39,219 bases of DNA from a virus. The stretch's first letter is position 1. Each line of letters starts with the position of its first letter. The stretch lies in the IMG/VR virus record IMGVR_UViG_3300030107_005092, positions 9,100 through 48,318 of that record. One strand, written 5' to 3'. The notes under the pieces were generated by a model that made no database searches, was not told the DNA's origin, and was given only the letters and a program-made list of their open reading frames with translations. Positions 1 through 39,219 of this stretch are shown in pieces. The position numbers and the translations under genes are program-made.

Positions 1-1
1 T

Positions 2-337
2 ACTGATCAGAAATTCGTATTAGAGATAACCAGACTAGCAACTGATGGTACTTTTAATGCTTGTAGTATTCTTTTAGGTGCTGCTGCAAAAACAGCTAAA
101 ATTCTAGGATATGCAAAAATACAAACTACTACTTTGCAAAAAGAATCAGGTTCTAGTTTAAAAGCTGTTGGGTGGGAGTATAAAGAGTCATCTCATAATG
201 GCTCTGGTTGGAATACTAGAGATAGGAATGTTGATTGCACATACGAAAAAAAAATAAAATGGTGGAAAGATTTAAACCCTAAACCAGAAATTATGCCTAT
301 ATCAAAATATAAAAAGAATGAAATTAATACTAGGTGA
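2..337 (+). CDS. XF1762-like (GNAT-type) protein, 5' truncated by window edge (copy A)
   Basis: Open from the first bases of the window with no start, so the N-terminus lies outside. The visible part carries the family core EITRLATDGTFNACSILLG, then a run of alanines and ETTTL-like and ESGSSLKAVGW motifs typical of XF1762-like N-acyltransferase-fold phage proteins. The C-terminus is basic and ends KKNEINTR. The stop overlaps the methyltransferase start at 318 by 20 bases, so the two are probably translationally coupled. A longer homologue is at 38165-38649. The substrate is unknown; the fold assignment is from family memory. Confidence 0.75.
   Translation, partial: TDQKFVLEITRLATDGTFNACSILLGAAAKTAKILGYAKIQTTTLQKESGSSLKAVGWEYKESSHNGSGWNTRDRNVDCTYEKKIKWWKDLNPKPEIMPISKYKKNEINTR
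254..315. repeat. 62-base identical block, left copy (edge of swap slot)
   Basis: Exact match to 38584-38645, at the 3' end of the XF1762-like gene and directly before the differing cargo genes. The flanking regions 2-253 and 1032 onward are also homologous but diverged. Confidence 0.9.
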
Positions 338-1022
338 TTGTTTGGCAGAAATGCCAAAGTTACAGGATAATTCAATAGATTTAATTTTAACTGATCCGCC
401 TTATGGAACAACACAATGTAAGTGGGATAGCATCATTCCATTTGATTTAATGTGGAAAGAACTTAAAAGAGTTATTAAAGACAATGGTTGTATTGCATTA
501 TTTGGTAGTGAACCTTTTAGTAGTTTCTTAAGAATATCAAATATTGAATGGTTTAAGTACGATTGGTATTGGAATAAAAAACAAGGAACTGGATTTTTAA
601 ATTCTAAAAAATATCCTTTAAAAAACATAGAAACTATTTCGGTATTTTGTAAAAAACCTCATAAGTATAATCCACAAATGAGAGTTGGGAAACCTTACAC
701 AATTAAAAAAGGTGGAGGAACATCAATTTATAATAAAGACAGTAAATTAAATATTGTTACTGAAAATAATGGAGTTCGTTATCCATTAACATTAATAGAA
801 TTTAATAGAGATAAAAATAAAGTACACCCAACACAAAAGCCAGTACCTTTACTAGAATACTTAATCAAAACCTACACACTAGAAAACGATACTGTTTTAG
901 ACTTTACAATGGGTTCAGGCAGTACAGGTGTTGCTTGTAAGAACTTGAACAGAAATTTTATAGGAATAGAGAAAGACAAAAAATATTTTGAATTAGCAGA
1001 AAAACGAATAAATGAAACATAA
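318..1022 (+). CDS. DNA methyltransferase, beta-class N6-adenine/N4-cytosine type
   Basis: 234 residues. The catalytic motif IV DPPY is at residues 26-29, followed by a variable target-recognition part. Motif X-like HPTQKPVPLLEYLI and the SAM-binding motif I (DFTMGSGSTG, about 195-204) lie near the C-terminus. That order (IV, target recognition, I) defines the beta class. DPPY favours adenine-N6, but N4-cytosine cannot be excluded. No restriction enzyme is adjacent, so this is an orphan methyltransferase, likely protecting phage DNA from host restriction. It occupies the slot that holds an ArfA-like gene and an unknown gene in the other copy of this locus (38646-38973). The start overlaps the previous stop. 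Confidence 0.9.
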   Translation: MKLILGDCLAEMPKLQDNSIDLILTDPPYGTTQCKWDSIIPFDLMWKELKRVIKDNGCIALFGSEPFSSFLRISNIEWFKYDWYWNKKQGTGFLNSKKYPLKNIETISVFCKKPHKYNPQMRVGKPYTIKKGGGTSIYNKDSKLNIVTENNGVRYPLTLIEFNRDKNKVHPTQKPVPLLEYLIKTYTLENDTVLDFTMGSGSTGVACKNLNRNFIGIEKDKKYFELAEKRINET

Positions 1023-1031
1023 GGAATATGT

Positions 1032-1355
1032 ATGGCTACAAAAAAAGATGCAGACCCAAAACTAACGAACCGGCAAATTCATAATGCCAGAGGCTTAGTT
1101 GCAACCAGGCTAACTAAACTTCTAAACAGAGAGGCTAAGATAGCTTTGGGTGAAATAGAAGCTAATGCTACACAGGTTAATGCTTTAAAGAATCAGATCG
1201 GCAGATTAATGCCTCAGTTATCTGATATTACCTACACAACAAATGATATGAACAATTCAGAGATTGAAACTGAATATAATGCTTTAATGGCAAAAGCTAA
1301 AACTAAAGTAACAGATGATAAGGTAGTGGATATAAAATCTAAAAAGACAGGTTGA
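1032..1355 (+). CDS. probable small terminase subunit (copy A)
   Basis: 107 residues, charged, no membrane segment. An AAGGAA Shine-Dalgarno lies just upstream. It sits directly before the large terminase, the usual place of the small subunit, which binds the packaging site and regulates the large subunit. The sequence has predicted helices (RQIHNARGLVATRLTKLLNRE) and a lysine-rich tail. I do not recognise a small-terminase motif, so the call rests on position. A diverged copy begins at 38963 and runs off the window. Confidence 0.5.
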   Translation: MATKKDADPKLTNRQIHNARGLVATRLTKLLNREAKIALGEIEANATQVNALKNQIGRLMPQLSDITYTTNDMNNSEIETEYNALMAKAKTKVTDDKVVDIKSKKTG

Positions 1356-1385
1356 CAAAAGTTTATTCTCTTACTATACAAATAA

Positions 1386-2822
1386 ATGTTATCTATCGAA
1401 GAAAAGAAAAGGCTAGTTGAACTACACACTCAATTAGAGGAACACAAGAATAATAATAAATTAAGTTTCTATCAGCCTTACCCCTATCAAAAAAGATTTC
1501 ATAATCTCGGTAAAAAGAATAACCAGAGATTACTCATGGCAGCAAACAGAGTAGGCAAGACCTATTCTGGTGCAGTAGAACTATCATATCACTTAACAGG
1601 ACTATACCCTGAATGGTGGAAGGGAAAGAAGTTTGCTGAACCAATTAGAGCTTGGTGTGGTGGTGAGTCGAATGAAACAACGAGGGATGTATGCCAGAAA
1701 GAATTATTCGGCCAACCAGACGATCCATCGTCTTTCGGCACAGGAGCTATTCCCAAAAGTTGCATAGTGGACAGCACAAGAAAACCCGGAGTGCCAAACG
1801 CATTTAACTCGGTCATTATCAGACATGTTTCAGGTGGAACATCAAGAGTAGGTTTTAAGGCTTATGAAATGGGTTATCAGAAATGGATGGCTGAGAAGTT
1901 ACATGTAATATGGTTAGATGAAGAACCCGATCAAAGCATCTATTCACAAGCGGTAACTCGTACCGCAGATACAGGTGGATTAGTCTATATGACATTTACC
2001 CCTGAGTCGGGTGTGACTAATGTAGTATCAAACTTCTTGCATGATATAAAAAAAGGACAAGCCTTAGTACAAGCTAGTTGGGATGATGCTCCTCATTTAG
2101 ATTCAGCGACTAAAGAGCAAATATTAGGTGCGTTACCGGCACATGAAAGAGAATTAAGATCCAAAGGGATACCAGTATTAGGTTCAGGCTTAGTCTATCC
2201 TGTTCCCCCTGATGATATAAGAATTGAGCCGTTTAAAATTCCTTCCTATTACAAACAAATATGTGGATTGGATTTTGGATGGGATCACCCCACAGCAGCA
2301 GTATGGATTGCACTAGACCCTGACTCAGATATTGCATACGTCTATGACGTATACAGAGAAAGAAAGGAAAGTCCAATTATTCATGGTGCTGCAATTAAAA
2401 CCAGAGGAGAGTGGATTCCTGTCATGTGGCCTCACGATGGCATGAGACAGGATGGGCAAACTTCAGGCATTACCCTTGCTGACCAATACAGAAGGCAAGG
2501 TATCGCCATGCACTACGAGAAGTTTTCTAATCCTCCTGCTCCCGGTCAGAAAGAAGGACAAGGTGGTAACTCAATAGAGCCGGGTATATTTGAAATTATG
2601 ACAAGGATGCAAACTGGAAGATTTAAAGTCTTTAGTAATTGTCCTTTATGGTTTGAGGAATTTCAAATGTACCACAGAAAAGACGGCAAGATTGTTGCTG
2701 AACGAGATGATTTAATGTCTGCTACAAGATATGCCATGCAGAGTTTACGCTTTGCAAGAACAGAAGAAGTTAGATTGCGAAGTGAAACCGCAGATTATGA
2801 TTTTGACCCTTACGGAGAATAG
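1386..2822 (+). CDS. terL: terminase large subunit (DNA packaging ATPase/nuclease)
   Basis: 478 residues. The N-terminal ATPase has a Walker A (MAANRVGKT, about 51-59) and a Walker B (HVIWLDEEP, about 173-181). The C-terminal RNase H-like nuclease begins with an acidic strand motif (CGLDFGWDHP, about 290-299). The length is normal for large terminases of podoviruses. It cuts concatemeric DNA and pumps it through the portal. It is followed after 2 bases by a small gene and then the portal, the standard packaging order. Confidence 0.95.
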   Translation: MLSIEEKKRLVELHTQLEEHKNNNKLSFYQPYPYQKRFHNLGKKNNQRLLMAANRVGKTYSGAVELSYHLTGLYPEWWKGKKFAEPIRAWCGGESNETTRDVCQKELFGQPDDPSSFGTGAIPKSCIVDSTRKPGVPNAFNSVIIRHVSGGTSRVGFKAYEMGYQKWMAEKLHVIWLDEEPDQSIYSQAVTRTADTGGLVYMTFTPESGVTNVVSNFLHDIKKGQALVQASWDDAPHLDSATKEQILGALPAHERELRSKGIPVLGSGLVYPVPPDDIRIEPFKIPSYYKQICGLDFGWDHPTAAVWIALDPDSDIAYVYDVYRERKESPIIHGAAIKTRGEWIPVMWPHDGMRQDGQTSGITLADQYRRQGIAMHYEKFSNPPAPGQKEGQGGNSIEPGIFEIMTRMQTGRFKVFSNCPLWFEEFQMYHRKDGKIVAERDDLMSATRYAMQSLRFARTEEVRLRSETADYDFDPYGE

Positions 2823-2824
2823 TT

Positions 2825-3046
2825 ATGGCAAAAGAAATACTAAAAGGCATATTTGGTGGCAAACCAAAAGTTGAAACGCCTCCATTAGTACCACAAAAAA
2901 AGATTACTTCAGATGCAACAACAGAAGCCAACAAAACACTTGCTGATGCACGAAGAAAAAACATGGGTTACTTGTCAACGATTGCTACCTCGTCTACAGG
3001 CTTAGGTAGTAGTGAAAATGTAAACACTAAAACTTTATTAGGATAA
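2825..3046 (+). CDS. small conserved phage protein between terminase and portal
   Basis: 73 residues. N-terminal glycine/proline-rich part, central ARRKN basic segment and an ending NTKTLLG. Short proteins with a basic-arginine block and a terminal K-T-L-L-G are common between terminase and portal in T7-type phages, but I know of no proven role. It starts 2 bases after the terminase stop and ends 2 bases before the portal start, so it is in the same operon. A virion-assembly or packaging accessory role is inference. Confidence 0.7.
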   Translation: MAKEILKGIFGGKPKVETPPLVPQKKITSDATTEANKTLADARRKNMGYLSTIATSSTGLGSSENVNTKTLLG

Positions 3047-3048
3047 GT

Positions 3049-4623
3049 ATGAGCCATTTTAAAAGATTATCTAATCTAAAGAATCGTGGTAATTGGGAAG
3101 AAAGATGGCAGCGTATCGCTGATTACATCCTCCCAAGAAAAGCTGAAATAACAACTAAGAGAGCAAGAGGTGAATCAAGAGTTGTTAAGTTATATGATTC
3201 AACAGCCATACATGCTAACGAATTACTAGGTGCATCACTTCAGGGTACATTAACTCCATCATCTGCATTATGGTTTGGTATTCAGGTGGAAGATGAGCAA
3301 TTAAGAGAAGATCAGGAAGTTAAAGAATGGAGTGGTATGGCAGCTGAAAAAATGTTTGCTGCGATCAATAACTCTAATTTCCGTTCAGAGTCACATGAAA
3401 ATTATTTAGACATGGGATCGGTTGGTATTGCTACTTTGCTCTGTGAAGAAAATCAGGGTAGACAAGATCAATTTAATGGACTTATGTTTAAGTCATATTT
3501 TATATCAAATATTTATCCGGCTGAAAATCAGGATGGCATGGTAGATACTGTATTTAGAAAATTTGAATGGACAGCAAGACAGGCAGAACTTAAATGGGGT
3601 AGAAATAAACTATCCGAAAAGTTAAGAGATAAAATGAAAGATAAGCCTGATGAAATGCACGAATTTCTGCATGTAGTAGAACCAAGAGATAAAAAAGGTA
3701 AGACTAAAAAGAATATGCCTTTTGCATCTTATTACTATGAAGTAGAAACAAAACATTTATTAGAAGAAGGCGGTTATCAGGAATTTCCTTATGCTGTACC
3801 ACGTTGGTCGAAAGCATCTGGAGAGAAGTATGCTAGAAGCCCGGGGTTTACTGCAATCCCTGATATAAGAACTTTAAACAGAGCAGTTGAATTAGAACTA
3901 AAGGCATGGGCAAAAGATATTGATCCTCCTTTAGGAGTACCAGATGAAGGAGTGGGTGGTAAATTAAAATTAACACCTGCTGCACAAAATTATATAAGAG
4001 CAGACTTAATAGATAAAATAAGACCTTTGTTGTCTAACTCTCGTTACGATGTATCTCAATTAAAAGTACAAGACCTACGCACAAGTATCAGACAAATATT
4101 TATGTCTGATCAACTTCAGATGCAGCAAGGACCACAAATGACCGCCACTGAAGTTCAGGTCCGATTCGAGCTCATGCAACGATTAATCGGCCCAACATTA
4201 GGTCGCATGGAAATGGAATATCTTAAACCAATTCTAAATCGTGTTTTTAACATTATGCTAAGGAAAAATGCGTTAGGTGAAATACCTGAAATTCTACAAG
4301 GCAACGAAGTCAATGTTAAATTTATTGGACCAGTAGCTAGGGCACAAAGATTAAATGAAATTGCAGCTATTGAAAGATGGATTGGTTCATTAATACCTGT
4401 ATCACAAGTTAATCCAGATATTTTAGATTGTGTTGACTTTGACAAAGTAGCAGAAGAAACAGCCACACTATATGGTGTGCCTGATAGACTACAACGCTCA
4501 CCAGAAGAAAAAGATATGTTGAGACAACAAAGACAACAACAAATGGCACAACAACAAGCCTTACAGACAGCAATGGAAGGCACTAAAGCAATTAAAAATA
4601 TAGCAGATGTCGAAATCGACTAA
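3049..4623 (+). CDS. portal protein (T7-type head-tail connector)
   Basis: 524 residues, the normal size for T7-like connectors. Typical features are the N-terminal RLSNLKNRGNWEERWQRIADYILPR region, the KLYDSTAI segment, the FVHVVEPR-like strand (here EFLHVVEPRDKK), the central helix with TATEVQVRFELMQRLIGP and a glutamine-rich C-terminal tail (QQRQQQMAQQQALQ). It forms the dodecameric ring at the capsid vertex through which DNA enters and leaves. The 3' end overlaps the next gene by 17 bases. Confidence 0.93.
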   Translation: MSHFKRLSNLKNRGNWEERWQRIADYILPRKAEITTKRARGESRVVKLYDSTAIHANELLGASLQGTLTPSSALWFGIQVEDEQLREDQEVKEWSGMAAEKMFAAINNSNFRSESHENYLDMGSVGIATLLCEENQGRQDQFNGLMFKSYFISNIYPAENQDGMVDTVFRKFEWTARQAELKWGRNKLSEKLRDKMKDKPDEMHEFLHVVEPRDKKGKTKKNMPFASYYYEVETKHLLEEGGYQEFPYAVPRWSKASGEKYARSPGFTAIPDIRTLNRAVELELKAWAKDIDPPLGVPDEGVGGKLKLTPAAQNYIRADLIDKIRPLLSNSRYDVSQLKVQDLRTSIRQIFMSDQLQMQQGPQMTATEVQVRFELMQRLIGPTLGRMEMEYLKPILNRVFNIMLRKNALGEIPEILQGNEVNVKFIGPVARAQRLNEIAAIERWIGSLIPVSQVNPDILDCVDFDKVAEETATLYGVPDRLQRSPEEKDMLRQQRQQQMAQQQALQTAMEGTKAIKNIADVEID

Positions 4624-4813
4624 TAAAGATTACGCAATTACGTTTGGTTCAGAGCAAGGTCGCAGAGTATTAAAAGACTTTCTTGGCTATCGTGATCGCA
4701 TATCGTTTGATCCAGACCCTTATCAAACGGCTTTTAATGAAGGACAACGCTCAGTTGCTCTTAGAGTTACATCAAAAATAAAAGACTTAGTAAAGGAGGT
4801 CGAAGATGGATAG
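4607..4813 (+). CDS. Bbp19-like small structural-region protein
   Basis: 68 residues. The motif SFDPDPYQTAFNEGQRSVALRV matches the small Bbp19-type phage family found between portal and scaffold genes. It starts inside the portal 3' end and overlaps the scaffold start by 8 bases, so the three are coupled. An AAAGGAGG Shine-Dalgarno for the scaffold gene is inside its 3' end. Role in head assembly is inferred from position only. Confidence 0.75.
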   Translation: MSKSTNKDYAITFGSEQGRRVLKDFLGYRDRISFDPDPYQTAFNEGQRSVALRVTSKIKDLVKEVEDG

Positions 4814-5594
4814 CACATCCGAAGTACAAGAGAATGTGTCCTCTGATTGGAAACAAAGTTTACCAGAGGATATTAGAAACACTCAGGTGATCGAACAAAC
4901 GAAAGACGTAGAGTCACTCGCAAGTCAGTTGGTCAATTCTCAAAAGATGTTAGGTGGTAGAATACCAATACCACAATCTGATGATAAAGATGGTTGGAAC
5001 GAAGTTTATCAAAAACTAGGACGACCAGAAGATGCAAATGGTTACGAGTTTAAAGCACCTGAAGGTGTACAGTTAGATGACAACCTTCAAAATTGGTTTA
5101 AACAAGCAGCACATGAATCTAATCTGACTAAATCACAGGCTAATTCTTTATATGAAAAATGGAATAATATGACAGTTGAAGTTGGACAACAACAGCAACA
5201 GGCTAGTGAAGATGCACTAAGAAATGCGAAAGAATCCCTCGACAAAGAATGGGGTAACGCATCAGAACAAAACTTATCGATCGCCAAGAAAGCAATATCA
5301 GAATTTGGCGGTAATGAATTAAGAGAATACTTAGATTCATCTGGATTAGGTAATAATCCAGAACTAATTAAATTTGCACATCGGGTTGGTAAGGAATTGT
5401 TAGAGGATCATGCAATAGGTGATGGTCGTGATAACTTAACCCTTACTCCGAATGAAGCACAAATGAAAATAGCGGATGTAATGAATAATCCAAATCATTT
5501 ATATCATCCGTCTAATGCGATGAAACCAGGACATCAACAAGCTGTAGATGATATGCAGGAGTTGTTTAAAATGGCTCATCCGGAGGAAAGCTGA
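4806..5594 (+). CDS. scaffolding / capsid assembly protein
   Basis: 262 residues, acidic, glutamine-rich middle (VEVGQQQQQASEDAL) and strongly helical, as expected for a scaffold expelled or cleaved during head maturation. The N-terminal WKQSLPEDIRN and the segment PIPQSDDKDGWNEVYQKLG followed by GYEF are typical of podoviral scaffold proteins. Preceded by a strong AAAGGAGG ribosome site and followed by the major capsid gene after a 76-base hairpin-bearing gap. Confidence 0.85.
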   Translation: MDSTSEVQENVSSDWKQSLPEDIRNTQVIEQTKDVESLASQLVNSQKMLGGRIPIPQSDDKDGWNEVYQKLGRPEDANGYEFKAPEGVQLDDNLQNWFKQAAHESNLTKSQANSLYEKWNNMTVEVGQQQQQASEDALRNAKESLDKEWGNASEQNLSIAKKAISEFGGNELREYLDSSGLGNNPELIKFAHRVGKELLEDHAIGDGRDNLTLTPNEAQMKIADVMNNPNHLYHPSNAMKPGHQQAVDDMQELFKMAHPEES

Positions 5595-5616
5595 AAAGTC
5601 CTTAACTTGTAGTACC

Positions 5617-5637
5617 GAGTCCTTTCGAGGGTTGCTC
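5617..5637 (+). promoter_or_regulatory. hairpin between scaffold and capsid genes
   Basis: UCCU and AGGG pair around a UUCG tetraloop, then a three-base bulge and an outer GAG/CUC stem. There is no U-run after it, so it is not a simple terminator. It lies about 40 bases before the major capsid start. An mRNA-stabilising or processing element that raises capsid expression is a reasonable inference; not tested. Confidence 0.45.
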
Positions 5638-5676
5638 ACAAACAACATTCATTAATAACGAAAGGAGAGAATGGTA

Positions 5677-6564
5677 ATGTCAACACAAATTACCACGAGT
5701 TTCGTTGAACAATACAAAGCCAACATCCTCATGCTTGGACAGCAAAAAGGTTCACGCCTTCGTGCTAGTGTTAAGAATGAAAGTGTAGTTGGTAAAAATG
5801 CTTTTGTTGAACGAATAGGCTCAACCGCAGCAGTAGATGCTGCCTCTCGCCATGACGATACACCTCGTATCGATACCCCACACTCACGCAGACGTTTAAG
5901 TCTTACGACTTCACGTTGGGCAGACTTAATTGATAACGCAGACAAAGTTAGGATGCTTATTAGTCCTGAGTCAGAATACGCTATGAACGCTGTATGGGCG
6001 ATGGGTCGAAGAATGGATGATCATGTTATTACTGCTGCCTCTGGTAATGCACAAGCCGGAGTTGCAGGTGCAACTGCTGTTGCTTTACCTGCCGGTCAAA
6101 AAGTTGCAGTAAACGATCATACATACGACAGTACGTCAGGCGATGTTGGTCTTTCTTTATCAAAACTACTTCTTGCAAAAGAAAAGTTAGATCAAAGTGA
6201 GATCGATCCAGAAGCACCTCGTTTTTGCGTTGTAAACGCAAAACAAATGAGTGAGTTGCTATCATTAACCGAAGTACAATCCGCAGATTTTAATACTGTG
6301 AAGGCTCTAGTTATGGGTGAAGTAAACACCTTCTTAGGCTTTAACTTTATTAGATCAGAAAGGATTGCTACTGATTCAAGCAGCGATGACTTAGTTCTCT
6401 GCTACGCACAACCTGCAATCTGTTTAGGTGTAGGTGAGGACATCCGTGTTCGTATATCTGAAAGAGATGACAAGAATTATTCAGTTCAAGTTTTCACTCA
6501 GATGGACATAGGTGCTACTCGTGTAGAAGATGAAGGCGTAGTTGAAATCGCTTGTGATCCATAG
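5677..6564 (+). CDS. major capsid protein
   Basis: About 295 residues. The N-terminus (STQITTSFVEQYKANILMLGQQ) and the mid region ITAASGNAQAG match the HK97-fold phage capsid family common in marine podoviruses. An in-frame ATG lies at 5671, but the AAAGGAG ribosome site (5661-5667) is too close to it and well spaced for 5677, so I choose 5677. Follows the scaffold and precedes a candidate decoration protein. Very strong Shine-Dalgarno, as expected for the most abundant virion protein. Confidence 0.93.
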   Translation: MSTQITTSFVEQYKANILMLGQQKGSRLRASVKNESVVGKNAFVERIGSTAAVDAASRHDDTPRIDTPHSRRRLSLTTSRWADLIDNADKVRMLISPESEYAMNAVWAMGRRMDDHVITAASGNAQAGVAGATAVALPAGQKVAVNDHTYDSTSGDVGLSLSKLLLAKEKLDQSEIDPEAPRFCVVNAKQMSELLSLTEVQSADFNTVKALVMGEVNTFLGFNFIRSERIATDSSSDDLVLCYAQPAICLGVGEDIRVRISERDDKNYSVQVFTQMDIGATRVEDEGVVEIACDP

Positions 6565-6580
6565 AGAGGAGGGATAAATT

Positions 6581-7063
6581 ATGGCCGTAACAACGCAAAA
6601 ATCAGCCGAAGTTACTAACATCACAGCAAGTCCTCCTACAATGTTGGACACAACATCTTTGCATGGAAGATTACGTGTAGCGTATTTCAAACATACACAA
6701 GATGGTGCAGGTGATGCAACTTCAACAGTTGACCTTGTACAACTACCAGCAGGTAAAGGACGAGTATTAATTCGTTCTTCATTCCTTGCTAGTAGTGCAT
6801 TTGGTTCTTCAAGAACTTTAGATATTGGCTATATCGCACACACAGATAATTCTGGTGATGCTGTATCTGCTGATGCTGATGCCTTTGAAGATGGACTAGA
6901 TAACTCTAGTGCAACAGCAGCCTTTTTAGGAACTGGCACAAATGCAAAAGATACTTATCTTTACGACAGTAACGCAGCATTAACCATACAAGCTGTTGTA
7001 GCAGGTGGAACAATACCTGATACAGCAACACTTGAAGGTTACATCGTTTACGTTCTTGACTAA
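6581..7063 (+). CDS. possible capsid decoration protein
   Basis: 160 residues, rich in Ala, Ser, Thr and Asp with predicted beta structure; no catalytic motif. An AGGAGGG ribosome site precedes it. It directly follows the major capsid gene and is the last gene before the terminator at 7080-7108. Position and composition fit a head decoration or stabilisation protein, but I do not recognise the family with certainty. Confidence 0.6.
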   Translation: MAVTTQKSAEVTNITASPPTMLDTTSLHGRLRVAYFKHTQDGAGDATSTVDLVQLPAGKGRVLIRSSFLASSAFGSSRTLDIGYIAHTDNSGDAVSADADAFEDGLDNSSATAAFLGTGTNAKDTYLYDSNAALTIQAVVAGGTIPDTATLEGYIVYVLD

Positions 7064-7079
7064 GATATAACCGCAGTTA

Positions 7080-7108
7080 GGGAGTATGGCAACATGCTCC
7101 CTTTTTTT
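7080..7108 (+). terminator. rho-independent terminator after head genes
   Basis: Nine-base-pair stem GGGAGTATG / CATGCTCCC (one G-U pair) closed by a GCAA tetraloop (GNRA type), followed at once by seven T. It ends the head operon and sits 28 bases before the PqqA-like start. Confidence 0.92.
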
Positions 7109-7135
7109 AAAACATTTTTTTATGAGGAAAAAAAC

Positions 7136-7210
7136 ATGAAATGGGAAACTCCAGAATATAATGATATTCGTTTTGGCTTTGAAGTAACCATGTATATTTT
7201 TAATAAATAA
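7136..7210 (+). CDS. pqqA: PqqA-like PQQ precursor peptide
   Basis: 24 residues. It begins MKWETP and ends RFGFEVTMYIFNK, which is the hallmark of PqqA. In known PqqA peptides the Glu and Tyr of the E-V-T-x-Y core are cross-linked by the radical SAM enzyme PqqE to make pyrroloquinoline quinone. Here they are Glu16 and Tyr20 with the correct spacing, and the conserved W3, P6, R12 and G14 are present. A TGAGGA ribosome site is 7-9 bases upstream. The TAA shares its last A with the ATG of the tail-tube gene, so the peptide is coupled to the late tail operon. No pqqB, C, D or E is visible here, so it would have to be processed by host enzymes. A phage supply of PQQ substrate, or a decoy, is inference; the sequence match is direct. 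Confidence 0.87.
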   Translation: MKWETPEYNDIRFGFEVTMYIFNK

Positions 7211-7782
7211 TGTCCTCTGAAGCTGAAATATGCTCAAACGCTTTATCCCTCTTAGGTGATGATCCGATAACTGCATTAACTGACGACTCTACTAGAGCAA
7301 GGTTATGCAATCGGTTCTACGCATCAACGAGGGATAGTGTTTTAAGAGCCTTTACATGGAACTTTGCTATTACTAGACAGGCATTAGCACAATCTACAAC
7401 AACACCCAATTTTGAATTTAGTTTTCAATACCAATTACCTCAAGACCCATTTTGTCTGAAGGCACTAAAGATTGATGATGACTATGAGAAGTGGAGAGTT
7501 GAAGGTAGATTCTTATTGACTAACGCTAGTACAGTTTCCCTCCAATATATTGCGAGGATAACTGATGTTGCACAATACGATGCATTATTTACAGAAGCAT
7601 TAGAGTATAGGTTAGCTGAAAAGATGGCTTGGCCTATCACACAAAACAATAAATCTGTTGAAGTGTTCAATGCACTTTACACACAGAAATTAGCTGAAGC
7701 CAGAACCATGAGTAGTCAAGAAGGCTATGGAGAAACATTCGATGCAGATGATCTGATTGTTGCTAGAGCAGAAGTTCTGTAA
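7210..7782 (+). CDS. tail tubular protein A-like (gp11-type adaptor)
   Basis: 190 residues, the usual size. Motifs EAEICSNALSLLGDDPI at the N-terminus, then RFYASTRDSVLRAFTWNFA and a C-terminal AEKMAWPITQN helix are typical of T7 gp11-like adaptor proteins, which form the ring between portal and nozzle. The start overlaps the PqqA-like stop by one base and the stop overlaps the next start by one base. Confidence 0.9.
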   Translation: MSSEAEICSNALSLLGDDPITALTDDSTRARLCNRFYASTRDSVLRAFTWNFAITRQALAQSTTTPNFEFSFQYQLPQDPFCLKALKIDDDYEKWRVEGRFLLTNASTVSLQYIARITDVAQYDALFTEALEYRLAEKMAWPITQNNKSVEVFNALYTQKLAEARTMSSQEGYGETFDADDLIVARAEVL

Positions 7783-10289
7783 TGCCACGCTTTTCACCAA
7801 TACAAACTAACTTTACGGCAGGTGAGTTATCACCACGACTTGAAGGTAGAGTTGACTTTGCAAAATATTACAATGGTGCAAAAACATTAGAAAACTTTAA
7901 TGTTTTACCTCATGGTGGTGTTAAACGTAGGGTTGGATCACATTTTGTTGCAGAAGCTGAAAACTCCGCAGAGGCATCTAGATTAATTCCGTTTGAGTTT
8001 AATGTAGAACAAGCATACATCATTGAAATGGGAAATCTATACTTTAGATTCTTCAAAGACAATGGTTCGATTGGCGAGGCTACTAAAACAATTACTGGTA
8101 TTACCAGAGCCAACCCTGCCGTTGTAACAATTAGTTCTCACGGATATTTAAATGGGGATGAAGTAGATATAGCATCTGTTGCAGGGATGACAGAAGTTAA
8201 TGGCAAAAGATTTATTGTAGCAAATAAGACAACCAATACATTTGAGTTATCCGGAATCGACTCATCAAGTTTTACAGCCTATTCTTCAGGCGGTACTGCT
8301 GCTAGAGTTTATGAAGTAGTCACTCCATACGCAGAGGCAGACATAAATGCAATTCAGTTTGCCCAAAGTGCAGATACAATGTATCTGACTCATCCCAGTT
8401 ATGCTCCAAGAAAACTAACAAGAACAGATCATAACAATTGGACGTTGACTGAAATAACTTTTATTGATGGCCCATATCTTGATCAAAACATTACAGCTAC
8501 CACGTTATCGTGTAATGCTACTTCTGGTTCAAGTAGGACATTAACGGCAAGTACCGCTATTTTTAATGCCAACCATGTAGGTGCGATTTTTTCGTTCTTA
8601 GGTGGCTATGTAACATGTACAGCTTTTGTCGATACGACAAATTTAACAGTTACAGTAAATGAAACTTTAAGCGGAACTGGAACAACCACAGAATGGTCAG
8701 AAGGCGGTTGGTCAACGCACAGAGGATTTCCTTCATGTGTTACGTTCTTTGAAGAACGACTTATGTTTGCCGGTTCAACGCATCAACCTCAGACATTATG
8801 GGGCAGTGTATCCGGAGACTTTGAAAACTTTAAAGCAGGTACAGGTGCTAGTGATGCTTTTATATTTACAATAGCATCAAATAAGGTAAACGTAATAAGA
8901 TGGTTAGCACCTGCTTCAAGACTATGTATCGGTACAGCAGGTGGTGAGTTTACAGTTACATCAACAAGTGATGCACCTCTGTCTCCTACTAACGTATCTA
9001 TTAAAAGACAAACGACATTCGGCTCATCCAATATAATGCCGATACAAATACGAAATGTTGTCTTATTTATACAACGAGCAGGTAGAAAGTTACGAGAGTT
9101 TTTCTTCAGATTTGAACAAGATGCTTTTGTTGCACCAGATATTACGATCCTAGCTGAACATGTTAGTGACCCAAGCATTATTGCATTAGATTATAAACAA
9201 GAGAATGATTCCCAATTATGGGCAGTAAGAAGTGATGGTCAATTACTGGCTATGACTTATGAAAGAGATCAGGATGTTGTCGCATGGAGTCGTCATATTG
9301 TTGGCGGTAACTTTGGCGAATGTACAATTACAGTAACAGACTTTGCAAATATTGCTGTTGGCACTACTCTAATTTTAACAAAGTCAGATGGATCAACTGT
9401 TACTTTTACAAGTGAATCAGTTGGAAGTTCAAGTCCATCAAGTTCTACTGGGTTCAGACCAAACACAAATAACAACACAACAGCAGATAACATATTTACA
9501 ACTATTAATGCTCATGCAGATTTTACTGTTGCTAACCCTGCTGCTAATGTTGTTACAGTTTATGAGACACTAAAAAGTGGTAATGGCAAATTAACAATAG
9601 AAAGTTCCGACACCACAAGACTAGCGACAACAGATGAAGGTATTGCAGTTGTAGAATCGGTGGCTAGTATTCCAATCTCTGACAGAGATCAAACTTGGGT
9701 AATAGTTAAAAGAACTATTAACGGCACAACGAAAAGATATGTAGAATACCTAGACGAAAAACAATGGGCAACAGCCACTAATGTTCAATGGCCTGAAATG
9801 AATACAGACTCAGGATTAACATATAGTGGTAGTGAAATATCTGCCATATCCAACCTAGAACATCTTGAAGGTCAAACAGTTAAAATTATTGCTGACGGAG
9901 CATTACACCCAAACAAAAGGGTAAGTGGAGGTGCTATTACATTAGATCGAGCAGCTACAGAGATAGAAGTAGGTCTTGCTTACACTTCAACTTTAAAAAC
10001 ATTAAGACCAGATTCACAACAGCAACAGCAAACCTTACAGGGCAAAGCGAAAAGATGGAATGAAGTTATTGCTAGATTCCATCAGACATTAGGTGGAAAG
10101 ATTAACGATGACATAATTTATTATCGTACCTCCGCAGATAAGATGGGGAAAGCACCTTCACTATTCACAGGCGACAAGCGTGTATGTAATTTAGGCTACG
10201 ACAAGGACGGACATATTACAGTTGAGCAAACTGAACCATTACCAATTCAAGTATTATCAATTACAGGAACGCTAGGTGCATACGACTAA
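7782..10289 (+). CDS. tail tubular protein B-like nozzle protein
   Basis: 835 residues. The N-terminus (TNFTAGELSPRLEGRVDFAKYY and NVLPHGGVKRR) is characteristic of podoviral gp12-type nozzle proteins. An inserted beta domain at about 105-183 (ITRANPAVVTISSHGYLNGD ... YSSGGTAARV) is a mobile domain found in several phage tail proteins. Late in the protein is a KTLRPDSQQQQQTLQGKAKR segment typical of the family. It overlaps the next gene by 14 bases. Confidence 0.9.
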   Translation: MPRFSPIQTNFTAGELSPRLEGRVDFAKYYNGAKTLENFNVLPHGGVKRRVGSHFVAEAENSAEASRLIPFEFNVEQAYIIEMGNLYFRFFKDNGSIGEATKTITGITRANPAVVTISSHGYLNGDEVDIASVAGMTEVNGKRFIVANKTTNTFELSGIDSSSFTAYSSGGTAARVYEVVTPYAEADINAIQFAQSADTMYLTHPSYAPRKLTRTDHNNWTLTEITFIDGPYLDQNITATTLSCNATSGSSRTLTASTAIFNANHVGAIFSFLGGYVTCTAFVDTTNLTVTVNETLSGTGTTTEWSEGGWSTHRGFPSCVTFFEERLMFAGSTHQPQTLWGSVSGDFENFKAGTGASDAFIFTIASNKVNVIRWLAPASRLCIGTAGGEFTVTSTSDAPLSPTNVSIKRQTTFGSSNIMPIQIRNVVLFIQRAGRKLREFFFRFEQDAFVAPDITILAEHVSDPSIIALDYKQENDSQLWAVRSDGQLLAMTYERDQDVVAWSRHIVGGNFGECTITVTDFANIAVGTTLILTKSDGSTVTFTSESVGSSSPSSSTGFRPNTNNNTTADNIFTTINAHADFTVANPAANVVTVYETLKSGNGKLTIESSDTTRLATTDEGIAVVESVASIPISDRDQTWVIVKRTINGTTKRYVEYLDEKQWATATNVQWPEMNTDSGLTYSGSEISAISNLEHLEGQTVKIIADGALHPNKRVSGGAITLDRAATEIEVGLAYTSTLKTLRPDSQQQQQTLQGKAKRWNEVIARFHQTLGGKINDDIIYYRTSADKMGKAPSLFTGDKRVCNLGYDKDGHITVEQTEPLPIQVLSITGTLGAYD

Positions 10290-10692
10290 AGTAGTTAAAC
10301 CATTTAAAATAGATCATGTAAAAAATTTACGCCCACACGATCAAAAATTAATACAAATAGCAGGTTTTGCAGATGATAATTCTCCTAGCTATTCTGGTTT
10401 TGTAAATGACGAATATGCTTTCTCAGCAGGAATAGTTCAGGCTTTTGGTGTTGGTACTGTTTGGGTAGTAACAACACCATTAGTAGAAAAATATCCATTA
10501 TGGTTTAGCAAAGCAGTTCGTAATATGTTAAACGCAGGAACAGATTTATATAAACTTCAAAGAGTACAAGCCACAGTGTTAAAAGAAAATAAACAAGCAG
10601 TTAAATGGATCGAATTTTTAGGATTTAAAAGAGAAGGTTTAATGCGTAAGTATGTTGGTGGCGATCACTATTTATATTCGAGGGTTTCGTAA
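10276..10692 (+). CDS. GNAT-fold protein (T7 gp13-like)
   Basis: 138 residues with a GTG start inside the nozzle gene. The C-terminal half has the GNAT pattern ENKQAVKWIEFLGFKREG followed by a MRKYVGGDHYLYSR strand. T7-type phages carry a similar small GNAT-like protein at this point, ahead of the internal core proteins. Acetyl-CoA binding and enzymatic activity are not shown by the sequence alone; a head-assembly role is possible. Confidence 0.75.
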   Translation: MHTTKVVKPFKIDHVKNLRPHDQKLIQIAGFADDNSPSYSGFVNDEYAFSAGIVQAFGVGTVWVVTTPLVEKYPLWFSKAVRNMLNAGTDLYKLQRVQATVLKENKQAVKWIEFLGFKREGLMRKYVGGDHYLYSRVS

Positions 10693-11217
10693 ATGGCAAA
10701 TCCATATGTAAAAGCAGCAATAATGGCAGGTACAGCTATTATGTCTGCTTTGTCATCTTTTAGACAAGCGGATGCTACTGAAGAGTTAGCAGCCTTAGAA
10801 GCACAACGAGAAGAAGCAGCAGCAAATGCAGAAGCATTACAACGAGAAAGGGATGCAAAAGATTTACAAAAACGACAGATAGCTGCTTTTTCAGCTAGTG
10901 GTGTTGTAAGTAGTGTAGGTACACCTTTATTAATTCAAGCAGATACTATTAAACAATCAAAAGAAGATATATTAAACATCAAACAAAACTCTTTATTTGC
11001 ACAAGCAAGTTTAAGAAGTAGGGGATCAATTGGTGCAGCTAAATTAAGATCAGAGGGTACAAGCACATTACTTACTGCCGGTTCAAAAATAGCAGGTATG
11101 GATTTCCCTAGTGGGGATAGTTTAGGTAGCGTTCCTACAACAAGTAGTTCTAGTGGTTTTGGAATGGATGTGAGATACCGAGGTTCTAATACTGCAAGAG
11201 GAAATATACCTAGATGA
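10693..11217 (+). CDS. internal virion protein, gp14-like
   Basis: 174 residues. A short hydrophobic N-terminal helix (AAIMAGTAIMSALSSF) is followed by a long Ala/Glu-rich coiled coil (about 25-60) and the motif FSASGVVSSVGTPLL, typical of T7 gp14-like ejection proteins that form the pore in the outer membrane. Starts directly after the GNAT gene and overlaps the next gene by 4 bases. Confidence 0.82.
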   Translation: MANPYVKAAIMAGTAIMSALSSFRQADATEELAALEAQREEAAANAEALQRERDAKDLQKRQIAAFSASGVVSSVGTPLLIQADTIKQSKEDILNIKQNSLFAQASLRSRGSIGAAKLRSEGTSTLLTAGSKIAGMDFPSGDSLGSVPTTSSSSGFGMDVRYRGSNTARGNIPR

Positions 11218-13598
11218 AAATACCTTATCAATCTAATCAAAGACAGGTTATGCCCACAGGGGGTAGTGCAGAGAATATTGCACTTCAATCTACTCCCGGT
11301 CTTAATCCATTTTTAGATACTGTTGTTAAAATATCAGGTGAGAAGTTTGAAGAATCTAGAGCATTAGATATACAAAAACAACAATTAGATATTTTAAAAG
11401 ATTTAAATAAATTTAATAATGATACTGAAGCATCTTTAAAAACAATAGATGATCCTATTAAATATAGTCAAGAATGGAATAATGCTCTTAAAAATAAAAT
11501 AGAATCGTTAAGAGAAAATCATAATCCTGAAGTAATTGATGGTATGCTTGGGGATTTAACAAATATTGAAATGAAAATGACGAACACTATTTTTGCAAAT
11601 GCTCAAACTAAACAAAATTCCATATTAGTTAATGATTTAAACAACTATATTGCAAGTGATTTAGAAAATGAAAATACTAATTTAGAAGATACATTAGTAG
11701 ATATTGTATTAACAGAAACTGAAATAGATAATTTAACAGGAAGAGGCGTTCATGATATTCAAGTAGCAGAAAAACTAAAAGTTGAATATAAAAAAGATAA
11801 AATAACAAACTTATCTAATAATTTTAAAGCAGAAAGTAGAGATACAATTATAAATAAATCTCATAATAGAGATGAGGCAGCAGCATTAATACCAACATTT
11901 GTTGAAAGATATAAAAAAATACAAGAAACGGCTAATAAAGAACTTGGTATTAATACTATTTCAAAAGAGGCTGTTTCAGACTTTTCTGATAGTTTATATC
12001 TTTCATTAATTAATAAAGAAGTTACAAGTGCAATTCGATATGGTAAACCTGAAGACATTGAAAATTTAGACTTTATAAATAAATTAAGTCCTAAAGCAGC
12101 AGAAAAATTAAATAAAGATTTAGCAGGTTGGATTGATGCTGCGGAAAAACAAGAAGTAGAAAATATTGCTCCAATTATATTAAATTCTTTCGATGATCCT
12201 AATGATTTTCTAACTATTGATGGAAATAGAGATGTAAAGGAAATTAAAAAAAGAGTGAATGAAGTAATGACAGGTCAGTTTTTAGATGATGACGGTGGGG
12301 AAAAGCAAAAACTGTGGAAGAAATTATCTGGCAAACAACAAAGCGATCTAAAAGGACTTGCTCTTACTCGTTTAAATAAAACTTTGTCATTTTTGGACAA
12401 CCAACAGAAAGCAGAAGATGAAAATGGTCAAAGAAATAATGATGCAGTAGCTAAAGGGTTATATGAAAAATTAAGTAATGGTACATTAAATATAGCAGAC
12501 GTTGAAGGAGCAAAATTTTCAAACGATAACTATGGTCAAAATCTAAAAAGTGAATTTTTAGTATTAGCAGAAAATCTTCAAACTAATAAAATACGCACCT
12601 CTTCTAATTTTAATGCGATGAAAACAATTAAAGAACGAATTGTTGCACCTAACAATAAAATTTTTAGTGTTAATACACCATTTACACTAGGTAATGAAGA
12701 GATTGATAAGCCTTTAAGTATTCTTCAAAGACTTGCTTTAGATAAAGGCGATCCTAGAGCTTTAAGTCAAAATGACTTTGAACATCTTAAAACCCTTTTA
12801 AGTTTAAGAACAGATCAAATATCAATAGATAATAATAATGCTTATACAAAATTATTCAATTCATTAGAGGGAATGGTATACGATTCTACTAATAAAAAAG
12901 ATACTTTTGGCCCACAAAGGCTTTTACAATTTCAAATGGATCTATTGAACAAATTTCAGGAAGGTTTAGACAATGGGATACCTGCATCTGAATTAATTGA
13001 TCAAAAATCAGAACATTATGTTCCAAGAAAATTGGATATGAATGACTATATACGGACATCAAAAGAAATACAAAATGAATTTATGAACAGAAGAAAAAAG
13101 GAAGGGCCGTCAGATTGGAATACTATTATTTCTCCTGAGTTATCACAAGAGACAACTAGGACAGATATTACTCCAGATATGATAAGACCAGATGGCACAA
13201 TTAAATCAGCACATGGATGGTTAGGGCCTATTGCCGATAGACAAGGTAACACTATGACAGAACTTTCTGTTAATTATAGTGATGTTCTTGATGCTAGACT
13301 TATTCCTTTATTAGTTCCTACTTTAACTGAAGATGAAATTGAAACATTACAACGCATAAAGTTTACTGATGATGGAAAAATTCCTGAAGGAGCAATTCCT
13401 AAATCTATAGAGAAAAAAGCAATTGAACATGCTAGAAAAAGAGTTGAACAGGGTTATAGTCCTTTTTATGAATCTTATACTGACTATATGATGCGTGTAC
13501 CAAAAAAACCTAGTGGTAAGAATTGGGATGAACATAAAGCATCACCAGAATATCAACAATGGCTTAACTCAAGACCTCCAGAAGCAGTACAAAACTAA
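11214..13598 (+). CDS. internal virion protein, gp15-like
   Basis: 794 residues, mostly helical and charged, in the position of T7 gp15, which builds the periplasmic ejection tunnel with gp16. Near the C-terminus is a recognisable module (HGWLGPIADRQGNTMTELSV, then IPLLVPTLTEDEIETL and HARKRVEQGYSPF) that also occurs in other podoviral internal proteins. The start overlaps the previous stop (ATGA) and the next gene begins with no gap. Confidence 0.78.
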   Translation: MKIPYQSNQRQVMPTGGSAENIALQSTPGLNPFLDTVVKISGEKFEESRALDIQKQQLDILKDLNKFNNDTEASLKTIDDPIKYSQEWNNALKNKIESLRENHNPEVIDGMLGDLTNIEMKMTNTIFANAQTKQNSILVNDLNNYIASDLENENTNLEDTLVDIVLTETEIDNLTGRGVHDIQVAEKLKVEYKKDKITNLSNNFKAESRDTIINKSHNRDEAAALIPTFVERYKKIQETANKELGINTISKEAVSDFSDSLYLSLINKEVTSAIRYGKPEDIENLDFINKLSPKAAEKLNKDLAGWIDAAEKQEVENIAPIILNSFDDPNDFLTIDGNRDVKEIKKRVNEVMTGQFLDDDGGEKQKLWKKLSGKQQSDLKGLALTRLNKTLSFLDNQQKAEDENGQRNNDAVAKGLYEKLSNGTLNIADVEGAKFSNDNYGQNLKSEFLVLAENLQTNKIRTSSNFNAMKTIKERIVAPNNKIFSVNTPFTLGNEEIDKPLSILQRLALDKGDPRALSQNDFEHLKTLLSLRTDQISIDNNNAYTKLFNSLEGMVYDSTNKKDTFGPQRLLQFQMDLLNKFQEGLDNGIPASELIDQKSEHYVPRKLDMNDYIRTSKEIQNEFMNRRKKEGPSDWNTIISPELSQETTRTDITPDMIRPDGTIKSAHGWLGPIADRQGNTMTELSVNYSDVLDARLIPLLVPTLTEDEIETLQRIKFTDDGKIPEGAIPKSIEKKAIEHARKRVEQGYSPFYESYTDYMMRVPKKPSGKNWDEHKASPEYQQWLNSRPPEAVQN

Positions 13599-16500
13599 AT
13601 GGGTGCTTTAAAAATTTTATCTGCTTCAGAAGAATATGATGCATTAGTTGCATCTGGTGCATCTGAAGAAGAGTTAGAGGAATACAGAACTTTTCAAATG
13701 GATGCAATGAGAGCAAGTGGTGCAAGTGATAGTGAAATTAAAAAAGAATGGGGTGTATCTGAACCAAATGTAGAACCAATAAAAAATTATTGGCAAAAAA
13801 CGATCCAAACTCTTAAAGAAGTAAAAGAAGGTGCTGTTGGTAAAGATTTTGAATTTACAGAATATCTAGAAAGCGGTTATAACAAATCAATAATAAACCT
13901 TGTTACTCAATATCATTCTGATGGTGAACTACCTGCGGAATTTTATGAAGGTGAAAAAGAAGATACAGGATGGCTTGAAAGATATGTAGACAGCATGGCT
14001 AATATTGTACCTGATTTACCTGCTTACCTATTAGGTGCTGCGGTTACAGGAGCAATTACAAGAATTCCTACTGTATCAGCTTTTGGGGCAGGGTTTGTTC
14101 CGGGGTCAATAAGAGAAACATACATACAAGCATTAATAGATGGCGATGTTGATACATTTGGTGAATGGAGTGAATTATTTATAAAGCACGGTATTAAAGA
14201 AGGTGTAAAAGAGGGTATTGTATTAGCATCTGCGTATAAAGCACAAAAAGCAGTAAAAAATCCTTTTGGAAAATTTGCTACTCTTGTAGCTACATTTACA
14301 GCAGTTGGTTCTGCTTTAGAAGGTAGAATGCCCACAAAGGAAGAAATTGTTAATAATACGCTTGTGTTAGGAACATTGGGTTTTGGCCCAAAAGCAGCTA
14401 AAAAAATTTACGACGTAGTAAAAAAAGATCCTAATGCAAAACCAATTCATACTGTAGATGAAGTTTTATCTAATAAAAGATTAGAAGAAGACGTAAGAAG
14501 TGAAAATATAGATAAGCCTAGAGATAAAATTGATTTTACTAAAAAAGATGATAAATCTGCAAAGGATCAAAGTGGGAAACCTGAAGTTACAGAAAAAGAC
14601 AAAGTTCCTCCTAAGTATGATGTTGAAGATATAGTTAGTGAAACAAAACCTAAAACAGAAAAACCTGTAGAGGAAAAACCTAAAACAGAAAAACCTGTAG
14701 AGGAAAAACCTGTACAAGAAAAAGAAATTGTAGATACAAGTCCTGAGTTTAAAAAAGTAGAGAAGGCTGAGAAAGCAGCAACTAAAAAACAAACTGAAGC
14801 AGAAAAACAATTAAAAGTATTAGAAGAAAAAATACAATTAGAAACTAAAAAAGAAAAAGTAACAAAATTAGAAGAAACTGTTAAAAAACAAAAAGAAAAA
14901 GTAGAACAATTAAAAACAAAAGCTGACCAGGCGAAACAAAACAAACAGGATTATTTAGATCAGCGAACAGAAAAACCTGTTGAAACAGAGATTGTAGAGC
15001 CAGAGGTTACAGTAGAATCTGCTCTTAAAAATGCAGAATCAATAGTTAAATTTGATATGCCGTCTATAGCATTACGAGAAAAAATTACTTATGCATCTGA
15101 TTATTTAAAAGCACATTTTTTGGATAGATTATATCCAGTTTTTAAAACTGTCAGAGAGGCAGGTGAACGAGAAGGCTATAAAGACAAAGAAGGCCAACAA
15201 CAAATTAGTGCTTATAAACTATTAAGAATACTAAGAGGTGCTAGTGCAGGTAGAGCAAGACATTTTCTTAGTCACGGCACATTGAATTTTAAAAATTTAG
15301 AAATTGTTGGTAAACCTCTTACGGAAATATTAAGACCTATTAAAGATTTAGATACTTGGAAAAATTTTTCTTATTACATGGTTGCTAAACGTACATTGGA
15401 ATTAGCTAAAAGAGCAATTCCAACTAACATGACAGTTGCAGATGCAAAAGTATTAGTTGATTATTATTCAAAGCAAAAGATAGAGTATGAACCTAGTTAT
15501 TGGAAAAAAAGATTACAAGGCAAGGAAAAAGTAGAAACTACATATGAAAAAATGGCTGAAGAACTTTTTCAGTATCAAGTAGAATTGATTACTTATCTTA
15601 AAGATTCTGGCATTATTAATAAAAAAATGTTTGATGTAATGATTGAATTAAATAAAGATTACGTTCCATTTTATAGAGTATTACTAGAAGTAAAACCCGG
15701 TACTAAAATAGTAAAAGTAGAAAAAGATGGTAAAAAAGAATGGCAAGTACAGGCTGAAGGAAATGTATTAGCTAAATTTGAAATTAGTAAACTCAATCCT
15801 TTAAAAAATAGCACAGCACAAAAACAAGCTGCTGAAAAATGGCTAAGAGAAAATTACAAAATTGATTCAAAAACAGGTTTAGGTCAGACTGTACGTAATC
15901 CTATAAAAAGGATTAAAGGTAGTGAAAAGGATATTATAGATCCAATAGAAAGTATTTTTAAAAACACTCTTCATTTTATTAATTTAGCTGAACAAAATAA
16001 TGCAGCTTTAAAATGGATAGAAATGATAGAACGTCATCCTAATTTATTTCCACATATACAAAAATCAGTTGCTCCTTCAAAAGGATTAAAAGTTACTTTA
16101 AAAGAGTTAGAGAATGTTGTTAGCGACACATCAAAAATAGACTCTAAAGTTTTAAAAGATGATGGGTTTTCTATATTTAGAAGAGATAGTATTACTCCTA
16201 CAGCAACAGAAATTGTAATTTATAGGAATGGTAAAAGAGAAGTATGGAATGTTGGCAAAGAGATAGCTAATACTTTTAGAAATTTAGATAAAAAGCAAAT
16301 GAACTTTTTAGTAAAAATAATGAATTTACAAACTAGAACATTAAGAGCCGGGGCTACATTAGCACCTGACTTCTTTGTCAGAAATATAACTCGTGATACT
16401 GTTATGGCAGGTATATTAAGTGAACATGGATTTATTCCATTTATTCATACTGCACAAGGGGTATGGGCATTAACAACTAATAAAGCAGCAAGAGAAAAAT

Positions 16501-17954
16501 TTCTAAGGTCTGGTGCTGTTCAATCAATGTTAGTAAGTTTTGATAGGCAATATTTTGATCCAGAAATAAAGACCGAATTATTAGGTAGAAACCTCCGTCA
16601 GCAAATTCAAAATCCATTAGAAGTTTTACGCATTTTGTCTGAAATGTTTGAATCATCATCAAGATATGGTGAAATGAAATTAGCAGAAGCAGAAGGAATA
16701 AAAAAAGGGTACACAGGCAGAGCGTTGCAAGAATATATTGGGTACGCAACTAGAGATGTAACTATTGATTTTGGGAAGATGGGTTTACAGGTTGAATCAT
16801 TAAATTTAATTAGTGCTTTTTATAATGCAAGACTTCAAGGTTATGCAAAAATATTTGAAGGTTTTAGAGATCGCCCCGGGCAAACAACTGCAAAAATTGG
16901 AGCATATATTGTTACCCCAAGTATTTTGCTATGGATTGCAAATAGAGATAATGAAACTTATAAGGAATTACCACAATGGCAAAAAGATATGTTTTGGATT
17001 GTTATTACCGGGGAAGGTGCAGAAGAAAAAGTATGGAGAATACCAAAGCCTTTTGAATTAGGAATATTATTCGGAACAGGAACAGAAAGAACGCTAGATT
17101 GGTTAGCAGCAAATGAACCAGATGAATTAGAACGAATAATTAAAACGACAATGAAAGACGTTGGGAAAGGTGCTATCCCTTGGCCTGACACAATGAAAAC
17201 ATTAGTAGAACAAGGTGCTAATCATAGTTTCTTTAAACAAAGACCAATTGTTAGTAGAACAAATGAAAAGTATTTACCAGAATATCAATTTGGTGAATAT
17301 ACGTCTGAAACTTCAAAACTTTTAGGCAGAGGAATTTCTCATATTTTTGGCAATACAACTACTGCTGCATCACCAGATAGAATAGAGCATGTTATTTTGG
17401 CTTGGGGCGGTACACTTGGTAGGTATGTTTTACAACTTACAGATTATATGTTAATCCAAAGTGGAAAAGTTCCAGAGCCTCAAACACCATTTGATCAAGA
17501 TGCTTTAGAAAATTTACCTGTTATAAAAGCATTTATGATTAGAAATCCAAATGCTAATTCACAATATATACAGCAATTTTATGATGAATTAGATGTTGTA
17601 AAAAAATTACAGAATACTATTACTAGAGCAGAAGAAAGTGGAGATTGGCAAACTGCTAATAAACTTTATGATCAATTAAATTCAGTAGACGTAGATTATT
17701 TATTAGATATTGAAAAAGTTTTATCAGAACAAAGAAAAATGATTAGGGATTTATCATTTATATCAAACGATGTAATGTCAAGAGCAGAAAAATCACATTA
17801 TACAGATGATATATATAGATTTATGATAGATGAAGCAAAAGCAGGTATAGATGAAATAAATTATAGTAAGCATTTAATGAAAGAAAATAAAAAATCTTTC
17901 TTTAACCCAGTAGTACAAGAACCTATTATAGAGGAAAGAGGCATCGTGCAATGA
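13599..17954 (+). CDS. large internal virion (DNA ejection) protein, gp16-like, with LPD38-type domain
   Basis: 1451 residues, the size of a gp16-type ejection motor. A short N-terminal repeat (ASGASEEEL, ASGASDSEI) is followed by a hydrophobic segment near 138-170. Next is a Lys/Pro/Glu linker at about 345-375 with an imperfect tandem KPKTEKPVEE and a strong coiled coil at about 375-450. At about 915-1150 a segment beginning FVRNITRDTVMAGILSEHG resembles large polyvalent protein-associated domain 38. No lysozyme or transglycosylase motif is evident at the N-terminus, unlike T7 gp16. It overlaps the tail fibre gene by 4 bases. Confidence 0.78.
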   Translation: MGALKILSASEEYDALVASGASEEELEEYRTFQMDAMRASGASDSEIKKEWGVSEPNVEPIKNYWQKTIQTLKEVKEGAVGKDFEFTEYLESGYNKSIINLVTQYHSDGELPAEFYEGEKEDTGWLERYVDSMANIVPDLPAYLLGAAVTGAITRIPTVSAFGAGFVPGSIRETYIQALIDGDVDTFGEWSELFIKHGIKEGVKEGIVLASAYKAQKAVKNPFGKFATLVATFTAVGSALEGRMPTKEEIVNNTLVLGTLGFGPKAAKKIYDVVKKDPNAKPIHTVDEVLSNKRLEEDVRSENIDKPRDKIDFTKKDDKSAKDQSGKPEVTEKDKVPPKYDVEDIVSETKPKTEKPVEEKPKTEKPVEEKPVQEKEIVDTSPEFKKVEKAEKAATKKQTEAEKQLKVLEEKIQLETKKEKVTKLEETVKKQKEKVEQLKTKADQAKQNKQDYLDQRTEKPVETEIVEPEVTVESALKNAESIVKFDMPSIALREKITYASDYLKAHFLDRLYPVFKTVREAGEREGYKDKEGQQQISAYKLLRILRGASAGRARHFLSHGTLNFKNLEIVGKPLTEILRPIKDLDTWKNFSYYMVAKRTLELAKRAIPTNMTVADAKVLVDYYSKQKIEYEPSYWKKRLQGKEKVETTYEKMAEELFQYQVELITYLKDSGIINKKMFDVMIELNKDYVPFYRVLLEVKPGTKIVKVEKDGKKEWQVQAEGNVLAKFEISKLNPLKNSTAQKQAAEKWLRENYKIDSKTGLGQTVRNPIKRIKGSEKDIIDPIESIFKNTLHFINLAEQNNAALKWIEMIERHPNLFPHIQKSVAPSKGLKVTLKELENVVSDTSKIDSKVLKDDGFSIFRRDSITPTATEIVIYRNGKREVWNVGKEIANTFRNLDKKQMNFLVKIMNLQTRTLRAGATLAPDFFVRNITRDTVMAGILSEHGFIPFIHTAQGVWALTTNKAAREKFLRSGAVQSMLVSFDRQYFDPEIKTELLGRNLRQQIQNPLEVLRILSEMFESSSRYGEMKLAEAEGIKKGYTGRALQEYIGYATRDVTIDFGKMGLQVESLNLISAFYNARLQGYAKIFEGFRDRPGQTTAKIGAYIVTPSILLWIANRDNETYKELPQWQKDMFWIVITGEGAEEKVWRIPKPFELGILFGTGTERTLDWLAANEPDELERIIKTTMKDVGKGAIPWPDTMKTLVEQGANHSFFKQRPIVSRTNEKYLPEYQFGEYTSETSKLLGRGISHIFGNTTTAASPDRIEHVILAWGGTLGRYVLQLTDYMLIQSGKVPEPQTPFDQDALENLPVIKAFMIRNPNANSQYIQQFYDELDVVKKLQNTITRAEESGDWQTANKLYDQLNSVDVDYLLDIEKVLSEQRKMIRDLSFISNDVMSRAEKSHYTDDIYRFMIDEAKAGIDEINYSKHLMKENKKSFFNPVVQEPIIEERGIVQ

Positions 17955-19327
17955 CAATTTCAACAACAAATTCGAGGAATGACTATACCGCAAGTAGTTC
18001 TCAGACTACCTTTGCTTATACATTCCCAGTAACAGCAGAAACGGACATTCTCGTTTATCAGGATGGTACGCTTAAAAGTTTGACCACGCATTATACTGTA
18101 AGTGCGACACCAACAGGTAACGTGGTGTTTGGTAGTGGTCTTGATAGCGGTACTAAAGTTGCCTTAGTTCGGTCAGTGCCACTTACACAATCGGCTGACT
18201 ATGTGGAAAATGATCCTTTTAGTGCTGAGACACATGAAGATGCTTTAGACAGACTTACAATAATTGCACAACAAATTGATGAAGAAGTTGGCCGATCATT
18301 AAAACTTGCAGCCTCCTCTACAACTTCTAACCTGACTATACCTGAACCATCTGCCGACAAATACTTAGCATGGAACTCTGCTGCTGATGCTTTAGAGAAT
18401 AAAGATATTGCTGCATTAGGCACTGTTACAGTTCCAATTTCTATAGCCAATGGTGGAACTGGAGCTACTTCTGCAATAGCAGCTAGAACTGCATTAGGTG
18501 TAAACAAAGGATCAGATATTGCTTCAGCAAATACTTTAACCGTAGGAACTGATGGTAACTATTTCGACATAACTGGAACAACACAAATCAACACTTTAAC
18601 AGTCGCAGCAAATAGAGAATTTACTTTTCAATTTGATGGTGCGTTGGTGTTGCAACATCATGCAAGTAATTTAGACTTGCCTTCAGAGGCGAATATCACA
18701 ACAGCAGCAGGAGATGTAGCATCATTTTTCAGTACAGGTGCTAATACAGTGCAATGTGTAAATTATACTAGGGCGAATGGTACATCTGTTGCAGCAGCAA
18801 GTAGCGATCTTGTTGACGATACTTCTCCTCAATTAGGCGGAGCATTAGACTGTCAGGGGAATGATATTACGGCAGCAGGAACTATAAAAATGACAGAACA
18901 AGCTAATGCGGAGGCCGATACCGCAGGAGCAGGACAAATTTGGGTAGATACTGCAACACCAAATCGATTTATGTTTACAGACGATGCGGGAACTGACTTT
19001 GGAATTAGCCCAACTTTTATATCAGCGGAACAAACTGTGGCTACTGATACAGCTTTGAATGTTTCACATGGGTTAGGAGCAAAACCAAAGGAATACACAA
19101 TAACTTTAATTTGTAAAACGGCTGATGCCAACTATTCTGTCGGAGATGAAATAATGGTGAATAACATTAGTCATAATGGCTCAGATCAAGGCTACACGAG
19201 TTGTTGTGATGCAACCAATGTGTCCATTCTTCAAGGCGAGGAAATTCAGGCCATAAACAAAACTGGGTTTGACAAGTCTGGTTTAGACGTTAGTGATTGG
19301 AGATGGATAGTTAAAGCATGGCTCTAA
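17951..19327 (+). CDS. tail fibre protein, T7 gp17-type N-terminus
   Basis: 458 residues. The N-terminal virion-attachment domain is clear: TTFAYTFPV, LVYQDGTLKSLTTHYTV and the later NDPFSAETHEDALDRLTIIAQQ. The motif IANGGTGATSAIAARTALG is a widespread fibre shaft element. The C-terminal half, rich in Thr, Asn and Gly, is the likely receptor-binding part and gives no recognisable family. This gene probably sets host range. Confidence 0.88.
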   Translation: MTISTTNSRNDYTASSSQTTFAYTFPVTAETDILVYQDGTLKSLTTHYTVSATPTGNVVFGSGLDSGTKVALVRSVPLTQSADYVENDPFSAETHEDALDRLTIIAQQIDEEVGRSLKLAASSTTSNLTIPEPSADKYLAWNSAADALENKDIAALGTVTVPISIANGGTGATSAIAARTALGVNKGSDIASANTLTVGTDGNYFDITGTTQINTLTVAANREFTFQFDGALVLQHHASNLDLPSEANITTAAGDVASFFSTGANTVQCVNYTRANGTSVAAASSDLVDDTSPQLGGALDCQGNDITAAGTIKMTEQANAEADTAGAGQIWVDTATPNRFMFTDDAGTDFGISPTFISAEQTVATDTALNVSHGLGAKPKEYTITLICKTADANYSVGDEIMVNNISHNGSDQGYTSCCDATNVSILQGEEIQAINKTGFDKSGLDVSDWRWIVKAWL

Positions 19328-19348
19328 GGGCTTTGAGAGGAATTTAAA

Positions 19349-19636
19349 ATGACAAAATACTGGATAAACGATAACGGAACATTAAACCAAGCGACAGATG
19401 ATTCGCAAGATTTATCAGATAGTTTGACAGAAGTTAATGTTGCACCACAATCAGGGAAACAAGTATGGAATGGGAGTGCTTGGACAGACCCTAATAAAGT
19501 TTTAGTAGATAAAAAAAGACGGAGCGAATATCCCGATCTGCAAGATCAGCTAGATACAATTTACTGGGATCAAAAAAATGGCACACAAAATTGGGTTGCA
19601 ATTATTGACAAGGTTAAATCGGATAACCCTAAGTGA
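19349..19636 (+). CDS. XkdW-like small tail-associated protein
   Basis: 95 residues. It contains KKRRSEYPDLQDQLDTIYWDQKNGTQNW, whose R-x-x-Y-P-x-x-x-D-Q-L-D-x-x-Y core is a frequent signature of small XkdW-type proteins encoded next to tail fibres. A GAGAGGAA ribosome site precedes it. Function is not established; fibre assembly or a minor tail part is inference. Overlaps the next gene by 4 bases. Confidence 0.65.
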   Translation: MTKYWINDNGTLNQATDDSQDLSDSLTEVNVAPQSGKQVWNGSAWTDPNKVLVDKKRRSEYPDLQDQLDTIYWDQKNGTQNWVAIIDKVKSDNPK

Positions 19637-20076
19637 CCCAAGTCCCCTGGTATATTAATTTATGTCTGTTGTTCCTACCACTGGCAATTTCAGTTATATC
19701 TTCACTCTGGTTAAATTTAACATTACGCAGGATCAATAGACAGGAAGGCGGAAAGCCTTGGACAATTAAGAAAAATTTTATAATGGCATTGTTGGTTTCA
19801 GCACCACTAGCAGGAATAATTTCTCTGCTTTTGCAAGGCCAACTTGAAGAATATATCTACATTGAAAATGGAACGCATATGGTTATGTTTGACATGATTG
19901 TTGCACCATTTGCAGTTCTTATATTACAAAATTTTCTCTTGTATTATTTTCAGCGTAAAAAATGGACTAATGCTTACAACTTTATTAGAGTGAAACATGC
20001 TTTACCGCCAGAGTATTACGCTGATGATGTGTCAGATTTTACAATAAAGCACTATCATAAAAAAAATAATAAATGA
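19633..20076 (+). CDS. membrane protein, three predicted TM segments
   Basis: 147 residues, GTG start overlapping the previous stop. Hydrophobic segments lie near 7-27, 48-67 and 82-104, with positively charged loops and a His/Lys-rich tail. It sits between fibre-associated and holin-like genes. It could take part in lysis or superinfection exclusion; no family is recognised. Confidence 0.6.
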   Translation: MTQVPWYINLCLLFLPLAISVISSLWLNLTLRRINRQEGGKPWTIKKNFIMALLVSAPLAGIISLLLQGQLEEYIYIENGTHMVMFDMIVAPFAVLILQNFLLYYFQRKKWTNAYNFIRVKHALPPEYYADDVSDFTIKHYHKKNNK

Positions 20077-20294
20077 TTATGTATAAGCACCCTGAAGGAG
20101 TTGTCAAAGCAATAGATTTTATTTTGTACTCCTGTTCAGGACTTACCTGTTTCTTAGCATATGTAGACCACTATGCCACACCAATAGCTTTGGGGATCGC
20201 ATTGTTATCGTTAGTAGTTAGTTTGGTGTACAAACATTTAAATTATACTAACGAGAAAAGAAAATTAGACCATATGTTTGGTCAAGAGGATTGA
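20073..20294 (+). CDS. small holin-like membrane protein
   Basis: 73 residues with two hydrophobic segments (about 13-29 and 36-53) and a strongly charged C-terminus (NEKRKLDHMFGQED), the layout of class II holins. It is the last gene of the rightward structural operon. The 3' end overlaps the 3' end of the convergent integrase gene by 13 bases. A second, clearer holin candidate is at 31333-31728, so this one may play another role. Confidence 0.55.
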   Translation: MIMYKHPEGVVKAIDFILYSCSGLTCFLAYVDHYATPIALGIALLSLVVSLVYKHLNYTNEKRKLDHMFGQED

Positions 20295-21196
20295 CTAATA
20301 TAATTACCTGATAATTGAACTTCAGTACCCAGTATCCATTTACCGTAAGTTTTTGTAATCATACTAGTATCTTTATGACCCATCTGTTGTGCCAACCATT
20401 CTCTTGGAGCATGGTCTAAAAGCATGTTACTAGCAAAGCTGTGTCTAGTTTGATATTGATTACGATAGACTACCCCGGCTCTTTTACAGATCCGTTTGAA
20501 ATTATTTTGTGTGTAGTTGGTTGTTAATGTTTCCCTAGCAACAGGATGCACAAAAACATAGTCATTAAAACTAGTTAAAAGTCTTTGTCTAGATAAGGCT
20601 TGTTTTGCTCTTGTAGGAGAACCATTAATTACTATTTGTATACTTCTAATACTGTCTTCAGTTTTTGGATCGCCCTCTTTACCATTGATTAGTCCTCTTC
20701 TAATTTTAACTTCATCAGAACCAATATCTTCCCATTTAAGTCCGTGGAGTTCTGATGTACGCATTCCTGTAAAGAATGCTGTCTCCCAGTAATTTTTCAT
20801 ATCACCTGCTTTTAACAATATCTTTTCAATTTCTTTTAAACTAAACGGATCGACCTTATGTGTCGATTTTTTTATGTCCAAAAACATATCAATCTTCGCC
20901 CCGGATAATGGGTATTTGATTTTCATAAAAGTTTCAGCAGACAACATATCATAAGTAGCCTTTAGAATTATCAGCCGGTTATTAATGGTATTTTTTGTAA
21001 CTGCAAAAGAAGACAGCCAATCTAAAATAGGCTTTGGACTTTCCATTAATTCACAAACACCGTATTTACCAATAGCATCTTCTATAAGAGAGGCATCCTT
21101 ACAATACTTTATATAAGTACTAGGACGTAATTTTTTCCTCTTCAATTGCAACATTCTGCGTATTGCACTTTTTAATGTTTCATCTTTAAGCGACAT
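20282..21196 (-). CDS. int: tyrosine recombinase / phage integrase
   Basis: About 304 residues from the chosen ATG. In numbering from the upstream GTG (21202) the catalytic residues are Arg148 (TGMRTSELHGLKW), Lys180, Arg253 (YQTRHSFAS), His276 (MGHKDTS) and nucleophile Tyr286 (TKTYGKW). The first His of the usual H-x-x-R box is Tyr, as in several phage integrases. The ATG at 21196 has a GGGGG ribosome site 7-8 bases away. It catalyses integration into the host chromosome, which makes this phage potentially temperate. No tRNA fragment marking attP is visible nearby. Confidence 0.93.
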   Translation of the reverse strand: MSLKDETLKSAIRRMLQLKRKKLRPSTYIKYCKDASLIEDAIGKYGVCELMESPKPILDWLSSFAVTKNTINNRLIILKATYDMLSAETFMKIKYPLSGAKIDMFLDIKKSTHKVDPFSLKEIEKILLKAGDMKNYWETAFFTGMRTSELHGLKWEDIGSDEVKIRRGLINGKEGDPKTEDSIRSIQIVINGSPTRAKQALSRQRLLTSFNDYVFVHPVARETLTTNYTQNNFKRICKRAGVVYRNQYQTRHSFASNMLLDHAPREWLAQQMGHKDTSMITKTYGKWILGTEVQLSGNYISQSS

Positions 21197-21256
21197 GCTC
21201 ACCCCCTTTTTTTACCCTTTTGGCGACACCATCCATATAAAGAGGGTAAGCATATC

Positions 21257-21415
21257 TTATTTTTCCTCAATGACACAAGCGTTTTCTACCTTGCAAATGA
21301 CATCGAAATCAGGCTTATGGTTAGCATAAGTCTTTGAAAACAACCAAGTTGCTAGAATAATACAAACACCAAGAATAATTGCAGCATATTCAACATCGCC
21401 ATTTAGATTTAACAT
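21257..21415 (-). CDS. small single-span membrane protein
   Basis: 52 residues. One hydrophobic segment (about 10-26: AAIILGVCIILATWLFS) is followed by a soluble tail with two cysteines. It lies between the SSB-like gene and the integrase on the same strand, starting 1 base after the upstream stop. No family recognised. Confidence 0.6.
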   Translation of the reverse strand: MLNLNGDVEYAAIILGVCIILATWLFSKTYANHKPDFDVICKVENACVIEEK

Positions 21416-21416
21416 T

Positions 21417-21662
21417 TTAGAAATCTAAAAAGTCATCATCATTAGATGGCACAGGAGCATTACTACTGCTTTCCTGTTTTTCGCTTACTGCAATAGAAAG
21501 CATTGGTTTGCCTTTTTGTGTTACTTTTTTCCAAGCAGCAATATTTTTTTCTACTCCATCTACATTTATTGTGCCTGTCATATCTGGTGCTTTTTCATTA
21601 TCACGTTTAAAGTCATTTTTAAATAAAACACCTCTATTAGTATTGTCATATTCTTCTGTCAT
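21417..21662 (-). CDS. SSB-like protein with acidic tail
   Basis: 81 residues. The body (GVLFKNDFKRDNEKAPDMTG, then AAWKKVTQKGKPMLSIAVS) resembles small OB-fold DUF736-like proteins. The C-terminus is an acidic tip ending DDDFLDF, like the tail by which single-stranded DNA-binding proteins recruit partners. It overlaps the exonuclease gene upstream. With exonuclease and annealing protein it makes a complete recombination set. SSB function is inference from tail and context. Confidence 0.62.
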   Translation of the reverse strand: MTEEYDNTNRGVLFKNDFKRDNEKAPDMTGTINVDGVEKNIAAWKKVTQKGKPMLSIAVSEKQESSSNAPVPSNDDDFLDF

Positions 21663-22275
21663 GGATTATCTCCCATTTTATTTCAGGTAAGGTTGGTTTT
21701 GGTGAAGATTTTGAAAATCTCGGTGGTTCTGTTTTTGTCTCTATGTATTTAGTATAAATCTCTTTCAAATATTCAAGCATAACTGTAGCGTAATTTGGAT
21801 CATAATTGATCTGAAACACTCTTATATGTTCAGGTGTCCAATAGGTTAAGAAAGCTTCTTTGCAACCTGTCACTTCCATGTTGAATTGAACTTGAGCGTA
21901 GTAATGCGGAGGTACTTCATCAGGTACAACTCGATAGAAAGGACATTTAAATTCAACCAAATTTCTACTTAACGTGAATCCGTCTGGAGTGCAGCCAAGA
22001 TAATTATATTTGGTGTGAACGTAAAATTCTTGATCATCAAGAGTTTCTTGACAAAATTCACCACAAGTATTTTCAAATCCATTTAGGGCATCTTCCTCAT
22101 GGTCATTCCCCCACTCGGTAGCCTCGCTGCCTTCAAATGTTTCCTCGCCCACAATTTGCCGGAAGGCTTTTTGTCTAGAACAATGTTTATTGACTCCAAG
22201 CAAAGCACCAACGGCTGAACCTGTGATCCTCCCTTCTCTGTCTTTACTCAGCATTGCGTTCTGCCTCTTTTTCAT
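21646..22275 (-). CDS. YqaJ-type (lambda-exonuclease-like) recombinase exonuclease
   Basis: 209 residues, normal length. The PD-(D/E)XK core is visible: TGSAVGALLGVN near the start, GNDHEEDAL, then LGCTPDGF ... LVEFKCPF with the catalytic D-x-n-E-x-K, and HYYAQVQFNMEVTG. It degrades one strand of double-stranded DNA ends to expose single strands for the annealing protein. Two start codons are possible (22275 or 22254); both overlap the annealing gene. Same operon as Sak-type and SSB-like genes. Confidence 0.88.
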   Translation of the reverse strand: MKKRQNAMLSKDREGRITGSAVGALLGVNKHCSRQKAFRQIVGEETFEGSEATEWGNDHEEDALNGFENTCGEFCQETLDDQEFYVHTKYNYLGCTPDGFTLSRNLVEFKCPFYRVVPDEVPPHYYAQVQFNMEVTGCKEAFLTYWTPEHIRVFQINYDPNYATVMLEYLKEIYTKYIETKTEPPRFSKSSPKPTLPEIKWEIIHDRRI

Positions 22276-22849
22276 CTGCCTTTATTGCAATCTTTTTCAA
22301 CTCATCCTTTTCATCTTGGGTAAAGCCGTCTAATTTTTCACCTTTCAATTCATTCCATTTATCTTTGAGTGAGGCATACCCTTGTTCAGCAGATTCCTCT
22401 AACTCTTTCTTTACTTCTGGATCAACTTCTTTTGCAACAACAGCAGAATCTCGTAAATCTTCATTCAGGTATAAATCAATGCCTAAACCTAGATAAGCAA
22501 GGCACTTAACTAGGCATCTTTGGTGTGCAGTATTGACTTGAAAACTGTCAGGATTTTTCGTTGCTTTATTCGCATAATTTAAAACAGGGAAAACTTCTGT
22601 AACTGTTTCATTGTCAGCAGACACAGATACTTTCACAAATGCCCATCCATTATGATCAAATGTATAAGGGAGTTCCGTATTGCCTACTTGAAAAAAATGT
22701 TTTTCAAACTTGAGGCTAGAACAATTCTGGTGCATCAATTTTAAAGCACCTGCCCAACTCAAATAATCAAGCCCATTTTTTTTCTCCACATATTCAGAAA
22801 CATTTATTATGCTTAATCGTTCAAATAATTTTTGTTTTTTTGTCGCCAT
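22244..22849 (-). CDS. Sak-type single-strand annealing protein (DUF1071-like)
   Basis: 201 residues. Motifs LDYLSWAGALKLMHQ near the N-terminus, VFPVLNYANKA in the middle, then NTAHQRCLVKCLAYLGLGIDLYLNEDL match the Sak/DUF1071 group of annealing proteins. The C-terminal third is a charged helical tail. It anneals complementary single strands in phage recombination and partners the exonuclease downstream, which it overlaps by about 30 bases. Confidence 0.87.
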   Translation of the reverse strand: MATKKQKLFERLSIINVSEYVEKKNGLDYLSWAGALKLMHQNCSSLKFEKHFFQVGNTELPYTFDHNGWAFVKVSVSADNETVTEVFPVLNYANKATKNPDSFQVNTAHQRCLVKCLAYLGLGIDLYLNEDLRDSAVVAKEVDPEVKKELEESAEQGYASLKDKWNELKGEKLDGFTQDEKDELKKIAIKADEKEAERNAE

Positions 22850-22850
22850 T

Positions 22851-23105
22851 TCAATTCTCCTTCAATTTGTGTTTTATCATATCTAACACATACGCATTCA
22901 CTCTTTCGCCAATCATTGCAAAATCGCCATCATTTTCTGCAACAACCATCAGCAATTCAACAACATCAAAATCATTCCAAACTTCCTCTGCAATTTCTGA
23001 ATATTGAGAGTGATTGCCTGTTGCAAATTCGTCAATGGTTTGCCTGATAATTTCGTCTTGAGTGAGTTTTTTCGGTGGTCTGATCGGAGTAATATTATTG
23101 GTCAT
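22851..23105 (-). CDS. hypothetical early protein
   Basis: 84 residues, acidic and helical, no motif recognised. It sits between the first gene of the leftward operon and the annealing protein, overlapping the former by 11 bases. A GGAGAATT ribosome site for the next gene is in the 1-base junction region. Function unknown. Confidence 0.65.
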   Translation of the reverse strand: MTNNITPIRPPKKLTQDEIIRQTIDEFATGNHSQYSEIAEEVWNDFDVVELLMVVAENDGDFAMIGERVNAYVLDMIKHKLKEN

Positions 23106-23301
23106 GGCTCACCTTCCTTACGTTAGTGACAACGCCATCGGTACACAGAATATTTACTCCAGTTTTCTCTTTGATGCGTTTAGCTAGTTCTTTCAGGTCT
23201 TTTTTAGACCATTCAGAGACACGCTCAATTAACTCCCTACTTTCGTTCTGTACTAATTCTCCATTTTTTTCATCTAATTCAGACAAAGTAAGCTGAGACA
23301 T
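23095..23301 (-). CDS. hypothetical early protein, first gene of leftward operon
   Basis: 68 residues, helical with a short strand near the end (GVNILCTDGVV). A TAGGAGG ribosome site precedes the ATG. As the promoter-proximal gene of the leftward early operon opposite the replication operon, it could be a regulator, but no helix-turn-helix is evident. Function unknown. Confidence 0.62.
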   Translation of the reverse strand: MSQLTLSELDEKNGELVQNESRELIERVSEWSKKDLKELAKRIKEKTGVNILCTDGVVTNVRKVSHDQ

Positions 23302-23523
23302 TTGTAACCTCCTAATTCGTTACGTTAATGTATTATATTTCATACACTTATGCCTCTTTCTTAAAATAGTTTGCAATAGTCCTTTTTTTCTATTATTCTG
23401 TTTTTCCATGAAATGTTTTACATTAATACATGGAATAAATCAACAATTAATTCATAGCAAAGGCCGAAAAGAGCCAAAACCTCCTAGAACTGGGCGGTCG
23501 AAAGATCGCCCTTCTTTTTAGTA
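23302..23523. promoter_or_regulatory. divergent early control region
   Basis: About 220 bases between the leftward recombination operon and the rightward replication operon. On the minus strand a perfect TATAAT -10 lies at 23332-23337, about 30 bases before the 23301 start. On the plus strand TTGCAA (23371-23376), 17 bases, then TATTCT (23394-23399) is a weaker promoter candidate. A CGTTAC box (23318-23323) and an AT-rich TTACATTAATACAT stretch could be operator sites. No coding sequence is supported here. Confidence 0.5.
23492..23519 (+). terminator. terminator-like hairpin just before the replication gene
   Basis: Eight-pair stem GGGCGGTC / GATCGCCC (one G-U pair) with a GAAA tetraloop, followed by TTCTTTTT. 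It ends four bases before the ATG at 23523 and leaves no room for a Shine-Dalgarno, so it may act as an attenuator of the replication operon rather than as a simple end of transcription. Confidence 0.72.
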
Positions 23524-24158
23524 TGGCAGGGGATTGGATTAAGTTTGAAAATTGCACCCCGGACAAGCCAGAGGTGTGGGCTTTGGCGGAACGGTTAGAA
23601 ATTGATCCTGATGCCGTCATCGGTAAACTACTCAGAGTATGGATTTGGTTCGACAGACAGACCGAAAATGGTAACGCTCCAAGCGTTACAAAATCGTTAC
23701 TCGATAGTAACGTATGTTTGAAAGGGTTTTGTGATGCGATGATTTGGAGTGGTTGGATGGTCGAAAAGAACAACCGTATAACACTAACAAATTTCGATAG
23801 ACACAACGGTAGTACCGCTAAGAACCGCATTTTAACTGCAAAAAGGGTAAGTAACAGTCGAAATAAATGTAACGGAAATGTAACGGTTCAAGCGTTACCA
23901 AGAGAAGAGAAGAGAAGAACTAAAGATAGTTCAAATTTTGATACCTTTTGGGATCGTTATCCAAGAAAAGAAAACAAGAAAAAATCTAAAATTGCATTTG
24001 ATAGGTTAAATAAAACAGACCAACAAAAAGCTATTGATGATATTAAAAATAGGTACGATGGCTGTGAAAAGAAATTTATACCTTTGCCAACTACCTACAT
24101 TAATGGGGCTAGATGGGAAGATGAAATAAAACAAAAGGAATCTATAAAATGGACATAG
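23523..24158 (+). CDS. replication initiator / helicase-loader-like protein (lambda O type)
   Basis: 211 residues. The N-terminus (MAGDWIKFENCTPDKPEVWA ... LLRVWIWFD) matches winged-helix phage replication proteins. The C-terminus has FDTFWDRYPRKENKKKSK and LPTTYINGARWEDE, typical of primosome or helicase-loading modules. Between them the DNA carries seven GTAACG/CGTTAC boxes arranged partly as dyads, as expected for an origin inside the initiator gene. Overlaps the helicase gene by 10 bases. No Shine-Dalgarno is visible at this start because the terminator-like hairpin occupies the place. Confidence 0.82.
   Translation: MAGDWIKFENCTPDKPEVWALAERLEIDPDAVIGKLLRVWIWFDRQTENGNAPSVTKSLLDSNVCLKGFCDAMIWSGWMVEKNNRITLTNFDRHNGSTAKNRILTAKRVSNSRNKCNGNVTVQALPREEKRRTKDSSNFDTFWDRYPRKENKKKSKIAFDRLNKTDQQKAIDDIKNRYDGCEKKFIPLPTTYINGARWEDEIKQKESIKWT
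23671..23898. other. candidate replication origin (GTAACG dyad cluster)
   Basis: GTAACG or its complement occurs at 23671, 23684, 23695, 23707, 23869, 23880 and 23893. The first pair forms an 8-base perfect dyad (GTAACGCT / AGCGTTAC, 3-base gap) and the second a 6-base dyad (CGTTAC / GTAACG, 6-base gap). All are inside the initiator gene, the arrangement known from lambda-type origins. From base composition well under one copy would be expected in this span. Confidence 0.6.
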
Positions 24159-25057
24159 TCAACCCTTCTGACTATAAGAATTTTACACCTCGTTATGACC
24201 CCGGGAAAAATATTCGCAACACCAAAACTGTCGCCATCAAATCGAATGAAAGAAGATTGAAGGTTGATGATGGGGAACTTTTTTATTTACCTTTTGAAAA
24301 GACACATGCCACATTCAACTTTAGACCACAGGAGCTGACGTTGTGGGCAGGTGAAACCAAGTCAATGAAGTCGATGTTGACAGGGTTTTGTCTCATGTCA
24401 TTAGCGTTGCAAAATCAGGTAGTTTCTATCGCATCATTTGAAATGCCAATTGAAGATACTTATGATCGCATGTGTTCAGCCTTTACCGGCACACAGGATT
24501 TTACTTCCAAACAGTCAACTGAATTTGCAGATTTACTTTTTAGAAAACTCTGGTTTTTGGAACACCAATCAACAATCGGCATCCGGGAGGTTGAAAGATT
24601 TATAGCATATTCTGCTGAAGTCTTGAATGCGAACCACGTTATGATTGACAGTTTAATGATGATCCATGTGGAACATGCTAAAGACAATAATTTGGTTCAT
24701 AAGATTTACAAGGATTTTATCGTATCGCTAAAGAACTTAGCAAAAATGTACGACATTCAAGTTCACTTGGTTACGCATTTCCGTAAACCTGACCACAGAG
24801 CAAAAACGCCAAGTAGATACGATATATTCGGAACAAGTTCTATCCCTAATATAGCTGATAACATTTTCATGGTATCTAGGAATCGAGATAGCGATGTTGA
24901 CGAACCGGACCTCTACCTTAAATTAGATAGTCAACGGAAAGGAAAAGACGATATCACCTACGGCTTGTGGTTAGATTCATCATTTCAGTTTTTGCCAAGC
25001 TACACAAGTATGCCTTTATCAGCAGAAGAATTTAAACGAGGAATGTTTTTGATATGA
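24149..25057 (+). CDS. RecA-fold DnaB-like replicative helicase
   Basis: 302 residues, only the ATPase part. A Walker A-like GETKSMKS is at 68-75, with Met where the second glycine normally is. A hydrophobic Walker B strand (HVMIDSLMMIH) lies near 163-173, with SFEMP and HLVTHFRK sensor-like segments. DnaB-family phage helicases have this order but usually also an N-terminal domain, which is absent here. It overlaps the initiator upstream, giving an initiator-helicase pair. Confidence 0.8.
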   Translation: MDIVNPSDYKNFTPRYDPGKNIRNTKTVAIKSNERRLKVDDGELFYLPFEKTHATFNFRPQELTLWAGETKSMKSMLTGFCLMSLALQNQVVSIASFEMPIEDTYDRMCSAFTGTQDFTSKQSTEFADLLFRKLWFLEHQSTIGIREVERFIAYSAEVLNANHVMIDSLMMIHVEHAKDNNLVHKIYKDFIVSLKNLAKMYDIQVHLVTHFRKPDHRAKTPSRYDIFGTSSIPNIADNIFMVSRNRDSDVDEPDLYLKLDSQRKGKDDITYGLWLDSSFQFLPSYTSMPLSAEEFKRGMFLI

Positions 25058-25233
25058 GGACAATCAATGTTAAACAACTTAAACCATACGAGAAACAAAA
25101 ACTCTGGAAAAAGATTAAACAAAAATCGCCAGACTTGGAAAGAGTTTTACTTGAATTTAAACAAGTATTCTACACCGAAGAAAATTTATCCAACGGCATA
25201 AGGCTAGAAAGAATACAATGGCTTTTAAAGTAA
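25054..25233 (+). CDS. small basic helical protein
   Basis: 59 residues, starting on the helicase stop (ATGA) and ending inside the methyltransferase gene (16-base overlap). Rich in Lys, Glu and Leu with no recognised motif. The tight overlaps on both sides argue that it is translated. Function unknown. Confidence 0.6.
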   Translation: MRTINVKQLKPYEKQKLWKKIKQKSPDLERVLLEFKQVFYTEENLSNGIRLERIQWLLK

Positions 25234-25994
25234 TTGATTTATTTTCAGGAATTGGTGGATTTAGTTTAGGTCTTGAATCTACCGGGCATTTTGAAACAGT
25301 AGCGTTTTGTGAGATAGAGGAATTTCCTAGAAAAGTTTTAAAGAAACATTGGCCTAATATTCCAATTTATAGAAACATAAAAGATGTCAAAGCAAAAAGA
25401 CTTATTTCAGACGGAATCGAATGTGACGTTGTCACCGGGGGTTTCCCCTGCGTTGACATTTCAACATCAGGCAGACAAAAAGGAATTGAAGGAAGTCAGT
25501 CTGGACTTTGGAAAGAAATGTACAGAGTCATTAGCCAGTTACGACCAAAGTACGTCATCGTGGAGAATGTCTCAGCTTTGCTTAGTGGGGGAAATGGAAG
25601 GTGGTTTGGTAGAGTACTCGGAGACTTGGCCAGACTGCGGTACGATGCAACGTGGTACAGCATATCGGCAGCACAACTTGGTGCTTTACACAAAAGAAAA
25701 AGGGTCTTCATTTTATCCTACCCCGGCAGCACACGAAGGAAGATTAGGTTATCAGAGGAGAGACACAGGGAAAAAGGGAACACAAAAAAGCCTAACGACA
25801 GTAGTAGTAGATTTGGAGGGTGGGAGAAACAAAACTACTGGGCAACTGAACCCAACGTGGGTAGATTGGTTGATGGGATTCCCAATAGGGTGGACAGACT
25901 TAAATGTTTAGGTAATGCGGTAGTGCCTCAAATAGCAAGACTACTTGGCGAAACAATTATACAACATGAAAATGCACATAATAGACTTGATTAA
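25218..25994 (+). CDS. DNA cytosine-C5 methyltransferase
   Basis: 258 residues, short for the family (usually over 300), with a reduced target-recognition region. Motif I (IDLFSGIGGFSLGLE, 6-20), motif IV with catalytic Cys78 (GGFPCVD), motif VI (ENV, 116-118), motif VIII (RKRVFILSYP) and motif X (LKCLGNAVVPQIA, about 228-240) are all visible. It transfers a methyl group from SAM to cytosine, probably for anti-restriction. Most of the gene (25384-25911) is also open in another frame that encodes a second conserved protein; see that entry. Confidence 0.92.
   Translation: MAFKVIDLFSGIGGFSLGLESTGHFETVAFCEIEEFPRKVLKKHWPNIPIYRNIKDVKAKRLISDGIECDVVTGGFPCVDISTSGRQKGIEGSQSGLWKEMYRVISQLRPKYVIVENVSALLSGGNGRWFGRVLGDLARLRYDATWYSISAAQLGALHKRKRVFILSYPGSTRRKIRLSEERHREKGNTKKPNDSSSRFGGWEKQNYWATEPNVGRLVDGIPNRVDRLKCLGNAVVPQIARLLGETIIQHENAHNRLD
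25384..25911 (+). CDS. overlapping conserved protein in +1 frame of the methyltransferase gene
   Basis: 175 residues, wholly inside the methyltransferase gene. It is not a random shadow: it has SLASYDQSTSSWRMSQLCL, EYSETWPDCGTMQRGTAYR, YPTPAAHEGR and a C-terminal LNPTWVDWLMGFPIGWTDL. This string of motifs recurs in phage proteins encoded beside C5-methyltransferases. The same bases give EPNVGRLVDGIPNRVDRLK in the methyltransferase frame, also a recurring motif. Both frames therefore appear to be under constraint. No clear Shine-Dalgarno at 25384. Function unknown; a methyltransferase partner is inference. Confidence 0.68.
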   Translation: MSKQKDLFQTESNVTLSPGVSPALTFQHQADKKELKEVSLDFGKKCTESLASYDQSTSSWRMSQLCLVGEMEGGLVEYSETWPDCGTMQRGTAYRQHNLVLYTKEKGSSFYPTPAAHEGRLGYQRRDTGKKGTQKSLTTVVVDLEGGRNKTTGQLNPTWVDWLMGFPIGWTDLNV

Positions 25995-26085
25995 ATTTAT
26001 TTTATTACTACCGATAATAGTTATTATTTTTATTTTTGCATATATACTAGCGTGGTGTACACATGAAAAAAATAGCGATCTATGA
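25966..26085 (+). CDS. tiny single-span membrane peptide
   Basis: 39 residues. An almost unbroken hydrophobic run (LIKFILLLPIIVIIFIFAYILAW) with a short charged tail. It begins inside the methyltransferase 3' end and ends inside the radical SAM gene. A start at 25972 is equally possible. Supported only by the clean membrane profile and tight overlaps. Confidence 0.42.
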   Translation: MKMHIIDLIKFILLLPIIVIIFIFAYILAWCTHEKNSDL

Positions 26086-26998
26086 TGTAGATTCAAAAAT
26101 ACCGAATTTAGCATTAATGAAAATTTCTGCCTATCACAAGAAACAAGGTGATCAAGTGGAAATGTATGTGCCTCTATTCAAAGACAGCTACGACAAGATT
26201 TACGCATCAAAAATTTTTAATTTTTCAGATGGATCGTTGTTAGATGAAGAAAAAATGATCATTGGTGGTACTGGATACGATATGATGAAAAATTTGCCTC
26301 AAGAGATCGAGGATATGAAACCAGATTATTCGGTGTATCATTATCCTCACAACATTGGATTTACACAGCGAGGATGTAGATTGAAATGTTCTTTCTGTGT
26401 TGTGCCTGAGAAAGAAGGCAAACCAAAACCGTACAACACGATTGATGAAATATGGCAGCAAAGAGATTCTAACTTCATTATGCTCCTTGATAACGATTTC
26501 TTTGGAAATCCAGAATGGCAAAAAAGGATCGAGGAAATTAACAAATACAATTTACAAGTTAATTTTAATCAAGGCTTGAACATACGGAATATCAAAGAGG
26601 ATCAGGCATTAGCATTGGCATCTGTTAATTTCACAAATGCTCATGCGACAAAAAAACAAGTCACATTTGCGTGGGATGACCCAAGGCATGAAAAATTAAT
26701 TCATAAGGGTATAGAAAGAGTAATTCATTGTGGGTTGAAACCATATCAAATGGCATTTTATGTTCTAATTGGCTACCACTCAACAGAGGAAGAAGATTTG
26801 CATAGAGTGGAAACATTAAGAAATTATGGCTGCGATCCTTACGCTATGCCGTATGACAAATTTGATAATTATCAAAAAAAGTTTACACGATGGGTTAATC
26901 ATAAGGCAATTTTTAAAACTATTCCTTGGAAATATTATAATTCTAGCACAAAAAATAAATATATTGATGAAAACCAAATGGGGTTATTTAATGACTAA
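26063..26998 (+). CDS. phage radical SAM protein with cobalamin-binding-like N-terminus
   Basis: 311 residues. The [4Fe-4S] motif is RGCRLKCSFC (C-x3-C-x2-C) at about 108-117, after an N-terminal domain (IAIYDVDSKIPNLALMKISA) that looks like the B12-binding-type domain of tRNA-modifying radical SAM enzymes. FNQGLNIRNI and LIGYHSTEEEDL follow in the barrel. It lacks an extended C-terminal SPASM cysteine cluster, so it is not PqqE. Such proteins are frequent in phages but their substrate is not established to my knowledge. Confidence 0.82.
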   Translation: MKKIAIYDVDSKIPNLALMKISAYHKKQGDQVEMYVPLFKDSYDKIYASKIFNFSDGSLLDEEKMIIGGTGYDMMKNLPQEIEDMKPDYSVYHYPHNIGFTQRGCRLKCSFCVVPEKEGKPKPYNTIDEIWQQRDSNFIMLLDNDFFGNPEWQKRIEEINKYNLQVNFNQGLNIRNIKEDQALALASVNFTNAHATKKQVTFAWDDPRHEKLIHKGIERVIHCGLKPYQMAFYVLIGYHSTEEEDLHRVETLRNYGCDPYAMPYDKFDNYQKKFTRWVNHKAIFKTIPWKYYNSSTKNKYIDENQMGLFND

Positions 26999-27185
26999 AT
27001 ACATTAGAGATGGAAAAAAAATATTAAACACAGAAACAGGTGAATCACAGATTTTTGATTCTATAAATAAAGCAAAAAAAGAGAGTTTTAGTATGCAATT
27101 GCTTGAAGGAAAAAAAAGCTATGGTGGCAAAAACACACCTCTTGGGAATGCAGCAAATAACTTGTTAGCGGTTGGTGATATATGA
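26991..27185 (+). CDS. small hypothetical protein
   Basis: 64 residues from the ATG at 26991, which overlaps the radical SAM stop by 8 bases. The frame is open further upstream but only as a shadow of the previous gene, so I reject that extension. Lys-rich with a Gly-rich C-terminal part (KSYGGKNTPLGNAANNLL). Function unknown. Confidence 0.6.
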   Translation: MTKYIRDGKKILNTETGESQIFDSINKAKKESFSMQLLEGKKSYGGKNTPLGNAANNLLAVGDI

Positions 27186-27373
27186 AAGCTGATGTCGAAA
27201 TTAATCAAGAACAATGCGACAGAGCATTGCAAGAATATTTGTTAAGTTTAGAAAGTTTAAATTTAAAAGGATTCGTATATATGCCAACAGTAAAAAATTA
27301 CAAGATTGTACAAAGTAGAACAGAAAAAAGACCAGATTTAGCTGTGCTTAATGATGGGGATAAATCTTGGTGA
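27182..27373 (+). CDS. small hypothetical protein
   Basis: 63 residues, acidic N-terminal half and basic C-terminal half (YKIVQSRTEKRPDLA). Starts on the previous stop (ATGA). Part of the long rightward run of overlapping small genes. No family recognised. Confidence 0.62.
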   Translation: MKADVEINQEQCDRALQEYLLSLESLNLKGFVYMPTVKNYKIVQSRTEKRPDLAVLNDGDKSW

Positions 27374-27654
27374 CGATATTAGAAAATTTATTTGTGCTTT
27401 GTATTGCATTGCCATCTTCATACACCAATATGATTAAAATTGATTTGCCAGAAATTTATACAATTATAAAAAATGAAGAAGAATTACAAACTGTGCAAAA
27501 TACTGTTTGCAATGTCACATTACTAGATCAGTGTCATTCTGAATGGTTATGTGTTAAGCCATACGAATCAAAATTAGCGATAACAAAACCAGGTGTACAA
27601 TATTTTATTGCTAATACACAAATTGGCACTATGGCCTATACTGTAAAAAGATGA
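27370..27654 (+). CDS. small protein with hydrophobic N-terminus
   Basis: 94 residues from the GTG at 27370; a TTG at 27367 is an alternative. The first 20 residues are hydrophobic (ILENLFVLCIALPSS) and could be a weak export signal. Three further cysteines occur in the body. Overlaps genes on both sides by 4 bases. Function unknown. Confidence 0.55.
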   Translation: MTILENLFVLCIALPSSYTNMIKIDLPEIYTIIKNEEELQTVQNTVCNVTLLDQCHSEWLCVKPYESKLAITKPGVQYFIANTQIGTMAYTVKR

Positions 27655-28037
27655 AATGTCCTAAGTGTGGTTATGAACTACCAAAAGCTATTATGCGTAG
27701 TGGTCAGCAGAACAATCTTCAATGGTTGTGGGCAAAAGAGGCTGCTGAACAGTTAAGTGAATACTCAGTTGAGGAAGAACAAAGACAGTGTAAGTTTTTG
27801 TATGGTTTACCAATATTAAAAAGGAAAGAAAATTTTATAGAAAAGTGGAACAAAATAATAAGCCACGCAACACCAGAAGAAATGCTTTATGAAAACCAAG
27901 TTGAACTCATGGAATTTATTCCTATTTCTTCTGTAATGACAAAAAGGGAATTTCAGGAATATTTAGATGCTTGTTATCAGCATTATGCCGGAAGAGGAGT
28001 TAATTTAACTCAACCTGACGAGGTGAAATATGGATAG
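27651..28037 (+). CDS. zinc-ribbon protein with NinB-like body
   Basis: 128 residues. The N-terminus has CPKCGYELP, half of a zinc ribbon. The rest (QQNNLQWLWAKEAAEQL, RQCKFLYGLPIL, SVMTKREFQEYLDACYQHYA) resembles NinB-like phage recombination proteins. A NinG-like gene follows two genes later, the pairing seen in lambda's nin region. In lambda NinB acts with annealing-type recombination; here that is inferred. Confidence 0.5.
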   Translation: MKCPKCGYELPKAIMRSGQQNNLQWLWAKEAAEQLSEYSVEEEQRQCKFLYGLPILKRKENFIEKWNKIISHATPEEMLYENQVELMEFIPISSVMTKREFQEYLDACYQHYAGRGVNLTQPDEVKYG

Positions 28038-28542
28038 TCCGATCAATCCGCAGTACCACGAATATGTAAATGATACCAAAGATCAAATACTCAATGATCT
28101 TGGATTCGACAATGATTTAGATTTAATGCTTTATCTGCAAGAGCAGAGCGAACCAGTAGTCAAATTTATTGAAATGCTAAATGAAAATGGTTGGTGTTTT
28201 TACCATTCAATAGATGAAGAAGTCATACCAGTTGTTCATTGGAAATCAATCAGAGAATCTTATCCTCCAGAAAAACAAAGGGTGTTAGTACTAACTATGG
28301 ATAAAGAGATAAAAATTGGTTATATGCATACACCATTTGAGGATCGAGAATGGAGTTTAGACAACGATAATAAACCTTATGGATTATCACATGTTACTCA
28401 TTGGCAAGAATTACCAGAATTTGTAGGTGTCAACGATAGAACTAATGAAAATGTTCGGCAAAAACATCGTGAAGAATTGAATGATTGGTTGGAAGAAGAT
28501 AAATTGCCTGAAAATGTTAGGGGTGCTTTAGGTAACTTATGA
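28030..28542 (+). CDS. DUF551-containing protein
   Basis: 170 residues. A C-terminal domain of the DUF551 type is visible: SIRESYPPEKQRVLVLTMDK, then IGYMHTPF and THWQELPEF. The N-terminal 60 residues are an unrelated acidic helical part. DUF551 proteins are common in phages with no known activity. Overlaps neighbours by 8 and 4 bases. Confidence 0.72.
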   Translation: MDSPINPQYHEYVNDTKDQILNDLGFDNDLDLMLYLQEQSEPVVKFIEMLNENGWCFYHSIDEEVIPVVHWKSIRESYPPEKQRVLVLTMDKEIKIGYMHTPFEDREWSLDNDNKPYGLSHVTHWQELPEFVGVNDRTNENVRQKHREELNDWLEEDKLPENVRGALGNL

Positions 28543-28985
28543 AACTAACACAGGCTGATATTCAATTCAGTAAGTGTGTCAGAGAAAGAGCCAATTGGAT
28601 CTGTGAATATCCTAGTTGTGGAGCAATAAGTGAAGAAGGCAGGGCTACATGTGGCGATAGAACCATGCAATGCAGTCATTTTCTTTCTAGAAAATATAAA
28701 ATAACTAGATACCATCCAGATAACTGCTTGTGTTTGTGTGCTACTCACCATGAGCTAGTTGAGAATAATCCTTTCTTACACAATAAAATTTTTACTCAGG
28801 TCATGGGTGATGGCATGGCCGAAATGATCACCGAACTTAAAAATGATGCCCTATATAAACCCTTAGGAGGATGGAAAACTTTTGAAAAAGAGGCTGCAAA
28901 ACATTATCGCAAACAACTTAAAAAAATGAGAGATATGAGGTTAGATGGAAAATTAGGGAGAATTGAATTTGACGGATATCAATAA
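28539..28985 (+). CDS. NinG/Rap- or HNH-like zinc protein
   Basis: 148 residues. Cysteines at WICEYPSCG, then MQCSHFLSR and YHPDNCLCLCATHHE form a zinc-binding site with the Asn and His pattern of NinG/Rap-type and HNH-like nucleases. A basic helical C-terminus follows. In lambda, NinG (Rap) is a Holliday-junction and branch-specific nuclease in the annealing pathway. This fits the Sak-type annealing protein and exonuclease at 21646-22849. Confidence 0.68.
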   Translation: MKLTQADIQFSKCVRERANWICEYPSCGAISEEGRATCGDRTMQCSHFLSRKYKITRYHPDNCLCLCATHHELVENNPFLHNKIFTQVMGDGMAEMITELKNDALYKPLGGWKTFEKEAAKHYRKQLKKMRDMRLDGKLGRIEFDGYQ

Positions 28986-28989
28986 TAAT

Positions 28990-29820
28990 ATGAATCTTAT
29001 TAGTCTTGGAGCAGGTGTACAATCTTCTTGTTTAGCTTTAATGTGTGCTAAAGGCGATATAGATTATAAAGTATCAGGAGCAGTATTTGCAGATACTCAG
29101 GCAGAACCAAAAAATGTGTATGTCTGGTTAAAATATTTAAAAGAAGAAATTGCTAAATTGCCTTATTCATTTCCTGTACACATCGTTACTTTTGGAAGTT
29201 TAACTGAATATGCATTACAGGATCGTTACCATAAAGAAACAGGCCAATATTATGTAAAAACAGTTATTCCTGCGTTTGCAAAAAATGAAGATGGAAGTGT
29301 TGGTTTGTATTGGAGAACTTGTACAAATGATTTTAAAGTTGTTCCTGTAAGAAAAAAAATGAAAGAGTTACTGGGGTATAAAAAATATCAACGTATTCCA
29401 AAAGAAGTATATGTAAACAATTTAATGGGCATTTCTTTTGATGAAGCACACCGTATGAAACCAAGCAAAGTTGAGTATGTTAAAAATATTTACCCTTTAG
29501 TTGATATAAAATATAGCAGATTACACTGCTATGAGTGGATGAAAAAAAATGGTTACAAAGAACCTCCAAGATCAGCATGTAGTTATTGCCCATTTCATAG
29601 TGATGAAGAGTGGATACGTTTAAAAAAAGAATCCCCGGAAGATTTTAAATTTGCTGTTGAATTTGAGAAAACATTGCAATCTAAGGTAAAAAAATCTGAA
29701 AGAATAAATTCAATGCCTTATTTACATCGAAGTTGTGTGCCACTAAGCCAAGTTGAATTTGATAAAAATAAAAATTTAAATTTATTTGGTAATGAATGTG
29801 AAGGTCAATGTGGTTTATGA
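28990..29820 (+). CDS. PP-loop (PAPS-reductase-like) protein
   Basis: 276 residues from the ATG at 28990; an upstream TTG at 28963 would add nine residues but is a poor start. The N-terminal PP-loop ISLGAGVQSSCLALM binds the adenine nucleotide. YWRTCTNDFKVVPVRKK and a C-x2-C (ACSYCPFHSDEEW) follow, with more Cys at the end (CEGQCGL), suggesting bound iron-sulphur or zinc. Phage homologues are abundant and often annotated as PAPS reductases. A nucleic-acid thiolation or modification role is possible, not shown. Confidence 0.8.
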   Translation: MNLISLGAGVQSSCLALMCAKGDIDYKVSGAVFADTQAEPKNVYVWLKYLKEEIAKLPYSFPVHIVTFGSLTEYALQDRYHKETGQYYVKTVIPAFAKNEDGSVGLYWRTCTNDFKVVPVRKKMKELLGYKKYQRIPKEVYVNNLMGISFDEAHRMKPSKVEYVKNIYPLVDIKYSRLHCYEWMKKNGYKEPPRSACSYCPFHSDEEWIRLKKESPEDFKFAVEFEKTLQSKVKKSERINSMPYLHRSCVPLSQVEFDKNKNLNLFGNECEGQCGL

Positions 29821-30011
29821 AAAGTTTTTTTGAAAGTTTAATTGATGTTGGATCAGGTTTTTTCTTAGCAGTTGTTGTCCAATTATATATCTTTCCTATA
29901 TTTGGATTTTACCCAACGATATTTGACAGTATGGGTATTGCATTAATTATGACTTGCGTATCTATAACGAGATCGTGGATGTGGAGGTTAATTTTTAAAA
30001 AATATGCGTAA
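29817..30011 (+). CDS. small membrane protein (DUF7220-like)
   Basis: 64 residues from ATG 29817, which overlaps the previous stop; an ATG at 29808 is also in frame. Two hydrophobic segments (VGSGFFLAVVVQLYIFPIF and MGIALIMTCVSI) and a C-terminal SITRSWMWRLIF. The F-P-x-F-G-x-x-P and S-I-x-R-S-x-x-x-R pattern recurs in small phage membrane proteins of this group. Function unknown. Confidence 0.65.
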   Translation: MKSFFESLIDVGSGFFLAVVVQLYIFPIFGFYPTIFDSMGIALIMTCVSITRSWMWRLIFKKYA

Positions 30012-30285
30012 ATATCCTTACACAAAAACCTGTGTGAAATGTCACCAAAAAAAAGACAGGAAATTTTTTAAGCAAGGTTTAGGCACTCATGGTAAATCTG
30101 ATATATGCAATGATTGTTCACCAGCAGTTAAAAAATACCGCTATGGCAAAACTCTTGTTATAAAAGACAAATCCAAAAGAGAAAAAATAGAGAGTAAAAA
30201 TTTCATCCCCCCAAACAGCTATTATTACAAGTTAGCAGACGAATCAATTAAAGAAGAAACGGTCAAAGTAGACCATAAAGAGTAG
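30004..30285 (+). CDS. small zinc-finger protein
   Basis: 93 residues. Two CxxC pairs (KTCVKCHQKK and DICNDCSP) with FFKQGLGTHGK between them form a treble-clef-like zinc finger, then a long Lys/Glu tail. Such proteins often bind nucleic acid and can resemble truncated HNH nucleases, but no HNH residues are visible here. Confidence 0.65.
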   Translation: MRKYPYTKTCVKCHQKKDRKFFKQGLGTHGKSDICNDCSPAVKKYRYGKTLVIKDKSKREKIESKNFIPPNSYYYKLADESIKEETVKVDHKE

Positions 30286-30322
30286 TTGACAATATCAAAT
30301 TCCCATACTATACATATAGTAT
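30286..30322 (+). promoter_or_regulatory. sigma70-type promoter with overlapping palindromic operator
   Basis: A perfect -35 TTGACA (30286-30291) is followed after 17 bases by TATACA (30309-30314). An 8+2+8 inverted repeat, ATACTATA-CA-TATAGTAT (30305-30322), covers the -10. This stands about 20 bases before the ATG at 30343 and could drive the lysis-linked genes under repressor control. Confidence 0.65.
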
Positions 30323-30342
30323 AGTTAAATTTTCTCATAATT

Positions 30343-30519
30343 ATGTCTTTATCTGACGAGCAAACCAGAGAAGAAGTTATCGATGAAATAGTCAACCTAG
30401 TCCAGAACGGAAAAAATTCCCTAACCCAAAAGCGATATGACCTTACTGACAAATATTTCGATGATATTCTTGAAAATGTACAGATTCTTGAAGAGTCTGT
30501 AGGCGAACTGCACCTATGA
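30343..30519 (+). CDS. small acidic protein behind the operator-type promoter
   Basis: 58 residues, helical and acidic (REEVIDEIVNLVQNGKNSL, KYFDDILENVQILEESVG). First gene after the promoter/operator at 30286-30322. Its stop overlaps the next start (ATGA). It could be a small regulator, but there is no recognised fold. Confidence 0.6.
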   Translation: MSLSDEQTREEVIDEIVNLVQNGKNSLTQKRYDLTDKYFDDILENVQILEESVGELHL

Positions 30520-30665
30520 AAAATGATACAGAATTGATAGATGCCATTAATCATTTAACGGCACAAGTAACTTACAACAATTTAATTTTTACAGAGATCA
30601 GGAATTTGATGACAACGCATGAGGTTATTTACATTCCAGAACCTGAATCTAGTTCAATCCATTGA
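30516..30665 (+). CDS. small hypothetical protein before endolysin
   Basis: 49 residues, starting on the previous stop and ending inside the endolysin TTG start. Helical N-terminal part, Pro/Glu/Ser-rich C-terminus (IPEPESSSI). Supported by the chain of four-base overlaps. Function unknown. Confidence 0.55.
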   Translation: MKNDTELIDAINHLTAQVTYNNLIFTEIRNLMTTHEVIYIPEPESSSIH

Positions 30666-31102
30666 GATTAATTGACTTTATCAAAAAGCACGAAGGACTG
30701 AGATTACAGGTTTACGAGTGTACAGCCGGTAAAAGAACAGTTTTTTATGGCAGAAATATAGACGACACTCCATTCATGCCAGATGAAATAGTTGCATTAA
30801 TACAGGACGGAGCAACAGAATGCACGGCAGAATTGTGTTTAAAAAATGATATTGAGTGGGCTACTTGTGCGTTAGATCAAATATTCGCAGATTGGAATAG
30901 TTTTAGCGACAACAGAAAGACAGCCTTAACAAGCGTTATGTTTAATCTTGGCAGAGGCAAATTTATGAAATTTAAACGAATGATCGCAGCAGTGCAAAAT
31001 CACGATTGGGTTGGTGCAGGTGTCGAATTGATGAACTCAAAACGTGGTGAACAATTAAAAAACAGAACAGCAGAAGAAATGGATCTATTAATTCAAGGTT
31101 AA
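30662..31102 (+). CDS. endolysin, GH24 lysozyme family
   Basis: 146 residues, TTG start overlapping the previous stop. The catalytic pattern is Glu11, Cys20 and Thr26 (HEGLRLQVYECTAGKRT), with Cys in place of the Asp20 of T4 lysozyme, as in many phage members. YGRNIDD and later FNLGRGKFMKFKRMIAAV are typical. It cleaves peptidoglycan at lysis. No signal peptide, so it needs the holin at 31333-31728. Confidence 0.9.
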   Translation: MRLIDFIKKHEGLRLQVYECTAGKRTVFYGRNIDDTPFMPDEIVALIQDGATECTAELCLKNDIEWATCALDQIFADWNSFSDNRKTALTSVMFNLGRGKFMKFKRMIAAVQNHDWVGAGVELMNSKRGEQLKNRTAEEMDLLIQG

Positions 31103-31336
31103 TTGGTGAGTAAATTTGTCATTATCCTAGTACTCTATTATCACGATGGGAGAGTTGACGAGTTGAACACAAGCTACTTTTTTCCCACAGCAATAGAGTG
31201 TGCCAAGTTTAAAACGAATCAAAGATTCAAAGATTTTTTAAATGATACGTTTAAGGATAAAGGAATTAGATATGTTAGACCTCATTGTAGAGTGAGAGAA
31301 ATGTTACCCAATGAAACAATAGCGAGATTGAAATGA
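31103..31336 (+). CDS. small protein in lysis cassette, possible exported
   Basis: 77 residues, TTG start directly after the endolysin stop. A short hydrophobic N-terminus (FVIILVLYY) and two cysteines (ECAKF, HCRV). It sits between endolysin and holin, where spanins often lie, but no lipobox or coiled coil typical of Rz/Rz1 is visible, so I do not call it a spanin. Confidence 0.55.
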   Translation: MVSKFVIILVLYYHDGRVDELNTSYFFPTAIECAKFKTNQRFKDFLNDTFKDKGIRYVRPHCRVREMLPNETIARLK

Positions 31337-31728
31337 TCCAAGCATTAATAGGCCCAGTTGCATCGTTATTAGATAAATTTATAGAAGACAAAGACCAGAA
31401 GGCGAAACTTGCCCATGAGATTTCAACTATGGCAGAACGTCATGCCTTGGAACTTGCTAAAGGGCAATTAGAAATCAATAAGGTCGAAGCCCAACACAGG
31501 TCATTGTTTGTCGCAGGTTGGAGGCCTTGTTTAGGTTGGGGATTATCGATAGCGATGATATGGCACTTTGTGTTAGCACCATTTGTTATGTTTGTATGTG
31601 CATTTGCCGGTGTCGATATACCAGACCTTCCATTTTTTGATATGGAGTCTTTAATGACCGTCTTGTTAGGAATGCTAGGTCTTGGATCGCTTAGGACCGT
31701 AGAAAAAGTAAAAAATTTAACTAAATGA
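31333..31728 (+). CDS. 3TM holin (GTA-type)
   Basis: 131 residues. A charged N-terminal helix (DKDQKAKLAHEISTMAERHA) is followed by QHRSLFVAGWRPCLGW and hydrophobic segments near 67-94 and 107-122. The W-R-P-x-x-G-W motif and this layout are the signature of the three-TM holin family found in phages and gene transfer agents. It forms the membrane lesion that releases the endolysin encoded just upstream. Confidence 0.85.
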   Translation: MIQALIGPVASLLDKFIEDKDQKAKLAHEISTMAERHALELAKGQLEINKVEAQHRSLFVAGWRPCLGWGLSIAMIWHFVLAPFVMFVCAFAGVDIPDLPFFDMESLMTVLLGMLGLGSLRTVEKVKNLTK

Positions 31729-31758
31729 CCTCCTGAGAGGCCGAAATTCGCATTTATA

Positions 31759-31971
31759 TTGAAAAGAGATATTACAGCATCTACCAGAATAACGAAGAAA
31801 CAATACTTACGAATGAAAGAATTAATCGAATTAACAGAAGATGGGATGAATATAATGTTAAATAAAATCAAAGAATTGTGGACAGACTGGACAATCATAT
31901 TGGAAACTTTGCCTAGATTTATTTGGTATGCAGGATATTTTTTGTTGGGGTATCTGATAGGCTCTTGGTAG
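31759..31971 (+). CDS. small protein with C-terminal membrane span
   Basis: Up to 70 residues from a TTG; an ATG at 31813 (52 residues) is also possible and no start has a good Shine-Dalgarno. The C-terminus (FIWYAGYFLLGYLIGSW) is a single membrane span. Located right after the holin, so a lysis accessory or spanin-like role is possible but unproven. Confidence 0.5.
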   Translation: MKRDITASTRITKKQYLRMKELIELTEDGMNIMLNKIKELWTDWTIILETLPRFIWYAGYFLLGYLIGSW

Positions 31972-31972
31972 C

Positions 31973-32746
31973 ATGTTCATTTTTTGGGATATCGAGACTG
32001 CTCCAATGGAGTGCCTCCAATTTCAAGCTAAAACAGACTACATTACACATGACTGTGTAGTAGAACCAACGACATTAATTTGTGCAGCATGGAAGTATAG
32101 TGGCAATAAAACTATACACAGCGTAGAAATTAATCCCCGACAACCACGGAACGATAAAAAGGTTGTAGTGGAATTACATAAAATGTTGATGGACTGTGCT
32201 GAAAATAACCACATATTAGTCCACCAGAATGGTGATCGGTTTGACATACCTAAGCTAGAATCTAGAGCAATTTACTACGGACTTCCCCCTTTACCAAAGT
32301 TGACCGTAATAGACACTTTAAAACAAGCGAGAAAGTTTGGCTTTGATTATCACAGACTAGACTTTTTAGATCGTCATTTATGTGGTGCAGGGAAGGTAGA
32401 ACACCGTGGCTTTGCTATGTGGAAAGATATTATTTCTAAGCATAGTGATTTAAAAACTAGAACCAAAAGTTTGAAGGAAATGGTTCATTACTGTCGTGGT
32501 GACATCAAGAGCCTTGAAAGGGTTTTTAAAAAACTCAGGCCTTATATGAAACAATTCCCAAATATGAACTTCTGGCAAGGTACAACAGACTGTTGTCCTA
32601 ATTGTGGATCTAAGAACACTATATTTCGGTCACAGCCTAAGTTCACTTTAACTAGGGCATACAGAAGAAAAAGTTGCAACGATTGTCATAAATGGCATCA
32701 AGAAAGTAAATCTATAAAGGATTATCAAGCACAAGTTAAATTGTGA
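31973..32746 (+). CDS. DnaQ-like 3'-5' exonuclease with C-terminal zinc ribbon
   Basis: 257 residues. The RNase H-fold exonuclease motif I is FWDIETAP (Asp6, Glu8), motif II HQNGDRFDIPKLESRA near 83-98, motif III YCRGDIKSLERV. At the C-terminus CCPNCGS and SCNDCHKW form a zinc ribbon. No polymerase domain, so it may proofread for the host polymerase or process DNA ends. Overlaps the next start by 4 bases. Confidence 0.82.
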   Translation: MFIFWDIETAPMECLQFQAKTDYITHDCVVEPTTLICAAWKYSGNKTIHSVEINPRQPRNDKKVVVELHKMLMDCAENNHILVHQNGDRFDIPKLESRAIYYGLPPLPKLTVIDTLKQARKFGFDYHRLDFLDRHLCGAGKVEHRGFAMWKDIISKHSDLKTRTKSLKEMVHYCRGDIKSLERVFKKLRPYMKQFPNMNFWQGTTDCCPNCGSKNTIFRSQPKFTLTRAYRRKSCNDCHKWHQESKSIKDYQAQVKL

Positions 32747-32961
32747 TTTTAAAACTTGAGGTATTCGCCACCGTTATAACTGTTGTTGCTGTGTATTTAA
32801 TTTCGGAACAGCATTATTTATGGGGTTGGATAATTAGTTTTTTCGCAGATTTATTATGGGCTCTATGGGGTTACTGGAAAAATGCATATTACTTAGTAGG
32901 ACTACAAATTTTATTAGCCATAATTGCACTCAACGGAATTATAAATGCCTTACAAGTATAA
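32743..32961 (+). CDS. small membrane protein, PnuC-like segment
   Basis: 72 residues, GTG start on the previous stop. Three hydrophobic segments with the middle motif WGWIISFFADLLWALWGYW, which recurs in small phage proteins that weakly resemble part of the PnuC transporter. Too short to be a complete transporter. Function unknown. Confidence 0.6.
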   Translation: MILKLEVFATVITVVAVYLISEQHYLWGWIISFFADLLWALWGYWKNAYYLVGLQILLAIIALNGIINALQV

Positions 32962-33199
32962 AAAATATCAACTGTGCGAAATTAGATGGCTAGACCACGC
33001 AGGATCTGGAGGTTGGACTGAGGAGTCTGACTTTTTAGAAGCCCCAATTGAATGCCGTAGCATAGGATGGCTTGTAAGAGAGGATAAACAACGGTATTTT
33101 TTAGTTAATACTTTGAGTTCAGATGCCGGGCAAGGAGGCTGTAGTGAGATCTTAAAGGCCACCGTTACCCGGTTTAAGGTCATTAGAAAGAGTTTCTAA
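32945..33199 (+). CDS. conserved hypothetical phage protein
   Basis: 84 residues, beta-rich: IRWLDHAGSGGWTEESDF, CRSIGWLVREDKQRYFLV and a C-terminal VTRFKVIRKSF. The W-x-D-H ... C-x-S-I-G-W-L-V pattern is frequent in tailed-phage early genes, with no known role. Last gene of the rightward operon; it meets the leftward genes head on, and its final bases lie in the 29-base direct repeat. Confidence 0.65.
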   Translation: MPYKYKKYQLCEIRWLDHAGSGGWTEESDFLEAPIECRSIGWLVREDKQRYFLVNTLSSDAGQGGCSEILKATVTRFKVIRKSF

Positions 33200-33201
33200 T
33201 T
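33173..33201. repeat. 29-base direct repeat, left copy (contains 8-base dyad)
   Basis: Identical to 33498-33526. It includes ATTAGAAA-GAG-TTTCTAAT, an 8-base perfect inverted repeat. This copy covers the 3' ends of two convergent genes. The two copies flank a single minus-strand gene, as expected after insertion or duplication of a gene cassette. Confidence 0.9.
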
Positions 33202-33483
33202 GGTAGGTTCATCTACTTCTTCATCTTCTTCATCTGTTATTTCTATGCTTACACTTTCTAATGGTTGTAGATAATGCACTAATTCGTTCATATCGCCAAA
33301 GTTAAGCAATTTAGAATAAAGCACTACTCCGACTCTAGCATCATCAAGAATAATCATGGTAGCACCATAAAATTGAACGCACCTACCATTATGATTTATG
33401 TTAATAGGTCGTCCAATTATTCTACTGAACTCGTAAAAAGCATAAAATACATCAGGTGTAAAAGGTATTTTTTTAACAGCCAT
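33196..33483 (-). CDS. hypothetical protein in a repeat-flanked cassette
   Basis: 95 residues, with an acidic C-terminal tail (EITDEEDEEVDEP). The 3' end overlaps the convergent plus-strand gene by 4 bases. The gene lies between two exact 29-base repeats and has the TAGGAGATTAACTATG leader shared with other genes of this operon. Function unknown. Confidence 0.65.
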   Translation of the reverse strand: MAVKKIPFTPDVFYAFYEFSRIIGRPININHNGRCVQFYGATMIILDDARVGVVLYSKLLNFGDMNELVHYLQPLESVSIEITDEEDEEVDEPTN

Positions 33484-33497
33484 AGTTAATCTCCTAG

Positions 33498-33526
33498 TTT
33501 AAGGTCATTAGAAAGAGTTTCTAATT
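33498..33526. repeat. 29-base direct repeat, right copy
   Basis: Exact copy of 33173-33201, including the ATTAGAAA / TTTCTAAT dyad. It holds the stop region of the minus gene at 33525-33758, just as the left copy holds the end of the gene at 33196. Confidence 0.9.
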
Positions 33527-33758
33527 AAATACGAGCTTTTTCGTATAATTTTTTAGCACCACTGTTGTTTTTAAATCCATATTCAGACGCAAAATCCATT
33601 GATGAACTCATATAAGCATCTTGAGCAATACCATATTTTTTAATAAATTTACGAATAATTGAAGGATCAGAAGATGCAACACTAGTGTCATCTTTTGAGT
33701 GCAATACTATTTCCCCATTAGAACAGGAAATAAAATCTATTATTTTTTTGTTACTCAT
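33525..33758 (-). CDS. hypothetical small protein
   Basis: 77 residues, preceded by TAGGAGATTAAATTATG. Mixed composition (KKIIDFISCSNGEIVLHSK, SEYGFKNNSGAKKLYEKA). It belongs to the leftward small-gene operon starting near 35126. No family recognised. Confidence 0.62.
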   Translation of the reverse strand: MSNKKIIDFISCSNGEIVLHSKDDTSVASSDPSIIRKFIKKYGIAQDAYMSSSMDFASEYGFKNNSGAKKLYEKARI

Positions 33759-33774
33759 AATTTAATCTCCTAGT

Positions 33775-34122
33775 TTAATTATCGATAACTACTACCGAGT
33801 ACCAACTTGTAATTTCGTAAGAATAAAGGCCAATTTTTTTCAATTTTTTAACCATTTTTTCTATAGTAGAATAATCTGGGTTAGCATAGTCGTAAGAAAA
33901 GTATTCACCTAGTTCTGAACCTTCATAGACAACGACTAATTCTACATTCTCACCCACAGATTCACCCCAATGTTCTTCCCATCCTTTAGGGGTATAGAAA
34001 GTAGTGCAGCCACCTGTGCTTAGTTCTTTCTTTTTTGCAAATTTTTGGATCTTTTTAGCTGCAATCTTTCCTAATGGGCTAAGACCCTTTGGGATAATAA
34101 AACCTTCTTTAGAATAAGACAT
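33775..34122 (-). CDS. hypothetical protein
   Basis: 115 residues. Basic N-terminal helix (AAKKIQKFAKKKEL), then a mixed alpha/beta part with HWGESVGENVELVVVYEGS. AGGAGAATAAAT leader. Two bases from the upstream gene. No family recognised. Confidence 0.62.
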   Translation of the reverse strand: MSYSKEGFIIPKGLSPLGKIAAKKIQKFAKKKELSTGGCTTFYTPKGWEEHWGESVGENVELVVVYEGSELGEYFSYDYANPDYSTIEKMVKKLKKIGLYSYEITSWYSVVVIDN

Positions 34123-34124
34123 AT

Positions 34125-34559
34125 TTATTCTCCTATAAAAACAACTTTAACAGAATGAACAATGCCGTCTTGAATATCTGCATAAACAGAATATTCACCA
34201 TCGCCGTGACCTGATGAAACGCATACACCAACACCTTCATGTCCGAGTTGATAGTTAAGTGATGCGTGAGACTTATTGACCATAGAGGATCTTAATCGTT
34301 CCCATGTAATTTCTGGCTCTACAGAATCATCATCAGGTAGTATGTAGCAAGGATCACCGACCCATACCATACCGGCATCAACACCAATTTTACCAATTAG
34401 TTTTTTCGTAGATTTTGTTTTGTGTAGAGGATCTGTAGGCGGTACATTATAATTTTCACCATCATCTAAATCATTAACGGAATATTTATATCCATCTGGT
34501 AAATTTCTAACATCGGTCACAAGACCGCCAAACATTTCTATTTCAATAGTTTTTTTCAT
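34125..34559 (-). CDS. conserved protein with GDPCY motif (DUF4241-like)
   Basis: 144 residues. VDAGMVWVGDPCYILPDD near 68-85, then GVGVCVSSGHGDGEYSVYAD and VHSVKVVFIG at the end. The D-x-G-x-x-x-x-G-D-P-x-Y plus G-D-G-x-Y-x-V-Y pattern is shared with DUF4241-like proteins of phages and bacteria. Biochemical role unknown. Its start overlaps the stop of the RHH gene (ATGA). Confidence 0.6.
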   Translation of the reverse strand: MKKTIEIEMFGGLVTDVRNLPDGYKYSVNDLDDGENYNVPPTDPLHKTKSTKKLIGKIGVDAGMVWVGDPCYILPDDDSVEPEITWERLRSSMVNKSHASLNYQLGHEGVGVCVSSGHGDGEYSVYADIQDGIVHSVKVVFIGE

Positions 34560-34708
34560 AGCTTTCCTCCTGAGAGTTTTTGAATGACAGCCTGAGTGAA
34601 AGTGATGCCTTTTTTATTTGCATCGTTATTTAATTTGTCAACGATTTTAACTGGTAGCCGTATCGAACATGACACAGTACCGCCATCGTATTTGGATTTA
34701 TAAGACAT
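34556..34708 (-). CDS. ribbon-helix-helix (Arc-like) DNA-binding protein
   Basis: 50 residues. VSCSIRLPVKIVDKLNNDAN fits the N-terminal strand plus first helix, and KKGITFTQAVIQKLSGG fits the turn and second helix, of an RHH fold. These dimerise and bind operator repeats. The gene itself contains one copy of the GCATCGTTAT box (34620-34629) seen three times at 35255-35288. It is the only clear small transcription factor in the window and may control this operon. Confidence 0.72.
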   Translation of the reverse strand: MSYKSKYDGGTVSCSIRLPVKIVDKLNNDANKKGITFTQAVIQKLSGGKL

Positions 34709-34719
34709 AGTAATCTCCC

Positions 34720-34959
34720 TTAAATAAATTCATCGGTTGTTTTTGCGGTTAGTACTACTTCATTAACAGATACACCATCACGCTCAAAAATATCTAGTGT
34801 ATTTTCAACTAGTGTTTCTAGTTTTTCGGATTCAATTAAACCATCAAGTGTAATTGACCCGACTTTTTTTTCCTTTTTAGTAGGTTTACCGCCTTTCTTG
34901 CCAGATGCGATAGAATATCTGTTTGTAATTTCTAAATTTACATAATCATATAAAATCAT
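34720..34959 (-). CDS. hypothetical small protein
   Basis: 79 residues. Lys/Gly-rich middle (SGKKGGKPTKKEKK) then an acidic, probably helical part. Preceded by TAGGAGATTAAATTATG, the same leader as 33758. No family recognised. Confidence 0.62.
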   Translation of the reverse strand: MILYDYVNLEITNRYSIASGKKGGKPTKKEKKVGSITLDGLIESEKLETLVENTLDIFERDGVSVNEVVLTAKTTDEFI

Positions 34960-34976
34960 AATTTAATCTCCTATAT

Positions 34977-35126
34977 TTAAATTTGCACCGTTTTGTATCT
35001 GTAAATAGGGTATCTATAAATGCGATGTACGTTTTCTGAATTTGCTATAAGTTCATCTTCTAATAATTCTTGTTTAACTTTTTTGAATATTGCATCTCTT
35101 CGTTTTTTTATTTCTTCTTTTGTCAT
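34977..35126 (-). CDS. small basic protein, first gene of leftward operon
   Basis: 49 residues from the ATG at 35126, preceded by AAAAGGA; an upstream in-frame ATG at 35150 lacks a Shine-Dalgarno. Basic helical N-terminus (KEEIKKRRDAIFKKVKQELL), tyrosine-rich end (HRIYRYPIYRYK). It lies directly downstream of the TGTATTACA repeats at 35168-35210. Function unknown. Confidence 0.58.
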   Translation of the reverse strand: MTKEEIKKRRDAIFKKVKQELLEDELIANSENVHRIYRYPIYRYKTVQI

Positions 35127-35167
35127 TTTATTTTTTCCTTTTGTTTTCATTTTAATGAAGTTTAAGG

Positions 35168-35210
35168 TGTATTACATATCGGAATGTATTACAGATTTAA
35201 ATGTATTACA
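35168..35210. repeat. three TGTATTACA repeats spaced exactly 17 bases
   Basis: Copies at 35168-35176, 35185-35193 and 35202-35210. Each is a near-palindrome (TGTA-T-TACA). They lie in front of the leftward operon; a fourth copy is at 37807-37815 before the second leftward operon. Fit tandem operators or -10 boxes (TGTAAT on the minus strand). Confidence 0.8.
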
Positions 35211-35254
35211 AGTAAAGAATTGATATTTTTGTTGGGATTTAGGTTTAAAAATTT

Positions 35255-35290
35255 GCATCGTTATTTGCATCGTTATACGCATCGTTATAT
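35255..35290. repeat. three GCATCGTTAT repeats, 12-base period (iteron-like)
   Basis: Copies at 35255-35264, 35267-35276 and 35279-35288, each followed by two variable bases. The flanks are AT-rich. Another copy is inside the RHH gene at 34620. Candidate iterons or operators of the RHH protein. The remainder of 35127-35425 holds no supported gene. Confidence 0.8.
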
Positions 35291-35373
35291 AAAAAATACC
35301 CCGGAAATTTTGACCAGGCCAATTTTGCCTTTATAATCAATGGTTTATAACTGTTAAAAAGAAAAAAAAGAAT

Positions 35374-35400
35374 AAAAAAAACCCGGGATTATTCCCGGGC
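35374..35400 (-). terminator. rho-independent terminator of second leftward operon
   Basis: On the minus strand GCCCGGG-AATAAT-CCCGGG is followed by eight T. It lies 26 bases past the last gene (35426-35575), ending transcription that comes from 36733. Confidence 0.88.
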
Positions 35401-35425
35401 TTAAATGGTGGGATCTATTTTTTAG

Positions 35426-35575
35426 TTAATCCAGTTTAGTTAATCCAGTATGACCCCGATGTATTAAATCGTCTAATACTAGACATAAAACCGGTAAAAC
35501 ACAGATTCCAAGCCATAACCTAACCCATAACGGAATGTGATCAAATAACCCTAGTATAAAATATATATCCATCAT
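35426..35575 (-). CDS. small membrane protein with duplicated tail codons
   Basis: 49 residues. Hydrophobic stretches (IYFILGLF and LWVRLWLGICVLPVLCLVL) then a polar C-terminus. The TTTAGTTAATCCAG sequence covering the stop is tandemly duplicated (35422-35449), so the protein ends GLTKLD after one repeat. Overlaps the upstream stop by one base. Function unknown. Confidence 0.58.
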   Translation of the reverse strand: MMDIYFILGLFDHIPLWVRLWLGICVLPVLCLVLDDLIHRGHTGLTKLD

Positions 35576-35757
35576 TACCCCCTGATTTTTTGGCCAATTG
35601 AAATATGTTTTTCTAGCAATTTAGGATTTAGATTAATTATGCCATCAATTAGGCATTTAACCCTTTCTTTTGAATCGCTACAAAGTACAACAGCCGGGTT
35701 AATTTCGCACTTATACCCGGTACTACTACTATTTATAGTAAAGCCTTTATATTGCAT
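35575..35757 (-). CDS. hypothetical small protein
   Basis: 60 residues. FTINSSSTGYKCEINPAVVLC then a helical end. Leader TAGGGGGTATCTTATG nearly matches that of the next gene up (TAGGAGGTATCTTATG). No family recognised. Confidence 0.6.
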   Translation of the reverse strand: MQYKGFTINSSSTGYKCEINPAVVLCSDSKERVKCLIDGIINLNPKLLEKHISIGQKIRG

Positions 35758-35772
35758 AAGATACCCCCTAGT

Positions 35773-35970
35773 TTAGACTAAAATTAATTTTTTAATGCTA
35801 GATTTTAGATTTTCTAGCTCGAATTTTTCACAATGATCCGGATATTTTAAATCTAGATGAATTAATTCATCTATATATTCGAATCTCATACCATTAGGGT
35901 CATTTAATGGTTCATTTATTAATTTTTTTAAAACTTTGACGTATTTTTTCTTGAATTTTTCGTATTTCAT
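35773..35970 (-). CDS. hypothetical small charged protein
   Basis: 65 residues from the ATG at 35970, chosen because TAGGAGG lies 6-7 bases upstream; an in-frame start at 35991 would overlap the previous gene. Lys/Glu-rich helices (KYEKFKKKYVKVLKKLINE). Function unknown. Confidence 0.6.
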   Translation of the reverse strand: MKYEKFKKKYVKVLKKLINEPLNDPNGMRFEYIDELIHLDLKYPDHCEKFELENLKSSIKKLILV

Positions 35971-35980
35971 AAGATACCTC

Positions 35981-36733
35981 CTAAATATCAATTATAAAGC
36001 CGGAATTGTCATTTTTAGCTAATTTAGCATTAGCTATAGGTTTTTTATAGATTAACCCTGCAATTGTGTTTTTAGGGTCTAGAAAACGTAAATCATTGTC
36101 ATCAGCATTAATAACGGTATAGCCTTTGCTGTACCATGTTGGTCGGTAGGTGTCGGGTAATTTATCCTTAAATACTGCGGATACATTACCCCCCATTCTT
36201 AATATTTTATTAGAGGCCTTAGCATTAATTTCATTTAGAGAAAATGTAAGGCTGTAATTGCTAGGCCATTTATCACCCTTTAAGAATTTATACATTCTAC
36301 GAGGAATTTTTGTATAGTCATAACAGATAAGATCCGGGAAAGTTTCAAAAACGGATTTTCCATCATGTTTTATATTTTCGAAATTGATGTCACTAGTACC
36401 ATTTAACCGTAGGCATGGGGTTAAATCCCTTTTCTTAGCTTTGATAATAAAATTATCTATTTCCTTTATTAACTGAGCCATAAACAAACTACGGTCATTA
36501 TAAAAATATTTCGTTTTATTAATGCGTGATTTATTAACCGCTGGGAATCTAGCATTACCTGCATAAAATATACAAGATTTTCTACAGCCTTCCGATGACA
36601 TCGGGCAGGTATTAAAGCCAGACTCAGTATGCGGAGCAAGGTATAAAATCGCTGTTAGATAGCCTTTTTTCTGGCCTTTAACGGTCTTAGCGTTTTCATC
36701 TATGTTAAGTAGTTTCTTATTGTACTGTTGCAT
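35981..36733 (-). CDS. GP88-family phage protein
   Basis: 250 residues. TVKGQKKGYLTAILYLAPHT, then the cysteine motif CPMSSEGCRKSCIFYAGN, FMAQLIKEIDNF and PCLRLNGTSDINFENI match the GP88 phage family. The three-cysteine cluster near 42-54 suggests a metal or iron-sulphur site and the fold may resemble radical SAM barrels. Activity unknown. A minus-strand TATAAT about 30 bases upstream of the start may be its promoter. Confidence 0.8.
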   Translation of the reverse strand: MQQYNKKLLNIDENAKTVKGQKKGYLTAILYLAPHTESGFNTCPMSSEGCRKSCIFYAGNARFPAVNKSRINKTKYFYNDRSLFMAQLIKEIDNFIIKAKKRDLTPCLRLNGTSDINFENIKHDGKSVFETFPDLICYDYTKIPRRMYKFLKGDKWPSNYSLTFSLNEINAKASNKILRMGGNVSAVFKDKLPDTYRPTWYSKGYTVINADDNDLRFLDPKNTIAGLIYKKPIANAKLAKNDNSGFIIDI

Positions 36734-36828
36734 TATAAACCCCCTAAATATTGCATTATTATATTAATACTGTTTTTTGTAAGATCCCACAATTTGAACC
36801 GTTATTTTTAAAGATACATCTACTAATT

Positions 36829-36852
36829 AAAAAAAACGGGTCTTCTTAACCC
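36829..36852 (-). terminator. terminator of the 37768-36909 leftward operon
   Basis: On the minus strand GGGTT-AAGAA-GACCC (one G-U pair) is followed by G and eight T. It separates the 37768-36909 genes from the GP88 transcription unit. Confidence 0.7.
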
Positions 36853-36855
36853 CTA

Positions 36856-36885
36856 AACCCCGGCAACAATGTGTAAACCGGGGTT
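36856..36885. other. 8-base perfect inverted repeat
   Basis: AACCCCGG ... CCGGGGTT around a 14-base loop, directly before the terminator (minus strand direction). May strengthen termination or process the transcript end. Confidence 0.6.
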
Positions 36886-36908
36886 ATTATCGGGGCTGGA
36901 GGAAGAGA

Positions 36909-37052
36909 CTATTCTGTATATCTAGCAATCAATACTTTTATATCATTTAAAAGATAATCATATCCATCTATTTCAGACTGCGAATCTATTTCATATTCTT
37001 TTGCGTTTTTTACTATACGTTTTAATTCAAGAATTATGTCTGGTTTTTTCAT
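36909..37052 (-). CDS. hypothetical small protein
   Basis: 47 residues, helical (ILELKRIVKNAKEYEIDSQS ... YLLNDIKVLIARYT). Leader GGGGGTGAATAAATG. Last gene before the terminator at 36829-36852. Function unknown. Confidence 0.58.
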   Translation of the reverse strand: MKKPDIILELKRIVKNAKEYEIDSQSEIDGYDYLLNDIKVLIARYTE

Positions 37053-37056
37053 TTAT

Positions 37057-37233
37057 TCACCCCCTAGTGATGATATAAAAACCTACGATTAAAAAACAAG
37101 CTCCAAAAATTTCAAGGCCTACAATGTAGGCTTGGAACAAGCCCCCGAAAGTGTCGGCGAAATTTACTGTAAAAGCTACCACAAAAAAACTACAAATAGT
37201 CAATGTTATTGCTACATTTAAAATCTTGCTCAT
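37057..37233 (-). CDS. small membrane protein, two spans
   Basis: 58 residues. Hydrophobic segments at about 5-24 (LNVAITLTICSFFVVAFTV) and 36-55 (YIVGLEIFGACFLIVGFYI). Leader GGGGGTTAAATTATAATG. Overlaps the upstream stop by one base. It could be a holin-like or exclusion protein; no family recognised. Confidence 0.6.
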   Translation of the reverse strand: MSKILNVAITLTICSFFVVAFTVNFADTFGGLFQAYIVGLEIFGACFLIVGFYIITRG

Positions 37234-37415
37234 TATAATTTAACCCCCGTATTTGCATTTAATAAAACCTCATAACCTAAAGATTTAAGAATATAAATAT
37301 CGTGTTTATCTAAAGTCTTTTTACCCGTTAAACTGGTTAATAATTTAGATTTTTCGCAGTTCGGGTAAATTAGATCGTTACCATATACAGTTTTTGTCAT
37401 TAGATTAATTGTCAT
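37233..37415 (-). CDS. hypothetical small protein
   Basis: 60 residues from the ATG at 37415, which shares a base with the previous stop (TAATG) and has GGGGGG upstream; the longer open frame to 37457 is a shadow. Contains two cysteine-free basic helices (KKTLDKHDIYILKSLGYEV). Function unknown. Confidence 0.6.
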   Translation of the reverse strand: MTINLMTKTVYGNDLIYPNCEKSKLLTSLTGKKTLDKHDIYILKSLGYEVLLNANTGVKL

Positions 37416-37768
37416 TATAAAACCCCCCACGCTGTGCCATCGTTTAATAGATAGCATTGTTTAAGAAAATCTACTTTAACCCCGGCAACATGAAAGTATT
37501 TATCACCGTTTTTAGGATTGAAATTAATTCTTACAGCCTCAGCAGGTAAAGCCGGAATATTATTAACGGTAGCATTCTCAGATTTAAACCACGCAAAAAC
37601 TGCACGTTTAGCCCCGGCCAAACATTGTTCAAACTTTTTACCTGATGGCTGTTTAATGCTGACATTCTCAGCATATATGCATATTGCACGGCTAACTGGT
37701 TCACCATTCAATTGAATGGACCACATATCACCGCCCTTAGCGTTTAAGTTTCTATAAAATTTATACAT
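37415..37768 (-). CDS. hypothetical protein, first gene of right-hand leftward operon
   Basis: 117 residues. Central CLAGAKRAVFAWFKSENATV and a C-terminal KYFHVAGVKVDFLKQCYLLN. Preceded by a GGAGG ribosome site and, 39 bases upstream, a TGTATTACA box. No family recognised. Confidence 0.65.
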   Translation of the reverse strand: MYKFYRNLNAKGGDMWSIQLNGEPVSRAICIYAENVSIKQPSGKKFEQCLAGAKRAVFAWFKSENATVNNIPALPAEAVRINFNPKNGDKYFHVAGVKVDFLKQCYLLNDGTAWGVL

Positions 37769-37806
37769 AGTATTAATCCTCCATAGATCAAGTTTCGAAT
37801 ATATAG

Positions 37807-37815
37807 TGTATTACA
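37807..37815. repeat. fourth TGTATTACA box
   Basis: Same 9-mer as at 35168-35210, at a similar place before a leftward operon (start 37768). Supports a shared regulator or shared -10-type element. Confidence 0.65.
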
Positions 37816-37874
37816 TTACTAAGCAATAGCTAATATGAATAAAAAACAGAATAAAAAGACTAAGACTAAGAAAA

Positions 37875-37905
37875 AGAATAAACCGTATTAACCCCGGTTT
37901 ATTCT
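37875..37905 (-). terminator. 11-base-pair hairpin, terminator-like on minus strand
   Basis: AGAATAAACCG and CGGTTTATTCT pair perfectly around a 9-base loop. On the minus strand TTTTCTTAG follows. No annotated minus-strand gene lies to its right, so it may end a non-coding transcript from 37906-38160. Confidence 0.6.
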
Positions 37906-38164
37906 AATGTAATCAGGGTGTCAGCTGACAACGTCTAGATGATGTCTTTTGTATACTCACCCTGAGCCAGAAAAGTTTCTACAATTTTATATTTTGTCTG
38001 GCCGGGGTCGGCTAAGTAATTGAAATTATTAGAAAGTAGAGATGAATAAATCATCTAATTGTTGCAAAATCAATGACTTAAGAGCCTGGAGAGGCCCTAC
38101 CCCCCCAAAAAATTTTCATAGTGATATATATATAGTTGTATTCCCACACCGGAGGGTTGAAAAA
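37906..38164. ncRNA. structured intergenic region, possible ncRNA and packaging area
   Basis: No coding sequence is supported in 37769-38164. TCAGGGTG (37913) pairs with CACCCTGA (37958) around a 12-base palindrome TGTCAGCTGACA (37919-37930). CCAGAAAA (37967) pairs with TTTTGTCTGG (37992, one bulge). AGATGA-ATAAA-TCATCT forms a further stem (about 38038-38056). Then come seven C, six A and four T (38100-38116) and a GGAGGG ribosome site (38151). Strand and function are undecided. Confidence 0.4.
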
Positions 38165-38649
38165 TCCTAACACTCATTCCCCTAGATTTATCAGAGGCTA
38201 ATGGTGCAATACAAAAATGGCATAGACACCATAAACCTGCTGTTGGTCATAGGTTTTCTTTAGGATGTATTAACAATGATGGGGAACTAGTAGGTGTTGC
38301 TATTTGTTCCAGACCAATAGCAAGATTAACTGATCAGAAATTTGTATTAGAGATAACCAGATTAGCAACTAATGGTACTTTTAATGCTTGTAGTATTCTT
38401 TTAGGTGCTGCTGCAAAAACAGCTAAAATTTTAGGGTATGCAAGAATTGAAACTACGACTTTAGATAAAGAATCGGGTTCTAGTTTAAAAGCTGTTGGAT
38501 GGGATTCTAAACCTGTCAGATTCCATGCAGAAGAATGGGATACTAGAAATAACAGGAATGTTAATTGTCAGCAAGAAAAAAAGATAAAATGGTGGAAAGA
38601 TTTAAACCCTAAACCAGAAATTATGCCTATATCAAAATATAAAAAATGA
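38165..38649 (+). CDS. XF1762-like (GNAT-type) protein (copy B), start unclear
   Basis: About 160 residues. LTLIPLDLSEANGAIQKWHRHHKP and VGHRFSLGC at the N-terminus and EITRLATNGTFNACSILLG later are the family hallmarks. A strong GGAGGG is at 38151-38156, but no in-frame ATG, GTG or TTG starts the protein; ATC at 38165 has the right spacing. By the numbered positions the frame also appears to slip by one base in an A-run near 38214-38219, so either a homopolymer deletion or a reading error is likely. The 3' part is homologous to 2-337. The stop overlaps the next start (ATGA). Confidence 0.65.
38584..38645. repeat. 62-base identical block, right copy
   Basis: Exact match to 254-315. After this block one copy goes into the methyltransferase and the other into the ArfA-like gene; homology resumes at the small-terminase gene. 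Confidence 0.9.
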
Positions 38650-38771
38650 AAAACAAATTACTTAAAATAGTTAGAACCCCTTTGTTCAGACAGAGAATAG
38701 TATCTGATAAAACTAAATACAGCCGTAAAGGTAAAAACAAAAGGATCAATAATGTTAACAGGTTTAGATGA
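38646..38771 (+). CDS. arfA: ArfA-like alternative ribosome-rescue factor
   Basis: 41 residues. It has TPLFRQRIVSDKTKYSRKGK, which matches the conserved core of bacterial ArfA (D-P-L-F-R-Q-R-V-x-x-x-K-x-x-x-x-Y-x-R-K-G-K). Arg/Lys-rich and no cysteine. In bacteria ArfA places release factor 2 on ribosomes stalled at mRNA ends that lack a stop codon, as a backup to tmRNA. The start overlaps the XF1762-like stop (ATGA) with no good Shine-Dalgarno, so translation is probably coupled. The gene ends 20 bases inside the next one. Unlike E. coli arfA it ends with a normal stop codon. Role in phage infection is inference. Confidence 0.78.
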   Translation: MKNKLLKIVRTPLFRQRIVSDKTKYSRKGKNKRINNVNRFR

Positions 38772-38973
38772 CTGTATTGTTGGTACTGATCAAAATGGCT
38801 ACATAGTTTACGATTATAAAAAAATAGTTAATCATTTTATGTTAGATGACAACATGAAATTAGACGAAGCAATTGAGTATGTTAATTTTAATGTACTTGG
38901 ATTAAATGGTAATTTTACAGTTGTTTTTTCGTATAAAGAAACAAAAGATAAAAGGAATATATATGCCCACTAA
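38752..38973 (+). CDS. conserved small phage protein
   Basis: 73 residues. LTGLDDCIVGTDQNGYIVYD, then a helical LDEAIEYVNFNVLG. This D-D-C-I-x-G ... V-Y-D-Y pattern is common in small proteins of phages and of unknown role. It overlaps the ArfA-like gene by 20 bases and the next start by 11. Together with the ArfA-like gene it takes the place of the methyltransferase in copy A. Confidence 0.68.
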   Translation: MLTGLDDCIVGTDQNGYIVYDYKKIVNHFMLDDNMKLDEAIEYVNFNVLGLNGNFTVVFSYKETKDKRNIYAH

Positions 38974-39219
38974 AAAGGATGCAGATCCAAAACTAACGAA
39001 CCGGCAGATTCATAATGCCAGAGGCTTAGTTGCAACTAGGCTGACTAAACTTCTAAACAGAGAGGCTAAGATTGCTTTGGGCGAAATAGAGGCAACACCA
39101 ACTCAGGTTAATGCTTTAAAAAATCAGATCGGCAGATTAATGCCTCAATTATCTGATATTACCTATACAACAAATGATATGAACAATTCAGAGATAGAAA
39201 CTGAATATAATGCTTTAAT
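38963..39219 (+). CDS. probable small terminase subunit (copy B), 3' truncated by window edge
   Basis: 85 residues visible, open to the end. MPTKKDADPKLTNRQIHNAR and onward is near identical to 1032-1355, with changes such as ATPTQVN for ANATQVN. A GGAATAT leader as in copy A. Identity between copies is over 90% by eye. Confidence 0.6.
   Translation, partial: MPTKKDADPKLTNRQIHNARGLVATRLTKLLNREAKIALGEIEATPTQVNALKNQIGRLMPQLSDITYTTNDMNNSEIETEYNAL

Follow-up and report, generated by a model that had tools for sequence, protein, structure and literature searches.

A lone gene for the PQQ precursor peptide PqqA in a marine phage, probably a substrate supplement for host cofactor synthesis

The window (the whole 39,219-nucleotide stretch analysed here, positions 9,100 to 48,318 of IMG/VR record IMGVR_UViG_3300030107_005092) belongs to a marine phage that carries, between two late genes, a 24-codon gene for PqqA, the peptide precursor from which bacteria build the vitamin-like cofactor PQQ. 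Judging from sequence comparisons, we propose with a probability of roughly 0.7 that this pqqA is an auxiliary metabolic gene, which would boost PQQ synthesis by supplying the consumed substrate to the host Pqq enzymes. On balance we also favor a wider statement, namely that phages of PQQ-dependent alcohol, methanol and methane oxidisers, of unrelated types and from ~35 to ~370 kb in size, have repeatedly acquired pqqA alone and would raise the host cofactor through its consumed ribosomal precursor, sometimes beside pmoC or a PQQ dehydrogenase, and that the gene was overlooked because it has only ~24 codons.

The features of the locus are as follows.
5671-6564, plus strand: major capsid protein (phrog_3437)
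6581-7063, plus strand: 160-aa gene 3' of the capsid gene, no PHROG match
7079-7109, plus strand: intrinsic terminator directly upstream of the cassette, with a 10-bp stem, a 4-nt loop and a T run
7120-7209, plus strand: inserted cassette (ribosome site and pqqA), approximate extent, missing in the sister phages L139, L140, L141, L304, L305 and L306
7124-7129, plus strand: ribosome-binding site of pqqA, GAGGAA, 6 bases 5' of the ATG
7136-7210, plus strand: pqqA, 24-aa PqqA precursor peptide MKWETPEYNDIRFGFEVTMYIFNK, from translation and profile scores
7210-7782, plus strand: tail tubular protein A, one-base overlap with the pqqA stop, no ribosome site of its own

The initial annotation had described a 24-residue gene with the PqqA hallmark, and the reading frame at 7136-7210 is indeed predicted to encode a bona fide PqqA. 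W3, P6, R12, G14, E16 and Y20 are all present in its translation, with E16 and Y20 forming the Glu-x-x-x-Tyr motif that is the source of PQQ and was defined previously (PMC2294125). The peptide scores 43.4 bits against the Pfam PqqA profile (PF08042, cut-off 21.1) and 44.8 bits against the NCBIfam equivalog TIGR02107 (cut-off 20), and its 24 residues behind GAGGAA agree with a PqqA of 23 to 39 aa with a ribosome site. The full spaced PqqA pattern occurs once in the window and in none of 100 dinucleotide shuffles, and the core motif G[FLM]E[VA]T.Y has no occurrence across 200 Markov windows read in six frames each. The good ribosome site and the one-base overlap with the tail-tube gene (stop at 7208-7210, next start at 7210) were as first described; the leader at this site, TATGAGGAAA, is similar to those of cellular lone pqqA copies, and RNA folding at the slot is unremarkable (z -0.89). 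The whole 48.3-kb record holds this single PqqA in a PF08042 scan, and tblastn with PqqB, PqqC, PqqD and PqqE gave no match in the record's first 9.1 kb or in the window, which upholds the earlier statement that the window contains no other pqq gene; a complete pqqABCDE locus is thus not found in the phage record. We discarded the idea that the radical-SAM-like protein at 26063-26998 (plus strand) serves the phage as a private PqqE, since it scores only 28.7 bits with PF04055, just below the cut-off of 29.5, and gave no PqqE match.

The genes around pqqA encode terminase, portal, scaffold/protease, major capsid protein and tail tubular proteins A and B, which places it inside a genuine phage genome, the setting expected of an auxiliary metabolic gene. 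The nearest cultured relative is the pelagiphage Baldr (TerL 59% identity), whose gene annotated as tail tubular protein A is 50% identical to the gene at 7210, which also matches phrog_394 (1.8e-55). Because of the overlap and the lack of a separate ribosome site, tail tubular protein A is probably translationally coupled to pqqA, and the tail gene would now depend on translation through it. Upstream, the hairpin proper (7079-7102) and its T run were correctly recognised before as a terminator, but they follow the 160-aa gene and not the capsid gene. We found no tRNA in the window and no attachment-site clue to the host.

Several other details of the record were observed. Its 48.3 kb exceed one genome, and sequence of the window recurs at the ends with an identity of only 73-92% (window 1-323 vs 38329-38651 and 1021-1288 vs 38952-39219; L131, record bases 1-9150), as if the assembly had joined two related phage variants head to tail. 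A C5-cytosine methylase gene (PF00145, 25218-25994, plus strand) overlaps in another frame a 175-aa ORF (25384-25911, plus strand) that ends in plausible protein sequence, NPTWVDWLMGFPIGWTDL, and may be an out-of-frame overlapping gene. A perfect 30-bp direct repeat (33172-33201 and 33497-33526) flanks a small minus-strand gene.

Relatives of the phage were gathered through the tail and capsid proteins, without PqqA being used for selection. An intact pqqA occupies this slot in the window and in 7 close relatives; none of the eight copies is broken, and the alleles differ by one silent (GTA/GTC) and one amino acid (F22C) change, so that selection is not measurable in this lineage. A PqqA motif search of the slot was negative in 57 relatives spanning both flanking genes, Baldr included; these are the 3 nearest sisters (93-94% capsid protein identity) and 54 more distant phages, 3 of them at 78%. 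In the aligned junction, the nearest sisters retain the terminator, which is followed by TTTTTAGGATAAACACAATG up to the tail start, and have their own ribosome site for the tail gene; in place of this sequence the window has the leader TATGAGGAAAAAAAC, pqqA and the overlapping tail start. The empty slot in the sisters and the clean junction indicate that pqqA is a recent, clean insertion in the window lineage. Lack of the peptide in related phages had been named in the initial annotation as a point against its reading; the lack is real, in 57 relatives, but its pattern is that of a recent gain and not of decay.

Where the insertion came from was examined on the host side. A scan of bacterial and archaeal genomes with a KW[ED]TP...RFGFEVTMYI-type pattern gave at least 120 matches, and the informative titles among the matches listed are Methylococcales, Cycloclasticus, Thiotrichales, Piscirickettsiaceae and other gammaproteobacteria, the rest being unresolved bins. 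The nearest cellular peptide among the matches listed, MKWETPEYNDIRFGFEVTMYINNK (L151, L204), differs from the window PqqA at 1 residue. We then searched 53 genomes from the gammaproteobacterial order to which L204 belongs for DNA similarity to the 19.9-kb late region of the phage. Strong DNA matches, up to 92% identity, appeared in 36 of them and were confined to pqqA and its leader (about 7102-7230), the sole strong bacterial match in the 19.9 kb; the remaining matches were few, short and near the significance limit. PqqA is encoded in 44 of the 53 genomes, with 2 to 6 copies, often dispersed, in 28, and a PQQ methanol/ethanol-type dehydrogenase scores above cut-off in 39, while PqqE does so in 33 of 35 genomes sampled from the pattern matches listed. 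Some of the copies are tandem pairs; in several gammaproteobacterial genomes (G013, G113, G121, G125, G126, G129 and G022) such pairs lie ~110-140 bases apart and apparently away from pqqE. The best DNA match among the aligned 75-base genes (88%) is another phage contig (L271, L273), which makes phage-to-phage transfer equally possible. The best explanation appears to be that the window pqqA came from a PQQ-making gammaproteobacterial host, or via another phage of such hosts; judged by pqqA alone, the host of the window phage is probably a PQQ-making gammaproteobacterium.

The lone gene is not confined to this lineage. Searching 50,697 phage records by tblastn with three PqqA types returned the same 12 records each time: nine phages of Methylophilales/Methylophilaceae (P19250A, MEP301, MEP401, MEP402, Venkman and four Melnitz variants), a podovirus from spring water and two contigs labelled Acinetobacter. 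A lone pqqA is thus present in every one of the nine cultured Methylophilales phage records recovered; other named Methylophilales phages are not among the 12 and may be absent from the collection. A whole-record PF08042 search found exactly one PqqA above cut-off in one Melnitz variant, the five other OM43 phages and the podovirus. The two contigs named 'Acinetobacter phage MD-2021a' were set aside as phage evidence, the examined one having a complete pqqABCDE beside bacterial genes; this record (L128, CAKLQF020000010.1) is apparently bacterial DNA filed under phages. The prediction that gene callers would miss the peptide was borne out, since PqqA is annotated as such in none of the phage records examined: five OM43 records have no feature at the position, and an opposite-strand ORF is called there in Melnitz-1 and the podovirus.

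In IMG/VR, the general PqqA pattern matched at least 120 contigs and the KW pattern 39, over 150 together. These degenerate DNA patterns fix several residues, and we therefore do not use conservation of those residues as evidence. The contigs listed fall into 25 shared-gene clusters and 105 neighbour contexts, numbers partly inflated by short contigs. Among the matches listed, pqqB-E lie within 3 kb at 0 of 127 viral loci vs 81 of 105 cellular loci, and 50 long viral records, searched over their full length, yielded no PqqE. At 41 viral pqqA loci the genes on either side run on the opposite strand, and a terminator-like hairpin stands 3' of 73/159 viral pqqA genes vs 149/1478 other ORFs, again among the matches listed; these two features make pqqA a stand-alone unit in many phages, to which the operonic pqqA of the window is an exception. 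Upstream sigma-70-type promoters are not enriched (10/158 for viral pqqA, where shuffling gives 7.6, and 87/1465 for other ORFs), so we do not claim a dedicated promoter.

Companion genes and selection were assessed on other contigs of this set. Two large contigs, of 171 kb and 372 kb, carry pmoC (404 bits) and a lone pqqA, with a terminase on the larger; pmoC lies at 55417-56133 of G078 and 249671-250387 of G084, and pqqA in L276 and L287. In a related 372-kb contig (G080), pqqA adjoins a PAAR-motif gene and no pmoC match was obtained; a search anchored on the PAAR-motif protein beside the large-phage pqqA found two contigs only, both already in the set. On a 72-kb contig, a PQQ alcohol dehydrogenase (TIGR03075, 608 bits) lies ~6 kb from pqqA, which adjoins a SoxY-SoxZ fusion; no terminase was found on it, and its phage nature is read from full-length matches to PHROG families of unknown function. 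Within ~9 kb of this contig (L301, G046:28000-46500), the PQQ methanol/ethanol-type dehydrogenase, a 946-aa protein of the PHROG 'DmsA' family, the lone pqqA and the SoxY-SoxZ fusion occur together. A further set was built on the recombinase gene of Venkman and not on the PqqA pattern. In this set PqqA is intact and at the same position on 31 contigs; its seven DNA alleles give dN 0.046, dS 0.50 and dN/dS about 0.09. Three related contigs (79% recombinase identity) are cleanly without pqqA. These values indicate that pqqA is under purifying selection in the Venkman-type lineage.

What a phage might gain from pqqA alone follows from the chemistry of the pathway. The pathway consumes PqqA: PqqE cross-links its Glu and Tyr, and one peptide is spent per PQQ while the Pqq enzymes turn over; this makes the peptide the part worth adding. 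PQQ enzymes carry out the first step of methanol oxidation and act after methane oxidation. PqqA has been described as a stoichiometric substrate whose protein level is about 20-fold above that of PqqC and PqqE (PMC2294125). In Methylophilaceae, 3-12 pqqA copies typically accompany a single set of the remaining pqq genes (PMC4109929), and one of the highly expressed copies in a methylotrophic production strain is a solitary pqqA (PMC9851590). Hosts raise peptide dosage in trans, and a phage with pqqA alone would do the same. We suggest that pqqA would be translated late in infection, immediately ahead of the tail gene, and that the phage peptide would add substrate for host PqqD, PqqE, PqqB and PqqC; the extra PQQ could keep PQQ-dependent alcohol (methanol-type) dehydrogenases loaded, and these would sustain respiration and carbon supply for phage production, to the benefit of the phage. 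The one-gene cassette thus probably serves to keep the alcohol-oxidising enzymes of the infected host running.

Substrate supply is the best supported reading, given that pqqA is under purifying selection in the Venkman-type lineage, has been acquired alone again and again, is multiplied by hosts as well, and occurs in phages in the company of pmoC and a methanol-dehydrogenase-family gene. Against it count the position of the window pqqA behind a terminator together with the lack of viral promoter enrichment, which leave its transcription putative, the deduction of the host from pqqA itself, and the absence of a PQQ enzyme from the window phage. The same comparative facts would fit a gene that merely replaces host pqqA mRNA or peptide lost through host shut-off, in which again only the consumed part of a stoichiometric reaction (PMC2294125) is carried; however, the hosts are already buffered by several pqqA copies, and with data that equally fit a boost we regard such maintenance as unlikely. 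The initial annotation had offered, besides extra substrate, a decoy that ties up PqqE. Such a decoy would occupy PqqE/PqqD and lower host PQQ or block a PQQ-linked defence. Titration of an enzyme by a substrate carried alone is conceivable in principle, but a decoy would tolerate loss of Glu or Tyr, whereas both of these and the residues needed for recognition are preserved throughout the window lineage and the 31 neighbour-anchored copies, and the company of pmoC and a PQQ dehydrogenase points to pathway support. With every normal-substrate residue kept, the decoy is without positive support and very improbable, and of the two proposed functions extra substrate is favored, on comparative evidence.

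The youth of the insertion in the window lineage, where alleles are two substitutions apart, also suits a passenger, that is, a host fragment recently landed between two late genes and as yet without function. This is improbable, since the gene is joined to the operon by its one-base overlap with none of the eight copies broken, lone pqqA was gained in many unrelated phages, and it is under apparent purifying selection where this is measurable. The overlap and the tail gene's lack of a separate ribosome site could instead mean that the short gene mainly sets translation of the tail gene, but such a leader role needs no PqqA sequence, the sister phages translate the tail gene without pqqA from its own ribosome site, and pqqA is uncoupled in many phages, including the 41 loci with both neighbours on the opposite strand; we give this explanation hardly any credit. 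Substrate supply therefore remains our preferred reading, in which expression, use of the peptide by host PqqE, the rise in PQQ and the phage benefit are what we infer.

If phages commonly push PQQ supply, infection could change how quickly C1 compounds are oxidised by abundant methylotrophs and methanotrophs. Phage metabolic genes usually encode enzymes, whereas here the phage would add a consumed substrate and leave the rest to host enzymes, a one-gene logic that is open to experiment in cultured OM43 phages. The published OM43 medium includes 1 nM PQQ (PMC9004378), an amount that could hide an effect of phage pqqA. Peptides under gene-caller length limits escape surveys of phage metabolic genes, even in published isolate genomes.

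Viral PqqA as a kind is already known, which answers the question raised at the outset of whether phage PqqA had been described before: viruses of Lake Baikal methylotrophs (2020, population VP_266) have a viral PqqA with a viral methanol dehydrogenase (PMC7678222), and a 2026 reservoir survey lists pqqA among viral genes read as phosphate-solubilising (PMC13188868). The OM43 phage literature checked (open-licence papers) makes no mention of viral pqqA, nor does the main text of the pmoC-phage paper (PMC7674155) mention pqq. The breadth of lone pqqA, the one-gene logic and the insertion history appear to be new; new are the lone-gene pattern across unrelated phages, cultured and pmoC-bearing ones included, the empty-site evidence and the host-side match.

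Compared with known systems, the window gene is closest to cellular gammaproteobacterial PqqA such as that of L204, with which it shares 23 of 24 residues, all family-defining positions, a similar leader and, with many cellular copies, a place not adjoining pqqBCDE; it differs in sitting in a phage late operon, overlapping a tail gene, in a record without any pqq enzyme. The Lake Baikal PqqA (PMC7678222) is likewise phage-encoded and was put forward as an auxiliary metabolic gene serving methanol oxidation; the window phage, a member of a Baldr-related lineage, differs in that no methanol dehydrogenase was seen in it and its PqqA is of the gammaproteobacterial KW type. The OM43 phages P19250A, MEP301, MEP401, MEP402, Venkman and Melnitz also combine a lone pqqA with a PQQ-using host, but their PqqA is MWTxPxATEMRFGFEVTMYVMNK-like, stands at other genome positions and is often not operonic. 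The pmoC phages of methanotrophs (PMC7674155) similarly carry a gene supporting methane/methanol oxidation; pmoC, however, encodes an enzyme subunit, whereas pqqA encodes a precursor that is consumed.
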